NCBI RefSeq assembly: GCF_900313025.1
Contig: NZ_OMPQ01000005.1
Coordinates: 62,001-126,000, forward strand
Source: Pseudophaeobacter sp. EL27
Lineage (GTDB): Bacteria; Pseudomonadota; Alphaproteobacteria; Rhodobacterales; Rhodobacteraceae
Direction: 5' to 3'
DNA: 64,000 bases
Within the stretch, counting starts at the first letter, position 1, and every line of letters starts with the position of its first letter. Positions 1 through 64,000 of this stretch are shown piece by piece. Under the pieces are notes generated by a model. It worked only from the letters and a program-made list of their open reading frames with translations. It ran no database searches and had not been told where the DNA came from. The position numbers and the translations under genes are program-made.

Positions 1-17
1 TGTCTGATCCTCTCCCA

Positions 18-1634
18 TCAGGCCCGCCCCACGCCAAAGGCATTGGGGTTGAGATCGCGGCGACGTGCTTCCATGCAGGTGGCGAGGCAAAAGCCAATCA
101 CCGCCCGACTGTCACGCGGGTCGATCATCCCCATGTCGAGCATCCGCCCCGAGGTGAAAAACGCGTCCGATTGGTTGTCAAAATGCGCCGCGATCCCGGC
201 ACTCTGCTTGGCCAGACGTGCTTCATCTACCTCAACACCCTTACGCTCCGCCGTGCGCCGCGCCACCTGCTCCATGGTCAGGGCCGCCTGTTCGCCGCCC
301 ATCACACCCGTCATGGCATTGGGCCAGGTGAACAGGAAGTCGGCGCCAAAGGCATGGCCGCACATGCCGTAGTTGCCCGCGCCAAAACTGGCCCCGGTAT
401 AGAGCGAGATCTTGGGCACCCGTAGATTGGTCACCGCCTGGATCATCTTGGAGCCATGTTTGATCATGCCCGCGCGCTCATAGGCGGTCCCAACCATGTA
501 CCCAGTGGTATTGCCCAGAAAGATCACCGGCGTGCCCGCCTGATCCATCGCCTGCAGGAAATGTGTCGCCTTGGTGGCGCCATCGGGATCAATCGGGCCG
601 TTGTTGCCCAGGATGCCCACCGGCTGACCCATGATATGCGCCTGCAGACAGACCAATGCCGGGCCGTAGTCTGGCTTGAAGTCGCGCAGGCGCGAGCCAT
701 CCACCAGCCGCGCCGCCAGCTCTCGCATGTCATAGGGCTTGCGGTAGTCAGCCGGAATCGCCCCGGCGAGTTCCTCGCCCGCGTATTTGGGCGGATCATA
801 CTCAACAGGTCCCTCAGTGCCCCGCTGCCAACCCAGACCTGCCATCACATCACGGGCGATCTCCAGCCCATGGGCGTCATCCTCGGCCAGATACTCCACC
901 AGGCCGGTGACCTCGGCGTGCATCTCGGCACCGCCCAGATCCGCATCGCGAGCGATCTCGCCTGTGGCGGCCTGCACCAGTGCCGCCCCGGCCAGCATTG
1001 CCATACCGTTGCCTTTGACCCCGATCACATAGTCCGACAGGCCGGGCTGATAGGCGCCCCCCGCGGTCGAGGCCCCGTGCAACACCGTGATCACCGGATT
1101 ACCCGCCGCCGAAAGCCGCGCCAGACCGGCAAACATGCCGCCACCATGAGCCCAGAGCTCAACCGTGTAGCGCGTGAGATCGGCCCCGGCACTCTCCACC
1201 AGATGCACAAAGGGCAGTTTCTGTTTCAGAGCGATGTCTATCGCCCCCAGGGCCTTATCCACTGATTTGCCGGTCATTGCGCCGGCATTGATTCCCGCAT
1301 CATCGACAAAGACCATACAGCGCACACCCGATACATAGCCGATCCCCAGAATGATCGAGGCCCCCGGGATCGAGGTCTCCGGGTCGGTGTCATCCACCAG
1401 ATAGGAGGCCATATTGTAGAGCTCAAGGAAAGGCATGCCGGGGTCGAGCAATGCGGCCAGACGTTCGCGTGGCGACAGCTGGCCACGTTTGTCAAAAACC
1501 GGGCGGCGTTGCTCCGATTTGGCTGCGGCACGAGCTTCCAAGGTGCGCATCCGCTCGACCTGGGCCAACATATCAGCCCGGTTCTGGGCAAAGCTGTCAC
1601 TAGCGGTGTTGATCCTGCTTTGAAAGGCTTTCAT
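18..1634 (-). CDS. Acyl-CoA carboxylase carboxyltransferase subunit (AtuC-like)
   Basis: 538-residue carboxyltransferase of the acetyl/propionyl/methylcrotonyl-CoA carboxylase beta family. It would transfer CO2 from carboxybiotin to an acyl-CoA in the cytoplasm. Both crotonase-like lobes are visible: a Gly/Ala-rich oxyanion region around residues 185-200 (GASTAGGAYQPG) and the C-lobe GASFGAGNYGMCG near residue 420. Length is normal for the beta subunit. It follows an AtuA-like gene on the same strand by 79 nt, so the two are probably one transcript; the biotin carboxylase subunit would lie beyond the left edge. The AtuA neighbour suggests geranyl-CoA-type or branched acyl-CoA carboxylation. 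Substrate is inference: methylcrotonyl-CoA carboxylase beta subunits look the same at this level. Confidence 0.85.
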   Translation of the reverse strand: MKAFQSRINTASDSFAQNRADMLAQVERMRTLEARAAAKSEQRRPVFDKRGQLSPRERLAALLDPGMPFLELYNMASYLVDDTDPETSIPGASIILGIGYVSGVRCMVFVDDAGINAGAMTGKSVDKALGAIDIALKQKLPFVHLVESAGADLTRYTVELWAHGGGMFAGLARLSAAGNPVITVLHGASTAGGAYQPGLSDYVIGVKGNGMAMLAGAALVQAATGEIARDADLGGAEMHAEVTGLVEYLAEDDAHGLEIARDVMAGLGWQRGTEGPVEYDPPKYAGEELAGAIPADYRKPYDMRELAARLVDGSRLRDFKPDYGPALVCLQAHIMGQPVGILGNNGPIDPDGATKATHFLQAMDQAGTPVIFLGNTTGYMVGTAYERAGMIKHGSKMIQAVTNLRVPKISLYTGASFGAGNYGMCGHAFGADFLFTWPNAMTGVMGGEQAALTMEQVARRTAERKGVEVDEARLAKQSAGIAAHFDNQSDAFFTSGRMLDMGMIDPRDSRAVIGFCLATCMEARRRDLNPNAFGVGRA

Positions 1635-1713
1635 CGACCTGTCCTCATTCCGGTATTCTTACGCATAGACGGCTGGGCTGGCCGTCCGAACTGTTGTTTT
1701 TTGTGATGAAACA

Positions 1714-3510
1714 TCATGCTGTGCCTCGCAGTTTCGCCCAAAGATCGGCATCCACAGGGATAGGCGCCGCCAAAAGCAACTGGCCATAGCCCTTGGCCTG
1801 GGGATCATTGCGCAGCGACGAGGTGCCGCCGCCGCCCAAAGTGCCATGCAGCAGAATGTTCATCGACTCAGATCCCGGCAGATAGAAGCGCTGGATCTCG
1901 CCGTCGCAGAAATGGCCAAAGACCTTTTGCAGGTGCTCAGGCGTCAGGCCTGCCCAGATCCAGGGCATCAGCGCAGGGTCCCGCGCCATCACGCCGATAT
2001 TGGCTATATCACCCTTGTCGCCGCTGCGGGCCCAGGCAAGATCCACCAGAGGAACCTCGACCGTCTTCTCCGCCTTTGGAGTGATGGGCAGATCGGGACG
2101 CGGTGCGTCAACCACCGCTACCCCCTGGAAAGCGGGGCATTGCAGCTCTCCTGCCTCGTCCAGCAGCCTGACCGCGACCTGGTCCTTTGGCGTCAGATAG
2201 GAAAACAGCGCCAGAACCGGAGAAGGCTTGGGCCGCGCCCCGGCAAATCCGCTAAGCCCCGGAGGTGTCGCCAACCCGAGGCCCACCGCCTCTTTCAGGA
2301 ACAGGCCCACAGCCCGCGCATCCGCGTGGCGCACCGCAATCTTGGCCGCCACTTCCCGCGATGGTCCAGAATTGCGCATTGCGCCAAACTGGCTTTCGGT
2401 GCCGATCAACTCGACACTGACATCTGCGTAGTCCGGAGCCTGCATCCGCTTGAGGGAGGTCCGACAGCGCTGTAACACTGTCTCGGCAAAATGCTGCGCT
2501 TTCTCTTCGGCATCGAGACCGTAAAAGGTAAAGACGTGACCGGACCGGAAACCATCTGCCCAGGTCAGGCAGGTCTTGTAGCTGTTTGGCACCCCTAAAC
2601 CACGCGCGCCTGCCACCAAAACCCGATCCGGGCCGACTTCTTCTAGCGTGACCTGAGAAAAATCGCAGGCGACATCCGGCAGCAGATAGGCCTGCGGGTC
2701 ACCGATCTCATAGAGCATCTGCTCGCCCACGCTGCCGCGCGAGACCAAACCGCCCGAGCCCTGCGGCTTACTGACCTCAAAACTGCCGTCGTTGCGCAGA
2801 TCGGCAATCGGATAACCGATCTCTGCCAGATTCTCAGCCACCAAGCGCCAGTCAGTGAAATTGCCTCCGGTGGCCTGAGGTCCGCATTCCAGAATATGAC
2901 CCGCCAGACTGGCGCCCGCCATGGCATCCAGATCATTTGGCACCCAGCCAAAGTGATGGATCGCCGCCCCCAGCGTCACCGCGCTGTCGACACAGCGCCC
3001 CGTGATCACGATATCGGCGCCACGGTCCAGAGCTGCGGCAATGGGAAACCCTCCGAGATAGGCATTGATACTGGCAATCTTGTTCACCGGCGGCAGCGCA
3101 CTGCCTGAAAACATCTCCTGCGGCGCGGCTTCAGCGATTTCCTCTGCTCGGTCCAACAGATCATCGCCCGTGACCACCGCCACTTTGAGCGACAGCCCCT
3201 GTTTCTTGATCTCTTCGCGTAGGGCTTCGGCGCAGGCCAGGGGGTTCATCCCCCCGGCGTTCGAGACAATCCGAACACCCTGCACTGCGATCTCGCGCAG
3301 GTTCGGCGCCATGGCAGAGGTGACAAAATCCGTCGCATAACCCGCCTTTGGATCCTTGACCCGTGCCCGCGCCAGGATCGCCATGGTGATCTCGGCCAGG
3401 TAGTCATAGACAATGAAATCCAACCCGCCCGCCGCCAAGAGCTGCGGCGTCGCCGCGCTGGCGTCTCCCCAAAATCCACTGGCCCCGCCGATACGCAGCT
3501 GCTGTGACAT
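1714..3510 (-). CDS. AtuA family (DUF1446) acyclic terpene utilization protein
   Basis: 598-residue two-part protein. Residues about 1-450 match the AtuA/DUF1446 domain, opening with a Gly-rich GGASGFWGDA segment; residues about 490-595 are the AtuA-like C-terminal domain with the LAWARSGDKGDIANIGV signature. The family is encoded in acyclic terpene (citronellol/geraniol) catabolic clusters of Pseudomonas, but its exact reaction is not settled. Here it heads a minus-strand operon with the carboxyltransferase downstream. A TetR-type dyad lies about 65 nt upstream of the start, so induction by an acyl-CoA is plausible. ATG at 3510 follows a purine-rich stretch and gives the family's usual N-terminus. 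Confidence 0.85.
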   Translation of the reverse strand: MSQQLRIGGASGFWGDASAATPQLLAAGGLDFIVYDYLAEITMAILARARVKDPKAGYATDFVTSAMAPNLREIAVQGVRIVSNAGGMNPLACAEALREEIKKQGLSLKVAVVTGDDLLDRAEEIAEAAPQEMFSGSALPPVNKIASINAYLGGFPIAAALDRGADIVITGRCVDSAVTLGAAIHHFGWVPNDLDAMAGASLAGHILECGPQATGGNFTDWRLVAENLAEIGYPIADLRNDGSFEVSKPQGSGGLVSRGSVGEQMLYEIGDPQAYLLPDVACDFSQVTLEEVGPDRVLVAGARGLGVPNSYKTCLTWADGFRSGHVFTFYGLDAEEKAQHFAETVLQRCRTSLKRMQAPDYADVSVELIGTESQFGAMRNSGPSREVAAKIAVRHADARAVGLFLKEAVGLGLATPPGLSGFAGARPKPSPVLALFSYLTPKDQVAVRLLDEAGELQCPAFQGVAVVDAPRPDLPITPKAEKTVEVPLVDLAWARSGDKGDIANIGVMARDPALMPWIWAGLTPEHLQKVFGHFCDGEIQRFYLPGSESMNILLHGTLGGGGTSSLRNDPQAKGYGQLLLAAPIPVDADLWAKLRGTA

Positions 3511-3574
3511 GTGCTTCCCCCTTCAGCTCCTCGCACCACCACTTCGTACAGGTGTTGACTCGGCGCAATTGATG

Positions 3575-3594
3575 AACAGACCAATCGTTCTGTT
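3575..3594. promoter_or_regulatory. Candidate TetR-type operator upstream of atuA
   Basis: Imperfect dyad with arms AACAGA and TCTGTT around an 8-nt centre (CCAATCGT). The size and ACAGA/TCTGT ends resemble operators of TetR-family repressors of acyl-CoA catabolism. It sits 65-84 nt upstream of the atuA start, where a repressor could cover the promoter. The regulator gene is not in the window. Confidence 0.45.
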
Positions 3595-3752
3595 TTAATC
3601 TGAGCCTAGCCAGCCACCACCTGCAACCAAAATCATCCCGCCTGGCGTTACGACGTTAAGTCACGCGGCACCTGTCGATATGTTACAGAATTGCGCCGCG
3701 ACATCTTAACTCGTTACGTTTCACTTGCCACGAATCGACAATCAGCATAATA

Positions 3753-3768
3753 CCGACCCAACGGTCGG
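3753..3768. promoter_or_regulatory. Candidate TetR-type operator upstream of the paa operon
   Basis: Perfect inverted repeat CCGACC-CAAC-GGTCGG, 35 nt before the thiolase start. The CCGACC/CGGTCGG form is typical of TetR-family sites, and PaaR repressors of phenylacetate genes belong to that family. No paaR gene is in the window, so the regulator is inferred. Confidence 0.5.
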
Positions 3769-3803
3769 CTTATTTCGCCACCAGATCAGGAGACGCGAAC
3801 ACC

Positions 3804-5006
3804 ATGGATGCATTCATCTGCGATGCCACCCGAACCCCAATTGGCCGCTACGGCGGTGCTCTGAGCCAAGTGCGGACCGACGACCTCGCTGCCGAACCTC
3901 TTGCTGCATTGGTTGCCCGCAACCCGCAGGTGGACTGGTCCAGCATTGATGATGTGATCTTTGGCGACGCCAACCAGGCCGGCGAAAGCAACCGCAACGT
4001 CGCCCGTATGGCCGCGCTGCTGGCAGGCCTGCCGGTGGATGTGCCCGGCACCACCATCAACCGCCTCTGCGCCTCTGGCATGGACGCCGTGGGCATGGCC
4101 TCGCGCGGGATCCGCGCTGGTGACTACGACATGGCCATCGCCGGTGGTGTCGAGAGCATGAGCCGCGCACCTTTTGTGATGCCAAAGGCGACATCAGCTT
4201 TCACCCGCGCCAATGCAGTTTACGACACCACTATTGGCTGGCGCTTTGTAAACAAGAAGATGCACCAGATGTATGGCACCGACTCGATGCCACAGACCGC
4301 CGACAATGTTGCCGCAGACTATGGCATCAGCCGCGCGGACCAGGACGCCTTTGCCGCCCGCAGCCAGGCCCGCTGGGCCGCCGCCCATGAGGCCGGCATC
4401 TTTGGCGATGAAATTACTCCGGTCTCGGTCCCCCAGCGCAAGGGTGACCCGGTTGTGGTCGACACCGACGAGCACCCCCGTCCCGGCACAGGCGCCGCCA
4501 AACTGGGTAAGCTCAAAGGCGTCAACGGCCCCGACCTGACTGTCACCGCCGGCAATGCCTCTGGCGTCAACGACGGCGCTGCTGCTATCTTGATGGCCAA
4601 TGAGGCCGCCGCGGCCAAGAATGGGTTGAAGCCCATGGCCCGCATCGTCGGCATGGCCGCCGCCGGGGTCGAGCCCCGCGTCATGGGCATCGGCCCGGTG
4701 CCTGCCACCCGCAAGGTGCTGGCCCGGACCGGTCTGACGATCGAGCAGATGGATGTGATCGAGCTCAATGAAGCCTTTGCCAGCCAGGGTCTGGCGACGC
4801 TTCGCGAGCTGGGTGTCGCCGATGATGCGCCCCACGTGAATCCTAACGGTGGCGCCATCGCCATCGGTCACCCCCTTGGCATGTCCGGCGCCCGCCTGGT
4901 GCTGACTGCCGCCTATCAACTGCAACGCACCGGTGGGCGCTATGCGCTGTGCACCATGTGTGTCGGCGTCGGTCAGGGCACCGCCCTGATCCTCGAACGC
5001 GTTTAA
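3804..5006 (+). CDS. paaJ: 3-oxoadipyl-CoA/3-oxo-5,6-dehydrosuberyl-CoA thiolase
   Basis: 400-residue thiolase. It cleaves 3-oxoadipyl-CoA (and the earlier 3-oxo-5,6-dehydrosuberyl-CoA) with CoA, the last step of phenylacetate degradation. The catalytic triad is complete: Cys89 in NRLCASGM, His356 in GHPLGMSG and Cys386 in [10 protein letters not shown]. The N-terminal [14 protein letters not shown] segment is typical of the PcaF/PaaJ subgroup. It is first in the operon, 30 nt before paaA, and has a GGAG ribosome-binding site 9 nt before ATG. A pcaF role in the beta-ketoadipate pathway cannot be told from sequence; the operon position favours paa. Confidence 0.9.
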
Positions 5007-5036
5007 GCCAGCAACCCTATAAGGGAGGAGCAAGTC

Positions 5037-6014
5037 ATGTATGCACAGATGGTACAATCCGAAGCGAGCACCGATGATCCGGAAAAGCTGGCCGCCTTTC
5101 AGGCCCGCATTGATGCCGGAGAAAAGATCGAACCCAAGGACTGGATGCCTGCGGGCTACCGCAAGACACTGATCCGCCAGATCGGTCAGCACGCCCACTC
5201 AGAAATCGTTGGCCAGCTGCCGGAGGGCAACTGGATCACCCGTGCCCCCACTCTGGAACGCAAGGCGATCCTGCTGGCCAAGGTCCAGGATGAGGCCGGT
5301 CACGGGCTCTATCTCTACTGCGCCGCCGAAACGCTGGGTGTCAGCCGGGATGAGCTGACCGAAATGCTGCTGGACGGGCGGATGAAATACTCCTCCATCT
5401 TCAACTACCCCACCCTGAACTGGGCCGATATGGGCGCAGTGGGCTGGCTGGTTGATGGCGCGGCAATCATGAACCAGGTGCCACTGCAGCGGACCTCCTT
5501 TGGACCATACTCGCGCGCCATGATCCGGGTCTGCAAGGAAGAGAGCTTCCATGCGCGTCAGGGGTTTGACGCCATTCGCAAGATGGCGACAGGCACACCT
5601 GCGCAGAAGAAGATGGCCCAGGACGCAGTGAACCGCCTCTGGTTCCCGGCGCTGATGATGTTTGGGCCCTCGGACGCAGATTCCGTGCATTCGACCCAAT
5701 CCATGGCCTGGAAAATCAAGATGAACACCAATGACGAGCTGCGTCAGAAATTCGTCGACCAGACCGTGCCGCAGATTGAATTCCTCGGGCTCGACCTGCC
5801 GGACGAAGGCATCACATGGAACGAAGAGCGCGGTCATTACGACTATTCCGACCCCGACTGGTCCGAGTTCTTTGACGTGATCAAGGGCAATGGCCCGTGC
5901 AACACCGACCGCCTCGCGGCCCGTAACAAGGCCTGGAAAGACGGGGAATGGGTCCGCGACGGATTGCTGGCCCATGCCCGCAAGAAAGCCGCCCGCAAAC
6001 ATGCCGCCGAATAA
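5037..6014 (+). CDS. paaA: 1,2-phenylacetyl-CoA epoxidase catalytic subunit PaaA
   Basis: 325-residue ferritin-like diiron monooxygenase subunit that epoxidises the ring of phenylacetyl-CoA within the PaaABCE complex. All six iron ligands are present at positions corresponding to those of the E. coli enzyme, each shifted by 14: Glu56, Glu86 and His89 (QDEAGH), Asp140, Glu169 and His172 (KEESFH). Length is normal. GGGAGGAG precedes ATG 5037. It is followed at 72 nt by paaB. This intact site is the reference for judging the degenerate paralogue at 8857. Confidence 0.96.
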
Positions 6015-6086
6015 GCAGCCAAGTAACCTAACGATTATGCGCCCTGCCAGATCTCGCAGGGCCGCCACAGCCAGGAGAACTGAGCT

Positions 6087-6371
6087 ATGAAAAACGAATG
6101 GCCCCTCTGGGAAATCTTCATCCGCGGTCAACATGGTATGAGCCACCGTCACGTCGGCTCGCTGCATGCACCTGATGCCGAAATGGCGATCAAGAACGCC
6201 CGCGACGTCTACACTCGCCGCAATGAGGGCGTATCGATCTGGGTGGTTGAGGCCAACCATATCGCCGCCTCTTCGCCCAGCGACAAAGGCCCGCTGTATG
6301 AGCCTTCTGAGTCCAAGGTCTACCGTCACCCGACCTTCTTTGACATTCCTGACGAAGTGGGAGCGATGTAA
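6087..6371 (+). CDS. paaB: 1,2-phenylacetyl-CoA epoxidase subunit PaaB
   Basis: 94-residue non-catalytic bridging subunit of the phenylacetyl-CoA epoxidase. It opens with EWPLWEIFIRGQHGMSHRHVGSLHA, the hallmark of the family, and ends with the usual YRHPTFFDIPDEVG segment. An AGGAG site lies 8 nt upstream. The stop overlaps the paaC start by one base (TAATG arrangement), indicating translational coupling. Confidence 0.95.
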   Translation: MKNEWPLWEIFIRGQHGMSHRHVGSLHAPDAEMAIKNARDVYTRRNEGVSIWVVEANHIAASSPSDKGPLYEPSESKVYRHPTFFDIPDEVGAM

Positions 6372-7144
6372 TGGCGGCCCCGCTCACACAAGATGAGGCC
6401 CTGTTTCAGTTCCTGCTGCGCATGGGCGACAACACCCTGATCCTGGGTCACCGGGTCAGCGAGTGGTGTGGCCACGCGCCGGTTCTGGAAGAGGACATTG
6501 CCCTGGCCAATACGGCGCTGGATCTGATTGGTCAGACCCAGATGTGGCTGGGCCTGGCGGGTGACGTTCAGGGCGAAGAGAAATCGGCTGATGATCTGGC
6601 CTTTCTGCGCGATGTCTGGGATTTTCGCAACGTGCTGCTGGTCGAGGTTCCAAACGAAGACTTTGGCCGCACCCTGATGCGCCAGTTCCTGTTTGATGCC
6701 TGGCATTCGATCCAGCTGGGGCATCTGATGAAGTCCTCGGATGAGCGCATCGCGGCCATCGCGGCCAAGACCAGCAAAGAGGTCGCCTATCACCTGGAGC
6801 GCTCTGCCGATACGGTTGTGGGCCTGGGCGACGGCACCGCGCAAAGCCATGACTACATGCAGGCGGCGCTGGACTATCTGTGGCCCTACGTAGGTGAGAT
6901 GTTCGCCTCTGATGAGGTCGACGCCGCCATGGTCAAAGCGGGCATTGCGCCTGACCCGGCATCGCTGCGCACCGATTATGACGCGCTGATCGGGCGCGTG
7001 CTGGCTGAGGCCACACTGGCCATTCCGGACAGCGGCTTTGCCCATAAGGGTGGGCGCAACGGCAAGATGCATACCGAGCACCTGGGCCATCTGTTGACCC
7101 ATATGCAGTGGCTGCAGCGCGCCTATCCCGGCGCCAGCTGGTAA
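6371..7144 (+). CDS. paaC: 1,2-phenylacetyl-CoA epoxidase structural subunit PaaC
   Basis: 257-residue ferritin-like partner of PaaA. In the known complex PaaC is an inactive diiron-protein fold that forms the heterodimer with PaaA. The sequence shows the expected helices, including GDNTLILGHRVSEWCGHAPVLEEDIALAN near the N-terminus and HTEHLGHLLTHMQWLQRAYPGASW at the C-terminus. It starts on the last base of paaB and ends 130 nt before paaD; that gap holds two strong hairpins. Confidence 0.95.
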   Translation: MAAPLTQDEALFQFLLRMGDNTLILGHRVSEWCGHAPVLEEDIALANTALDLIGQTQMWLGLAGDVQGEEKSADDLAFLRDVWDFRNVLLVEVPNEDFGRTLMRQFLFDAWHSIQLGHLMKSSDERIAAIAAKTSKEVAYHLERSADTVVGLGDGTAQSHDYMQAALDYLWPYVGEMFASDEVDAAMVKAGIAPDPASLRTDYDALIGRVLAEATLAIPDSGFAHKGGRNGKMHTEHLGHLLTHMQWLQRAYPGASW

Positions 7145-7200
7145 AACAGTACTGGCAATAAAAGAAATGAGGGCAACGCCTGACCCTGGGTGGGTGCGAA

Positions 7201-7249
7201 AGCGCCCTCCCGTGGGGAGGGTCGGGCGCTGCCCGGCCTCACGGCCGGG
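7201..7249 (+). repeat. Two adjacent hairpins between paaC and paaD
   Basis: First hairpin 7201-7230 has outer arms AGCGCCC and GGGCGCT and an inner CCCTCCC/GGGAGGG. The second, 7232-7249, is CCCGGCC-TCAC-GGCCGGG with seven perfect pairs. Neither is followed by a U-run, so these look like an intra-operon REP-type or mRNA-processing element rather than a terminator. Confidence 0.6.
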
Positions 7250-7274
7250 AAAAACACCGCAACGAGGAACGCAC

Positions 7275-7748
7275 ATGAGCCAATTACATGAACAGCCAAG
7301 TGTAGACCAAATCTGGGAATGGCTCGACGCCGTGCCAGATCCGGAGATTCCGGTGATCAGCCTGGTGGACCTGGGCATCATTCGTGGCGTGGACTGGCAA
7401 GAGGATACGCTCGTGGTCGCCGTCACTCCGACCTATTCCGGCTGCCCGGCAACAGCGATCATCAACCTCGATATTGAGACAGCCCTGCGCGATCACGGTC
7501 TGGAAAAGATCCAGCTGAAAACGCAGATCTCCCCCCCCTGGACCACCGACTGGATGAGTGAGAAGGGTCGCGCCAAACTGGAAGAGTTTGGCATTGCCCC
7601 ACCGCAGGCGGCAGGTGGACCGGAACGCTGCCCCAACTGCAAAAGCACAAATGTCACCCGTGTGAGCCAGTTTGGCTCCACCCCCTGTAAGGCTCACTGG
7701 CGCTGCCAGGACTGTCTTGAACCCTTTGATTATTTCAAGTGCATCTGA
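7275..7748 (+). CDS. paaD: Phenylacetyl-CoA epoxidase Fe-S maturation protein PaaD
   Basis: 157-residue protein with an N-terminal MIP18/DUF59 domain (PDPEIPVISLVDLGIIRGV, then TPTYSGCPA) and a C-terminal Cys-rich zinc-ribbon-like segment (CPNCKSTN, CRWCQDC-like WRCQDCLEPF, final FKC). PaaD is thought to help insert iron-sulfur clusters into PaaE. An upstream in-frame start at 7167 would read through the hairpin element; ATG 7275 has GAGGAACG at good spacing and gives the family N-terminus, so it was chosen. paaE follows after 10 nt. Confidence 0.93.
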   Translation: MSQLHEQPSVDQIWEWLDAVPDPEIPVISLVDLGIIRGVDWQEDTLVVAVTPTYSGCPATAIINLDIETALRDHGLEKIQLKTQISPPWTTDWMSEKGRAKLEEFGIAPPQAAGGPERCPNCKSTNVTRVSQFGSTPCKAHWRCQDCLEPFDYFKCI

Positions 7749-7758
7749 GGAGAGCTCC

Positions 7759-8832
7759 ATGGCGCGCTTCCACCAACTCGAAGTTACCGATGTCCGCAAA
7801 ACCATCCGCGATGCGGTTGTGGTTTCCCTAAAGCCCGTCAATGGCGCGGCAGCGGAATTTGATTTCACCCAGGGCCAGTACCTGACCTTCCGGCGCGACT
7901 TTGACGGCGAAGAGCTGCGCCGCAGCTATTCGATCTGTGCCGGCAAGGGCGATGGTCTTTTGCAAGTCGGCATCAAACGGGTCGATGGCGGCGCCTTCTC
8001 GACCTGGGCCAATACCGAATTGCAGGCCGGCGAGATGCTAGAGGCAATGCCGCCCATGGGTAGCTTTTTCACCCCATTGGATGCCAGCGCCGCCAAGAGC
8101 TACCTGGGCTTTGCCGGTGGCTCCGGTGTTACCCCGGTTTTGTCGATCCTGAAGACAACTCTGGAAGCCGAGCCAGACTCCACCTTCACGCTGATCTATG
8201 CCAACAAGGGTGTGAACACGATCATGTTCCGCGAGGAGCTGGAAGATCTGAAGAACATCTACATGGGCCGCTTCAACGTGATCCATATCCTGGAATCCGA
8301 TGCCCAGGAAATCGACCTCTTCACCGGGCTGGTGACTGAGGAGAAATGCGCCCAGCTGTTTGAGCACTGGATCGACATCAAATCCGTCGACACGGCCTTT
8401 ATCTGCGGGCCTGAGCCCATGATGCTGGGCATTGCCTCTGCCCTACGCACAGCAGGTCTGGACGACAGCCAAATCAAGTTCGAGCTCTTTGCCAGCGCCC
8501 AACCCGGCCGCGCCAAGCGCAAAGAGGGGAGTGCAGATGCTGCCAGTGCCGGCAATCAGGCCACCGCAGCGATCACCCTGGATGGCTCAACCCAGACGGT
8601 GCAGATGGGCAAGGATATGACCATTCTGGACGCCGCTTTGGAAAACGCCATGGATGCCCCCTACGCCTGTAAGGCCGGGGTGTGCTCGACCTGCCGCTGC
8701 AAGGTGATCGAGGGCGAAGTGGATATGGTCGCCAACCATGCACTGGAAGATTACGAGGTCGAAAAGGGCTATGTGCTCTCCTGCCAGGCCTTCCCGGTCA
8801 CCGACAGGGTTGTTGTCGATTACGATCAGTAA
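7759..8832 (+). CDS. paaE: 1,2-phenylacetyl-CoA epoxidase reductase PaaE
   Basis: 357-residue NAD(P)H oxidoreductase delivering electrons to PaaA. It has an FAD-binding ferredoxin-reductase fold (RRSYSICAG near residue 54), an NAD-binding domain (FAGGSGVTPVLSILK) and a C-terminal plant-type [2Fe-2S] domain with Cys304, Cys309, Cys312 and Cys342. Start ATG 7759 follows GAGGAGAG and lies 10 nt after paaD. An earlier in-frame start inside paaD would add 29 unlike residues and was not used. Confidence 0.95.
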   Translation: MARFHQLEVTDVRKTIRDAVVVSLKPVNGAAAEFDFTQGQYLTFRRDFDGEELRRSYSICAGKGDGLLQVGIKRVDGGAFSTWANTELQAGEMLEAMPPMGSFFTPLDASAAKSYLGFAGGSGVTPVLSILKTTLEAEPDSTFTLIYANKGVNTIMFREELEDLKNIYMGRFNVIHILESDAQEIDLFTGLVTEEKCAQLFEHWIDIKSVDTAFICGPEPMMLGIASALRTAGLDDSQIKFELFASAQPGRAKRKEGSADAASAGNQATAAITLDGSTQTVQMGKDMTILDAALENAMDAPYACKAGVCSTCRCKVIEGEVDMVANHALEDYEVEKGYVLSCQAFPVTDRVVVDYDQ

Positions 8833-8856
8833 CGCGTTTAAGAGGAAGGACATATC

Positions 8857-9618
8857 ATGCCCGAAGACATGAGCATCGAGAGCTATCTCGCCCAGGGTGG
8901 CATGTTGAGCAACCCTGCCAATGTACCGCCACGCTACCGGGCTGCCTTGCTGAAGCTGATGGCCACCTTTGTGGATAGCGAACTGGCCGGTGCCGCCGGT
9001 TTTGCCGAAATCATCAACGAAGGCCCCGGCATCAAGGCCCGCATTGCAGCCGCCAAGATCGTGCTGGAGAAAAGCGATAACGCCGACCGCGTGCTGCGCA
9101 TCATGGGCGAATTTGGCGCCGATACCGAGCGCTACGCAGATCACCACCCTTGGACTGCGCGGCTTGAACGCGGTGCGGATATTGGCCAACAGCGCTCGGA
9201 TCATGACATGCGTCTGGCGGTCTTCAACTACCCGCTGGAAGGCTGGGCTGATGCCGTGGTGATGAACCTGCTGATGGGCCGAGCCGTTGCCGTGCAGCTG
9301 GCAGAGTTCTCGCTGATTTCCTATCAGCCTCTGGCCGAAGTGTTTCGTGCCCTGGCCCCGATTGAGGCCCGCCATGCTGAACTGGCCGAAGAAGGCCTGG
9401 AGCGGTTGATCGAAGAAACGGGCAAGGGCGATCTGCAATCATCGGTGAACTATTGGTGGCCACGGGTTGCTGCGAGCTTTGGCAGTGAAGGGTCAGACAA
9501 GTTCGAAGGGCTGAAAGCGCTGGGTCTACGTCGCACGCCCAACGGTGAGTTGAAAACCCGCTGGCAGGCGGAAGTGGGGGTAAAGCTGGCCAAATTGGGT
9601 TTGACACAGCCCGTCTAG
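8857..9618 (+). CDS. PaaA/PaaC-family paralogue with incomplete diiron site
   Basis: 253-residue ferritin-like protein of the phenylacetate-catabolism family (PF05138 type), 24 nt after paaE with an AGGAAGG site. It aligns well with PaaA encoded upstream: both have FNYP-x3-WAD and an E-x-x-H helix. At the six PaaA iron-ligand positions this protein keeps Glu42, Glu170 and His173 but has Lys72 for Glu86, Asn75 for His89 and Gly141 for Asp140. A normal diiron centre is therefore unlikely. It could be an extra structural subunit, a regulator of the epoxidase or an unrelated acyl-CoA-binding protein. Family assignment is solid; function is not known. Confidence 0.8.
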   Translation: MPEDMSIESYLAQGGMLSNPANVPPRYRAALLKLMATFVDSELAGAAGFAEIINEGPGIKARIAAAKIVLEKSDNADRVLRIMGEFGADTERYADHHPWTARLERGADIGQQRSDHDMRLAVFNYPLEGWADAVVMNLLMGRAVAVQLAEFSLISYQPLAEVFRALAPIEARHAELAEEGLERLIEETGKGDLQSSVNYWWPRVAASFGSEGSDKFEGLKALGLRRTPNGELKTRWQAEVGVKLAKLGLTQPV

Positions 9619-9710
9619 CACCCAGTTCAACTGCGCCCGGCTCGCGGCTCATAGCCAAATGCTCCCGCCAAGAGCCTGGTGCATCAAAGATGCCCCGCTC
9701 CTGTTGGGCC

Positions 9711-9750
9711 CAGCGCGCGCCTTTGGGCGCGCGCTGTTGCGTTTGTTGTC
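9711..9750 (+). terminator. Rho-independent terminator after the paa operon
   Basis: Perfect 11-bp stem CAGCGCGCGCC / GGCGCGCGCTG (9711-9721 and 9726-9736), 4-nt loop, followed by a T-rich tail (TTGCGTTTGTTGT). It lies 93 nt after the last paa gene. Confidence 0.7.
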
Positions 9751-9886
9751 AGCCATCCGCCTGAGCCATTCAAAACACGGCCTTCCCCATAAACTTACAC
9801 ACTCGATCAGCCTGCACCGTCAAAAAAGGTCTGGCCCTATGACCTTTTTCCACCTAGATTTTCCGCAACTAGTGAAGGGGAACACA

Positions 9887-10750
9887 ATGGCCGCAGGCAA
9901 AAACATTCGCACCTATTTTCAAGGTCGCTGGCATGATGGCGATGTTGCTCTGCTGAAGGGGGCGGATCACGCCATGTGGCTTGGATCCTCGGTGTTTGAT
10001 GGCGCCCGGTTCTTTGACGGCATGACCCCGGACCTGGACCTGCATTGTGCCCGCACCAATGCCTCAGCTGAGGCGCTGCTGATGCGCCCCACGGTCACAA
10101 CTGCCGATATGGTTGAAATTGCCCTGGAGGGTCTAAAAGGGGTTTCTTCCGGTGCAGCGGTCTACATTCGGCCAATGTATTGGGCGACGGATGGAGATGC
10201 GACAACCATTGCCCCCGATCCGGAGAGCACTGAATTTGCGCTCTGCCTGGAGGAAATCCCCATGGCATCAGCTGAAGCCAGCGCAACCCTGACCCGAACA
10301 GGCTTTCGCCGCCCGGTCTTGGAAAGCGCGGTTGTCAATGCAAAAGCCGGGTGCCTTTATCCCAATAATGCGCGGATGCTACGCGAAGCCCGCAGCAAAG
10401 GCTTCAGCAATGCCCTGGCACTGGATGCCATGGGTAATGTCGCTGAAACGGCAACCGCAAACATCTTTATGACCCGCGATGGAGAGGTCTTTACCCCGAT
10501 CCCGAATGGCACTTTTCTGGCCGGGATTACCCGGGCGCGCCATATTGCCAACCTGCGGGCGGACGGGGTTACAGTTCACGAAACCGTTTTGAGTTTGCAG
10601 GATTTTGAGGCCGCCGACGAGGTGTTTATGTCAGGCAATATGAGCAAAGTGACCCCCGTCACAGCCTTTGACAACTGCAGCTACCAGGTTGGCCCTGTGG
10701 CAAAGCGTGTTAGAGAACTTTATTGGGACTGGGCCTCCAGCCAGAAGTAA
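9887..10750 (+). CDS. Class IV (branched-chain type) aminotransferase
   Basis: 287-residue fold-type IV PLP enzyme similar to IlvE. The PLP lysine is in NAKAGCLYPNN, and the cofactor-phosphate and substrate motifs appear as ALALDAMGNVAETATANIFM and GTFLAGITRARHI. It would transaminate branched-chain amino acids with 2-oxoglutarate; D-amino acid aminotransferase and aminodeoxychorismate lyase relatives share these motifs. ATG 9887 has GAAGGGG just upstream; an earlier in-frame start at 9659 would overlap the terminator and add unrelated residues. It stands alone, after the paa terminator and before the IS remnant. Confidence 0.85.
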   Translation: MAAGKNIRTYFQGRWHDGDVALLKGADHAMWLGSSVFDGARFFDGMTPDLDLHCARTNASAEALLMRPTVTTADMVEIALEGLKGVSSGAAVYIRPMYWATDGDATTIAPDPESTEFALCLEEIPMASAEASATLTRTGFRRPVLESAVVNAKAGCLYPNNARMLREARSKGFSNALALDAMGNVAETATANIFMTRDGEVFTPIPNGTFLAGITRARHIANLRADGVTVHETVLSLQDFEAADEVFMSGNMSKVTPVTAFDNCSYQVGPVAKRVRELYWDWASSQK

Positions 10751-10811
10751 CACCCCCTCCTGCCAACTCTTAATCTGCCCAAACCCTCCCGCCCATCGCC
10801 AAGGCCTCTTT

Positions 10812-10872
10812 GAGGCATATGGCTCCCGTTGGGGGGAGCGCCGTGCAAAGCGCGGCGCGGCAGCTCCCTTTC
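10812..10872 (-). repeat. Possible REP-like palindrome (shortened copy)
   Basis: G-rich/C-rich inverted repeat flanking GCCGTGCAAAGCGCGGC. Read on the minus strand it runs GGGAGCTGCC, a hairpin, then CCCCCCAACGGGAGCC, resembling the linkers of the larger repeats near 22.1, 33.3 and 62.1 kb but without their second hairpin. Relationship is tentative. Confidence 0.35.
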
Positions 10873-10924
10873 GCCAAAGTGCCGCAAACCAGCTGCACCA
10901 GTTTTTCTCCTCTCCCCTGAGATA

Positions 10925-11645
10925 GGGGCAGGACCCATTGGTTTCCTCCACGGGCCGTGAAGGAAGCACAGTTTTCCTGCGACCCTAAAGCTCTTCGGGT
11001 TTTGCTGGCAGGCGGCCTGGGGCGCTTGCAATCATAGAGTTGAAAGCTGGGCCATTGTCGCAGTGGCAGCATCCTGGGCTGACCAAGGCTGGGCCTGTTG
11101 TCGTACTGATGGAGACGTGGCAGGTGAAGCCGCGTTGAAAACGAAGCCGTTAGGACGTGCGGGTGCCCGACCCTGTAGAGCACAATGCCATGTTGGAGGC
11201 AGCACCCGTACCTATGCTCAAATCCCGTGCTGCACCGCGCCTTGAGCAGGCCAATCTGTCGCTCGTTGATGACACTGACGGGCATTGCAGCAATGGTCCC
11301 CTCACCTACAAATCCGCAGCCGATGATCCCACCCGTTCTAGATCCTCAAAACATGTTGGACCTTGGGGAGGGCTGATACTATCGCAGCATCAATCCGGAA
11401 ACCGCGATGCCACTTGCGGCCTCACCAAGGTGGGGGACGTAAAAATGCTTCGGGCCTTGTGTCAAGTCGCGACCGCCATGGTGCATCGCGGGTGCCCCCA
11501 TTGGCTATGGACATAGGCTACGCGAGTGGCCAAGCCTCAAGGAAGCAGGCGCTCAATGGTCGCGCTTGCGCGGCGCATCAGCATTGTTCGTCATCACATG
11601 TGGCGAGACTCATGCGATCCCACCGAGTGTCAGAGGTCTAGAAAC
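10925..11645 (+). pseudogene. Decayed IS110-family transposase
   Basis: No intact reading frame, but consecutive frames give pieces of one IS110 transposase in the right order: VKEAQFSCDPKAL (from about 10963), LKAGPLSQWQHPGL and VVVLMETWQVK (11041-11140), LEAAPVPMLKSRAA (from about 11189), LTYKSAADDPTR then GLTKVGDVKMLRALCQ (11300-11465), and after a stop ATRVAKPQGSRRSMVALARR with HHMWRD (11519-11605). Compared with family members there is a frameshift near 11037, nonsense codons, and two internal losses of roughly 90 and 25 codons. It is an old insertion. Terminal sequences were not identified, so the borders are approximate. Confidence 0.8.
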
Positions 11646-12181
11646 AGCAAGAGAACGCTTGGGCGCAAGCTCTTGAAGGTTGCATAATTGCGACCCTTCG
11701 AGCTCCCCACCGGGACCTGGTTCCAAAGATGCCGAAGTCAAGACTGTTGCCGAACTTCGGTTCGAGCATGCCTATGGGATAGGTACTTCGGGTTATCACA
11801 CTGGATCAGCATCATGATGGTAGCCATCGCGCTGACCACGGACAACTTGCCCAAGCATGAACTCATCGTCAGAAGCGGCCCCATGGCCAAAGCCCTGACC
11901 CTAGGAACACAGATCATCCAAGGAGCCATCCAAAAGAAATCGTCCAAGAATAAGCACCGAGACCTTACAACAAAACCCGCGCCGCGTAAGCGGCGCCAGG
12001 CCCAACTGTGAGTGGGATCGTAGATCACACGGAACAGGCGGGAGCTTCTCCCTGTCAACGCGATGCTCAGATCGAAGTCGGATGACCCGTTCCCAACTAT
12101 GCCTCTTCAATTGTTACGCAGCCTATTGTTGCGCGGGCACTATTGCGCCATGATCTTTGGTGGAGCAACCAGAGGACAAAA
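11646..12181. other. Gene-poor stretch after the IS remnant
   Basis: About 530 bp without a convincing gene. An open frame at 11688-12011 has no family-like features or ribosome-binding site. One hairpin is present at 11979-11996 (GCGCCGC-GTAA-GCGGCGC). It probably holds further debris of the insertion plus the promoter of the stress protein downstream. Confidence 0.5.
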
Positions 12182-12637
12182 ATGCGCAAATTCCTTGTTG
12201 TACTGGACGACAGCCGAGAATGTCTGAATGCAATGCGTTTTGCCGCGATGCGCGCGGCAAAAACCGGAGGGGGTGTCGCCATCCTTTCTGTCATCCCACC
12301 GGATGATTTCAATCATTGGATTGGCGTCGGCGAAGTCATGCGGGAAGAAGCTCGCGAACGTATCCATGCTCACTTTGAAGTCTTTGCAAAATGGATGCGT
12401 GATCGCCAAGGCGTTGACCCGGAACTGGTGATACGCGAGGGTGATGCGGTGCCGGAGATCATGGCCCAGATCGAAGCCGATACCGAAATTGGTGTTCTGG
12501 TCTTGGGCGCCGGAGATGACCGGAAAGGCCCGGGCCCACTGGTCAGCCAGTTGAGCAAATCGTCGGGAAACCTGCCTGTCCCAATCACAATTGTGCCGGG
12601 AGATCTCTCAAAGGACCGCCTGGACGCCATCACCTGA
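12182..12637 (+). CDS. Universal stress protein (UspA family)
   Basis: 151-residue single-domain cytoplasmic Usp. It begins MRKFLVVLDDSRECLNAMRFAA, the usual first strand and helix, and carries an ATP-loop-like segment near the C-terminus (VLVLGAGDDRKGPGPLVSQLSKSSGNLPVPITIVPG), where the classical G-x2-G-x9-G-S/T pattern is only partly kept. ATG 12182 has AGAGGA at the right distance; an upstream frame extension of 13 residues was not used. The gene stands alone, with the Nfu gene about 200 nt downstream behind its own regulated promoter. Confidence 0.85.
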   Translation: MRKFLVVLDDSRECLNAMRFAAMRAAKTGGGVAILSVIPPDDFNHWIGVGEVMREEARERIHAHFEVFAKWMRDRQGVDPELVIREGDAVPEIMAQIEADTEIGVLVLGAGDDRKGPGPLVSQLSKSSGNLPVPITIVPGDLSKDRLDAIT

Positions 12638-12764
12638 CGCGCCCTGCACAGCCCAGCTGTTTTTGGCGAGGGAGCACCAATTTCACCGGATTTGAAACGG
12701 TGCAGGCTCAGCTCTCAGCCTTAGTATCGTGACAGCAAGGGGGATTGCGCATAGGGCCACTGCA

Positions 12765-12783
12765 GTTTAGAATAATTCTAAAC
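12765..12783. promoter_or_regulatory. Irr/ICE-type iron-responsive operator
   Basis: Perfect palindrome GTTTAGAATAATTCTAAAC. It contains TTTAGAA-N3-TTCTAAA, the consensus described for the iron control element bound by Irr in alphaproteobacteria. It ends 2 bp before a candidate -35 box and 57 bp before the Nfu-type gene, which fits iron-dependent control of Fe-S cluster assembly. Confidence 0.8.
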
Positions 12784-12784
12784 C

Positions 12785-12813
12785 TTGACTTGATGCCCCT
12801 GCGGGCGCATATC
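12785..12813 (+). promoter_or_regulatory. Candidate sigma-70 promoter of the Nfu gene
   Basis: TTGACT, 17-nt spacer, CATATC. The -35 is good and the -10 moderate. It lies directly beside the Irr box and 27 nt before the start codon, leaving a short leader. Confidence 0.5.
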
Positions 12814-12840
12814 CCATGAGACGCTTTTTGGAGGCCCGAG

Positions 12841-13404
12841 ATGTTCATTCAGACCGAATCCACGCCTAACCCGGCGACGCTTAAGTTTCTGCCAGGGCAG
12901 ACCGTTCTGGACGCGGGTACCGCTGATTTCCCCAGCGCCGAAGCCGCTGGCAGCTCTCCACTGGCCAGCCGCATTTTTGCGGTCTCTGGGGTTGCAGGTG
13001 TTTTCTTTGGCAACGATTTTGTCACTGTCACCAAAGTAGACAGCGTTGACTGGGACCATATTAAGCCTGCCATTCTTGGCGCCATCATGGAGCATTACCA
13101 GTCCGGTCAACCTATCGTAGATGCCGGTGGGGAACAGAACTCTGGCCACGCCGAACACAGCGGTGAAAACAGCGAGATTGTTGATCAGATCAAAGACTTG
13201 CTGGACAGCCGCGTACGCCCTGCGGTGGCACAGGATGGTGGCGACATCACCTTCCACGGTTTTGACCGCGGCGTTGTCTATCTGCATATGCAGGGCGCCT
13301 GCGCCGGTTGCCCGTCTTCGACCCTGACCCTGAAGATGGGCATCGAAAACCTGCTGCGTCACTATATCCCCGAGGTGACCGAGGTGCGCCCGGTTGCCGT
13401 CTGA
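12841..13404 (+). CDS. Nfu-type iron-sulfur cluster scaffold/carrier
   Basis: 187-residue protein with the two domains of Nfu proteins: an N-terminal Nfu domain (MFIQTESTPNPATLKFLPGQ) and a C-terminal NifU-like domain with cluster-binding Cys154 and Cys157 in CAGCPSS. It would carry a [4Fe-4S] cluster between subunits to target enzymes in the cytoplasm. The Irr box in its promoter ties it to iron status. Its stop lies inside the next gene, which starts 11 nt earlier, so the two are probably translated together. Confidence 0.93.
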   Translation: MFIQTESTPNPATLKFLPGQTVLDAGTADFPSAEAAGSSPLASRIFAVSGVAGVFFGNDFVTVTKVDSVDWDHIKPAILGAIMEHYQSGQPIVDAGGEQNSGHAEHSGENSEIVDQIKDLLDSRVRPAVAQDGGDITFHGFDRGVVYLHMQGACAGCPSSTLTLKMGIENLLRHYIPEVTEVRPVAV

Positions 13405-13858
13405 GGCAGCCACGCCACCTTTTTCCGCACGCTGCTACTGCGGCGCTTCCCGCCTACGCTTAAGCCAGGCACCGCTCACCGCCGCCTATTGCCATTGCCG
13501 GGATTGCAGACGCTGGACAGGGGCGCCCCTGGGCGCCTTTGCCGCCTTTACCCCCGCCGCCTTGACCGCAGATCCGCCGCTAGGCACGGGGGTATCCCTG
13601 GCTCCCGGGGTGCGTCGCTGGAACTGCCCGACCTGCGGATCGCCGCTTGCCGCCCGCTTCGACTACCTGCCCGATCAGGTCTATATCCCCCTCGGTATCA
13701 TCGATCAGGCCGAACAAATCGCGCCGCAAAGCCATAGCCACGCTGCGGCGGCACTGCCCTGGCTGCATCTGAGCGATGACTTGCCACGGGAGGCCAGCTC
13801 TGCCAGAGAGCGGCTGAACGCGTCACGCAAGGATTTCGATAATGGTTCAGAGGGCTGA
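13394..13858 (+). CDS. GFA family (CENP-V/GFA domain) zinc protein
   Basis: 154-residue protein of the glutathione-dependent formaldehyde-activating enzyme family. The zinc-binding cysteines are in CYCGASRL, CHCRDCRRW and CPTCGSPLAARF, with the usual GAPLGAFAAF between them. Most family members have no proven substrate, so formaldehyde activation should not be assumed. It overlaps nfu by 11 nt upstream and tsaB by 17 nt downstream, all in different frames, indicating a tight operon. Confidence 0.85.
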   Translation: MPSEAATPPFSARCYCGASRLRLSQAPLTAAYCHCRDCRRWTGAPLGAFAAFTPAALTADPPLGTGVSLAPGVRRWNCPTCGSPLAARFDYLPDQVYIPLGIIDQAEQIAPQSHSHAAAALPWLHLSDDLPREASSARERLNASRKDFDNGSEG

Positions 13859-14447
13859 TACCCCCCTTGTTCTGGGCTTTGACACCTCGGCGCCCCATTG
13901 TACGGCTGCATTGCTGCTGGGCGATAGGGTTCTGGCACAGCGGTTCGAGGAGGGCTCGCGCGGGCAGGCAGAGCGGCTGATGCCCATGCTGGAAGAAATT
14001 CTGACAGAGGCAGGCAAAACCTGGGCCGAGCTTACTGCCATCGGCGTTGGCATTGGTCCGGGAAATTTTACCGGCATTCGTATTGCAGTCTCCGCCGCGC
14101 GCGGGCTGGCACTGGGGTTGAAAATCCCCGCCGTGGGAATCAATGGTTTTGAGGCCCGCGAGAAACAAGGGGTTGTGGCTGCGGTCCCGGCCCCTCGCGC
14201 ACAGGTCTATGCCTGCCTCAATGGGGAAGCGCCGCGTCTGATGCCCGAAGCTGAGGCCTCTGACGCTGCCCGCAGCGCCGGGCTGGTGTTTGCGCCTGAG
14301 GCCTCCCCGGCGGATTTGGCACAGCGCATCGCAGAACTGGCGGGGCAACGTTACCTGGACAGTGTCGCACCGCCGGCGCCGCTTTACCTGCGCGCGGCGG
14401 ATGCTGCCCCCGCACGGGATTTGCCGCCACAGCTGATTGATGAGTAG
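13842..14447 (+). CDS. tsaB: tRNA threonylcarbamoyladenosine biosynthesis protein TsaB
   Basis: 201-residue ASKHA-fold protein of the TsaB/YeaZ family. With TsaD and TsaE it transfers the threonylcarbamoyl group to A37 of ANN-decoding tRNAs. Recognisable are LVLGFDTSAPHCTAALL, the GVGIGPGNFTGIRIAVSAARGLALGL segment and the lack of the TsaD metal-binding histidines. Length is typical. Its stop overlaps rimI by 11 nt; tsaB-rimI is a common bacterial pairing. Confidence 0.93.
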   Translation: MVQRADTPLVLGFDTSAPHCTAALLLGDRVLAQRFEEGSRGQAERLMPMLEEILTEAGKTWAELTAIGVGIGPGNFTGIRIAVSAARGLALGLKIPAVGINGFEAREKQGVVAAVPAPRAQVYACLNGEAPRLMPEAEASDAARSAGLVFAPEASPADLAQRIAELAGQRYLDSVAPPAPLYLRAADAAPARDLPPQLIDE

Positions 14448-14865
14448 CCCCCCAACCCCACAGGAGATGGCACGGATCCATGCCGCTGCCTTTCTGCAGT
14501 CCCGACCCTGGTCTACAGAAGAATTCACCTCTCTGTTGGAGAGCCCGCTGAGCTATGCCTGCGGTGACAGGCGCTGCTTTGCCCTGGTGCGGGTCATCGC
14601 AGATGAGGCCGAATTGCTGACCATTGCCACCGACCCTGAGTTTCAATGCCAAGGACTGGCGCGTAGGCTCATGCAGGATTGGCAAACCCTGGGTCAATCC
14701 CGGGGCGCCAAGACCTGCTTTTTGGAAGTTGCGGAAGACAATTGCGCGGCCATCGCGCTGTATCTCGCGGAGGGATTCGCGACCTGCGGGCGCCGCAGCG
14801 GCTACTACGCGCGCAGAAACGCTGCGGCTGTGGACGCAATTGTCATGCAAAAAGAGTTACCTTGA
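14437..14865 (+). CDS. rimI: Ribosomal protein S18 alanine N-acetyltransferase
   Basis: 142-residue GNAT acetyltransferase. The acetyl-CoA loop reads CQGLARRLM, preceded by LLTIATDPEFQ, and AIALYLAEGF near residue 105 is the usual GNAT motif B. The family acetylates the N-terminal alanine of S18. Placement overlapping tsaB supports RimI over a generic GNAT. It is the last gene of the nfu-GFA-tsaB-rimI run; the ABC importer starts 170 nt later. Confidence 0.9.
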   Translation: MMSSPPTPQEMARIHAAAFLQSRPWSTEEFTSLLESPLSYACGDRRCFALVRVIADEAELLTIATDPEFQCQGLARRLMQDWQTLGQSRGAKTCFLEVAEDNCAAIALYLAEGFATCGRRSGYYARRNAAAVDAIVMQKELP

Positions 14866-14905
14866 GCAACCTGCGCGGATTTCGCACCAATTGGTCAAAA
14901 AGCGG

Positions 14906-14934
14906 TTGACCCTCAGCCCGACCAAAGGGCTAAA
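14906..14934 (+). promoter_or_regulatory. Weak candidate promoter of the BMP importer operon
   Basis: TTGACC, 17-nt spacer, GCTAAA. A single GGTGATCACC palindrome follows at 14972-14981, between this promoter and the start at 15036, and could be an operator. Confidence 0.35.
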
Positions 14935-15035
14935 TTGCCGCACCTATTCATAACAATCCCTGTGGGGCCAAGGTGATCACCTCGAACGGATCATCCCTGA
15001 CCACTGCATGGAAAAACAAAACCGGGAGTATCCTA

Positions 15036-16034
15036 ATGACGCTGATGAAATCCCTGATGGGCGCCGCAGCTACGCTGGCCCTTTCTGCTGGTGCAGCCCT
15101 GGCCGAGCCTGCGCTGATCTTTGACCTTGGCGGAAAATTCGACAAGAGCTTCAATGAAGCCGCCTTTGGTGGCGCGCAGCGTTGGGCCGAAGAAACCGGC
15201 GGCACATTCCGCGAAATCGAACTGCAGTCCGAAGCCCAGCGTGAGCAGGCCCTGCGCCGCTTTGCCGAAGCCGGCGCCAACCCAATCGTCACCATGGGCT
15301 TTGGTATGGCTGATCCGCTCAGCTCGGTTGCCCCCGATTACCCCGACACCAAGTTTGTGGTGATCGATGTCACCTGGCTTGATGCGCCAAACATTCGTCA
15401 GGTTGGCTTTGCCGAGCACGAAGGCTCTTACCTTGTTGGCATGATGGCGGCAATGGCCTCCAAATCTGACACCGTGGGCTTTGTTGGTGGCATGGATGTG
15501 CCGCTGATCCGTCATTTTGGCTGCGGCTATGCACAAGGCGTCAAGGCGGTGAACCCGGATGCCACCGTTATTGCCAATATGACCGGCACCACGCCTTCGG
15601 CCTGGAATGACCCGGTAAAAGGCTCCGAGCTGACCAAGGCGCAGATCAGCCAGGGTGCTGATGTGGTCTATGCCGCCGCTGGCGGCACCGGTGTTGGCGT
15701 GCTGCAGACCGCTGCAGACGAAGGCATCCTGTCGATCGGTGTGGACAGCAACCAGAACCACCTGCACCCAGGCAAGGTCCTGACCTCCATGATGAAGCGC
15801 GTCGATGTTGCCGTCTATGAAGCCATGACCGCAGGCGAATCCATTGAGGCCGGCGTCTTCTCGATGGGCCTCGCGGAAGAAGGAGTTGGCTATGCCCTCG
15901 ACGACAACAATGCCGCACTGGTCAGTGATGAAATGAAGGCCGCTGTTGACGAAGCACGCCAGAAAATCATCGACGGCGAGATCGAAGTTGTCTCCTACTA
16001 CGCGGACAACAGCTGCCCTGCATTGAAGTTCTAA
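15036..16034 (+). CDS. BMP family ABC transporter substrate-binding protein
   Basis: 332-residue periplasmic binding protein of the Bmp/PnrA class. A Sec signal peptide (KSLMGAAATLALSAGAALA) precedes the mature EPALIFDLGGKFDKSFNEAAF, the family's first strand with the conserved Asp/Lys/Phe. No lipobox is present, so it is soluble in the periplasm. VGFVGGMDVPLIRHFGCGY and GGTGVGVLQTA are typical. Family members bind purine nucleosides; that ligand is inferred. ATG 15036 was chosen because it gives a proper signal peptide. ATP-binding and two permease genes follow. Confidence 0.9.
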   Translation: MTLMKSLMGAAATLALSAGAALAEPALIFDLGGKFDKSFNEAAFGGAQRWAEETGGTFREIELQSEAQREQALRRFAEAGANPIVTMGFGMADPLSSVAPDYPDTKFVVIDVTWLDAPNIRQVGFAEHEGSYLVGMMAAMASKSDTVGFVGGMDVPLIRHFGCGYAQGVKAVNPDATVIANMTGTTPSAWNDPVKGSELTKAQISQGADVVYAAAGGTGVGVLQTAADEGILSIGVDSNQNHLHPGKVLTSMMKRVDVAVYEAMTAGESIEAGVFSMGLAEEGVGYALDDNNAALVSDEMKAAVDEARQKIIDGEIEVVSYYADNSCPALKF

Positions 16035-16052
16035 TCTAGAAAGCCCCAGGCC

Positions 16053-16406
16053 ATGACAACGTGTATTGATACCCTGTTCTCGGCCTGGGGCGACCCATCG
16101 CCCGAGAGCCGCGCAGCCAAAACAGATGCAGCCATCGGGCCCGACTTTTACTATTCCGATCCCAACGCGCCAGACCCGATCCGGGGTCGTGCTGCCTATC
16201 TGGACTATATCGCCCAGTTTGGCGCGATGATGCCCGGTGCCAGGGCTGAGGTGGTCGCGGTCAGCGAACACCACGGGCATCTGCGCGCCACTGTTGATTT
16301 TACAAAGGACGGTCAACGTATGATGCGCGGGCAGTATTTTGCGGATATGTCAGAGGGCAGGCTACAGCGTGTGATCGGATTTTCAGGCATGGGAGAGCCC
16401 GATTGA
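16053..16406 (+). CDS. NTF2/SnoaL-like small protein
   Basis: 117-residue alpha+beta-barrel protein of the nuclear transport factor 2/SnoaL type, judged from the layout DTLFSAWGD...FYYSDPNAPDPIRGRAAYLDYIAQFGAMMPGARAEV and a final beta strand. No signal peptide is seen, so it is probably cytoplasmic. It lies inside the importer operon, 18 nt after the binding protein and overlapping the ATPase start. Such proteins are not regular ABC subunits; a role in handling the imported compound is speculation. Confidence 0.7.
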   Translation: MTTCIDTLFSAWGDPSPESRAAKTDAAIGPDFYYSDPNAPDPIRGRAAYLDYIAQFGAMMPGARAEVVAVSEHHGHLRATVDFTKDGQRMMRGQYFADMSEGRLQRVIGFSGMGEPD

Positions 16407-17932
16407 CCGCCCCCGCCATTGAACTCAAAGGCATTTCAAAATCCTTTGGTCCCGTTCAAGCAAACAAAGACATCTCGATCAGCGTCGCCCCCGGAACCAT
16501 CCATGGTATCATTGGTGAAAATGGCGCTGGAAAATCCACCCTGATGAGCATCCTCTACGGCTTTTACAAAGCCGATAAGGGTGAGATCTGGATCAACGGC
16601 AAACAGACGGAGATCCCCGACAGCCAGGCCGCCATCGCGGCCGGAATCGGCATGGTGTTTCAGCATTTCAAACTGGTGGAGAATTTCACCGTGCTGGAAA
16701 ACATCATCCTCGGTGCTGAGGACGGCGGCCTTCTAAAGCCCTCGCTGTCCAAGGCCCGCAAGACCCTGAAGCAGCTTGCCGCCGAATATGAGCTGAACGT
16801 CGACCCGGACAAGCGCATTGATGAGATCGGCGTTGGCATGCAGCAGCGGGTTGAGATCCTCAAGGCGCTCTATCGTCAGGCCGATATCCTGATCCTGGAT
16901 GAGCCGACGGGCGTGCTGACCCCGGCGGAGGCGGATCAGCTGTTCCGCATTCTGGACCGGCTGCGTGCCGAGGGCAAAACCATCATCCTGATCACCCATA
17001 AACTGCGCGAGATCATGGAGGCCACCGACACGGTCTCGGTGATGCGGCGCGGCCAGATGACCGCCACGGTCAAAACCACCGAGACCAGCCCTGAACATCT
17101 GGCGGAGCTGATGGTGGGGCGCAAGGTCTTGCTACAGGTGGATAAAGTACCTGCCAAGCCAGGTAAGCCAGTGCTGGAAATCGAAAAACTGCGCGTCGTG
17201 GATGAGGCCGGTGTTGAACGGGTCAAAAGCATCGACCTCACGGTCCGCGCCGGAGAGATCCTCGGTATTGCCGGCGTTGCGGGCAACGGCCAGTCAGAGC
17301 TCCTGGAGGTGTTGGGCGGCATGCGCAGCGGCGAGGGTGTCATCCGGTTGAATGGTCATGACCTGCCTCTGCACGGTGCCGGCTCCGATGCGCGCGCCCG
17401 GCGTGCAGCCCATGTGGCCCATGTGCCCGAGGACCGCCAGCGCGAAGGTCTGATCATGGATTTCCACGCCTGGGAAAACACCGCCTTTGGCTATCACCAC
17501 GCGCCCGAATACCAACGCGGGCTGTTGATGGACAACGCAGCCATCCGCGCCGATACCGAGGCCAAGATGGCAAAATTCGATGTCCGGCCACCAGATCCCT
17601 GGCTGGCGGCCAAAAACTTCTCTGGTGGCAATCAGCAGAAAATCGTGGTGGCCCGCGAGATCGAACGCAACCCGGAGCTTTTGTTGATCGGCCAACCCAC
17701 CCGAGGTGTTGATATTGGCGCGATCGAATTCATCCACAAACAAATTGTTGATCTGCGTGATCAGGGCAAAGCCATCCTGCTGGTCTCGGTCGAGCTGGAA
17801 GAGATCCTGTCGCTGGCAGACCGCGTAGCTGTGATGTTTGACGGCATGATCATGGGCGAACGCAGCGTGGATCAAACAGATGAAAAAGAGCTGGGCCTAT
17901 TGATGGCCGGCATCGCGGGGGAGGCCGCGTAG
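16403..17932 (+). CDS. ABC transporter ATP-binding protein (sugar/nucleoside type, two NBDs)
   Basis: 509-residue duplicated ATPase. The first domain has Walker A GENGAGKST, a VGMQQRVEILKAL signature and Walker B LILDEPTGVL. The second has a degenerate Walker A (GVAGNGQSE), signature FSGGNQQKIVVAREI and LLLIGQPTRGVDIGA. This asymmetry is usual in the RbsA/YufO-like subclass that works with BMP binding proteins. The start is taken as TTG 16403: no other in-frame start precedes Walker A, GGGAGAG lies just upstream, and it overlaps the preceding stop, suggesting coupling. Confidence 0.93.
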   Translation: MTAPAIELKGISKSFGPVQANKDISISVAPGTIHGIIGENGAGKSTLMSILYGFYKADKGEIWINGKQTEIPDSQAAIAAGIGMVFQHFKLVENFTVLENIILGAEDGGLLKPSLSKARKTLKQLAAEYELNVDPDKRIDEIGVGMQQRVEILKALYRQADILILDEPTGVLTPAEADQLFRILDRLRAEGKTIILITHKLREIMEATDTVSVMRRGQMTATVKTTETSPEHLAELMVGRKVLLQVDKVPAKPGKPVLEIEKLRVVDEAGVERVKSIDLTVRAGEILGIAGVAGNGQSELLEVLGGMRSGEGVIRLNGHDLPLHGAGSDARARRAAHVAHVPEDRQREGLIMDFHAWENTAFGYHHAPEYQRGLLMDNAAIRADTEAKMAKFDVRPPDPWLAAKNFSGGNQQKIVVAREIERNPELLLIGQPTRGVDIGAIEFIHKQIVDLRDQGKAILLVSVELEEILSLADRVAVMFDGMIMGERSVDQTDEKELGLLMAGIAGEAA

Positions 17933-19027
17933 ATGGAAAAAATGCCAAAATGGGCCGATGTTGTCCTGATCCCTCTGATCAGCCTGGCACTGGCCGCGGG
18001 CCTCTCAGCGCTGGTGATCCTTGCCATTGGCGAAGACCCGGTTGCCGCCGTGAAACTCATGGTGGATGGCGCGCTCGGCTCCAGCTATGGCTGGGGCTAT
18101 ACGCTCTATTACGCCACCAACTTCATGTTCACCGGCCTCGCGGTGGCGGTTGCCGCCCATGCGGGTTTGTTCAACATCGGTGGTGAAGGTCAGGCCATGC
18201 TGGGCGGCCTGGGGGTCGCGGTGATCTGCCTGTTCATTCCCTGGCCACATTGGACCCTGGCCCTGCTCTTTGCCACACTTGGTGCCGGTCTGTTTGGCGC
18301 TGCCTGGGCGGCCATTCCGGCCTATCTGCAAGCAAAACGTGGCAGCCATATTGTCATCACCACCATCATGTTCAACTTCATTGCCGCGGCGGTGCTGAAC
18401 TATGTGCTGGTCAATGTGCTCAAACCTGCCAGTTCGATGGATCCGGCCTCTGCCCGGTTCAGCGACACGGTTCATCTGCCTTCGCTACATGAATTGCTGG
18501 CGCCGCTGGGGATCGCCTTTTCCAAATCCGCCCCCGCCAATGTCAGCCTGCTGGTGGCGATTTTTGCCTGTCTGGCGGTCTGGTTGCTGATCTGGCGGAC
18601 CTCGTTGGGGTTTGAGATCCGCAGCTTTGGCAAATCAGAAGCCGGAGCCCGCTATGCCGGGATCTCGCCGGTGAAGATCACCATCATTGCCATGATGATT
18701 TCCGGCGCTCTGGCCGGGATCATGGCGATCAATAACGTGATGGGCGAGGCCGAGCGCCTGGTGCTGAACGCCACCGAAGGCGCGGGCTTTATTGGCATCG
18801 CTGTGGCCCTGATGGGCCGCAACCATCCCTTTGGCGTCTTTCTGGCCGCAATCCTGTTTGGTTTTCTCTACCAGGGTGGCGCTGAACTGGCGCTTTGGAC
18901 CAAGATCCCGCGTGAGCTCATCGTGGTGATTCAGGCGCTGGTGATCCTCTTTACTGGCGCACTGGACAATATGGTGCGGATCCCGCTTGAGAAGATCTTC
19001 CTCGCCTTCCGCCGGGAGGCAAACTGA
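17933..19027 (+). CDS. ABC transporter permease (first)
   Basis: 364-residue polytopic inner-membrane protein of the BPD_transp_2 (LivH/RbsC-like) family. GLFNIGGEGQAMLGGLG near residue 80 is the conserved signature, and KRGSHIVITTIMFNFIA follows. It starts directly after the ATPase stop with no gap, and its own stop overlaps the next start (ATGA). With the second permease it would form the heterodimeric channel, as in NupP/NupQ-type systems. Confidence 0.92.
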   Translation: MEKMPKWADVVLIPLISLALAAGLSALVILAIGEDPVAAVKLMVDGALGSSYGWGYTLYYATNFMFTGLAVAVAAHAGLFNIGGEGQAMLGGLGVAVICLFIPWPHWTLALLFATLGAGLFGAAWAAIPAYLQAKRGSHIVITTIMFNFIAAAVLNYVLVNVLKPASSMDPASARFSDTVHLPSLHELLAPLGIAFSKSAPANVSLLVAIFACLAVWLLIWRTSLGFEIRSFGKSEAGARYAGISPVKITIIAMMISGALAGIMAINNVMGEAERLVLNATEGAGFIGIAVALMGRNHPFGVFLAAILFGFLYQGGAELALWTKIPRELIVVIQALVILFTGALDNMVRIPLEKIFLAFRREAN

Positions 19028-20034
19028 TGGATTTTCTCACTCTGATCCAGATTTTGGATAGCTCCGTACGTCTGGCAACGCCGCTGCTACTAGCCTGCCT
19101 GGCTGGTCTCTATTCGGAACGCGCCGGGATTTTTGACATCGGTCTTGAAGGCAAGATGCTGATGGCTGCCTTTTTCTCAGCAGCAATTGCCGCCAGCACC
19201 GGCAATGTCTGGCTGGGACTTCTGGCGGGCATCGTCTCTTCACTGGTTCTTGCAGCGCTGCACGGCGTGGCCTCAATCACCTTTCGGGGCAACCAGCTGA
19301 TCTCTGGCGTGGCCATCAACTTCCTTGCTGCCGGGCTGACCGTGCTGATCGCGCAGGATTGGTTCAAACAGGGCGGTCGCACGCCTTCATTGCTCAGCGG
19401 CGGGCGCTTTGAAGGACTGGAATGGCCCTTTGCCATTGGCTCGCAGGATGCCGAGGCTGCAGGCGTGCCGGTGTCGCAGCTGATGAAGGATGCAAACCCG
19501 GTACAACAGGTCTATTCAGAGCTGATTTCGGGCCATTCCATCCTGGTTTACCTCGCTTTTCTGGCGGTTCCCGCTACCTGGTGGCTGCTCTATCGCACCC
19601 GGTTTGGTCTGCGTCTGCGCGCCGTGGGTGAAAACCCGGCAGCGGTGGACACGGCGGGGGTTTCTGTGGTCGGGCTGCGCTTTGCCGCCGTTGCCATCTG
19701 CGGGCTGCTCTGTGGCATCGCCGGCGCCTATCTGGCCACTGCCCTGCAAGCCGGTTTTGTCAAAGACATGACCGCCGGGCGGGGCTTTATCGCACTTGCA
19801 GCGCTGATCTTTGCCAAATGGCGGCCCTGGCAAGCCATGGGAGCCTGCCTGCTTTTTGGCCTGCTGCAAGCGGTTGCTTTGCGGTTCCAGAATATTGAGC
19901 TAGGCCCCATCGTGGTGCCGGTGCAGGTCATGGATGCCCTGCCCTATATCCTGACCGTGGTGATCCTCGCCGGTTTTGTCGGCAAGGCAATCCCGCCACG
20001 CGCCGGCGGCGAGCCCTATGTAAAAGAGCGCTAA
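19027..20034 (+). CDS. ABC transporter permease (second)
   Basis: 335-residue polytopic permease. It has the equivalent signature SERAGIFDIGLEGKMLMAAFFSA near residue 30 and RGNQLISGVAINFLAAGLT. It is the last gene of the importer; the stop is 18 nt before a strong terminator hairpin. Confidence 0.92.
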   Translation: MDFLTLIQILDSSVRLATPLLLACLAGLYSERAGIFDIGLEGKMLMAAFFSAAIAASTGNVWLGLLAGIVSSLVLAALHGVASITFRGNQLISGVAINFLAAGLTVLIAQDWFKQGGRTPSLLSGGRFEGLEWPFAIGSQDAEAAGVPVSQLMKDANPVQQVYSELISGHSILVYLAFLAVPATWWLLYRTRFGLRLRAVGENPAAVDTAGVSVVGLRFAAVAICGLLCGIAGAYLATALQAGFVKDMTAGRGFIALAALIFAKWRPWQAMGACLLFGLLQAVALRFQNIELGPIVVPVQVMDALPYILTVVILAGFVGKAIPPRAGGEPYVKER

Positions 20035-20051
20035 GCCAAAAATGACTTCGC

Positions 20052-20086
20052 CCAAAGGCCCGTGTCCTCAAGACGCGGGCCTTTGG
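20052..20086 (+). terminator. Terminator after the BMP importer operon
   Basis: 15-bp stem (one G-U pair) between 20052-20066 and 20072-20086 with a 5-nt loop (CTCAA); the arms end in AAAGG/CCTTT. The downstream T-run is weak, but stem strength and position fit a terminator. Confidence 0.7.
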
Positions 20087-20205
20087 CGTGTTTCGGTGCT
20101 CTATTACTGGGAAATAGGTCCAGTTTCTAAATTCAAATCAGTCCTGCCTGCTGCAGAGCGGCATAGTGAGTTGATTTTCTTGTTACGCTACGCTCTAACG
20201 GAATT

Positions 20206-21126
20206 ATGCAAGTCTATCTCCCCATCGCCGAAGTATCGGTCAACGCCTTCCTCTTGTTAGGCCTCGGAGGAATTGTCGGTATCCTGTCCGGCATGTTCGG
20301 GGTTGGCGGCGGCTTCCTGATGACGCCCTTGTTGTTCTTTATCGGTATTCCGCCTGTTGTGGCCGTTGCGACCGAAGCCAACCAGATTGTCGCCTCCTCC
20401 TTTTCCGGTGTCCTGGCGCATTTCCGAAGGCGCACAGTCGACATCAAGATGGGCATGGTGCTGCAAGTCGGCGGGTTGATCGGGGCTGCGCTTGGCGTGG
20501 TGGTGTTCAACTATCTCAAAAGCCTCGGTCAGGTCGATTTGCTGGTAACCCTTTGTTACGTTGTTTTTCTGGGTGTCGTTGGCACCTTGATGTTCATCGA
20601 GAGCCTCAATGCCATCTTCAAATCCAAGCGCACTGGTGGCGCCCCTGCGCCGCGGCGTCAGCGTGGCTGGGTCCATGCGCTGCCTTTCAAGATGCGCTTT
20701 CGCACCTCGGGGCTCTATATTTCGGTGATCCCGCCCATCATGGTTGGCATCGCCGTAGGCATTCTCGCTGCGATCATGGGGGTCGGAGGCGGCTTTATCA
20801 TGGTGCCGGCAATGATCTATATCCTCGGCATGCCGACAAAGGTGGTTGTTGGCACCTCGCTGTTTCAGATCATTTTGGTCACTGCCTTTACCACCATGCT
20901 GCATGCCACCACCAACTATACCGTGGACATCGTGCTTGCGGTTCTGCTGCTGGTTGGCGGCGTCATCGGCGCCCAGATCGGTACCCGGATTGGTGTCTAC
21001 CTCAAGGCCGAGCAGCTACGCATTCTGCTCGCACTGATGGTCATGCTGGTCTGTGTCAAACTGGGGCTTGATCTGCTACTGATGCCAAATGAGCTTTACT
21101 CCCTTGGCGCAGCAGGAGGGCATTGA
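20206..21126 (+). CDS. TSUP (TauE/SafE) family membrane permease
   Basis: 306-residue polytopic protein with the two repeated halves of the TauE/SafE family: SGMFGVGGGFLMTPLLFF near residue 30 and AAIMGVGGGFIMVPAMIY near residue 190. Family members export or import sulfite, sulfoacetate and other small organosulfur or carboxylate anions; the substrate here is not shown. It pairs with the TIGR02186 gene directly downstream, an association recurrent in alphaproteobacteria. Promoter elements were not recognised in the gap before it. Confidence 0.9.
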   Translation: MQVYLPIAEVSVNAFLLLGLGGIVGILSGMFGVGGGFLMTPLLFFIGIPPVVAVATEANQIVASSFSGVLAHFRRRTVDIKMGMVLQVGGLIGAALGVVVFNYLKSLGQVDLLVTLCYVVFLGVVGTLMFIESLNAIFKSKRTGGAPAPRRQRGWVHALPFKMRFRTSGLYISVIPPIMVGIAVGILAAIMGVGGGFIMVPAMIYILGMPTKVVVGTSLFQIILVTAFTTMLHATTNYTVDIVLAVLLLVGGVIGAQIGTRIGVYLKAEQLRILLALMVMLVCVKLGLDLLLMPNELYSLGAAGGH

Positions 21127-21128
21127 TC

Positions 21129-21917
21129 ATGTCTATCCCACTCCTACGCGCAGCCGCATTGGTCCTGTGTCTGCTTGCTGGCCTGCCCTCTGCCGGCCTT
21201 GCCGTCGAAGAAGAGGTGGTCCTGGGTCTCAGCCAGGACCGCGTTGCCATTACCGCAGATTTTGATGGCTCAGAGATCCTGATTTTTGGCGCCGTGAAAC
21301 GCGAGGCCCCGATACCGCAGGGCCCGCCCCTTGAGGTCATCGTCGCAGTCTCTGGACCAAACTCCCCGGTAACCGTCCGACGCAAGGCAAAACGGATGGG
21401 CATCTGGGTCAATACCGACAGCGTACTGGTGGATTCCGCGCCCAGTTTTTATGCCATCGCCACCAGCGCCCCCTTTCAGGAGGTGATCTCGGATACCGAG
21501 GACCTGCGCTATCGCATCTCCATTGCCCGCGCCATCCGTTCGGTTGGGGCCGCGATGAACATCACAAACGCCCAAGACTTTGCTGATGCGGTTGTGCGCA
21601 TCCGCGAGAATGAGGGGCTCTATTCGCTGCGCGAGAACACCGTCGCCGTAGACCAGCAGACTCTGTTCCGCAGCGCCATCGATATGCCTGCCGATCTGAC
21701 CGAAGGGCATTACACCGCCCGGATCTTTCTCACCCGTGCCGGCAAGGTTGTCTCCAGTTTTGAGACCGATATCGATGTTCGCAAGGTTGGCCTCGAGAGG
21801 TTTCTCTACAGCCTGTCGCGCGAACAGCCCTTTCTTTACGGGCTGATGTCCCTGGCCATTGCCATCGCCGCCGGCTGGAGTGCCTCTGCCGCTTTCCGCC
21901 TGCTCCGCAACAACTAG
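21129..21917 (+). CDS. TIGR02186 family membrane-anchored protein
   Basis: 262-residue protein with an N-terminal signal peptide (LLRAAALVLCLLAGLPSAGLA), a periplasmic beta-rich body and one C-terminal membrane helix (FLYGLMSLAIAIAAGWSASAAF). The alphaproteobacterial TIGR02186 family is usually encoded next to a TSUP permease, as here, and may be its accessory subunit; this is inference. A TTG two codons earlier overlaps the preceding stop, but ATG 21129 is the more usual start. Confidence 0.85.
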   Translation: MSIPLLRAAALVLCLLAGLPSAGLAVEEEVVLGLSQDRVAITADFDGSEILIFGAVKREAPIPQGPPLEVIVAVSGPNSPVTVRRKAKRMGIWVNTDSVLVDSAPSFYAIATSAPFQEVISDTEDLRYRISIARAIRSVGAAMNITNAQDFADAVVRIRENEGLYSLRENTVAVDQQTLFRSAIDMPADLTEGHYTARIFLTRAGKVVSSFETDIDVRKVGLERFLYSLSREQPFLYGLMSLAIAIAAGWSASAAFRLLRNN

Positions 21918-22081
21918 CAGCCTCTGACCTGGCCTTCTCCTGTTTGAACTGGGGTCAAGGGCCGCTTAGCGGCCGCGCGCAGGCGCGGTTCACCCTTGAG
22001 GCCTGAGCAAACCAAATAGACTGGAACAGGTTCTGATCGGGCAGATCGCCAGATCAGAACCTCTCAGCAGATCTTCCTGTT

Positions 22082-22176
22082 GCGCCGCGCGTCAGCGCGG
22101 CGCCCGGCCCAACGGGATTTGCGGCGCGCCAGCGCAGCACATCCGGGCGGGAGCCCCTCCCTTGGCAAGGCCGGGA
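22082..22176. repeat. Modular REP-like element, copy A
   Basis: Hairpin GCGCCGCGC-GTCA-GCGCGGCGC (22082-22103, nine perfect pairs), a CCGGCCCAACGGGA linker, a second weaker palindrome (TGCG...CGCA), then CGGGCGGGAGCCCCTCCC. The linkers match copies B (33.3 kb) and C (62.1 kb) while the stems differ. It lies between the convergent TIGR02186 and SDR genes. Confidence 0.65.
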
Positions 22177-22183
22177 AGACCCT

Positions 22184-22936
22184 TCAGCCGCGGCCGATAT
22201 AGGGCATCTTGGTGGCCATAACCGTCATGAACTGCACATTGGCCTCCGGCGGCAGTTCCGCCATATGCAGCACCGATCTCGCGGCATCTTCCACCGCAAA
22301 ACTCGGCATCTGTGCCGCCTCAGGCGCGGCCTCAGCCTGACGTGCTTTGAGATCCGCAACCATCGGCGTTTCGGCATTGCCGATATCAATCTGCCCACAG
22401 GCGATATCAAAGGCCCGCCCATCCAGCGACAGGCTGCGGGTGAGGCCGGAAATGGCTGCCTTGGTCGCGGAATAAGGCGCGGATCCCGGTCGCGGCACAT
22501 GTGCCGCAATCGATCCATTGTTGATGATACGCCCACCCTGCGGCGATTGACGGCGCATCTGACGAAAGCTCGCCCGTGCAGCCAGAAACATGCCATTGAG
22601 GTTCACATTGACCGAAGCGTACCAGTCCTCAAGGGAGATTTCGTCGATGGTGCCGCTGGGGGTAAAAATCCCGGCATTATTGAAGAGGACATCCAACCGC
22701 CCCCTGGCCATAACAAATTGATTGACCGCGTGATCCACTGCCGTGGCATCGGTGACATCTGCAGGTAGTATGGTTGCATTGTCATGGCCCATGGCCACCT
22801 CTTCCAGGGCCTCATAGCGGCGCGCCAACAGCCCAACCTGCCAGCCCTTTGACAGACACAGCTCAGCCACTGCCCTGCCAATACCAGAGCTTGCTCCGGT
22901 GATCAGGATCGTTTTTGCGCGTTGCGTACTGCTCAT
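22184..22936 (-). CDS. SDR family oxidoreductase
   Basis: 250-residue classical short-chain dehydrogenase/reductase. It has the TGASSGIG cofactor motif near residue 14, NNAG at about 92, and the active-site Ser with Tyr-x3-Lys in YSATKAAISGLTRSL. Substrate cannot be read from sequence. The start overlaps the end of the helicase gene by 4 nt, so it is the last gene of a helicase-SDR unit. Confidence 0.9.
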   Translation of the reverse strand: MSSTQRAKTILITGASSGIGRAVAELCLSKGWQVGLLARRYEALEEVAMGHDNATILPADVTDATAVDHAVNQFVMARGRLDVLFNNAGIFTPSGTIDEISLEDWYASVNVNLNGMFLAARASFRQMRRQSPQGGRIINNGSIAAHVPRPGSAPYSATKAAISGLTRSLSLDGRAFDIACGQIDIGNAETPMVADLKARQAEAAPEAAQMPSFAVEDAARSVLHMAELPPEANVQFMTVMATKMPYIGRG

Positions 22937-24471
22937 AACAGCGGCGCCTCCTCTTGCATTTCCAGGGTCAGTGCTGCCGCTGGAGCAGCTTTCAGATCAT
23001 CCACCTGCAGGGGACCCGTTGGCTTGGCCAAGCGGTTGCGCACCACCCAGATCAGCCGCTCCTGGGCGCGGGTGATGGCCACATAGGCCAGACGTTTCCA
23101 CAAGGGCTGCCCCGCCTCTACCCGCCCCATACGGGCAGCGGCATAGATATCCGGCGCAAAGACCTGGGTGGTATCCCATTGGCTCCCCTGCGCCTTGTGG
23201 ATCGTCACCGCCGCCCCGTGCAGGAAGGTGGCCCCCATCCGGGCGGCATAGGGAATGAAGGGCTCTTCCTCGTCCGGTTTTTCAATCTTCACGATCGAGG
23301 CCGCCGAGACCTGCGGATCTTCGGCCCCCATCACATGCAGACGCGAAAACCCCGGCTTACGTCCCGGCCCCAGATAGACCACCTGGGCGCCCTTGATCAG
23401 CCCGCGCGCCTCCAGGTCCAGACGTTTCTTGCGATGCTTCATCGGCAGCTCGATCCCGTCGCAGATCAAAGGCTCGCCCTCAGCCAATGCATCTTCCGGC
23501 GCGCCATGCACCTGACGAAAGGCATTGATCAGCCGGATTCGGGTGGCATTGCGCCAGACCAGAACCGGGCTGCGCGCCATCAGGTCGACCTCAACCCGCT
23601 GCCCCCAAACCACACGTTCATCCCGCCGCGCGGTCTCTTCGATCATCCGTTCAAACTCTTCAAATCCAAGTGCCGGATCCGCCAGAGCATGGGCCAGATC
23701 CAGGATCGGGTTATCCGCATCCTGGCGGTGAACCCGGTGCAGCACCAGTTGACGCGGCTCTGGCAGGGTCTCAAACACCATCGAGCCCGACTGGTTGACC
23801 GGCGCCAGCTGCGCCGGATCGCCAAAAAGAATCAGATTGGGAAAGATCTCTTTCAGATCCTCGAACTGGCGGTCATCCAGCATCGAGGCTTCATCAACAA
23901 AGCCGATATCCAGTGGATCTTCGCGCCGCTTCCAACCGGTGATAAAGTCGGAGCCCCGCAGCCCGGCCACGGCAAGCGCCCCGGGGATAGATTTGTTTTT
24001 TTCATAGAAGGCCGCAGCCCGCGCCAGAGCCTCTTCGGTCAGGCCTTCAATCTCGGGCTGTTCGCCATTGCCCGTCAGCCACTCGGCGATACGTTCATAT
24101 TCCGGGTCATAAACCGGCGTGTAAAGAATGCGGTGAATGGTGGTGGCCGGAACACCGCGCAGCCGCAGGACACTGGCTGCCTTATTGGTTGGCGCCAGGA
24201 TCGCTAGACTCCGCCGCCCGGTCTTCTTGCGACTTTCATAATCGCCCGAAACCACCTCGACCCCGGCCTTTTCCAGCGTCTTGTACAGTTCTGCCAACAA
24301 AAGCGTCTTACCAGAACCCGCCTTGCCGATCACTGCCATCACGCCGGATTCCCCCATCGGGGGTTGCAGCAGACCATCATCCATATCGACCCCGGCCTGG
24401 CGCAGCAAAGCGGAGACACTGTCAAAGGCCACGGCCTGATCATCGGAGAATTTTACGGTCACATCTGTCAT
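22933..24471 (-). CDS. RecD-like superfamily 1 DNA helicase
   Basis: 512-residue ATP-dependent helicase. Walker A is GKAGSGKT (residues 49-56); motif Ia follows as LAILAPTNKAAS; Walker B is VDEASMLDD; the C-terminal UvrD_C_2 part holds GAAVTIHKAQGSQWD and AYVAITRAQERLIWV. It resembles short RecD2-like proteins without the long N-terminal extension. A role in DNA repair or recombination is inferred. It follows luxI by 87 nt on the same strand, so it may be partly driven from the quorum-sensing promoter. Confidence 0.9.
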   Translation of the reverse strand: MTDVTVKFSDDQAVAFDSVSALLRQAGVDMDDGLLQPPMGESGVMAVIGKAGSGKTLLLAELYKTLEKAGVEVVSGDYESRKKTGRRSLAILAPTNKAASVLRLRGVPATTIHRILYTPVYDPEYERIAEWLTGNGEQPEIEGLTEEALARAAAFYEKNKSIPGALAVAGLRGSDFITGWKRREDPLDIGFVDEASMLDDRQFEDLKEIFPNLILFGDPAQLAPVNQSGSMVFETLPEPRQLVLHRVHRQDADNPILDLAHALADPALGFEEFERMIEETARRDERVVWGQRVEVDLMARSPVLVWRNATRIRLINAFRQVHGAPEDALAEGEPLICDGIELPMKHRKKRLDLEARGLIKGAQVVYLGPGRKPGFSRLHVMGAEDPQVSAASIVKIEKPDEEEPFIPYAARMGATFLHGAAVTIHKAQGSQWDTTQVFAPDIYAAARMGRVEAGQPLWKRLAYVAITRAQERLIWVVRNRLAKPTGPLQVDDLKAAPAAALTLEMQEEAPLL

Positions 24472-24558
24472 GGCGCGACCCTATCCCGATGGGGCCGGCG
24501 ACACCAGCGCAACCGGCCCCCAAGGCGTAAACTTCACTTGCACAAATTGCCCCCTCGG

Positions 24559-25200
24559 TCAGCCGGTCATGCGCATCGGCGCATCCCGGGTGATGCCACC
24601 AAAGGAGCGATCAAACCACTCTTGTGACATTTCCGGCGTTATTCCCGCCCGTTGCGCCACTCGGAGATAGGCCTGCACGTCATATTCCCAGAGGCCCAGA
24701 CTGATCCGATCCCGACCTTCTCCAGCAGAGCTGATAATCTCGGGACTAAAGCCAAGACTGCGATAGATCCGCACCATGCGCCGATCAAACACCCCGGCAA
24801 AATGAGGAACAGAAAGGTTTCGCATGATCTCCAGCCCCGCAAGCGTCAAAGCACCGGCTACATTGCCCGAGGCATCACGCGACAGACAGAAGCGGGTACA
24901 TTCCCAAATCAATGGGCTGGAAATCGGATTGCCGCCGGTCAGGTTATCAAAGATGTCATTCACCATTACCGGCCCGGTTGTTGGCAAAAACCGCATCGAG
25001 CCGCCATGGCTGCCGTCGGGCATTTCCCAGATCACATAGAGCGGATTCAACGCGTCATACTGATCGCGCTCCTCGCCCCTGTGATCCACCTGCACATCCC
25101 AGCCCAGCCGGGTTTGGAACTGATCAGCCCGATCCACAAACATCGAATGGGCAAGATCAGCATGGGTATTCAAGTCGCGTGCATAGACATAACGTAGCAT
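24559..25200 (-). CDS. luxI: LuxI-type acyl-homoserine lactone synthase
   Basis: 213-residue autoinducer synthase making N-acyl-homoserine lactones from S-adenosylmethionine and acyl-ACP (or acyl-CoA). The family's invariant residues are present: Arg24, Phe28, Trp34, Asp46, Asp49, Arg70, Phe84, Glu100 and Arg103. ATG 25200 has AGGGGA 8 nt upstream; this site can pair with two upstream C-rich segments. It follows luxR on the same strand after 128 nt. Position next to ccr matches the luxRI locus of several roseobacters. Confidence 0.96.
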   Translation of the reverse strand: MLRYVYARDLNTHADLAHSMFVDRADQFQTRLGWDVQVDHRGEERDQYDALNPLYVIWEMPDGSHGGSMRFLPTTGPVMVNDIFDNLTGGNPISSPLIWECTRFCLSRDASGNVAGALTLAGLEIMRNLSVPHFAGVFDRRMVRIYRSLGFSPEIISSAGEGRDRISLGLWEYDVQAYLRVAQRAGITPEMSQEWFDRSFGGITRDAPMRMTG

Positions 25201-25208
25201 TTCAGTTG

Positions 25209-25288
25209 TCCCCTTTTGCTAGAAATACAGGGGAAGCCTACGCCCTCGAAGCGAGTCCCCCCAAGGTTCAAGGAACCGCTAAAGGGGA
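25209..25288 (-). promoter_or_regulatory. luxI leader with alternative pairing around the ribosome-binding site
   Basis: On the minus strand the luxI site reads AAAGGGGA (complement of 25209-25216). Upstream lie TCCCCTTT (25281-25288), fully complementary over 8 nt, and TCCCCT (25229-25234), complementary over 6 nt. A G-run GGGGGGA (25256-25262) between them could pair with either C-run. This would allow open and closed states of the site. Confidence 0.4.
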
Positions 25289-25328
25289 ATAGTGAACGCC
25301 GCTAAGTGCAAGTATTTGAAATTAGACG

Positions 25329-26048
25329 TTAGATAATTACCATGCCACAGCTCACTGCACGTGCAATGGCATGGGTGGTGTTCAGCGCACCGAGCTTATA
25401 CCGGGCACTTTCGATATAGACCCGCAGGGTGTGCTCAGAAATCGACAGGGTTTGGGCCACCTGTGCCCGGCTATATCCGATACCCAAGAGGGTCAGCGCA
25501 TCCAACTCGCGCGGGGATAAGGGCTGCGCCTGTTCTGGTGCGCGGTCCGGTTCAAACTCCAGCGCCTTGCGGTTGAAGTAATGCCCGATCAGGATCAAAT
25601 CCCGGCTGTTATGTTCGGTGAATTTGTCCCAGGCTGCATCGTCGCAGTGATGGCTTACCGAGAACAAGGCGAACTGACCATTTGGACCACGAATGGGAAT
25701 CGAATACCCCTGATTGCCAACCCCATGCTCCATCGCGGCGTCAAAGAATTCGCGCGCGGGTTTGGTTGACCAGTCAAGGCGGCGCCAATCCACCGGGTGA
25801 AAACGCTGATAGCAGCCCGAAACAACCGGATCGATCCGCGTGTAATTCTTTTCTTGATACAGCTGGGTCCAGGCATCGGAATAGGTGCCAAAATAGTAAT
25901 GATCGCCTGCACTATCCACCCAATGGTACATCGCATGGTCGATGGCAAACACCCTGCAGATAGAGTCAATGATACTCTGCAGCCCCTCGAGGGTCTGTGT
26001 GGCATCCAATGCCGTCAGTATCTTGTCCAGCTCCGCCTTGGTCGCCAT
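25329..26048 (-). CDS. luxR: LuxR-type quorum-sensing regulator
   Basis: 239-residue AHL-responsive transcription factor. The ligand pocket residues are all present: Trp60, Tyr64, Asp73, Pro74, Trp88 and Gly114. The C-terminal LuxR helix-turn-helix starts at LSPRELDALTLLGIGYSRAQVAQTLSIS. The start is set at ATG 26048, with GGTGAGA about 10 nt upstream; a GTG at 26063 would add five residues. It precedes luxI on the same strand. No convincing lux box was found upstream of either gene. Confidence 0.95.
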   Translation of the reverse strand: MATKAELDKILTALDATQTLEGLQSIIDSICRVFAIDHAMYHWVDSAGDHYYFGTYSDAWTQLYQEKNYTRIDPVVSGCYQRFHPVDWRRLDWSTKPAREFFDAAMEHGVGNQGYSIPIRGPNGQFALFSVSHHCDDAAWDKFTEHNSRDLILIGHYFNRKALEFEPDRAPEQAQPLSPRELDALTLLGIGYSRAQVAQTLSISEHTLRVYIESARYKLGALNTTHAIARAVSCGMVII

Positions 26049-26293
26049 AATTCCATATCTCACCCCACCCCCCGCGCCAAAAGCACGATGTGGAGCCCCC
26101 TCCCAATTTCAGCACCTTTCTCTTCACTTATGCGACGCAGGTCAACGAAATCGTTGGCACTAAACCGCATTTCGTGCGCAAAACGCTCGAGATCAAATTA
26201 AAGTTGCATATCAAATTCAGCATTTAACTAGCAGCAGGTAGAACGGCGAAATTGCCTCCCCAAAGCTCCGCGCAGATTAGAATCAGCTACTGG

Positions 26294-26342
26294 AAAAAAC
26301 CGGGCACCGCTTTCCCCGCAAAGAGGACCGCGATGCCCGGCT
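26294..26342 (-). terminator. Terminator of ccr
   Basis: Read on the minus strand: CCGGGCA(T)CGC, an approximately 20-nt loop region, GCG(G)TGCCCGG and then TTTTTT. Strong stem plus U-run, 39 nt after the ccr stop. Confidence 0.85.
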
Positions 26343-26380
26343 GATGTCTTGATCGGGCTAATTCGCCCGAGGCTTTTGGC

Positions 26381-27667
26381 TTACTTGCCCGCTTCGAGCA
26401 CATCTTCCAGGGTGCGCAGCCCGGTTTTAGGGGCCTGAACCAGAACCGACATATTGCCTGGCTTGTGCTCGTTGCGCAGCATTTTCATATGCGCATCAGG
26501 CAGATCCGCCCAGGAGAAGACCTCGGACATGCAGGGGTCAAGGCGCCGCTCAACCATCAGCTTGTTCGCAGCAGCAGCCTGCTTCAGGTGGGCAAAATGC
26601 GAGCCCTGCAGACGCTTCTGGTGCATCCACATGTAGCGCACGTCGAAGGTCAGGTTGAAACCGGAAGTACCAGCGCAGATCACAACCATGCCGCCCTTTT
26701 TGCAAACGAAGGTCGAAACCGGGAAGGTCGCCTCGCCAGGGTGTTCAAACACCATGTCGACATTGTTGCCCTTGCCGGTGATTTCCCAGATGGCGGCGCC
26801 GAATTTGCGCGCCTCTTTGAACCATGCGGCATATTCCGGCGTGTTCACTGTGGGCATCTGTCCCCAGCAATTGAAATCTTTGCGGTTCAGCACGCCCTTG
26901 GCGCCCAGCCCCATGACAAAGTCACGCTTGCTCTCGTCCGAGATCACCCCAATGGCATTGGCACCGGCGGTGTTGATCAGCTGGATCGCATAGGAGCCCA
27001 GACCACCCGAAGCGCCCCAAACCAGAACATTCTGGCCAGGTTTCAGGTCGTGAGGCTCATGGCCGAACAGCATCCGGTAAGCGGTCGCCAGTGTCAGCGT
27101 GTAGCAGGCGCTTTCTTCCCAAGACAGGTGCTTGGGGCGTGGCATCAGCTGCTGAGCCTGGACATTGGTGAACTGGGCAAAAGACCCATCAGGAGTCTCA
27201 TAGCCCCAGATCCGCTGGCTGGGAGAATACATCGGATCGCCACCGTTGCACTCCTCATCGTCGCCATCATCCTGGTTGCAGTGAATGACAACCTCATCAC
27301 CGACTTTCCAACGCTTGACCTTGTCACCTACGGCCCAAACGATGCCCGAGGCATCGGAACCAGCAATGTGATAAGGGGCCTTGTGACCATCAAACGGCGA
27401 GATTGGTTTACCCAGGGAGGCCCAAACGCCGTTGTAGTTGACGCCAGCCGCCATCACCAGAACCAGCACATCGTGGCTGTCCAGCTCAGGAACCTCAACC
27501 ACCTCCTGCAGCATCGCGCTGTCAGGTTCACCGTGGCGTTCCTTGCGGATGGTCCAAGCGTACATGTTTTTGGGAACATAGCCCATTGGGGGCATTTCAC
27601 CGACCTCGTAAAGGTCCTTTTCGGGAGCTTCGTAAGACAGCGGTCCAGTTTGTGTGTCCAAAGCCAT
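26381..27667 (-). CDS. ccr: Crotonyl-CoA carboxylase/reductase
   Basis: 428-residue zinc-independent MDR-family enzyme. It reductively carboxylates crotonyl-CoA to (2S)-ethylmalonyl-CoA with NADPH and CO2, the committed step of the ethylmalonyl-CoA pathway. The NADP-binding motif is WGASGGLGSYAIQLI, and YKNMYAWTIRKERHG-like (PKNMYAWTIRKERHGEP) and GVNYNGVWASLGKP are typical of Ccr. ATG 27667 has AGGAGG at good spacing; the open frame extends 27 codons further without support. It lies directly upstream in the map of the luxR locus, and ecm is 2.3 kb away. Confidence 0.95.
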   Translation of the reverse strand: MALDTQTGPLSYEAPEKDLYEVGEMPPMGYVPKNMYAWTIRKERHGEPDSAMLQEVVEVPELDSHDVLVLVMAAGVNYNGVWASLGKPISPFDGHKAPYHIAGSDASGIVWAVGDKVKRWKVGDEVVIHCNQDDGDDEECNGGDPMYSPSQRIWGYETPDGSFAQFTNVQAQQLMPRPKHLSWEESACYTLTLATAYRMLFGHEPHDLKPGQNVLVWGASGGLGSYAIQLINTAGANAIGVISDESKRDFVMGLGAKGVLNRKDFNCWGQMPTVNTPEYAAWFKEARKFGAAIWEITGKGNNVDMVFEHPGEATFPVSTFVCKKGGMVVICAGTSGFNLTFDVRYMWMHQKRLQGSHFAHLKQAAAANKLMVERRLDPCMSEVFSWADLPDAHMKMLRNEHKPGNMSVLVQAPKTGLRTLEDVLEAGK

Positions 27668-27778
27668 GGTGGCCTCCTCTTTCAAAGGTCGTTGCTGCGA
27701 TGCAGAATCGCGGCTGCTCCCTGATGGATAAAAACAGCCGGGTAACATTGCAACCCCTCATGAGGTCATTTTGTAATT

Positions 27779-29287
27779 TTATGACTTCGCAGGCGCAGAA
27801 ATTTCCGATGCAGTCGCAGCATCATCTGTAGCTCCAAGACCCAGAGGCCCCTCCGAAAGCAAATGCGCTACTGAGTTGGCATAGTAGCCTAGCAGCTCCA
27901 GCTTGGCCTGCACTGGCACCAGCAGCTCCTCCTTCTGCGTCACCAGCCCGCGCATCACCAAAATGCGCCGCGCCTCTTCTGCTGCGGTCGCCAGACTGGC
28001 GCTGTGATGATGAACGACAATTGATGGCATCTGTTTGCGCATTGCCGCCATATGCTGGTCTAGCGCTTCCACCCGCATGGCGCCGTGACGCAGCAGCAGC
28101 CAAGCCGCCAGTGGAACCGGCAGCACCGGCACAGCCACCCCAATCCGTGACATCAACTCAGTCGCAAGCGCGGTTGTCAGAGCGAGGGTCGGACCACCCG
28201 CTGGCTCGCGTGACGCTGTATCCCGTAGATCCAAACCGCCGTTTTCCTGCTGTCCCTTTGCAAACTCACGCAGGCTTAACGGAGCGCCAAAATTCACCGC
28301 AGCATAGCCAAAACGGTGATACCTGCCTGCCATCCACAACCAGAGCTGACGCAGGATGCGCGCCATGATGACACCGATTCGGGCCTTAAACCGGCGCTCA
28401 CCCGCGCGGGCCGCAGATGTCAGGATGGTATCTTCCAAAACCCAGTCATAGTTCAGGGCCACCGGAACAAAGACCACATCGCGCCCCTGCGGGTCCGCGG
28501 CATCAACGCTGCCCGCCTCTACGATGTACTTCAACAGCCCCAGCTTTGGCTCCGCCAGAGCCCCATCCAGGCTCAGGCCTCCTTCGGGAAACATTGCCTG
28601 CGTGGCCCCGCCCTGGGTGGCCAAGCGCATGTAGGCCGACAACACCCGCCGGTAGAGGTCATTTCGGGATTTTCGCCTAATAAAATAGGCGCCCATAGCC
28701 TTGATCAACCGCGACAGTGGCCAGACCCGCGCCCACTCCCCCACCGCATAGGACAGTGCCGAACGGCGCGCCGCCAGATAGGTCACCAGGACATAATCCA
28801 TATTGGAGCGGTGGTTCATCACAAAGACCAGCGTTGCATTGGGGTCCAACTGACGCAGCGCCGCCTCGTCCTGGTAGCCAAGACGCACACGATAGATGGC
28901 GTTTGAGAGCCAGCGGGCGGCACGTATGGCAAAGCCAAAATAGGCAAAAGCAGAAAAGCTCGGCACGATCTCGCGGGCATAGCGACGGGCTTGCTCAAAG
29001 GCGACGTTTTCAGGGATGCCCTCCGCGGCCGCGTGGCGCGCAATCGCCCGTGCGACCTCAGGATCATAGATCAGACGTTGGATCATATCGTAGCGGCGTG
29101 TCAGCTTGAACGGCTCAATCGGTCGCTCCAGACGCGTGTTCAACCGGGCCACGGCCCGCTCGAACCGACGGCGAAAGAACCAGCGCACCGATGGGAACAG
29201 AAAATGCGAAGCAAAGGTGACCGCTGCAAACAGCAGGATCAGCACCAGTAGCCAAAGAGGAAGCTCAACACTACGCGTCATTGGCAA
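27779..29287 (-). CDS. PlsB-like glycerol-3-phosphate acyltransferase
   Basis: 502-residue membrane-associated acyltransferase of the LPLAT/PlsB superfamily. An N-terminal membrane helix (LPLWLLVLILLFAAVTFASHFLF) is followed by the catalytic H-x4-D in NHRSNMD and the substrate motif MFPEGGLS. It is shorter than the roughly 800-residue E. coli PlsB, as is usual for the alphaproteobacterial form. It would acylate glycerol-3-phosphate or a related acceptor. ccr follows on the same strand after 110 nt, probably with its own promoter. Confidence 0.8.
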   Translation of the reverse strand: MPMTRSVELPLWLLVLILLFAAVTFASHFLFPSVRWFFRRRFERAVARLNTRLERPIEPFKLTRRYDMIQRLIYDPEVARAIARHAAAEGIPENVAFEQARRYAREIVPSFSAFAYFGFAIRAARWLSNAIYRVRLGYQDEAALRQLDPNATLVFVMNHRSNMDYVLVTYLAARRSALSYAVGEWARVWPLSRLIKAMGAYFIRRKSRNDLYRRVLSAYMRLATQGGATQAMFPEGGLSLDGALAEPKLGLLKYIVEAGSVDAADPQGRDVVFVPVALNYDWVLEDTILTSAARAGERRFKARIGVIMARILRQLWLWMAGRYHRFGYAAVNFGAPLSLREFAKGQQENGGLDLRDTASREPAGGPTLALTTALATELMSRIGVAVPVLPVPLAAWLLLRHGAMRVEALDQHMAAMRKQMPSIVVHHHSASLATAAEEARRILVMRGLVTQKEELLVPVQAKLELLGYYANSVAHLLSEGPLGLGATDDAATASEISAPAKS

Positions 29288-29463
29288 AACCTACAGGAAT
29301 AGATTGCGCAGGAAAAGCATACTACTCCGGAAGGCACTGCTTTCAAATCTTTGAAATTCCTTGCTCAATCATCACCTCTTCGTGATAGGCTATCATTAGC
29401 TCCGCGCCCATTGGGAGCCCCTGGGAGCCCGCTTCTAGACAAATATGAAGGGAAATGATTGTC

Positions 29464-29796
29464 ATGAACCGTAGAACCATCTTCAAATCTGCTTTGGCTG
29501 CAATTGTGGCCTCCACCATCGCTCTGCCAGCTGCTGCGTTGGACCGACGGGTCACCATCGTGAACGACACCAATTACACGATCATGGAATTTTATGGCTC
29601 CAACAAGGGCACTGATTCCTGGGAAGAGGATATTCTTGGGCGTGATGTTCTGCGGCCTGGCCAACGCGTTCGCATCGATTTTGATGATGGGACTGGCTAC
29701 TGCAAGTTCGATTTCAAAGCGATTTTTGACGATGATGACGTGCTGGTGGCACGCGATATCAATATCTGCAAAATCGGCACCTATACCTACAACTAA
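29464..29796 (+). CDS. Small exported protein of unknown function
   Basis: 110-residue protein that I do not recognise. It has an N-terminal export signal, MNRRTIFKSALAAIVASTIA ending at an AALA site; the R-R-x-I-F-K pattern resembles a twin-arginine signal, so Tat export is possible. The mature part is about 85 residues, beta-rich, with two cysteines (GYCKF, NICKI) that could form a disulfide, and an acidic FDDDDV stretch. ATG 29464 was preferred to 29455 because AAGGGA is then about 10 nt upstream. It stands alone and has its own terminator. Confidence 0.7.
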   Translation: MNRRTIFKSALAAIVASTIALPAAALDRRVTIVNDTNYTIMEFYGSNKGTDSWEEDILGRDVLRPGQRVRIDFDDGTGYCKFDFKAIFDDDDVLVARDINICKIGTYTYN

Positions 29797-29860
29797 CAGG
29801 CCACGCAGCCGAGTCGCCCTCCCGGCGGCCCAGGGTGCAAAGCTGCCCAGCTAAGCTTCA

Positions 29861-29896
29861 AAAGCACGTCTTTGCTTGGCAAAGGCGTGTTTTTTG
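29861..29896 (+). terminator. Terminator after the small exported protein gene
   Basis: Stem CACGTCTTTG / CAAAGGCGTG (29865-29874 and 29880-29889, one G-U pair), extended by an A-run opposite a T-run of six. Confidence 0.85.
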
Positions 29897-29929
29897 CTTT
29901 TCTCGCACGAATTGCCGCAACGCAGCGAA

Positions 29930-29958
29930 TTGACATCGGTCGAAAATTGCAGTCTAGA
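29930..29958 (+). promoter_or_regulatory. Candidate promoter of ecm
   Basis: Perfect TTGACA -35, 17-nt spacer, TCTAGA as a poor -10. A perfect TATAAT follows at 29973 but without a matching -35 at proper spacing. Either could start ecm transcription. Confidence 0.45.
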
Positions 29959-30005
29959 TCTCGCTGACGAAATATAATTACCGACTAGACAACGCGAGGC
30001 TCTCC

Positions 30006-31970
30006 ATGTCGCAGATGCAGAATGACCGCAAAACTGATCGTCCTTGGCTGATCCGGACCTATGCCGGCCACTCCACTGCCGAGGCCTCCAACGCGCTGTA
30101 CCGCTCTAACCTCGCCAAGGGGCAAACCGGTCTGTCGGTGGCTTTCGATCTGCCCACCCAGACCGGCTATGACAGCGATCATGTGCTGGCGCGCGGCGAA
30201 GTCGGCAAGGTTGGTGTTCCCATCGGTCATCTGGGCGATATGCGCAGCCTGTTCGACCAGATCCCGCTGGAGCAGATGAACACCTCGATGACCATCAATG
30301 CCACGGCGCCCTGGCTGCTGTCGCTCTATATTGCTGCCGCCGAGGAGCAAGGCGCCGATGTCAGCAAGTTGCAGGGCACGGTACAAAACGATCTGATCAA
30401 GGAATATCTGAGCCGCGGCACCTATATCTGCCCACCCAAGCCAAGCCTCAAGATGATCGCGGATGTGGCCGAGTATTGCTACACCAATGTTCCGAAATGG
30501 AACCCGATGAATGTCTGCTCCTACCACCTGCAAGAGGCCGGAGCGACGCCGGAACAAGAACTGGCCTTTGCCCTTGCCACCGCGCAGGCGGTTCTGGATG
30601 AGCTGAAGCCGCGTATTGCTCCCGAAGATTTTCCGGCGCTGGTTGGGCGGATTTCCTTCTTTGTGAATGCTGGCATCCGTTTTGTCACAGAAATGTGCAA
30701 GATGCGCGCCTTTGTCGACCTCTGGGATGAGATCTGCCGCGACCGTTACGGGGTTGAAGAGTCCAAATTCCGCCGATTCCGCTATGGGGTGCAGGTGAAC
30801 TCGCTGGGATTGACCGAGCAGCAGCCGGAAAACAATGTCTACCGCATCCTAATCGAGATGCTGGCAGTGACCCTGTCCAAGAAGGCCCGTGCGCGTGCGG
30901 TGCAGCTGCCTGCCTGGAACGAAGCTCTTGGTCTGCCCCGTCCCTGGGATCAGCAATGGTCGATGAGGATGCAACAGATCCTGGCCTATGAAACCGATCT
31001 TCTGGAGTATGAAGACCTGTTTGAGGGCAACCCGGCCGTCGACAAGAAAGTCGAGGCCCTGAAAGAAGGCGCCCGTGCCGAACTGGCCAACCTGCAATCC
31101 ATGGGCGGCGCTGTCGCCTCGATCGAGTACATGAAATCCCGCCTGGTGGATTCCAACGCCGAGCGCCTGAACCGCATTGAGCGCAACGAGACCGTTGTGG
31201 TGGGTGTGAATCGCTGGACCGAGGGTGAACCTTCGCCGCTGCAGACCGAGGATGGCGGCATCATGGTGGTTGATCCAGCTGTAGAGCAGGAACAGATCTC
31301 TCGCCTCAACGCTTGGCGCGCCACGCGCGACAATGACGCCGTTGCAGCGGCTCTGGCCGGTCTGCGCGCCGCCGCTCGCGAAGGCAGCAATATCATGGAG
31401 CCCTCGATCAAGGCCGCCAAGGCAGGCGTCACCACCGGAGAATGGGCAGAAGAGATGCGCAAAGTGCACGGCACTTACCGCGGCCCCACCGGCGTGTCCG
31501 GTTCTCCGTCGAACAAAACCGAAGGCCTGGATGATCTGCGTGAGGCGGTCAATGCAGTCTCAGACCAACTCGGCCGCCGGTTGAAGTTTGTGGTCGGCAA
31601 GCCCGGTCTTGATGGCCATTCAAATGGCGCCGAACAAATCGCTTTCCGCGCCCGTGATTGCGGCATGGATATCACCTATGATGGTATCCGCATGACGCCG
31701 GAGGAACTGGTCTCACAGGCGCAGGATGATGGTGCACATGTTGTTGGCCTCTCCATCCTCTCCGGGAGCCACCTGCCCCTGGTCGAGGAATTGATGCAAC
31801 GTATGCAGGAGTCCGATCTTGGGCATATCCCCGTTGTGGTTGGCGGCATCATTCCGGATGAGGATGCGGAAAAATTGAATAAAATGGGAGTCGCTCGCGT
31901 TTACACGCCAAAAGATTTTGAATTAAACACAATCATGGCGGACATTATCAAACTATCGCAGCCCTCCTAG
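30006..31970 (+). CDS. ecm: Ethylmalonyl-CoA mutase
   Basis: 654-residue adenosylcobalamin-dependent mutase converting (2R)-ethylmalonyl-CoA to methylsuccinyl-CoA. The N-terminal TIM-barrel part begins RPWLIRTYAGHSTAEASNALYR and contains FDLPTQTGYDSDH. The C-terminal B12 domain has the base-off D-x-H-x2-G motif as LDGHSNGAEQIA near residue 540. Single-chain layout and length match Ecm/MeaA rather than two-subunit methylmalonyl-CoA mutase. The next terminator shows it is a single-gene transcript. Confidence 0.95.
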   Translation: MSQMQNDRKTDRPWLIRTYAGHSTAEASNALYRSNLAKGQTGLSVAFDLPTQTGYDSDHVLARGEVGKVGVPIGHLGDMRSLFDQIPLEQMNTSMTINATAPWLLSLYIAAAEEQGADVSKLQGTVQNDLIKEYLSRGTYICPPKPSLKMIADVAEYCYTNVPKWNPMNVCSYHLQEAGATPEQELAFALATAQAVLDELKPRIAPEDFPALVGRISFFVNAGIRFVTEMCKMRAFVDLWDEICRDRYGVEESKFRRFRYGVQVNSLGLTEQQPENNVYRILIEMLAVTLSKKARARAVQLPAWNEALGLPRPWDQQWSMRMQQILAYETDLLEYEDLFEGNPAVDKKVEALKEGARAELANLQSMGGAVASIEYMKSRLVDSNAERLNRIERNETVVVGVNRWTEGEPSPLQTEDGGIMVVDPAVEQEQISRLNAWRATRDNDAVAAALAGLRAAAREGSNIMEPSIKAAKAGVTTGEWAEEMRKVHGTYRGPTGVSGSPSNKTEGLDDLREAVNAVSDQLGRRLKFVVGKPGLDGHSNGAEQIAFRARDCGMDITYDGIRMTPEELVSQAQDDGAHVVGLSILSGSHLPLVEELMQRMQESDLGHIPVVVGGIIPDEDAEKLNKMGVARVYTPKDFELNTIMADIIKLSQPS

Positions 31971-32002
31971 ATTGCTCTAACACGCTTATTTACCAAAATA
32001 CC

Positions 32003-32035
32003 CCAGCCAAGTTAAGAATTTGGCTGGATTTTTTT
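32003..32035 (+). terminator. Terminator after ecm
   Basis: Stem CCAGCCAA / TTGGCTGG (32003-32010 and 32020-32027), 9-nt loop, followed by ATTTTTTTG. Confidence 0.9.
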
Positions 32036-32102
32036 GTTTGTTTTGGCATTAAGACATATAACGCAACAATTCGTGTGCGATATCTCAACTCGGAGTGTCA
32101 AA

Positions 32103-32420
32103 ATGAGCTTTAACCTTTCGGAAATGTCCCGCAAAGAGCTTTTGGAATTAAAAACCGGCATAGATGAAGCCCTGAAAGAAGCGGAACAGCGCGAGCGGAA
32201 AGAAGCCATCAAAGCGGCTGAAGAAGCTGCGGCCAAGTTTGGATTTTCCCTGGATGAAATTGCCGGCCAGGCAAAGGCCAGCGGCAAGAAGCAAAAAGCT
32301 GCCGCAAAGTATCGCAACCCCCACAACCCAGAGGAAACCTGGAGTGGCCGTGGTCGCAAACCACATTGGGTGCATTCCGCCATCACCTCTGGTATGGATA
32401 TCTCTGACCTGGAAATCTGA
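32103..32420 (+). CDS. H-NS family nucleoid-associated protein
   Basis: 105-residue histone-like protein. An N-terminal coiled-coil oligomerisation region (about residues 8-50, LSRKELLELKTGIDEALKEAE-like and rich in Glu/Lys/Ala) is joined to the C-terminal AT-hook-like DNA-binding motif YRNPHNPEETWSGRGRKPHWV. The pattern is that of alphaproteobacterial H-NS/HvrA proteins. HvrA and relatives act as global silencers or photosynthesis regulators; the target here is unknown. The open frame extends upstream, but ATG 32103 starts the conserved region. deoD follows 20 nt downstream, likely co-transcribed. Confidence 0.88.
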   Translation: MSFNLSEMSRKELLELKTGIDEALKEAEQRERKEAIKAAEEAAAKFGFSLDEIAGQAKASGKKQKAAAKYRNPHNPEETWSGRGRKPHWVHSAITSGMDISDLEI

Positions 32421-32440
32421 TCCAGTAACAGGAGACATCA

Positions 32441-33145
32441 ATGACCATTCATATCGGCGCTCAAAAGGGCGATATTGCAGAAACTGTTCTGATGCCTGGC
32501 GACCCCTATCGGGCCAAATGGGCGGCAGAGAATTTCTTGCAAGACGCACAACTGGTAAACGAAGTGCGCGGAATGCTTGGTTATACCGGTAGCTGGAATG
32601 GCCATCGGGTTACAATTCAGGGCAGCGGCATGGGAATGCCCTCCCTATCTATCTACGCAAATGAATTGATCCGTGATTTTGGCGCAAAGACACTGATCCG
32701 TATCGGCTCATGTGGCGGTATGCAGCCGCAGGTCAAATTGCGTGATGTTATTCTGGCAATGACGGCCACCACCCTTGGCTCGCCATCCCAGAGCATCTTC
32801 AAGGAACTGAATTTTGCCCCCTCGGCAGATTGGTCTCTTTTGCAGGCGGCCGCCCAGGCGGCACAATCGCGCGATATCGGCACTCATGTGGGGGGCATCT
32901 ATTCCTCCGACACCTTTTATGACGAACGTGCCGATCTGAGCGAGCAGATGGTGCGGCATGGCATTCTTGGCGTCGAGATGGAGGGCGCCGAACTCTATAC
33001 TCTGGCGGCACGCTACCAGTGCCGCGCCCTGGCTGTCCTTACGGTCTCTGACCACCTGGGCACCGGCGAGGCCCTGCCCTCAGATCAGCGCGAGCGCAGC
33101 TTTGGCGATATGGTCGAAATTGCTCTGGAAGCTGCCTTCGCCTGA
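32441..33145 (+). CDS. deoD: Purine-nucleoside phosphorylase (DeoD type)
   Basis: 234-residue hexameric-type PNP of the E. coli DeoD family. It phosphorolyses purine (deoxy)nucleosides to base and (deoxy)ribose-1-phosphate in the cytoplasm. Visible are the phosphate-binding [10 protein letters not shown] near residue 23, [10 protein letters not shown], and [29 protein letters not shown] with the ribose-binding Met-Glu pair and catalytic Asp. A strong AGGAGA site precedes ATG. It could handle nucleosides brought in by the importer at 15-20 kb; this is inference. Confidence 0.94.
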
Positions 33146-33205
33146 CACATTGTCGGCAGCTGGGCGCGCACGCCCCGCTCTAAACTAATCTAGACAAAAC
33201 ACCAA

Positions 33206-33236
33206 AGGCGGCCCAAGCGGTCGCCTATTGCTTTTC
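33206..33236 (+). terminator. Weak terminator after deoD
   Basis: Short stem AGGCG/CGCCT (33206-33210 and 33222-33226) followed by ATTGCTTTTC. Confidence 0.45.
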
Positions 33237-33249
33237 TGACATCTCATAT

Positions 33250-33369
33250 GGCGCTTCGCCGCGTTCTGCGATGACGCAGCGCGTCGCCCTGGCGGCGCGC
33301 TGCCGGGCCCAAGGGGGGCCGCCGCATCTCTGATGCGGCACAGGCCCTGCGCGGGAGCTCCCCCCTTTC
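33250..33369. repeat. Modular REP-like element, copy B
   Basis: A first palindrome centred on CTGCG-ATGA-CGCAG, linker CCGGGCCCAAGGGGGGCC, a second hairpin GCCGCATC-TCT-GATGCGGC (33321-33339, eight perfect pairs), then GCGCGGGAGCTCCCCCC. Its linkers match copies A and C. It lies between the convergent deoD and DUF1989 genes. Confidence 0.65.
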
Positions 33370-33380
33370 TGGGTCAGCCT

Positions 33381-34238
33381 CTATCGGCCGTGACTTTGGT
33401 CGTAACCATTGAGACCTGGACTTTGCCAGCCCTTCAACGCCTCCTCCTCCGGGGCAAAAACCTCCACCAGCAGCGGATAACAAGCCGCAGTATCGCTGGA
33501 GTGTTCAGACCCGCAATCCCCACCCGGGCAGGCGCTCAAGGCCCCCAGCAGCGGGATTTCGGCAAAGAACTCAAGAAAATCACCGGGGTGCACCGGGCTT
33601 TGCTTCATAAAATACTGCCCGGTATCGCGGGTAAAGCCGGTACACATAAAGACGTTGAGCACATCATGCACATGGGGCTCCGCCTCTGCCAGGCTGATGC
33701 CCATATGGTCGGCCAGGGCACGGGTCAGGTTGGAATGGCAACAGTGGTGGTACTGGCTACCCGCCAACAGATTACCCGTGTAGGGATCGCAGCGGGTGCC
33801 GATAACGTCATGCACCGAGCCACCAAATTCATCCATCCCGTACCAACCCAGACTGTCCTCAATGATCGTCGCCATGGGGCGCATCGCAGGGAAGCTGGTC
33901 CACATCCGCTCGCCGGTCGTAATGTGGGTGCCATGCAGGGCGCGGGTCTTGCCGGAATAAAACCGCTCGGACAGGTCATCCCGGTTCCACAGGTTCAGAT
34001 CCCCCACCTGCGGCCCCTCGACCGAGGTGATCCGAAAGAAATGCCCCGCGGGCACCTCAAAACAGGCAGCATCGCGGGCAGGCACCAAAACTTCACCCGT
34101 TTTGACCGCCGCCCCTCGGGCTGCCTGGTACAGTGCAAGATCCGGCACCGGCAGCGTTTCATTGGGATAGCAGATCACCGGTTTTACAGCGCGGCGCGCC
34201 GCCGCATCCGCTGGTGCCTGAGGGGATGAGTGAGCCAT
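33381..34238 (-). CDS. DUF1989 (urea carboxylase-associated type) protein
   Basis: 285-residue protein of the DUF1989 family, members of which accompany urea carboxylase/allophanate hydrolase or aminomethyltransferase-like genes. It shows the family blocks GHFFRITSVEGPQVGDLNLWN, YHHCCHSNLTRAL (His/Cys-rich, likely metal-binding), DVLNVFMCTGF and CPGGDCG. No urea carboxylase gene is near, so its role here is open. ATG 34238 has AAGGAAAGG upstream; an ATG nine codons earlier is also possible. Confidence 0.85.
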   Translation of the reverse strand: MAHSSPQAPADAAARRAVKPVICYPNETLPVPDLALYQAARGAAVKTGEVLVPARDAACFEVPAGHFFRITSVEGPQVGDLNLWNRDDLSERFYSGKTRALHGTHITTGERMWTSFPAMRPMATIIEDSLGWYGMDEFGGSVHDVIGTRCDPYTGNLLAGSQYHHCCHSNLTRALADHMGISLAEAEPHVHDVLNVFMCTGFTRDTGQYFMKQSPVHPGDFLEFFAEIPLLGALSACPGGDCGSEHSSDTAACYPLLVEVFAPEEEALKGWQSPGLNGYDQSHGR

Positions 34239-34370
34239 GAATGAACCTTTCCTTGTTTGGTTCATCTAGGCCCTTTTCCCAAAGCCAGCGCAAGCCTGTT
34301 CAGGCTGGACGCGCTCACGACCCCGTCAGGATATCCAAGGACTCACAGCGGACCCGCAGCGAACAAGTGC

Positions 34371-34562
34371 CTACAGGCGTCCCCGCAAACAATCGCGGGG
34401 CTCCGTTGCGCCGGATTTCACCGCATCACAACTGGTGCAGCGCCATTGGTTCTGGCTGCGCTCCTGGCGCCAGCGGCAGTCACGAGTGAGGGTGGTCGTT
34501 TTGCGACGGTAGATGAAATAGGCAAAAACACCGGTAAGCAGAAGCAAGAGAAGAATAGGCAT
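34371..34562 (-). CDS. Small membrane protein with Cys-rich tail
   Basis: 63-residue protein: an N-terminal membrane helix (MPILLLLLLTGVFAYFIYRR) followed by a short cytoplasmic tail with four cysteines (CRWR, WRCTSCDA, PRDCLR), resembling a small zinc ribbon. ATG 34562 has AGGA 6 nt upstream; the longer open frame adds 13 unlikely residues. The layout looks like conserved small proteins of roseobacters, but I cannot name a family. Confidence 0.6.
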   Translation of the reverse strand: MPILLLLLLTGVFAYFIYRRKTTTLTRDCRWRQERSQNQWRCTSCDAVKSGATEPRDCLRGRL

Positions 34563-34599
34563 GCCAGTCCTGTAGAGCTTGTGATGTGTCAGCTCAAAC

Positions 34600-34634
34600 A
34601 AAAACCTCCGAACCGAGGGAGCTCGGAGGTTTTT
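34600..34634. terminator. Bidirectional terminator between two small genes
   Basis: Perfect 12-bp inverted repeat AAAAACCTCCGA / TCGGAGGTTTTT with an 11-nt loop. Read on the minus strand it ends the 54-residue gene at 34653. Confidence 0.9.
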
Positions 34635-34652
34635 GTAAAACGCGGGGCCCTA

Positions 34653-34817
34653 TCAGGCGGCGTCGTAATAGGGCACAAAACCCTCAGTCCGGCCGCTGTC
34701 CTTGCTCTGGGTCAGTGCCTCTGGGGTGAAATAGGCCCAGGCCTGTTCCAGATCCTGCAAAGCCGCCTCTGCTTTGGCGGCGGCAGCGGTATTGGGCAGA
34801 TATTCTACGGTCTTCAT
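34653..34817 (-). CDS. 54-residue conserved-looking small protein
   Basis: Small open frame starting MKTVEYLPNTAAAAKAEAAL and ending FVPYYDAA. It is amphipathic, Ala/Glu-rich with an aromatic Trp-Ala-Tyr-Phe core and no signal peptide or membrane helix. Support for its being real: proper start, a clean stop 19 nt before a perfect terminator, and codon use like its neighbours. It lies between the sdhB terminator and the terminator at 34600, so it forms its own transcription unit. Function unknown. Confidence 0.6.
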   Translation of the reverse strand: MKTVEYLPNTAAAAKAEAALQDLEQAWAYFTPEALTQSKDSGRTEGFVPYYDAA

Positions 34818-34950
34818 CGTCTGGTATCCTGATCGGTTTGAAACCTCTCCCTTGGTCAGAACATAGGCGCGTCAGAGCCAGACAACATCGGACAAAAATG
34901 CAGTCTCGCCATGCGTTTAGTGCAGTGCTTGCCCCCCCTGCGAACAAAAT

Positions 34951-34978
34951 ACCCCCGGGCAGTTTCCTGCCCGGGGGT
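34951..34978 (-). terminator. Terminator of the sdh operon
   Basis: Perfect 12-bp stem ACCCCCGGGCAG / CTGCCCGGGGGT with a 4-nt loop, followed on the minus strand by ATTTTGTT. It is 40 nt after the sdhB stop. Confidence 0.9.
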
Positions 34979-35017
34979 CCAAAATCATACTGTCTGACGC
35001 CAGAAGGCCGCGACAGA

Positions 35018-35797
35018 TCAGACGGCGCGATCAACCATCATATGTTTGATATGCGCGATCGCCTCGGCTGGGTTCAGACCCTTTGGGCAGGTCTTGGTGC
35101 AGTTCATGATGGTGTGGCAGCGATAGAGCTTGAAGGGGTCTTCCAGCTGGTCCAGACGCTCAGGCGTGGCCTCATCGCGGCTGTCGATGATCCAGCGATA
35201 GGCGTGCAGCAAGGCTGCTGGCCCAAGGTATTTATCGCCGTTCCACCAGTAGCTCGGACAAGAGGTCGAGCAGCTGGCGCACATCACACATTCATAAAGA
35301 CCATCAAGCTTCTTGCGGTCCTCGATCGACTGGCGCCATTCCTTGGCGGGCGCGTTGGTCTTGGTCTCCAACCAGGGCATGATCGAGGCATGCTGGGCGT
35401 AGAAATGGGTGAGATCCGGGATCAGATCCTTGACCACTGGCATATGCGGCAGCGGGTAGATTTTGACGTCACCCTTGACCTCATCCAGCCCGTAGATACA
35501 GGCCAGCGTGTTGATGCCGTCAACGTTCATGGCGCAGGAGCCACAGATGCCTTCGCGGCAGGACCGGCGGAAGGTCAGCGTTGGATCGATCTCATTTTTG
35601 ATCTTGATCAGCGCATCCAGGATCATCGGACCACATTTGTCCATATCGAGGAAATAGGTATCCACCTGCGGGTTCTTGCCGTCGTCCGGGTTCCAGCGAT
35701 AGATCTTGAACTTGCGCACGTTTGTCGCGCCGTCGGGCTTGGGCCACGTCTTTCCCGTGGTGATCTTGGAATTTTTCGGAAGTGCGAATTCGACCAT
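35018..35797 (-). CDS. sdhB: Succinate dehydrogenase iron-sulfur subunit
   Basis: 259-residue complex II subunit carrying electrons from FAD to quinone. The [2Fe-2S] ligands are in [13 protein letters not shown], the [4Fe-4S] ligands in CASCSTSCP and CPKG, and the [3Fe-4S] ligands in CHTIMNC. AAGGAG precedes ATG 35797. It is separated from sdhA by about 1.5 kb holding a lipoprotein gene, a P-loop protein gene and a possible micro-ORF, all on the same strand. A long hairpin lies just upstream of its ribosome-binding site. Confidence 0.97.
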
Positions 35798-35813
35798 AGA
35801 TCGTTCTCCTTGC

Positions 35814-35957
35814 TTAGCTGCCTGTCACGCCAGGGACCAGGGCCCCGGACTGACAGGAGATCGGATGGAACGGCTGGACCCAAAGGCCCCTCCGAAACTT
35901 AAATGGTGCCGCAGCTGCGGCAGATGTTTGGCGCGGGGCAAGGAAAGGAGCAATCAT
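35814..35957 (-). CDS. Possible 47-residue micro-ORF between the P-loop gene and sdhB
   Basis: Starts with ATG overlapping the preceding TGA (ATGA), has GGGAGAGAG upstream and ends 16 nt before sdhB, a layout that looks like translational coupling. The product ([16 protein letters not shown]..., rich in Pro and Arg) has no recognisable feature. It may serve only to carry ribosomes through the hairpin at 35821-35857 toward sdhB, or be chance. Confidence 0.3.
35821..35857 (-). promoter_or_regulatory. Hairpin upstream of sdhB
   Basis: Outer stem CCTGTCA/TGACAGG (seven perfect pairs) with further GGG/CCC pairing inside; no U-run follows. It ends about 23 nt before the sdhB start and could be an mRNA-processing or stability element. 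Confidence 0.45.
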
Positions 35958-36838
35958 AGGCTCTCTCCCTGCGGCAATGGCTGTTGCTGGGCAATGGTTT
36001 TTAGATAGGCGGCGTCCTCTGGAAACACCGCCTCCAGCTCAGTCAGCAAGTCCTGATCGCGGGCGGCCAGGTGAAGCAGCGCCTGATATTCAGCATCGCC
36101 GCGCATCTGCTGCCAACGCTTGTCGGTTTCCAGCTCAGCCGCCGAACTCGCCTGTTTCTGGAAGGAGGAGCCACCGCCATAAGATTGCACCTCACCAAGG
36201 CTGTTGTCATGCTGTCCCAGTCCCAGCTGTTGCAACAACTGTGCCCGGTAATCCGCACTGCCTGTCCAGCGGTCATAGCAGATGGCCACCAGCCCCAATT
36301 CCTGGGCCTGACGCACCAGCCCCAACAGCCGGATATAGCTGTCCATGGTGCGCAAAACGATACCGTTGCGCCGTACCAGCGTGTAGCCGGGATTGCCCTG
36401 GATCTTCTTCAAAAGCGAGGCGGTCCAGTTCAGAAAACTCCGATAGATCAGAACATTATGCGAAAACAATGCCTCATTAAAGGCACCAGAAGGCTGTCGC
36501 GACAGGTTAAACTCGGCCGGGCTGGTATCCTCATAAGAGACCAGAAACAGCGCACCGTCCCCGGCATCCCGCGTCACTGAGGGCAGGTCACGTTTGGCCT
36601 GTTTTTGCGAAGCATGGGCCCCGTTGACCTCGATCCCGCGCGAGTTCTGCAGGGGATCAGTGCCCGGTTTGCAATTGTTCAAGAACACCGACCGGCTGAC
36701 GGGTGCATTGCGCTGCAGCCAAGACAGGATGGCGTGATTGCCAGATCGACGCATCCCAAAGGCTCGCAGGCTAACCGCTGGTGTCAGCCCAAGCCTCTGC
36801 CATTCACTTGGCATCGAAACATCCAGCGCAGCGGCCAT
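35954..36838 (-). CDS. Sulfotransferase-like P-loop protein inside the sdh operon
   Basis: 294-residue protein. The only clear motif is FGMRRSGNHAILSWL at residues 27-41, shaped like the 5'-phosphosulfate-binding loop of the sulfotransferase superfamily (R-S-G-[TN]-x2-[LI]). A later LIYRSFLNWTASLLKK and YDRWTGSADYR fit that fold loosely. No signal peptide. It starts 63 nt after the lipoprotein gene with AGGGGA upstream. I am fairly sure it is a real gene but not of its reaction; it has no evident link to succinate oxidation. Confidence 0.65.
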   Translation of the reverse strand: MAAALDVSMPSEWQRLGLTPAVSLRAFGMRRSGNHAILSWLQRNAPVSRSVFLNNCKPGTDPLQNSRGIEVNGAHASQKQAKRDLPSVTRDAGDGALFLVSYEDTSPAEFNLSRQPSGAFNEALFSHNVLIYRSFLNWTASLLKKIQGNPGYTLVRRNGIVLRTMDSYIRLLGLVRQAQELGLVAICYDRWTGSADYRAQLLQQLGLGQHDNSLGEVQSYGGGSSFQKQASSAAELETDKRWQQMRGDAEYQALLHLAARDQDLLTELEAVFPEDAAYLKTIAQQQPLPQGESL

Positions 36839-36901
36839 CAGACAGTCCCCTCCGAAGGGAAAAAGCTATCAGCAAATATACTTTGGACCAATCCAGTCAT
36901 T

Positions 36902-37366
36902 CTAATCGTCTCCTTGCAAAGAAGAGCGAATTGTGGAGCCGTCTTTCAGAAAGAGCAGTGCCCGTTCTTGTTCGGCTGCAGTCAGTTGCTGCCAGATCGC
37001 AGCATCACCCGGCATCAAAGCATATTGGCTCGGAAGGGGATAGCGGCCGTTTCGATCTCGCTGCACAGGTACGGAGGGCGACTGTGTCGGCCTAGTCGAA
37101 CGTCCGGCGGACAGGCCACCACCAACCGAAATCAGACATTCCTGATATCGGCGTTCATAGACCCCTTTGGAAATTCCAACGCCGATCGCCACCCCAATCG
37201 GGTGACCTCCAGAAGAACCAGCTTGGCGTATCCGTTGCTTGGCGGCATCATAGTCTTCGCGGCACTCTTGCGCTGTAGTCGGAGTCCGACCCTGCTCTGG
37301 TGGCGCAGAACATCCTGCGACGCCCGCCACCAGACAGAGAACCCCAAAGAGCCGCCTCTTGGCCAT
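36902..37366 (-). CDS. Lipoprotein of unknown function inside the sdh operon
   Basis: 154-residue predicted lipoprotein: MAKRRLFGVLCLVAGVAGC is a signal with lipobox V-A-G-C and acylation at Cys19. A Gly-rich hydrophobic stretch (GGHPIGVAIGVGISKGVY) near residue 55 recalls glycine-zipper proteins of the envelope. Its ATG is one base after the sdhA stop, so translation is surely coupled to sdhA. Not a known complex II component. Confidence 0.75.
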   Translation of the reverse strand: MAKRRLFGVLCLVAGVAGCSAPPEQGRTPTTAQECREDYDAAKQRIRQAGSSGGHPIGVAIGVGISKGVYERRYQECLISVGGGLSAGRSTRPTQSPSVPVQRDRNGRYPLPSQYALMPGDAAIWQQLTAAEQERALLFLKDGSTIRSSLQGDD

Positions 37367-37367
37367 C

Positions 37368-39173
37368 TTAGAAGGTCCGCGCTTTGGGTGCGATCTTGGC
37401 CAGGCTGATACCGCCTTCGTCTTCGGTGGTCAGGCGATCCAGAATGACCGGACGATAGGTCAAATCGACCTTTGTATCCTCAACCCGGCTAACGGTATGC
37501 ACGCGCCAGTTTTCGTCATCGCGCGTGCTGTAATCCTCATGCGCATGGGCACCACGGCTTTCGCGGCGCGCCTCAGCACCGTGGATGGTGGCCAGGGCGT
37601 TTGGCATCAGGTTGGCCAGTTCCAGCGTTTCCATCAGATCCGAGTTCCAGACCAGCGAGCGATCGGTGACTTTGAGGTCATCCATCTTGCCCGCGATTGC
37701 GGTCATCTTCTCGACACCTTCTTTCAGCGACTTATCGGTGCGGAACACCGCCGCATCAGACTGCATGGTCCGCTGCATTTCCAGACGCAGATCCGCCGTG
37801 GCAATGCCGCCACTAGCGTTGCGCAAGCCATCAAAGCGATCAAAGGCCTTATCAACCGACGCCTGGTTCAGGGTTGGGTTGGGCGCTTCGGCGTCGACGA
37901 TCTTACCCGCACGGATCGCCGCAGCACGACCAAAGACCACAAGGTCAATCAGCGAGTTGGAGCCAAGACGGTTGGCGCCATGCACCGAAGCACAGCCCGC
38001 TTCGCCCACGGCCATCAGGCCAGGCACAGTACCGGTTGGGTCTTCGGCGGTTGGGTTCAGCACTTCGCCCCAATAGTTGGTTGGAATGCCGCCCATGTTG
38101 TAGTGCACCGTTGGCAGAACCGGGATTGGCTCTTTGGTGACATCAACACCGGCAAAGATCTTGGCACTTTCGGAAATCCCCGGCAGACGCTCAGCCAGAG
38201 CCTCAGGCGGCAGGTGGCTGAGGTTCAGGTGGATATGGTCGCCATCGGCGCCAACACCACGGCCTTCGCGGATCTCCATGGTCATCGAGCGTGACACGTA
38301 ATCGCGCGGGGCGAGGTCTTTGTACTGGGGCGCATAGCGCTCCATGAACCGCTCGCCCTCAGAATTGGTCAGATAGCCGCCTTCGCCGCGCGCACCCTCG
38401 GTGATCAGACAGCCGGAGCCGTAGATGCCGGTGGGATGGAACTGGACAAATTCCATATCCTGCAGCGCCAGACCGGCGCGGGCCACCATGCCACCACCGT
38501 CACCGGTGCAGGTATGGGCCGAAGTGGCCGAGAAGAAGGCACGGCCATAGCCGCCCGTGGCCAGAACAACCATCTTGGCGTTGAAGACATGCATGGTACC
38601 GTCATCAAGCTTCCAGCAGACAACACCCTGGCATTCGCCCTCATCCGACATGATCAGGTCGATGGCAAAATACTCGATGTAGAACTCGGCATTGTTCTTC
38701 AGCGACTGACCATAGAGCGTGTGCAGAATAGCGTGGCCTGTCCGGTCGGCAGCAGCACAGGTCCGCTGCACGGCGGGGCCTTCGCCAAACTCGGTGGTGT
38801 GGCCCCCAAAGGGACGCTGGTAGATTTTGCCCTCTTCGGTGCGGCTGAAGGGCACACCGTAGTGCTCCAGCTCATAAACCGCCTTGGGGGCTTCGCGGGC
38901 GAGGTATTCCATCGCATCCGTATCACCCAGCCAGTCTGAGCCCTTGACGGTGTCATACATATGCCACTGCCAATTGTCCGGCCCCATATTGCTGAGCGAA
39001 GCGGCAATGCCACCCTGCGCCGCAACCGTATGAGAGCGGGTTGGGAAAACCTTGGTTACACAGGCCGTGCGCAGGCCCTGTTCGGCCATGCCCAGCGTTG
39101 CGCGCAGACCGGCACCGCCGGCACCCACGACCACGACGTCATAGTCATGCGTCTCGTATTCGTATGCAGCCAT
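37368..39173 (-). CDS. sdhA: Succinate dehydrogenase flavoprotein subunit
   Basis: 601-residue catalytic subunit oxidising succinate to fumarate at the inner face of the membrane. It has the FAD Rossmann motif [11 protein letters not shown], the covalent-FAD histidine in [10 protein letters not shown], and the active-site block [13 protein letters not shown]. Length is typical. It follows sdhD by 12 nt. The stop is one base before the lipoprotein gene. Confidence 0.97.
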
Positions 39174-39185
39174 ATTTCTTGTCCC

Positions 39186-39557
39186 TTACAGCGCGATCTT
39201 GGCCAGGGCAAAAACCCCGGTGGCGATTGTGGCGTAGCTGAGGCCGATCACAAACATGATCAGCGCTTTACGCATGGAGCCACGCGCATAGTCTTCGATC
39301 ATCATTTGCGCGCCCTTGTTGAAATGCATCACGCCAACAAACAGCGTGAGCCCGGTCAAGATTGCCGGGAAGGGGCGTGCAAAAGTGGCCAAGACCTCTT
39401 CCTGCGTGCCGCCAATGGCAGATCCAACGATATAGATGAAAGCCGGAACCAGAAAGGCCAGCGACACAGCGCTCACCTGCATGTACCAGTGATGATGGGT
39501 GCCGGTGCCAGAGGCCCCTTTACCTACAGCGCGTTTACGAGCGGTCAGATAACGCAT
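39186..39557 (-). CDS. sdhD: Succinate dehydrogenase membrane anchor SdhD
   Basis: 123-residue hydrophobic subunit with three membrane helices (about residues 28-48, 57-80 and 92-118) that anchors SdhAB and helps bind heme b and ubiquinone. HHWYMQVSAVSLAFLVP and GVMHFNKGAQMMIEDYARG are typical. It lies between sdhC and sdhA with 10-12 nt gaps. Confidence 0.93.
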   Translation of the reverse strand: MRYLTARKRAVGKGASGTGTHHHWYMQVSAVSLAFLVPAFIYIVGSAIGGTQEEVLATFARPFPAILTGLTLFVGVMHFNKGAQMMIEDYARGSMRKALIMFVIGLSYATIATGVFALAKIAL

Positions 39558-39567
39558 GTTGTGCTCC

Positions 39568-39951
39568 TTAAACCACGATCACGGTAATAACGGTGAGGAC
39601 GACCGAACCGATCATCATGCCCCAGCCCAGTTTCTCGGCTGTTTCGATGTCCAGCCCGTGACCGGCATCAAAATACAGGTGACGCAGCCCGGCGAGGAAG
39701 TGATACCAGATGCCAAGCGTCGAGAGCACCAGCACGATATCGCCAAACCAGGAGGTCATCACCCCGTTGGCTGTGGCAAAATAGGCAGGCGAGGTCGCCG
39801 CCGCGAGGAGCCACCAGACGATCAACATCACCGAGATGATCAGCGCGTTGCCTGTGATCCGGGTGAGGATCGAGGATAGCGCGGTCATCTGCGGGCGATA
39901 GATCGACAAATGCGGCGAAAGCGGGCGATTGCCCCGATTTACATCGGCCAT
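39568..39951 (-). CDS. sdhC: Succinate dehydrogenase cytochrome b556 subunit SdhC
   Basis: 127-residue three-helix membrane subunit. RPLSPHLSIYRPQMTALSSILTRITG is the family signature and the heme-ligand His lies in WYHFLAGLRHLYFDAG. First gene of the operon, with AAGGAG before ATG 39951. A tandem GTGATCAC operator lies 114 nt upstream. Confidence 0.95.
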   Translation of the reverse strand: MADVNRGNRPLSPHLSIYRPQMTALSSILTRITGNALIISVMLIVWWLLAAATSPAYFATANGVMTSWFGDIVLVLSTLGIWYHFLAGLRHLYFDAGHGLDIETAEKLGWGMMIGSVVLTVITVIVV

Positions 39952-40065
39952 GTTGGCTCCTTTCCAGTTAGCTGACGACGTTTTAGCGGATTTTTACGTC
40001 CTGTCACGCAAACAGCGGGTAAATTTCTGCGGTTATTTGACCTGTTTTGCAAAAAAACACATTTC

Positions 40066-40094
40066 GTGATCACAGGTAACCACCCAGTGATCAC
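40066..40094. promoter_or_regulatory. Tandem palindromic operator upstream of sdhC
   Basis: GTGATCAC at 40066-40073 and again at 40087-40094, centres 21 bp apart (two helical turns). On the sdh strand it reads TTTTGTGATCAC, 13 bp, GTGATCACGAAA. An operator of the same geometry precedes sucC. The regulator is unknown. Confidence 0.7.
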
Positions 40095-40106
40095 AAAATT
40101 GTCTTA

Positions 40107-40883
40107 CTAAAATTGTTTTGCAGAATCAGCCCTCCCTAGTGCGATTTCCTGTGGCTCCTCCTCTGGGTCGCCAATTGCACGCTGCATGAAGGCGCGATCA
40201 ATCGGCTGATGAACAGGTGGGCCAAAGGCGGTTTTGCGGGCCACCTCGCGGACCAGTTTGCGGCGGATCTTTTCCGGATAGTCGCGAAAACTGCGGGCGG
40301 TTTCGACAAAGGCGCCTTCGCCCTCGATCACATGCTCATAGAAATAGGCGGTGAGTTCAGGCTCGCTTTGCTCAATTGCGATGGCATTCACAGTGACATC
40401 AGCCTGCCGCATCATGCGCTTCAGCGTGGCAGGTTCCACCCCCTCGTTTGACGGCCCGTCGCCTGAAAGATCAATCACCCGCCGCTTACAGTCTGGCCCC
40501 TCGGTGATCTGGGTCAACCCCAGTAAAAGCGCCTCGCCCAGCGCGGTGGAATAATTACGCCAGGGGCGTGGAGCGGCCTCAACCGCCCGTGCCAGGGCCT
40601 CGACCTCCTCAAAGGTGCGGGTTGGGGTCCAGGGGATAGAAATCTCCTGCCGCGCCTGCCCCGACCACTGGATCAGGGTCACCTGAGCCTGCGCCCGCAC
40701 CAGCGCCTCGGAGACCACACCATCACGCAGCCCAGCCGCCAGACCATCCATCTGGATCCGGTATTCGGTGGCATCCACCGAGCCCGAGACATCCACCGCC
40801 AAAACCAGCGCCAGATCGCAGGCCAGCCCCGGCAGGGGCAGCAGCGAGATCAGTCCAGCAAAGAGTTGGCCCGGGATCCTCAT
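40107..40883 (-). CDS. DUF1194 (VWA-like) exported protein
   Basis: 258-residue protein with a signal peptide (LFAGLISLLPLPGLA) and a von Willebrand A-like fold. The metal-binding D-x-S-x-S is intact as Asp31-Ser33-Ser35 in VDVSGSVD, and RVIDLSGDGPSN carries the later Asp. DUF1194 proteins are common in roseobacters and have no assigned function. It reads toward sdhC, with the tandem operator lying between its stop and sdhC. Confidence 0.85.
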   Translation of the reverse strand: MRIPGQLFAGLISLLPLPGLACDLALVLAVDVSGSVDATEYRIQMDGLAAGLRDGVVSEALVRAQAQVTLIQWSGQARQEISIPWTPTRTFEEVEALARAVEAAPRPWRNYSTALGEALLLGLTQITEGPDCKRRVIDLSGDGPSNEGVEPATLKRMMRQADVTVNAIAIEQSEPELTAYFYEHVIEGEGAFVETARSFRDYPEKIRRKLVREVARKTAFGPPVHQPIDRAFMQRAIGDPEEEPQEIALGRADSAKQF

Positions 40884-41031
40884 GAGAGAACCCTAAGATG
40901 GAAATTCCCGCGCCGTCACCCCCTTTTGACGACCAACACAAAGCTGTGAGCCTCAGCACCTGCCCTGTCAGCAAAAAGCCCCACGCAAATGCGCAGGGCT
41001 TCGCAATCCGATCAACACATCACGGCGCGGG

Positions 41032-42078
41032 TTACTTTGGCATCAAAGCCCAGTAGTCCAGATCCAGCAGCACATCGGGCAGGTATTTGCCATCCTCGCC
41101 CTTCAACGCAAAGGGATCGCCGCCCTTGGTGGCAACCAGACGCAGGCGGATGGCGCCAACGCCGGGGGCGTCGGTATCGGCCTTGTCGAGCACCTCGGAC
41201 CAGGCGCGGATGGTGGTGCCCGACAGACAGGGATTGGCATGGGCGCCGCCGTTGAGACCGACAATCATCTGCGCATTGGCCAAGCCGTTAAAGGACAGGG
41301 CCCGCGCCATGGAGATAACATGGCCGCCATAAATCAGGCGGGTGCCATCGGGGCGGGCGGTATTGTCAAAATGCACCTTGGCGGTGTTCTGCCACAGGCG
41401 GGTGGCCAGCATATGCTCGGCCTCTTCAATGGTGACGCCATCAACGTGGTTGATGGTCTCGCCGACCTCATAATCGCCCCAGCGATGGGCCTCACCCGCC
41501 AAGGCAAAATCGTAGTCAGAGAAATCCAGCCCTGCAGGCACCACCAGCTGATCAGCGGGGATGACCTTTGCCAAGTCCGGCAGCACAGTTTCCGGTGCAG
41601 GGGCGTCCAGATCCCCTTTGCGCACCATGACCCAGCGGACATATTCCATCACGGTCTCGTCGCGCTGGTTCAGACCCTTGGTGCGCACATAGACCACACC
41701 GGATTTGCCATTGGAGTTCTGCTTGACGCCAATCACTTCGCTCACCGAGCGCAGCGTGTCGCCTTCATAGACTGGCAAGAGCCAGCGCCCCTCGGCATAG
41801 CCAAGATTGGCCACCGCGTTCAGCGAAACGTCAGGGACGGTCTTGCCAAAGACGATGTGAAAGGCCGCCAGATCATCCAGCGGTGATTTGGGCAGACCAG
41901 AGCGGCGGGCAAATTCATCGGAAGAATAAAGCGCATGACGCGCCGGATAGAGCGCATGATACATGGCACGCTCGCCGCCCGAAACGGTGCGGGGCACCGC
42001 ATGGGTGATCACATCCCCCAGGGCATAGTCTTCGAAAAATCGGCCTGCATTTGTCTTTGCCGCGCTGGTCTTACTCAT
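41032..42078 (-). CDS. mch: Mesaconyl-C1-CoA hydratase (MaoC type)
   Basis: 348-residue tandem hotdog-fold dehydratase. It hydrates mesaconyl-C1-CoA to beta-methylmalyl-CoA in the ethylmalonyl-CoA pathway. RFFEDYALGDVITHAVPRTVSGGERAMYHALYPARHAL is the N-terminal hallmark of Mch, and the second MaoC half has FDNTARPDGTRLIYGGHVISMARAL. ATG 42078 overlaps the DUF1737 stop (TGATG), so translation is coupled. Neighbouring mcl2 supports the pathway. Confidence 0.94.
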   Translation of the reverse strand: MSKTSAAKTNAGRFFEDYALGDVITHAVPRTVSGGERAMYHALYPARHALYSSDEFARRSGLPKSPLDDLAAFHIVFGKTVPDVSLNAVANLGYAEGRWLLPVYEGDTLRSVSEVIGVKQNSNGKSGVVYVRTKGLNQRDETVMEYVRWVMVRKGDLDAPAPETVLPDLAKVIPADQLVVPAGLDFSDYDFALAGEAHRWGDYEVGETINHVDGVTIEEAEHMLATRLWQNTAKVHFDNTARPDGTRLIYGGHVISMARALSFNGLANAQMIVGLNGGAHANPCLSGTTIRAWSEVLDKADTDAPGVGAIRLRLVATKGGDPFALKGEDGKYLPDVLLDLDYWALMPK

Positions 42079-42281
42079 CAATGTGCTCCCAGTTTTGTCT
42101 CGGGTGTGTAGGTGCCATCCACCTCTTTCACCACCGATTGACCGCAGCGCATGATGCCTTTGACGGGATCAAAGGTCTGGGTGGGGCTACCGTATAGCTC
42201 CCAACCCTTGTTCAGCGCATCAGTCACCTTGTGGCAGAATGCGGATGTGTCGTCTTCGCTCAGGAAACGGTAAAGTTTCAT
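42078..42281 (-). CDS. DUF1737 small protein
   Basis: 67-residue soluble protein matching DUF1737: MKLYRFLSEDDTSAFCHKVTDALNKGWELYGSPTQTFD. The fold-family function is not known. It overlaps mch by one base and begins 3 nt after nnrU; it is locked into the mch-mcl2 operon. Confidence 0.85.
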   Translation of the reverse strand: MKLYRFLSEDDTSAFCHKVTDALNKGWELYGSPTQTFDPVKGIMRCGQSVVKEVDGTYTPETKLGAH

Positions 42282-42284
42282 GGC

Positions 42285-42836
42285 TCAACCCCCAGGAAAG
42301 GGTGAGGGGCCAAGCAGCCCGTGGATGTAACCAATCACGCCCATCAAGATAACAGAGGCCACCAGGAACATGGCGTCCTTGGCAATGCTGCCCTTGGGGT
42401 TCGGGGTCCAGTTGGATTCGGATTTGTTGATCACCAGTTTTTGGGTGATCGACCAGGCCCAGAGACCGCCAAAGAGCACAAAGGACGCCGGATCCCAATT
42501 GACCAGCAGGTGGGCAATCGCCCAGAGACCAAAGCCAGTCAGCATCGGGTGACGCATCTTGTAAAAGATCGCCCCCTTGGCAGGGCCGGGGCTCATGAAA
42601 TAGATCGCAATCAGCACCAGCAGGTTATTGATATGCTGGAAAAAGGGCGGATAGAGCCCCAGTTCATAGCTTTCGGCCGAGCGATAGCCCAGAACCATCA
42701 GTACAATACTGGCAACGATAGCAATGGCGACGAGCCCCTTGCCCTTGTCGCCCATTGGTTCACGGATGCCGGGGGCGACGCGCTTGAACAGATGCGCGCC
42801 CCACCACAGCAGGATGCCTAGGACCAGAAGTGTCAT
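42285..42836 (-). CDS. NnrU family membrane protein
   Basis: 183-residue polytopic protein with five or six membrane helices and the family signature MRHPMLTGFGLWAIAHLL plus an initial LVLGILLWWGAHLFKR. NnrU was described near nitric oxide reductase regulation genes, but no nor/nir gene is here; homologues often serve isoprenoid or unknown membrane chemistry. It lies between mcl2 and DUF1737 with short gaps, suggesting a link to acyl-CoA metabolism, which is inference. Confidence 0.85.
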   Translation of the reverse strand: MTLLVLGILLWWGAHLFKRVAPGIREPMGDKGKGLVAIAIVASIVLMVLGYRSAESYELGLYPPFFQHINNLLVLIAIYFMSPGPAKGAIFYKMRHPMLTGFGLWAIAHLLVNWDPASFVLFGGLWAWSITQKLVINKSESNWTPNPKGSIAKDAMFLVASVILMGVIGYIHGLLGPSPFPGG

Positions 42837-42870
42837 GTCAGTCTCCCATAGATGTTAACTTGGTTAACAC

Positions 42871-43725
42871 CTAGGCCGAAATCGCAGCGATTGCATCCGC
42901 TTTTGCGAGAATTTCCCGTGCGGTCACCACATGAAGATTTTCGACAATCTTCCCGTCCACTACTGCAACGCCCTGACCGGAGGCCTCAACCTCTTCAAAG
43001 GCAGCAATCTGGCGGCGGGCCAGATCAATCTCATCTGCGCTGGGGGCAAAGGCCTCATTGGCAACCGCGACCTGCGCTGGGTGGATCAGGGTCTTGCCAT
43101 CAAAGCCCATGTCGCGGCCCTGAGTGCTTTCAACCATCAGACCCTCGTCATCCTTGAAGGCATTATAGACGCCATCCACGATGATCAGCCCTTCGGCCTT
43201 GGCCGCCAGCAGGCACAGACCCAGCCCCGCCATCATCGGCAGACGATCGGCGCGGAAGCGGGTTTGCAGCTCCTTGGCCAGGTCATTGGTGCCCATGACC
43301 ATGCCCTGCAGTTTGGGATGCGCGGCGATTTCAGCAGCATTCAACATGCCCCGTGGGGTCTCCATCATCGCCCAAAGCGGCTTGTCGCCGGTGATCTCTG
43401 CCAGGGCATCCAGATCCCCAGCGCTGGAAACCTTGGGCAGCAGCACCGCGTCACAATCCATCGCGGCAGCGGCCTTGGCGTCTTCCTTACCCCAGGGCGT
43501 ATCAAAGCCGTTGATCCGCACAATCCTGACACGCGCACCATAACCGCCCTCAGCCAGGGCCGCCGCCAACGTGTCGCGCGCGTTTTCCTTTTCCTCAACC
43601 GAGACCGCATCCTCGAGATCAAAGATCACCGCATCCACGGGCAGGGTTTTGGCCTTTTCCAAGGCGCGGGGCTTGGAGCCAGGGATGTAGAGTACCGAAC
43701 GATAAGGGCGGGTGCGCGGATCCAT
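42871..43725 (-). CDS. mcl2: (3S)-malyl-CoA thioesterase (CitE-like)
   Basis: 284-residue CitE-superfamily TIM barrel. The start RPYRSVLYIPGSKPRALEKAKTLPVDAVIFDLEDAV and the short length match Mcl2, which hydrolyses (3S)-malyl-CoA to malate and CoA, rather than the about 318-residue Mcl1 lyase. The catalytic acidic residues lie in FDLEDAV and MMETPRGML. First gene of mcl2-nnrU-DUF1737-mch. Distinction from Mcl1 rests on length and N-terminal sequence. Confidence 0.88.
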   Translation of the reverse strand: MDPRTRPYRSVLYIPGSKPRALEKAKTLPVDAVIFDLEDAVSVEEKENARDTLAAALAEGGYGARVRIVRINGFDTPWGKEDAKAAAAMDCDAVLLPKVSSAGDLDALAEITGDKPLWAMMETPRGMLNAAEIAAHPKLQGMVMGTNDLAKELQTRFRADRLPMMAGLGLCLLAAKAEGLIIVDGVYNAFKDDEGLMVESTQGRDMGFDGKTLIHPAQVAVANEAFAPSADEIDLARRQIAAFEEVEASGQGVAVVDGKIVENLHVVTAREILAKADAIAAISA

Positions 43726-43969
43726 CAGGAAGTCTCCAGGTTATTTTGTTGCGCAAACGGGTATAGATTCGGGCGAAAACTTTCAAGGGCATTCATGCCG
43801 CATCGCAGAATCGACCTGACGACACCTCCAAACCACCCCAGCTAACCCACCTTTGAAAAACGATATTTCCCCCGTAGTTTTTCTTCTCTCCTATTGGCTC
43901 GGCAGATTAACTATTTTTCAAACCCTCCTTGGCACAATTTTTATATCGCAGCGGCCAACTGGCCTGGGA

Positions 43970-44189
43970 TCACCGCAGCCCCAAACGCCCTATTTATAAG
44001 GGTCAGGGCCAAGCACCGTTCCGCTCCTGCGAGGGCAAAAGCCCGTTAAGGAAAGACCGGGCCAAAGGCTCGCATAACCATTACGTCAACCAAAACCGGC
44101 CCCGATCTGACGGGTTCGAAAGGGAGGTCTCGCGACCGCTCTCTCTCAGGTCAGCCGTTCCGCATAGGGTAAAACCCAAGGAGAAGACG
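43970..44189 (+). ncRNA. Structured 5' leader of a small exported-protein gene
   Basis: 220-nt region with consecutive potential stem-loops: GCCCT/AGGGC near 43987-44009, GGGC-AAAA-GCCC near 44033-44046, GCCCG/CGGGC near 44041-44062, and a long composite stem from CTGAC (44107) to GTCAG (44156) enclosing GGGAGGTC-TCGC-GACC-CTCTC. A final GGGT-AAAA-CCC precedes the AAGGAG ribosome-binding site. It does not match a riboswitch class I can recognise. Confidence 0.4.
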
Positions 44190-44507
44190 ATGTTTAGAAC
44201 TGTACTTGGCCTGTCTGCACTGGGCTTTACCGCGAGCCTTATGGCCGCCACCCCCGCACTGGCCCAGGGCCGCAACTGCGCACCGCGCGAAGTGGTCGTT
44301 GAGCGCCTCGCCTCGAAATATGGCGAAAGCCGTCAGGCCATTGGCATTGGCCAGCAGGGCATGGTCATGGAGACTTTTGCCTCAGCTGAAAGCGGCAGCT
44401 GGACCATCACAGTGACCATGCCCACCGGCATGACCTGCCTCATGGCTTCCGGCCAGTCCTTCGAGGCCCTGGCCGAAGCCGTGCCGACTGTAGATAATGA
44501 CGCCTGA
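44190..44507 (+). CDS. Small exported protein of unknown function
   Basis: 105-residue protein with a Sec signal peptide (MFRTVLGLSALGFTASLMAATPALA) and a mature part of about 80 residues with two cysteines (RNCAPRE and GMTCLMAS), a likely disulfide. Proteins of this kind are widespread in roseobacters under uninformative names. CCAAGGAGAAG gives a strong ribosome-binding site for ATG 44190. Its long structured leader is unusual for a small gene. Function unknown. Confidence 0.75.
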   Translation: MFRTVLGLSALGFTASLMAATPALAQGRNCAPREVVVERLASKYGESRQAIGIGQQGMVMETFASAESGSWTITVTMPTGMTCLMASGQSFEALAEAVPTVDNDA

Positions 44508-45975
<1,468 letters not shown>

Positions 45976-46009
45976 TATCTGCCGCGATTTGATCGCAGCC
46001 AAAACCATC

Positions 46010-46044
46010 ATGCACGCTCCCATCGGGGCGTGCATTTTCTTTTG
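46010..46044 (+). terminator. Terminator after mdh
   Basis: Stem TGCACGC(TCC) / (GGG)GCGTGCA from 46011 to 46034, then TTTTCTTTTG. Confidence 0.9.
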
Positions 46045-46179
46045 TACGCCCCCGTCCAACCCCGCAATCAGCGGCGGGGGCGACGTGGCCACCCTCTCCA
46101 GGGTCGGTGCCTTGCCAAGAGTGTCGTTTTTGACCTGACGTTGAGTAACGAATCAATTGAATTGGCCATTTGCAAATTT

Positions 46180-46208
46180 GTGATCACACCCCCGAAAGCC
46201 GTGATCAC
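46180..46208. promoter_or_regulatory. Tandem palindromic operator upstream of sucC
   Basis: GTGATCAC at 46180-46187 and 46201-46208, centres 21 bp apart; reads TTTGTGATCAC, 13 bp, GTGATCACAAAA. It ends 112 nt before the sucC start, almost the same distance as the sdhC copy. Confidence 0.7.
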
Positions 46209-46320
46209 AAAAACCGAAAATCTTCATCATTTCTCTGTGAGACGTCAGAAAAGCCTTTAAACATTTGGCATATGACGGCGTTATGACAGAGATTATTGAA
46301 GCCAGACGGGACAGTTTCTC

Positions 46321-47514
46321 ATGAACATCCACGAATATCAGGCCAAGGCCCTCCTTCGCAGCTACGGAGCGCCAGTTTCCGACGGTCGCATCGTACTGAA
46401 GGCCGACGAAGCCAAAACCGCAGCAGGTGAGCTTGACGGCCCACTTTGGGTGGTAAAAGCGCAGATCCATGCCGGCGGTCGCGGCAAGGGCTCCTTCAAA
46501 GAAGCCGATGCCGGTGAAAAAGGCGGTGTCCGCCTGACCAAATCGGTTGAAGAGGCCTCGGAAGAAGCCAAAAAGATGCTGGGCCGCACCCTGGTCACAC
46601 ATCAGACCGGCCCAGTGGGCAAACAGGTCAACCGCATCTATATCGAAGCGGGCTCGGGCATTCAGACCGAACTCTACCTGGCGCTGCTGGTGGATCGCCA
46701 GACCTCGCGCATCTCCTTTGTCTGCTCGACTGAAGGCGGCATGGACATCGAAGAGGTTGCCGCTGCAACCCCTGAGAAAATCCTCTCCTTCTCGGTTGAT
46801 CCGGCCACCGGCTATCAGGCTTTCCACGGCCGTCGCATCGCCTTCTCGCTCGGCCTTGAGGGCGTGCAGATCAAGCAGTGCGTCAAACTGATGGGCCAGC
46901 TGTACCAAGCCTTCACCGACAAAGACATGGAGATGCTGGAAATCAACCCGCTGATCGTGTCGGACACCGGTGATCTGAAAGTGCTCGACGCCAAGGTCAG
47001 CTTTGACGGCAACGCCATGTACCGCCACCCCGATGTGGCTGAGCTGCGCGACACCACCGAAGAAGACTCCAAAGAGCTGGAAGCCTCCAAGTATGACCTG
47101 AACTATATCGCGCTTGACGGTGAGATCGGTTGCATGGTGAACGGCGCGGGTCTGGCGATGGCCACCATGGACATCATCAAACTCTACGGTGCTGAGCCCG
47201 CAAACTTCCTCGACGTTGGCGGCGGCGCCACCAAAGAGAAAGTCACCGAGGCTTTCAAGATCATCACCTCTGATCCACAGGTCAAAGGCATCCTAGTCAA
47301 CATCTTCGGCGGCATCATGCGCTGCGATGTGATTGCCGAGGGTGTCGTTGCCGCGGTCAAGGAAGTTGGCCTGCAGGTTCCGCTGGTGGTGCGTCTTGAG
47401 GGCACCAATGTGGAAGCCGGCAAAGAGATCATCAACACCTCTGGTCTTGACGTGATCGCCGCCGACAACCTGTCCGATGGCGCCGAGAAAATCGTCAAAG
47501 CGGTTAAGGGTTGA
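46321..47514 (+). CDS. sucC: Succinyl-CoA synthetase beta subunit
   Basis: 397-residue ADP/GDP-forming subunit with an N-terminal ATP-grasp domain ([30 protein letters not shown]) and a C-terminal CoA-ligase domain ([31 protein letters not shown]). With SucD it makes succinate and a nucleoside triphosphate from succinyl-CoA. A methyltransferase gene separates it from sucD. The tandem operator lies upstream. Confidence 0.97.
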
Positions 47515-47523
47515 GAACCGGAC

Positions 47524-48324
47524 GTGGCACTGGATCAGCGACAAATAAATCGACCTTGTCCCGCCTGTGAGAGTGAGGCCGCGACCTTGGTTCCGACCTA
47601 CTCTCCGGAGCCTTGGAACATCGTGTGCTGTAATTCATGCCAGTTTGTCTATCTTGGAAATCCGCCTGCCTATGAAGCGTTGGAAGAGGATTTTGCCTGG
47701 GAAAAAACCTATGAGGCCAAGAAAACGGTTTCAAAGGGATCCACCCCTTTCTCTCCCATGGCCCGCAAACTGCGGGGTCACCTGGGGATGTATCGGGACA
47801 AGACCCAACAATTTCGCAAATGGTTCAATGACGGTGCCGTGCTCGACATCGGTTGTGGCTGGGGCCAACGCATCCAGCCGCCGATGACACCACACGGGAT
47901 CGAGCTGTCAGTGGCGATGCATCGCCATGCCGACGGTTGGATGCGTCAGCACGGAGGTTACTGCCTGCACGGGCCAGGCGCCGAAGCGATCTGGGACTTC
48001 CCCGAAGAGCATTTTGACGGTGTTGTCATGTTCTCCTATCTCGAACATGAAACAGCCGTTCTTCCGGTGCTCAAGGGGGCGCATCGCACGCTCAAACCAA
48101 CCGGTGCAGTTTTCATCCGGGTGCCGAACTATGCTTCTCTTAATCGCCGTGTGATCGGGCCAAAATGGTGCGGTTTCCGCTATCCCGATCACGTCAACTA
48201 CTTCACGCTGCAAAGCCTTAGTGATGTCGCCGCGCGCGCAGGGTTCACCACCCATCTGGTGAACAAGTTCTCGCTGCCGGTGGACGACAATATCACGGTG
48301 CTTTTGCGCAAAACCAACTCTTAA
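47524..48324 (+). CDS. Class I SAM-dependent methyltransferase with N-terminal zinc ribbon
   Basis: 266-residue protein. The N-terminus has CPACES and CCNSCQF, a four-cysteine zinc ribbon often found on methyltransferases of surface-sugar or secondary metabolism. The SAM-binding loop is [14 protein letters not shown] near residue 109, followed by [27 protein letters not shown] and [19 protein letters not shown]. It starts with GTG 9 nt after sucC and ends 15 nt before sucD, so it is part of that transcript. Substrate unknown. Confidence 0.8.
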
Positions 48325-48339
48325 GCAAGGACCAGACTC

Positions 48340-49224
48340 ATGGCAGTCCTCATCGACGAAAATACCAAGGTTATCTGTCAAGGCTTTACCGGCTCGCAGG
48401 GCACCTTTCACTCTGAACAGGCCATTGCCTATGGCACCAAAATGGTTGGCGGTGTGACCCCGGGCAAGGGCGGCGTAGACCACCTTGGCCTGCCGGTCTT
48501 CAACTCCGTGCACGAAGCCAAACACGTGACCGAAGCCAATGCTTCCGTCATCTACGTGCCGCCCCCCTTTGCCGCCGACTCGATCCTCGAAGCCATTGAT
48601 GCTGAGATGGAACTGATCGTCTGCATCACCGAGGGCATCCCGGTGCTGGACATGATGCGTGTTCAGCGCGCGCTGGAAGGCTCGAAATCGCGCCTGATCG
48701 GCCCTAACTGCCCCGGCGTGATCACCCCGGATGCCTGCAAGATCGGCATTATGCCCGGCCATATTCACAAACGCGGGAGCGTGGGTGTTGTATCGCGCTC
48801 CGGCACCCTAACCTATGAAGCTGTGAAACAGACTTCTGACATTGGTTTGGGCCAGTCTTCGGCCGTGGGCATTGGTGGCGACCCCATCAAAGGCACCGAG
48901 CATATCGACGTGCTGGACCTGTTCCTGGACGATGATGAAACAGAATCCATCATCATGATCGGTGAAATCGGCGGCTCTGCCGAAGAAGAAGCCGCCGAGT
49001 TCCTCGCCGAGCAGCGCAAAAAGGGCCGTTGGAAGCCTGTTGCTGGCTTTATCGCAGGTCGTACAGCCCCTCCCGGCCGCCGCATGGGCCACGCTGGCGC
49101 GATTGTTGCCGGTGGCAAAGGTGGTGCCGAGGATAAGATCGAAGCGATGAAAGCCGCTGGCATCGTTGTCGCCGAAAGCCCTGCGGGCCTGGGCGAAGCC
49201 GTGCTGAAAGCGATCAAAGGCTAA
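48340..49224 (+). CDS. sucD: Succinyl-CoA synthetase alpha subunit
   Basis: 294-residue CoA-binding subunit with the phosphorylated histidine in [17 protein letters not shown] (His near 246) and the CoA-binding [15 protein letters not shown] at the N-terminus. [20 protein letters not shown] is typical. It follows the methyltransferase gene and is followed by a hairpin. Confidence 0.97.
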
Positions 49225-49233
49225 AGAATACCA

Positions 49234-49258
49234 GCCGGGGCGAAGAAATCGCCCCGGC
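49234..49258 (+). terminator. Hairpin after sucD
   Basis: Perfect stem GCCGGGGCG / CGCCCCGGC with a 7-nt loop, but no U-run; may be a weak terminator or an mRNA-stability hairpin between sucD and sucA. Confidence 0.5.
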
Positions 49259-49498
49259 CTACCCACTCGAAAACGGCAGGCAGACATGACGCAGGCACCC
49301 AAATTTCTGGGCTTTCGAAACGAACAACAGGTAACTGCAGGCCTGTCGACCGGCCGTGCCGCGCGCACGCCTTCTGCAGAAATCTCCGTAAGCATTGCGA
49401 AACACATCTGCCCTATACCCTTCGGTCAAAGCAATTTGCCCGACCAAAGCTACCTTTTTTCGAAACCCAGTCTCTGATCCTCTGCAGTGAGAACACCC

Positions 49499-52450
49499 AT
49501 GACAGACACCTCCTCCAACGACCTGTTCCACGCCTCCTCTTTTATGCAGGGGCACAACGCCGAATACCTTGAACAGCTCTATGCCCAATACGCCAAAGAC
49601 CCAAATGCGGTAGACGCAGCCTGGGCTGAGTTCTTCCGCCAGATGGGCGATGCAGAACCGGATGTGCAGGCAGAGGCCGCTGGCCCCTCCTGGGCACGGG
49701 GCGATTGGCCGCCTGCCCCCAATGACGATCTGACCGCTGCGCTGACAGGCGAATGGCCTGCGCCGGTGGAAACCAAGGCCGCTGGCAAAAAGATCGCTGA
49801 GAAAGCCCAGGCCGTCGGTGTCGAAGTCTCGCAAGAGCAGATCCAGCGCGCCGTGCTCGATTCCATTCGTGCCCTGATGCTGATCCGCGCCTACCGTATT
49901 CGGGGTCACCTGGCTGCTGATCTTGATCCACTGGCCATGCGCGGTGATACCCCTCACCCCGAGCTGGACCCTCAAAGCTATGGCTTTACCGAAGCCGACA
50001 TGGATCGCCCGATCTTCATCGACAATGTTCTGGGCCTGCAGGTCGCTTCGATGCGCCAGATCGTCGACATCGTCAAACGTACCTATTGCGGCACCTTTGC
50101 GCTGCAGTACATGCATATCTCCGACCCGGCGCAATCGGCCTGGCTGAAAGAGCGCATCGAGGGCTATGACAAGGAAATCAAATTCACCCGTGAAGGCCGT
50201 AAGGCGATCCTCAACAAGATGGTTGAGGCCGAGGGTTTTGAGAAATTCCTGCATGTAAAATACATGGGCACCAAGCGCTTTGGTCTGGATGGTGGCGAAA
50301 GCCTGATCCCGGCGATGGAGCAGATCATCAAACGTGGTGGCAACCTGGGCGTCGAAGAGATCGTCATCGGCATGCCGCACCGGGGCCGCCTGTCGGTTCT
50401 GGCCAATGTGATGCAGAAACCCTACCGCGCCATCTTTAACGAGTTCCAGGGTGGCAGCTACAAACCGGAAGACGTCGATGGCTCAGGCGATGTGAAATAC
50501 CACCTCGGAGCCTCATCTGACCGGGTGTTTGACGACAATAATGTACACCTCAGCCTGACCGCCAACCCTTCGCATCTTGAGGCGGTAAACCCGGTTGTTC
50601 TGGGCAAGGTCCGCGCCAAGCAGGATCAGAAAAACGACACCGATCGCACCAAGGTTCTGTCGATCCTGTTGCACGGTGATGCGGCCTTTGCCGGCCAGGG
50701 TGTTGTGGCTGAGTGTTTTGCGCTCTCGGGCCTCAAGGGCCACAAAACCGGCGGCACCATGCATATCGTGGTGAACAACCAGATTGGTTTCACCACCGCA
50801 CCGCACTTCTCGCGCTCCTCCCCCTATCCCACCGACAACGCGCTGGTGGTTGAGGCGCCGATCTTCCACGTCAATGGTGACGACCCAGAGGCTGTGGTGC
50901 ATGCCGCCAAGGTGGCCACCGAGTTCCGCCAGAAATTCCACAAGGACGTTGTCCTCGACATCTTCTGCTACCGTCGCTTTGGTCACAACGAGGGCGATGA
51001 GCCCATGTTCACCAACCCGTTGATGTACAAGAAGATCAAGGGCCATAAGACCACGCTCAGCCTGTACACCGAACGTCTGGTCAAGGACGGGCTGATCCCC
51101 GAGGGCGAAATCGAGGACATGAAGGCCTCGTTCCAGGCGCATCTGAACGAAGAGTTCGAGATCGGCAAAGATTACAAACCCAACAAGGCCGACTGGCTGG
51201 ACGGGCGCTGGTCGCATCTGGACAAGAAAGACGCCGACTATCAGCGTGGCGCCACCGCAATCGCACCGGAAACCATGGCAGAAATCGGCAAGAGCCTGGC
51301 TTCAGTGCCCGAGGGCTTCCCGATGCATAAGACCGTCGGCCGCTTCCTGGCGACCCGTGGCAAGATGTTTGAAAGCGGCGAGGGCTTTGACTGGGCAACC
51401 GGCGAAGCGTTGGCCTTTGGCTCCCTGCTGACCGAAGGTTATCCGGTCCGTCTGGCCGGCCAGGATGCCACCCGTGGCACCTTCTCGCAGCGCCACTCCG
51501 GCATCATCAACCAGGAAACCGAAGAGCGCTATTACCCGCTCAACAATATCCGCCCGGGTCAGTCCCACTATGATGTGATCGATTCAGCCCTGTCGGAATA
51601 TGCGGTTCTCGGTTTTGAATATGGCTATTCGCTGGCGGAACCCAATGCGCTGACGCTCTGGGAAGCGCAGTTTGGCGATTTTGCCAATGGCGCCCAGATC
51701 ATGTTCGACCAGTTCATCTCTTCAGGCGAAAGCAAATGGCTGCGAATGTCCGGTCTGGTCTGTCTGATGCCCCACGGGTTTGAAGGTCAGGGACCTGAGC
51801 ACTCCTCAGCGCGACTGGAGCGGTTCCTGCAGATGTGTGGTCAGGACAACTGGATCGTGGCCAATTGCACCACACCGGCCAACTACTTCCACATCCTGCG
51901 CCGTCAGCTGCACCGCTCCTTCCGCAAACCGCTGATGCTGGTGACGCCTAAGTCGCTGCTGCGCCACAAACTGGCCGTCAGCAAGGCCGAAGAATTCACC
52001 ACCGGTTCCAGTTTCCACCGGGTTTTGTGGGATGATGCCCAGCACGGCAACTCCGACACCAAACTGGTGGCAGATGACAAGATCAAACGTGTCGTCATGT
52101 GCTCGGGCAAGGTTTACTATGACCTGCTGGAAGAGCGCGACGCCCGCGGTATCGATGATGTCTATCTGATGCGGATTGAGCAGTTCTATCCCTTCCCGGC
52201 GATCTCGCTGGTTAAGGAGCTGGAGCGGTTCAAAGGCGCTGAAATGGTCTGGTGCCAGGAAGAGCCCAAAAACCAGGGGGCCTGGACCTTCATTGAGCCC
52301 AATATCGAATGGGTGCTGAGCCGCATCAAGGCCAAGCACACCCGGCCAGTATACATTGGCCGTGCCACCTCGGCCTCGCCCGCAACGGGCCTCGCCAGCC
52401 AACATAAAGCCCAACAAGCTGCGCTCGTGAACGACGCGCTGACCATCTGA
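49499..52450 (+). CDS. sucA: 2-oxoglutarate dehydrogenase E1 component
   Basis: 983-residue thiamine-diphosphate-dependent decarboxylase. It has the E1 N-terminal segment ([22 protein letters not shown]), [15 protein letters not shown], the ThDP motif region [21 protein letters not shown] and the C-terminal [28 protein letters not shown]. It forms the Odh complex with SucB and Lpd. ATG 49499 is taken as start; a frame-extending start four codons earlier is less likely. The 240 nt upstream have no gene. Confidence 0.96.
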
Positions 52451-52467
52451 ATCTGAGGAAGACAGAC

Positions 52468-53994
52468 ATGACCACCGAAGTTCGCGTGCCCACCCTGGGC
52501 GAATCCGTTACCGAAGCCACCGTTGCCACCTGGTTCAAGAAACCCGGCGACACCGTCGCACAGGACGAAATGCTCTGTGAGCTGGAAACCGACAAGGTCA
52601 CCGTAGAGGTGCCCGCGCCTGCCGCTGGCGTTCTAGCCGATATCGTCGCCAAAGAAGGCGATACCGTTGGCGTTGACGCGCTGCTGGCCAATATCTCAGC
52701 CGCTGGCGCCGCAGCCACCCCGGCACCGGCCGCTGCTGCAGCCGCCGCAGCCCCAGCTCCCGCAGCAAGCGGTGGCAGCACCGATGTCATGGTTCCCACC
52801 CTGGGCGAATCCGTGACCGAAGCCACTGTTTCGGTCTGGTTCAAAAAGGTCGGCGATGCTGTTGCGCAGGACGAAATGCTCTGCGAGCTGGAAACCGACA
52901 AGGTCTCCGTCGAGGTTCCATCCCCCGCCGCTGGTGTTCTGGCTGAAATCACCGCCGCCGAAGGCAGCACGGTTGAAGCCAGCGCCAAACTCGGCGTGAT
53001 CTCCGGTTCTGCTGCTGCGGGAGCGGCGGCGCCAGCCGCAGCGCCTGCGGCTGTTGCTGCTCCGGCCGCCGCAGGCAAGGACATCGCCAATGCGCCATCG
53101 GCGGAAAAAGCCATGGCTGAGGCCGGACTCTCTGCCGCCAATGTTGCAGGCACCGGTCGCGATGGCCGGATCATGAAAGACGATGTTGCACGCGCCATGG
53201 CCGCCGCCGCTGCGGCCCCTGCGCCCACTGCCGCCCCAGCCGCTGCACCGGCCGCAACACCGGCTCCAGCTGCCCCTGCCGCACCTGCAGATGCCTCTCG
53301 CGAAGAGCGGGTGAAAATGACCCGCCTGCGCCAGACTATCGCCAAGCGTCTGAAGGAAAGCCAGAACACTGCCGCCATGCTGACCACCTATAACGAGGTG
53401 GACATGGGCGAGGTCATGGCCCTGCGCAGCCAGTACAAGGACCAGTTCGAGAAAAAGCACGGCGTCCGTCTCGGCTTTATGTCCTTCTTCACCAAGGCCT
53501 GCTGCCACGCGCTGAAAGAAGTGCCCGAAGTCAACGCCGAGATCGACGGTACCGATGTTGTCTACAAGAACTACGTCAACATGGGCGTGGCCGCCGGCAC
53601 CCCCACAGGTCTGGTGGTTCCGGTCATCCGTGATGCCGATACGATGTCCTTTGCCGAAATCGAGAAAGCCATCTCTGCCAAAGGCAAGCTGGCCCGCGAC
53701 GGCAAGCTCTCGATGGCCGATATGCAGGGCGGCACCTTCACGCTCTCCAACGGCGGTGTCTACGGCTCGCTGATGTCCTCGCCGATCCTGAACCCACCAC
53801 AGTCCGGTATCCTCGGCATGCACAAGATCCAGGACCGCCCCATGGCGATCAATGGTGAAGTGGTTATCCGCCCGATGATGTATCTGGCGCTGAGCTATGA
53901 CCACCGCATCGTCGACGGCAAAGGTGCCGTGACCTTCCTGGTCCGCGTCAAAGAAGCGCTGGAAGATCCCCGCCGTCTGCTGATGGATCTGTAA
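52468..53994 (+). CDS. sucB: Dihydrolipoyllysine succinyltransferase (E2) with two lipoyl domains
   Basis: 508-residue Odh E2. Two lipoyl domains are present, residues about 3-77 and 106-180, each with lipoylated Lys in ETDK, joined by Ala/Pro-rich linkers; a peripheral subunit-binding domain (about 205-245, [14 protein letters not shown]...[13 protein letters not shown]); and the catalytic domain with [16 protein letters not shown] at the end. Many SucB proteins have only one lipoyl domain. The two domains are nearly identical over long stretches, also at the DNA level. It is 17 nt after sucA. Confidence 0.96.
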
Positions 53995-53998
53995 ACCT

Positions 53999-54490
53999 TT
54001 GCGGGGGGTTCCTAGCCAGCCCTACAAAATCAGCGCGCCCAAAATTGGTGAAAAACCCAGCTATTGGGCGCGCTGGTGCGGGATAAAGTGCCCCGATTGC
54101 GGGCGCATCCAGTCAACGTTGGCTATGATGCGAACCAACCCGTGGAGAGGTGTGAACAAGACCGATTTTCACCTTTGCGGAACCTGCGGCACTCACCTCT
54201 TCCTGACCGGGAAATCCCGCCATTGGCGTTTCTTTCTAGTCGTTTTGCCCACTTTCTTTGCTGTGATGGTGTTCACTTCAATCGCTTTTAACTGGCTGGG
54301 CTGGAACCAAGCTGAGGGCCCGAACAAAGGCGAACCAACATTTAGTGCTGGGCTTTTGATGTGGATTGGCATTTTTAGCATCGTAAATGCCGTCAATGGA
54401 CGCCGGGAGGACATCAAAAGTGTCAAACTTGAAAGCAGTTCAATCCAATGCCCCTCCCGCTCTGGGGTCTTGTCTGCGTCGTGCAGATGA
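53999..54490 (+). CDS. Zinc-ribbon membrane protein, uncertain start
   Basis: 163-residue open frame with a DUF983-like layout: CPDCGRIQ...CGTCGTHLF (zinc ribbon) followed by two membrane helices (FFLVVLPTFFAVMVFTSIAF and SAGLLMWIGIFSIVNAV). The beginning is doubtful: the only start before the first Cys pair is TTG 53999, with no ribosome-binding site, 4 nt after sucB. It may use another start, be coupled to sucB, or be a damaged gene. The last 20 residues are low in character and may be beyond the real C-terminus of relatives. Confidence 0.5.
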   Translation: MRGVPSQPYKISAPKIGEKPSYWARWCGIKCPDCGRIQSTLAMMRTNPWRGVNKTDFHLCGTCGTHLFLTGKSRHWRFFLVVLPTFFAVMVFTSIAFNWLGWNQAEGPNKGEPTFSAGLLMWIGIFSIVNAVNGRREDIKSVKLESSSIQCPSRSGVLSASCR

Positions 54491-54554
54491 CAGAGCCGAC
54501 CAGTGGCCGGAACGACCTGACATTGCCCTACAATGCGGATTGTAAATGATGCTT

Positions 54555-54944
54555 ATGACCACTGAACTCACCGTCCTCACCCTCGCCGCCCTGCTGCAGA
54601 TCCTGCAGTTCTGCGCCTATTCCTTCACTGCCAATCAGCAGGTCAGCCGCCGCGTGGCGCTAGGCCCGCGCGATGAACCCGTGACGCTGACCGGCACCGC
54701 TGGCCGCTTCAAACGGGCGATGGAAAACCACTTTGAGGGCCTTGCCCTCTTCACCATTGCCTGCCTGGTCGTAACGCTTGGTGAGCAATCCACCACAACC
54801 ACCCAGGCCTGCGCCTGGATCTATCTCGGTGCGCGCATCGCCTATGTGCCAGCCTATGCCCTGGGGCTCTCCCCCTGGCGCTCGGTGATCTGGTTCATCA
54901 GCCTGCTGGCCACCACATCCATGTTGATCGCCGCCCTGATTTAG
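54555..54944 (+). CDS. MAPEG family membrane protein
   Basis: 129-residue four-helix membrane protein of the MAPEG (membrane-associated proteins in eicosanoid and glutathione metabolism) family. The conserved core is [23 protein letters not shown], followed by [14 protein letters not shown], which bears the family's Arg/Tyr-Pro pattern. Bacterial members are sometimes glutathione S-transferases; activity is not shown. In-frame ATGs exist at 54546, 54549 and 54555; the last fits the usual N-terminus. It lies between sucB and lpd. Confidence 0.85.
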
Positions 54945-54969
54945 GCTTTCATCTTTCCCAGAAATATTC

Positions 54970-55006
54970 CGGGGGAGGCCCGCAAGGGCCGGGGGCAGCG
55001 CCCCCA
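54970..55006. repeat. Short GC-rich double hairpin before lpd
   Basis: GGCCC-GCAA-GGGCC (54977-54990) directly followed by GGGGGC-AGC-GCCCCC (54991-55005), preceded by TTTCCCAGAAATATTCC. This form recurs in intergenic regions of roseobacter genomes as I know them. Confidence 0.55.
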
Positions 55007-55035
55007 CCCCAACCAACCACAAAGGACCCTCACTA

Positions 55036-56430
55036 ATGGCAAGCTACGACGTCATCATCATCGGCGCAGGCCCCGGCGGCTATGTCAGTGCAATTCGCTG
55101 CGCCCAGCTGGGCCTCAAAACCGCCATCGTAGAGGGCCGCGACACCCTCGGCGGCACCTGCCTCAACATCGGCTGCATCCCCTCCAAGGCACTGCTGCAC
55201 GCCACCCATATGCTGCACGAGGCAGAGCATAATTTTGCCGGCATGGGCCTCAAGGGCAAATCCCCCTCGGTGGACTGGAACCAGATGAAATCTTACAAAG
55301 AAGACGTCGTTGGCCAGAACACCGGTGGCGTTGAGTTCCTGATGAAAAAGAACAAGATCGACTGGCTGAAAGGCTGGGCTTCGATTCCCGCCGCGGGCCA
55401 GGTCAAGGTCGGCGATGAGACCCATGAGGCCAAGAACATCGTTGTGGCAACCGGCTCTGTGCCCTCCACCCTGCCCGGTGTTGAAGTCGATGAAAAAGTT
55501 GTCGTCACCTCCACTGGCGCGCTGGATCTGCCCAAAGTGCCCAAGAAAATGGTCGTCATCGGCGCGGGCGTCATCGGGCTCGAGCTGGGGTCGGTCTATG
55601 CCCGCCTTGGCGCCGAGGTCACCGTGGTTGAATACATGGATGCGGTCTGCCCCGGCATGGACAAGGACGTGCAGCGTGGCTTCAAACGTATTCTGGAAAA
55701 ACAGGGCCTGAAATTCATCATGGGCGCTGCGGTTCGGGGGGTTGAGGCCACCAAGACCAAGGCCAAAGTGAAATACTCGCTGAAGAAAAAGCCCGACGCC
55801 GAAGAAGTGATCGACGCCGATGTGGTGCTGGTGGCAACAGGGCGCAAACCCTATGCGGATGGCCTGGGCCTGGATGCATTGGGGGTCAAACTGACCGAAC
55901 GTGGCCAGATCGCCACAGACGCCCAGTGGCGCACCAATATCCCCGGCATCTATGCCATTGGCGATGTCATTGAAGGCCCGATGCTGGCGCATAAGGCCGA
56001 GGATGAGGGCATGGCCGTGGCTGATGTCATCGCGGGCAAACATGGTCACGTGAACTACGGCGTCATCCCTGGCGTGGTCTACACCACGCCTGAAGTGGCC
56101 ACCGTCGGCGCCACCGAGGATGCGCTCAAGGCTGAGGGCCGCAAGGTCAAGGTTGGCAAGTTCATGTTTATGGGCAACGCCCGTGCCAAGGCTGTACACC
56201 AGGCTGAAGGTGGCTTTGTCAAAATCATCACCGACAAGGAAACTGACCGGGTTCTCGGCGCTGCCATCATTGGCCCAGCGGCTGGTGACATGATCCACGA
56301 GCTCTGCGTGGCGATGGAATTTGGCGCCTCCGCCGAGGATATCGCCCTGACCTGCCATGCCCATCCGACCTATTCGGAAGCAGTCCGCGAGGCCGCCCTC
56401 GCCTGCGGCACCGGCGCCATCCATAGCTAA
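55036..56430 (+). CDS. lpd: Dihydrolipoyl dehydrogenase (E3)
   Basis: 464-residue FAD disulfide oxidoreductase that re-oxidises the lipoyl groups of E2 with NAD+. FAD motif [10 protein letters not shown], redox-active disulfide in [16 protein letters not shown] motif [13 protein letters not shown] and C-terminal catalytic HAHPTYSE are all there. Its position after sucAB indicates the Odh complex; other 2-oxoacid dehydrogenases may share it. Confidence 0.97.
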
Positions 56431-56454
56431 GACCGCCCTCTTGTGAAGGTATCG

Positions 56455-56484
56455 CGCCCCGGCAATTGTCCGGGGCGTTTTTTT
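56455..56484 (+). terminator. Terminator after lpd
   Basis: Stem CGCCCCGG / CCGGGGCG, 7-nt loop, then seven T residues. It closes the suc-lpd block. Confidence 0.93.
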
Positions 56485-56751
56485 CTGGGGCAGCAGACAG
56501 ATAGAGGCCAGTCAATTGCGGCGCAGTCAAATTGGGTTGGCTCATTCCTTCTTTAGGGCTTACTCATTGCCTCCGGCTTCGCGATCAGGACATTCAAAGC
56601 TTCTATGTAAAGTTCTGCCTTCTGGCCAAAATTCCTGGGAACCTTTGCTCTTGGGCGGGAAGTCCTGAACTGGCAGAAAAACTCAGGGGTTGCTCTATCT
56701 CCACATAAATGTCAAATGTTCACTATATGTTCTTTTCATTTGAGGCGCTAG
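56485..56751. other. Gap between lpd terminator and VOC gene
   Basis: About 270 bp, less GC-rich than its surroundings toward the 3' end. I see no gene, hairpin of note or clear promoter; the AT-rich last 60 nt probably contain the VOC promoter. Confidence 0.4.
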
Positions 56752-57141
56752 ATGTCCCTAAACTATGTAATGATCGGTTCTAACGACGTATCACGGGCCA
56801 GGGCCTATTTTGATGCCGTCTTACCCCTGATTGGTGGAACAGTGGTGATGGAGTTCATGCCTGATGGGTTTTGCTATGGCCTGCGTGGTGGTGGTCGGAT
56901 TTGGGTAACGCGACCGTTCAACCAAGAAGAGGCCACTGTGGGGAATGGCAATATGGTTGGTTTGCTGTGCGAAAGCGAGGCCGAAGTGCAGGCGGCGCAT
57001 GCCGCCGCACTCGCCGCTGGAGGTTCCAATGAAGGGGAACCTGGACCACGTCCGCAATATGGACCGGATTTCTTTGGAGCCTATGTCCGTGATCTAGATG
57101 GCAACAAGATGAGCTTCGTGTACTTTGGCGATGCGAAGTAA
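56752..57141 (+). CDS. VOC (glyoxalase-like) family protein
   Basis: 129-residue protein with the beta-alpha-beta-beta-beta units of the vicinal oxygen chelate fold: SLNYVMIGSNDVSRARAYFDAVL starts the first unit and GAYVRDLDGNKMSFVYFG ends the second. Metal ligands are not all identifiable. Family members include glyoxalases, dioxygenases and resistance proteins; the reaction is unknown. It stands alone. Confidence 0.8.
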   Translation: MSLNYVMIGSNDVSRARAYFDAVLPLIGGTVVMEFMPDGFCYGLRGGGRIWVTRPFNQEEATVGNGNMVGLLCESEAEVQAAHAAALAAGGSNEGEPGPRPQYGPDFFGAYVRDLDGNKMSFVYFGDAK

Positions 57142-57285
57142 CTGCCATTAGCCAAGACACAGAACGGTTTCAGCTAGCCTCACGCGTCGGGTTGCGCGTC
57201 CTCTTCTCTGCGCATTGTGCAGCTTGCATCCCTGCGCCAAACGGCCGATTCTAGCGGCAACACAGCAATCGAGGATCCCTCATAA

Positions 57286-57600
57286 ATGCCCACCACCCTG
57301 CAAGTAATCTACCCCGCCCGTGAAGACGCCATTTTTGACTATGACTATTATCTCGAGACCCATCTGCCCCTGCTGCAGGAACATTGGGGAGAGGTGATCG
57401 AAGGCGTCGAAGTGACCAAGGGTCTGGCCAGCGGTCCCGATGTCCCACCCGCCTATCTGGCGATTGCCACCATCACCTTCCCGGATATGGAGGCGCTGGA
57501 CAAAGCCATGTCCGAAACCGGTGGTGTCATCGTCGATGATGTGCCGAACTTCACCAATATTCGGCCCCAGATCCTGATTGGGGACCTGATCCACGGGTGA
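57286..57600 (+). CDS. EthD family protein
   Basis: 104-residue protein of the dimeric alpha/beta barrel EthD type: TLQVIYPAREDAIFDYDYYLETHLPLLQEHWG carries the characteristic Tyr-His pair (YLETHLP). EthD was first described in ether degradation, but most members have no known reaction. Probably a homodimer in the cytoplasm. No operon partner is evident; the next genes are convergent. Confidence 0.82.
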   Translation: MPTTLQVIYPAREDAIFDYDYYLETHLPLLQEHWGEVIEGVEVTKGLASGPDVPPAYLAIATITFPDMEALDKAMSETGGVIVDDVPNFTNIRPQILIGDLIHG

Positions 57601-57669
57601 TCCCTTCTATCCGAGCAATGAGCAAAAGCGCCGGGGAAATGCCCATTTCCCCGCTGCATGGTGGTCTTG

Positions 57670-57900
57670 TCACAGGCCGAGAAACAGCAGGCCCACTGCC
57701 AGATAGCAAAGGCTAAAGGCGGCAAACAGAATGTTTTGCCGCCAAAACCGCCAGCCAAGAGGGTCTTTCAGGCGCAGCCAGTCAACAAAACCTTCGCGGA
57801 ACCGAGGCGACAACCACAAGAGCAGCCCCCAGATCACCAGGTAGCTGCCTATCCAGATCAGCGCGGCGCCCGGGTCAGAGCCCATCTCAATCGGCTCCAC
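57670..57900 (-). CDS. Small membrane protein
   Basis: 76-residue protein with two membrane helices (AALIWIGSYLVIWGLLLWL and ILFAAFSLCYLAVGLLFLG) joined by a basic amphipathic stretch (SPRFREGFVDWLRLKDPLGWRFWRQN). I know no family name. It starts 6 nt after the PPOX gene on the same strand, likely co-transcribed with it. Confidence 0.65.
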   Translation of the reverse strand: MEPIEMGSDPGAALIWIGSYLVIWGLLLWLSPRFREGFVDWLRLKDPLGWRFWRQNILFAAFSLCYLAVGLLFLGL

Positions 57901-57906
57901 GGGGCG

Positions 57907-58521
57907 CTACCACATGGTCTGGGCCGCGCGCCCAGCCCAGGCCTGATCATACTCCGCGCCACCTTCTTCGCCTTCGGTCTGTTCCGCCAGGATCTCGCCC
58001 ATGCTGGGCAGGTCCAGGCTTTCGTCCAGCCCCTTCCAGGTCCCGGCCCGCAGCATGGCACGGGCGCATTGGCTGTAGATCTCATCAATGGCGATGACGA
58101 TCACCGTGGCGGGCAGCTTGCCCTTTTTCTCAAACCGGGCGCGCAGATCCGCATCCGCGGTCACCTGTGCGGTGCCGTTGAGACGCACAACATTGTTCGA
58201 CCCAGGCACCAGAAACATCAGGGAGACTCGCCCGTCTCGAATGATATTGCGCAGGGAATCCAACCTGTTGTTGCCACGCCAATCCGGCATCGCCAGGGTG
58301 CCCGGGTCCAGCTCCAGCACCACAGGACCATCGTCACCCCGCGGGCTGTCATCGGTTCCCTCTGGCCCCACGGTGGTCAACATGCACAGCTTGGAGGCCA
58401 TGATCCACTTGCGATACAGCGGCGTCATCCGGCGCGCCACCTTGCGCAGCGAGGGCGCGCCCGGCGTACCATAGAGCGCTTCTAGATCGCTGATCGTCTT
58501 AAGATACTGCATCCGGATCAA
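57907..58521 (-). CDS. Pyridoxamine 5'-phosphate oxidase-like flavoprotein
   Basis: 204-residue split-barrel protein of the MSMEG_1061/PPOX class that binds FMN or F420. ASKLCMLTTVGPEGTDDSPRGD and GNNRLDSLRNIIRDGRVSLMFLVPGSNNVVRLNGTAQV are family blocks; the C-terminal CARAMLRAGTW fits too. It overlaps the plsC gene by 23 nt. Substrate unknown. Confidence 0.85.
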   Translation of the reverse strand: MIRMQYLKTISDLEALYGTPGAPSLRKVARRMTPLYRKWIMASKLCMLTTVGPEGTDDSPRGDDGPVVLELDPGTLAMPDWRGNNRLDSLRNIIRDGRVSLMFLVPGSNNVVRLNGTAQVTADADLRARFEKKGKLPATVIVIAIDEIYSQCARAMLRAGTWKGLDESLDLPSMGEILAEQTEGEEGGAEYDQAWAGRAAQTMW

Positions 58522-59239
58522 ACCCCGCTTCTCGCATCAGCTCATTTGATTTTGCTTCGACCCGTGTTTCCAGGGTCTCCATGAACACCTTGCGATCCAG
58601 CCCCGCATCAATCTGGTCGAGAAATTCCACCACCGCCACACCAGGCTTGCGCATGATACCGGTGCGCGGCCAGAGCACCCCGACATTGGTCGCCACCGGA
58701 ACGCAGGGCTGCGCCAGCTGTTCGTAAAGAACCCCGGTGCCCACCTTATAGTCGGCCTTGACGCCCGGTGCGACGCGGGTTCCTTGGGAATAGATGATCA
58801 ACTGACCCGCCTCCTGGTGGCCCTCCTTGACGTCCTTGACCATTTTTTCAATCGCCGCGCCACGCTTGCCACGGTCCACTGCCACGCAGTCCAGCAACTT
58901 GGCATATTGCCCGATCACCGGGGTGCGCAGGATCTCTTTTTTCATGATGAACTTGGCGGTGGGCAGCGCTGTAAAGATCATCATGATGTCCAGAAAAGAC
59001 TGGTGTTTGGCCGCGATCAGCACTTCACCAGTGGGCGGCGTACCGCGCACTTCACAGCGGATGCCAACCATAAAACGGGCCGTCCAGAACACCCAACGCG
59101 AATAGCTTTTGCAGCAGGCCCGCGCGCCGCGTTTGCTAAAGATGGCCCAGGGCGCAAAGACCAGGCCAAAGATCGGCATCATGAAATAGATCTGAAACAC
59201 AAACAGGAATGACCGCAGCCATTGAATTGCAAAGCTCAC
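58499..59239 (-). CDS. plsC: 1-acyl-sn-glycerol-3-phosphate acyltransferase
   Basis: 246-residue inner-membrane lysophosphatidate acyltransferase. An N-terminal membrane helix (SFLFVFQIYFMMPIFGLVFAPW) precedes the catalytic H-x4-D in KHQSFLDIM and the acceptor motif YSQGTRVAPG. It makes phosphatidic acid. Its start overlaps the ftsX stop by 4 nt, and its end overlaps the PPOX gene. Confidence 0.92.
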   Translation of the reverse strand: MSFAIQWLRSFLFVFQIYFMMPIFGLVFAPWAIFSKRGARACCKSYSRWVFWTARFMVGIRCEVRGTPPTGEVLIAAKHQSFLDIMMIFTALPTAKFIMKKEILRTPVIGQYAKLLDCVAVDRGKRGAAIEKMVKDVKEGHQEAGQLIIYSQGTRVAPGVKADYKVGTGVLYEQLAQPCVPVATNVGVLWPRTGIMRKPGVAVVEFLDQIDAGLDRKVFMETLETRVEAKSNELMREAGFDPDAVS

Positions 59240-60135
59240 GTCAAATCTCCCAGACGTTTATTGGCGGCGCGGGTTGTGGCGGCAAAAGCGACCAGAGCGC
59301 CAAGTGGTGGGATCAGGAGCGGCAGTAGCCAGGCCCAACCCTGAAAGCCCAGCCCAGTCAAAAACCCACCCTCATTTGAGGCCGCCGGCATCAGCCAGAC
59401 CCCAATCATGCCCAACCCGACACCTGCAGCAGCCCCGCCCAGAGCGCGCAGAGTAAAGCGGCGCACAAAGGCATGGGCGATATAGCTATCCAGTGCCCCG
59501 ACCAGACGCAGCACTTCGATCACTTGGGCATTGGCCGCAAGCGCCGCATTGGCAGCCAGCGTGATCATCGCCGCCGTAGCCCCGGCAATCAGCAGGATCG
59601 ACACCGCGCCAAGGCGCCGCAGGGCGCGGGCCGCATCAACCAATGGCGCACGCCAGCGCGTATGGTCATCCAGCACCGCCCCTGGCACCTCCGCCTGCAG
59701 CCGCAGACGCAGCCCGGTGCCGTCATAGCCGGGGTCGCCTTCGATCACCTCAATCAGCTGCGGCACTGGCAGGCTGTCGATGGGCAAAGAGGATCCGAAC
59801 CAGGGCGACAGCAACTCGACCTGTTCTTCGGTGGTGAAGGCACGCGCCGAGGCCACGCCAGGGGTTTGGCGCAAAATGGTCAGGGCAGCTTCGGTCTGAG
59901 CTACCCGCTGTTCGGCGGGGGCATTGATCCGCAGGGTGGCGGCGCGGGCCAGCTCATCCGCCCAGCGATTGGCCAGGCGTCCCGAGGCCAGCGAAAGCGC
60001 CAGGGCAAAAACCGCCAAAAAGGCCATCGCGCCTGAGACAAACAGGGTTAGCTGGGCAGTAAAACCACTGGGTGGCACCACCCGGTCCGCCTGGGCATCG
60101 CCCATGATGAGTTTGCGCAACCGTCCTTCGCTCAT
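59236..60135 (-). CDS. ftsX: Cell division protein FtsX
   Basis: 299-residue membrane protein with one N-terminal helix (LTLFVSGAMAFLAVFALALSLA), a periplasmic domain (about 60-165) and three C-terminal helices, the ABC-permease-like layout of FtsX. With FtsE it regulates septal peptidoglycan hydrolases. It overlaps ftsE (ATGA) and plsC. The sequence is poorly conserved, as usual for FtsX; the ftsE neighbour decides the name. Confidence 0.9.
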   Translation of the reverse strand: MSEGRLRKLIMGDAQADRVVPPSGFTAQLTLFVSGAMAFLAVFALALSLASGRLANRWADELARAATLRINAPAEQRVAQTEAALTILRQTPGVASARAFTTEEQVELLSPWFGSSLPIDSLPVPQLIEVIEGDPGYDGTGLRLRLQAEVPGAVLDDHTRWRAPLVDAARALRRLGAVSILLIAGATAAMITLAANAALAANAQVIEVLRLVGALDSYIAHAFVRRFTLRALGGAAAGVGLGMIGVWLMPAASNEGGFLTGLGFQGWAWLLPLLIPPLGALVAFAATTRAANKRLGDLT

Positions 60136-60809
60136 AGGTCTGCCCCCGCTTGGATCAGCTGTTTGGCCGAGATCCGCAGCACCCGCGCCTGTACTTGTTT
60201 CTTGGCGGCGCGGATCAGGGCCATGTCATGGGTCGCTACCAGGATGGTCTTGCCCATCCGGTTCAGTTCGACCAGCAGCTGCAACAGGCGCTGCGACATT
60301 TCCCAATCAACGTTCCCTGTCGGCTCATCCGCAACAATCACCTCCGGCGACAAGATGACCGACCGCGCCAGTGCCGCCCTTTGTCGCTCCCCCCCGGAGA
60401 GTTCCGGCGGCAGCGCATCGGCGCGCTGCGACAGGCCCACCCAGTTCAACAGCTCCCGCAGGTTGGCTTCTTCCTGGGACAGGTCCTTGCCCGCAACGAT
60501 CAGCGGCAGTGCGATGTTTTCGATCACCGGCAGGTGGTCCAGAAACCGGCAGTCCTGATGCACTACGCCAACCCGACGGCGCAGATGTGCCATCTGATCC
60601 CGGTCCAGCCCCTGTACATCCATGTTAAAGGCCCGCACCCGACCCGAGGTCGGCGTCAGCGCGCCATAGCAGAGTTTCAACAGGGTGGTTTTGCCCGCGC
60701 CCGAAGGCCCGGTCAGGAAATGAAAAGACCCCGGAGCCAGTTTAACCGAGACATCGCTCAGCAGCTCCCCGCCCCCGTAGTTATAGCCAACGTTTTCCAG
60801 CTCTATCAC
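60132..60809 (-). CDS. ftsE: Cell division ATP-binding protein FtsE
   Basis: 225-residue ABC ATPase with Walker A GPSGAGKTT, signature LSGGERQR and Walker B VIVADEPTGNVD, where the TGNVD is typical of FtsE. Start is taken as GTG 60809 with AGGGGA upstream, giving the usual length and IELENVGYNYGGG start; the frame is open for 23 codons further without support. First gene of ftsE-ftsX-plsC-PPOX, divergent from the zinc-ribbon gene. Confidence 0.93.
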   Translation of the reverse strand: MIELENVGYNYGGGELLSDVSVKLAPGSFHFLTGPSGAGKTTLLKLCYGALTPTSGRVRAFNMDVQGLDRDQMAHLRRRVGVVHQDCRFLDHLPVIENIALPLIVAGKDLSQEEANLRELLNWVGLSQRADALPPELSGGERQRAALARSVILSPEVIVADEPTGNVDWEMSQRLLQLLVELNRMGKTILVATHDMALIRAAKKQVQARVLRISAKQLIQAGADL

Positions 60810-61011
60810 GACTGTCCCCTGTATGCGCTCAGCAGTTTTGCCCCAGCAGCCCGTCAGTTTCAATGGGCCATGGTTCAAAGCCCCCGATGCAGGCCCGCAT
60901 CAGAGCCGCCAAAGCACAATTCACCCTTTCACCAAAGCGCTGAACTGCCTATTGTCATTTAAAAATACTGCCGACAGCTCCCCGGAGACCGCCGGGGTCA
61001 AGGAGAGTTTT

Positions 61012-61992
61012 ATGCGTCTGACCTGCCCGAATTGTGGTGCCCAGTACGAAGTGCCGGATGACGTCATTCCCGAAGAAGGCCGCGATGTGCAGTGCTCCAA
61101 CTGCGGCGACACCTGGTTTCAGCAAGCGGCAGGCCATGTCCCGGCCCCTGATGCTGAGGCGGGTGAACCAGCTGCGGTAGCAGCTGATGCCGCCCAAGAG
61201 CAGCCCCCCACCACGCCCTCCGTTTCCCCAGCTGACCACGAAGGCAGCGAGCCAGAGCCCGTTGCTGCCGATCAAGCCGTTGATCAGGGCGCCGAGGTCG
61301 AATTTGCAACAGACCCCGATCAGGAGGCCGCAGCCTTTTTTGAAGGTGCGACGCCCGAGGCCGCTGAGGCGCACGTACCAGATCCAGAAGCTGATGGTTT
61401 TGTGACGCAGGAGCAGCCCGTTACCACGCCCACCGCCGAGCCAGACACGACGCCATCTCCGCGTGGGCTGGACCCAGCTCTCAGCGATATCCTGCGCGAG
61501 GAAGCCGAGCGGGAAGCGGGCCTGCGGGCAGCGGACCAAGGCCAATCGCAATCCTTGGAAACCCAGCCCAACCTGGGGCTGGATGACCTACCCGAGAACG
61601 AAGAGGCGCGGCGGTCTCGGCAGACCAAAGACCGCATGGCCCGTATTCGCGGCGAGGACCCACGCCTTCTTGCGGCCGAGGCCAGCGGCTTAAAACGTGG
61701 GGTCTTGCCGGATATCGAAGAAATAAACTCGACATTACGGGCCGCAGATAGCCCGCCACCACCTACCCCCGAAGCCATGGCACCGCCCCCTCGGAAGTCC
61801 GGCTTCACCCGTGGGTTTGCCCTAGCACTCCTGGTGGTGCTGGCGCTGTTGATGGTCTACAGCAATGCGCCACAGATCGCGGAAATCCTGCCCCAGGCCG
61901 ACCCCTACCTGAGCAGCTATGTAACCTGGGTGGATCAAATGCGGCTCTGGTTGGATACCCAGGTGACAGCGCTGCAAAACACGCCGATCTAG
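61012..61992 (+). CDS. MJ0042-type zinc-ribbon membrane protein
   Basis: 326-residue protein: N-terminal zinc finger of the MJ0042 class (MRLTCPNCGAQYEVPDD...VQCSNCGDTWFQ), then about 220 residues of acidic, Pro/Glu-rich low-complexity sequence, then a membrane helix (FTRGFALALLVVLALLMVYS) and a short C-terminal part. In alphaproteobacteria this type of gene is often divergent from ftsEX, as here; a role in envelope or polarity control is possible but not shown. AGGAGAG precedes ATG 61012; the open frame extends into the ftsE promoter. Confidence 0.85.
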   Translation: MRLTCPNCGAQYEVPDDVIPEEGRDVQCSNCGDTWFQQAAGHVPAPDAEAGEPAAVAADAAQEQPPTTPSVSPADHEGSEPEPVAADQAVDQGAEVEFATDPDQEAAAFFEGATPEAAEAHVPDPEADGFVTQEQPVTTPTAEPDTTPSPRGLDPALSDILREEAEREAGLRAADQGQSQSLETQPNLGLDDLPENEEARRSRQTKDRMARIRGEDPRLLAAEASGLKRGVLPDIEEINSTLRAADSPPPPTPEAMAPPPRKSGFTRGFALALLVVLALLMVYSNAPQIAEILPQADPYLSSYVTWVDQMRLWLDTQVTALQNTPI

Positions 61993-62074
61993 GCAATACC
62001 ACTGGCTTAGCGCCGCAGAAAACTGCGTTCTCGCCACTCTCATTGCGCAGGGTTTTGTCCTGCCGGTGCCTCTA

Positions 62075-62172
62075 GGCGCCCCGCATAACGCTCTCTCAGA
62101 GCGTTATGCGCCAGCCCCAACAAGGGCGCGGGATTTTCAAATCCCAAGGCCTGGGCGGGAGCCCCACCTTTT
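62075..62172. repeat. Modular REP-like element, copy C
   Basis: Hairpin 1: CGCATAACGCTCT-CTC-AGAGCGTTATGCG (62082-62110, 13 perfect pairs). Linker CCAGCCCCAACAAGGGCGC. Hairpin 2: GGGATTT-TC-AAATCCC (62130-62145). Then CTGGGCGGGAGCCCCACC. It lies between the convergent zinc-ribbon and TIGR02302 genes. Confidence 0.7.
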
Positions 62173-62264
62173 GTAAAAACACAGATGCCTTCTGGGGGCG
62201 GCCTGGGATCACCACATTGCATCATGTCGCCAACTGAGGTGCCCCCACAGCGCCCCGTGCGGGT

Positions 62265-64000
62265 TTAAAATTGATCCAACAGGCGTTCAAAATAGCGCCG
62301 TTCGTCCTCTTCTCGCCCCTGTTCTCCGACCCGGCGACGCAGTTCTTCCAACAGATCCCAGGCGCGGCGATGCGCCCGGCCATTGCCAAACTCCGAATTC
62401 CGCTCATCGCCCAGCCCGCCAGCATTGCGGTCGCGTCCCAGCGGATCCGCCCGCGAAGAAGAGGCGCTGTCCCCCTGCCCGGGCTGCTGTCCGGGCTGTT
62501 GGTTCTGCGCCATGGCCTCGCCCAGGGCGCGCATGCCTTCGCGCAGGGCCTCCATGGCCTCGGACTGGCGGTCAATTGCTTCGGCCATATCGCCCTGGCG
62601 CAGCGCCTCTTCGGCGCCATCCATTGCCTCACCAGCGCGGTCCAGCGCTTGCCCAGTGGCCTCGCCCTCTGCGCCCAGCCCTTGTGGCAGCCCCTCTTGC
62701 TGGCGCCGCAGTGCCTCGCGCAGGGCCCGCTGCTGATCCGCCAGACTGCCTGCACCAGGGGTGCCGCCATCGCCGCCGCCCTGGGCGGTACCACCGGGGG
62801 CCTGGCCGCTGTCATCACCCTGCCCCTCGCTGCCGTTCTGACCGGATTGACCCGCGCCACCAGTGCCGCCCTGGTGCTGTTGCCCCCGGCCCTGACCTCC
62901 GCTGCGCCCTTCATTGTTCTGACTTTCACCGGCCTGCGCATTGGGATTGAACTGCTCCTGCAAATCACGAAAGGCCTGGTCTGAAAGCCCCTGCTGCTCT
63001 TGCAGGGTTTCGCCCAGATCCTCCATGGCCTGCTGGCCATCTGACCCGTTTTGCCCCTGTTGGCTCTGGGTCATCCGCATGTTTTCCATCATCCGTTGGA
63101 ACTCTTCCAGCGCCTGCTCGGCCTCGGCCATGCGGCCCTGTTCCATCAACTCCTGAATGCGATCCATCATCGCCTGCAGATCCTGCTGGTTCAGCGTCAT
63201 GGCCTCTTGCTGCCCTTCAGAGCCTTCGCCGGATTGGCCGTCACGCTGCGCCTGGCGCTGCAATTGGCGCATGTAGTCCTGCGTGGCCTCGCGCAGCTTT
63301 TGCATCAGGCGGGCAATTTCCTCATCGCTGGCGCCGTCGCGCATCGCCTGACTCAGCCGTTCCTTAGCGCGCTGCATCCGCTCCAAGGCATCACCAATAT
63401 CGCCCTCTTCCAGGCTCTGCGCCAGGGCCCAAAGTGCAGCGGCGCTTTCGGTCCGCTGATCCTCACTGATCGGCATCTCGCTGTCGCTGCTCTGACGCAG
63501 CGCCGCCTCAAGCCTGCGCAAAATGCCCCGCATCTGCAGATAGCTCCCGGCTTCGCGAAACAGATCCTCAGGGCGGTGTGACAGGCTCCGCAGCAATTGG
63601 GTGATGCGCAGGCTGTTGCCGCGCGTCCAGATCAGATCCCGGCGCTGTTCAGCCACCGCCGCCGCCAGAGGATCAAAGAACCGTGGCGCCACCAAAGGCG
63701 CGCCCAGCCCCGCAGAGGTCGAGGATTGCCCGGCAGCGTCCCGCACAGAAAAGCTGAAAACCACCGGCAGGTTCGCCCAGGGATGGGCGGCAAAATCCTC
63801 GATCAACACAGCCTCAAAAGCCTGCCGAGATCCGCTTACCGGCATCGGTAGGTCCAGCACGACATCCTCCCGCGTCTCAGGGTCAAGGCGCAGGCCGTGA
63901 CGGCGGGACAGGGCAAGGTAATCCAGCGAGATACGCACAGATCCGCCTTCAATCCCGTAGTCATCCTGGGCCAGGAAAGGCAGCGACAAAGCCCCATCCT
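62265..64000 (-). CDS. TIGR02302 family protein (5' end outside the window)
   Basis: The last 578 codons of a larger gene; no stop or good start is met before the right edge, and family members are about 800-850 residues with N-terminal membrane helices that are missing here. Visible are the immunoglobulin-like part near the edge (LPFLAQDDYGIEGGSVRISLDYLAL), a long Gln/Glu-rich helical region with probable coiled coil, and a Gly/Gln/Ser low-complexity stretch (about 300-420 residues before the end). The C-terminus WDLLEELRRRVGEQGREEDERRYFERLLDQF is typical. An alphaproteobacterial family without known function. Confidence 0.88.
   Translation of the reverse strand, partial: DGALSLPFLAQDDYGIEGGSVRISLDYLALSRRHGLRLDPETREDVVLDLPMPVSGSRQAFEAVLIEDFAAHPWANLPVVFSFSVRDAAGQSSTSAGLGAPLVAPRFFDPLAAAVAEQRRDLIWTRGNSLRITQLLRSLSHRPEDLFREAGSYLQMRGILRRLEAALRQSSDSEMPISEDQRTESAAALWALAQSLEEGDIGDALERMQRAKERLSQAMRDGASDEEIARLMQKLREATQDYMRQLQRQAQRDGQSGEGSEGQQEAMTLNQQDLQAMMDRIQELMEQGRMAEAEQALEEFQRMMENMRMTQSQQGQNGSDGQQAMEDLGETLQEQQGLSDQAFRDLQEQFNPNAQAGESQNNEGRSGGQGRGQQHQGGTGGAGQSGQNGSEGQGDDSGQAPGGTAQGGGDGGTPGAGSLADQQRALREALRRQQEGLPQGLGAEGEATGQALDRAGEAMDGAEEALRQGDMAEAIDRQSEAMEALREGMRALGEAMAQNQQPGQQPGQGDSASSSRADPLGRDRNAGGLGDERNSEFGNGRAHRRAWDLLEELRRRVGEQGREEDERRYFERLLDQF

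Follow-up and report, generated by a model that had tools for sequence, protein, structure and literature searches.

Two copies of the palindrome GTGATCAC stand side by side upstream of both sucC and sdhC in Pseudophaeobacter sp. EL27, and we asked which regulator, if any, might read them. The window (the whole stretch of DNA that was analysed, 64,000 nucleotides) contains both genes, and the features discussed here are listed in Table 1. Direct reading of the sequence confirmed what an earlier note on this DNA had described, namely a tandem pair with centres 21 bp apart and a 13-bp spacer (N13) before each gene, with both operators beginning with TTTGTGATCAC in gene orientation and ending in an A-rich segment. 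The distances from operator to start codon given in that note, 112 nt for sucC (ATG at 46321) and 114 nt for sdhC (ATG at 39951), were correct as figures, but the start-codon distance is not conserved, as it ranged over 97–166 nt for sucC and 114–191 nt for sdhC among 70 operators. The genes sucC and sucD are separated by a methyltransferase-like ORF (window 47524-48324), and the same arrangement was seen at locus L066 of genome G001.

Table 1. Predicted operators, inferred promoter boxes and predicted target genes in the window.
Feature	Position	Strand	Detail	Basis
Tandem AkgR operator (predicted) before sucC	46180-46208	+	GTGATCAC ACCCCCGAAAGCC GTGATCAC; sites 46180-46187 and 46201-46208	sequence, family conservation
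Tandem AkgR operator (predicted) before sdhC	40066-40094	-	gene orientation GTGATCAC TGGGTGGTTACCT GTGATCAC; distal site 40087-40094, proximal site 40066-40073	sequence, family conservation
sucC, succinyl-CoA synthetase beta subunit	46321-47514	+	target gene	ORF; orthologs in 25/26 genomes searched
sdhC, succinate dehydrogenase cytochrome b subunit	39568-39951	-	target gene, first of sdhCDA(B)	ORF; orthologs
Inferred -35 box, sdhC promoter	40002-40007	-	GTGACA	58 nt downstream of operator
Inferred -10 box, sdhC promoter	39980-39985	-	TAAAAC	16 nt after GTGACA; aligns with TATNNN of other genera
Inferred -35-like block, sucC promoter	46255-46260	+	CTTTAA	46 nt downstream of operator
Inferred -10-like box, sucC promoter	46281-46286	+	TTATGA, weak	aligns with TATA-like words in other genera

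The word GTGATCAC occurs nine times in the window against 0.9 expected from shuffling, five of these words being single and outside both tandem pairs, and this excess would favour the view that the pairs are words produced by chance or codon bias. Against that view, the exact pattern GTGATCAC-N13-GTGATCAC occurs just twice in the 4.55-Mb genome, before sucC and before sdhC, and the reversed control pattern does not occur in this genome at all. A survey of 120 genomes of the same family, one per genus, detected the N13 pair, with no more than one mismatch, in 105 genera and the reversed control in none of the 120. The spacer was 13 bp in 59 and 12 bp in 11 of 70 operators (all fetched loci), and spacers of 11 or 14 bp were absent before sdhC and sucC in these 70. 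Little conservation extends more than 3 bp beyond the conserved core. The core was fixed by the search pattern and the flanks are the informative part: a T precedes the first site, the second is followed by AAA, and roughly 10 nt beyond this comes an A/T tract, the other positions contributing little. The chance or codon-bias reading is refuted, and the argument of the earlier note that an equal pair before two linked operons is not expected by chance stands.

Conservation of the pair before sdhC and sucC orthologues in related genera, which had been proposed as a test, was found when the test was run. In all 14 of the regions read in other genera every operator preceded sdhC or sucC, also when the two operons were some 90 kb from each other or on separate contigs, and nearly every pair whose position was checked lay before one of these genes. 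One genome (G037) carries a third N13 pair before fumC, encoding fumarase of the TCA cycle (L034 1501-1529, corresponding to G037:C16:228293-228321; fumC was named from its translation). Pairs with other spacings were also seen. The N16 pairs of G074 and G063 fall within open reading frames; N7 pairs or triples of GTGATCAC in G098 and G112 (L271 1501-1523 and L270 1501-1550) lie away from sdh and suc; and an N23 pair in G037:C12 (L267 1501-1539), with centres 31 bp apart or three helical turns, lies between two ORFs.

A spacer of 12 or 13 bp places the centres 20 or 21 bp apart, which is two helical turns. Each word is a perfect palindrome, so paired hairpins acting in RNA by attenuation, rather than sites in DNA, might be imagined; but 4-base arms without a loop cannot form stable hairpins, the fixed 20/21-bp spacing is a feature of the DNA helix, and the words would not be transcribed from the inferred promoters because they lie upstream of the promoter boxes, which makes this explanation scarcely credible. 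A dimeric regulator that would bind twice on one face of the helix before two linked operons, as the earlier note had suggested, fits all of the evidence.

That note had left the regulator unnamed, and comparison of genomes allows it to be named as, in all probability, AkgR of the GntR/FCD family. The akgR gene of this genome encodes a 221-aa protein (G000:C15:178875-179537) outside the window, on another contig and so unlinked to the sdh and suc operons, which is a point against the assignment; its product scored above the cut-off for both PF00392 (GntR winged helix, 52.3 bits) and PF07729 (FCD, 62.4 bits). In many loci of other genera akgR orthologs adjoin sdhB or follow lpd where the suc operon ends, part of these neighborhood loci coming from a scan of named genomes that is not a fair sample and did not have R. 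sphaeroides among its names. By our own count, the distance between akgR and an operator is no more than 20 kb in 20 of 44 genera.

Presence of akgR and of the operator agreed in 117 of the 120 genera (both in 105, neither in 12, akgR alone in one, operator alone in two). The genome with akgR alone carries pairs with one mismatch, and the two with the operator alone are fragmented drafts. Four apparent exceptions with akgR (G008, G050, G061 and G080) have the pair with a 12-bp spacer. Fisher’s exact test gave p ~1e-13 for this co-occurrence, a value to be read with the proviso that genera are not independent. Mapped onto a SucC tree (35 genomes), the akgR/operator label requires about five changes, and well-supported branches force at least two of them. 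In one genome (G100) akgR is split between two frames (L289 1025-1650, G100:C56) and both operators are lost.

With 23 GntR matches in the genome, another member of the family could bind the pairs, for example the PdhR-like protein of L003, which is also commoner in operator-bearing genera. Its phylogenetic profile nonetheless fits less well than that of akgR: an ortholog is absent from the operator-bearing genomes G026, G083 and G086, and G117 has only a 41% match; akgR, in contrast, is found in every operator-bearing genus tested in that set and has the motif on its own promoter. We regard a GntR protein other than AkgR as very unlikely. Of the other GntR genes, the one closest to the window (L017, C6:58597) was also considered and rejected, as it was the best match of no gene near operators in the other genera read.

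AkgR of Rhodobacter sphaeroides and its sites are said to have been described by Imam, Noguera and Donohue in mBio in 2015 (e02461-14), with AkgR as an activator. A literature search with the bare motif gave unrelated papers among the best matches listed. To connect our genomes with this system we used published coordinates: in G046:C4 three RSP_0489 ChIP motifs lie at 2222951, 2223847 and 2515296, inside the published chr1 intervals (PMC4344238). G046 is therefore R. sphaeroides 2.4.1, and the GntR gene beside its sdhB is therefore, by position, RSP_0981. This protein, which we take to be AkgR, is 80% identical to the AkgR of our genome. RSP_0981 has been predicted to control sucCD, sdh and sucAB (PMC4344238), and PMC6365646 reports GTGATCAC as an AkgR site and R. 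sphaeroides AkgR as a transcriptional activator.

We then considered in which direction AkgR might act. In 21 of 27 sdhC operators a GTGAC box starts 57–59 nt after the operator, followed 16–17 nt later by a TATNNN-like word, and sucC promoters have a conserved CNTTTA block 44–50 nt after the operator. The conserved quantity for the sdhC operator is thus the distance to the -35-like GTGAC box and not that to the ATG, and between sdhC and sucC the operator-to-box distance changes by some 11 nt, a single helical turn. Placed so far upstream, at a constant distance and on the same helical face, the sites would fit an activator that contacts RNA polymerase, with the promoter boxes themselves also inferred.

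The akgR gene itself is preceded by a different arrangement. One exact GTGATCAC stands directly before akgR in 48 of 97 akgR upstream regions, where chance would give 0.008 per region; in 37 cases TTGAC precedes its start by 13 nt, and in 45 an in-frame ATG follows its end at 8–10 nt. The akgR promoter of our genome carries such a single site (TTGACCAAGGGTGGGTTTGTGATCACAGCATAGGCCATG), while at the akgR loci of Cereibacter, Gemmobacter and Tabrizicola TTGAC is kept and the GTGATCAC site is absent. Self-repression by AkgR would be the simple reading of this site, because it would cover the -10 region of the akgR promoter.

The overlap of the single site with the expected -10, which looks repressive, together with the established fact that many FCD-domain GntR proteins are repressors, could be taken to mean that AkgR binds the tandem pairs but represses sdhC and sucC, with release by a metabolite giving induction. 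The tandem sites, however, do not cover the promoter: 46–59 nt separate them from the inferred -35 boxes downstream, a distance that is fixed for sdhC. R. sphaeroides AkgR, moreover, is reported as an activator; repression of the two operons therefore appears unlikely to us. Our preferred reading, to which we assign a probability of about 0.93, is that the tandem pairs are double operators through which AkgR would activate the sdhC and sucC operons, and that the single site on the akgR promoter would serve to repress akgR. Upstream of the promoters of sdhC and of sucC, two AkgR dimers would sit next to each other on one DNA face at a centre-to-centre distance of 20 or 21 bp and would activate transcription of succinate dehydrogenase and of sucCD-sucAB-lpd. 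In many members of the family, including our genome, AkgR would also bind one site on its own promoter, leading to repression of akgR. We infer that the AkgR of our genome binds the copies described here, activates from them and represses itself.

In a class-wide sample of 153 genomes the pair (N11–14) turned up in the three that belong to the family and in two that share a single other genus, and a strong akgR match was found in the three family members only. In one of those two, G246, which belongs to another family, the pair (L263 992-1020) precedes a GntR/FCD gene whose product shares only 29% identity with AkgR, and a partial site is also present upstream. Because of this pair, and of a similar proposal for Pseudomonas simiae, related regulators may share the GTGATCAC word.

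The tandem pairs are real and strongly conserved, and very probably operators of a known regulator, and both the core finding and the identity of the regulator were already known; a motif found by eye can now be assigned a probable regulator. The spacing rule, the co-loss with akgR, the autoregulatory site and the fumC case are refinements that possibly add detail to the AkgR system. It is conceivable, though we put it forward tentatively, that a family-wide rule applies, in which an array of two AkgR dimers with strict 20/21-bp phasing and fixed promoter distance gives activation at the succinate node and one dimer over its own -10 gives self-repression; whether regulation is positive or negative would then depend on how many copies of one 8-bp word are present and where they lie. 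AkgR likely controls succinyl-CoA synthetase, 2-oxoglutarate dehydrogenase and succinate dehydrogenase in most genera of an abundant family. The pattern GTGATCAC-N12/13-GTGATCAC offers a searchable rule for AkgR targets, as with fumC, and the natural losses of akgR and operator provide material for testing.

Compared with known systems, AkgR of R. sphaeroides (RSP_0981) is the closest, being an ortholog with the same palindrome and the same target operons, sdh and suc. It differs in being without the autoregulatory site, while the akgR of our genome is unlinked to its targets and carries a single such site. PS417_07240 of Pseudomonas simiae, a regulator of deoxyribonate oxidation reported to be 32% identical to AkgR (PMC6365646), is likewise of the GntR family and has been proposed to bind GTGATCAC, but its own gene is preceded by one site, at -47 to -40, and its target genes are different (PMC6365646). 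CceR (RSP_1663), a regulator of central carbon metabolism, shares with AkgR sdh as a predicted target in R. sphaeroides (PMC4344238), but it belongs to the LacI family and has a different motif, [A/G/T]GTT-N6-8-AAC[A/C/T].
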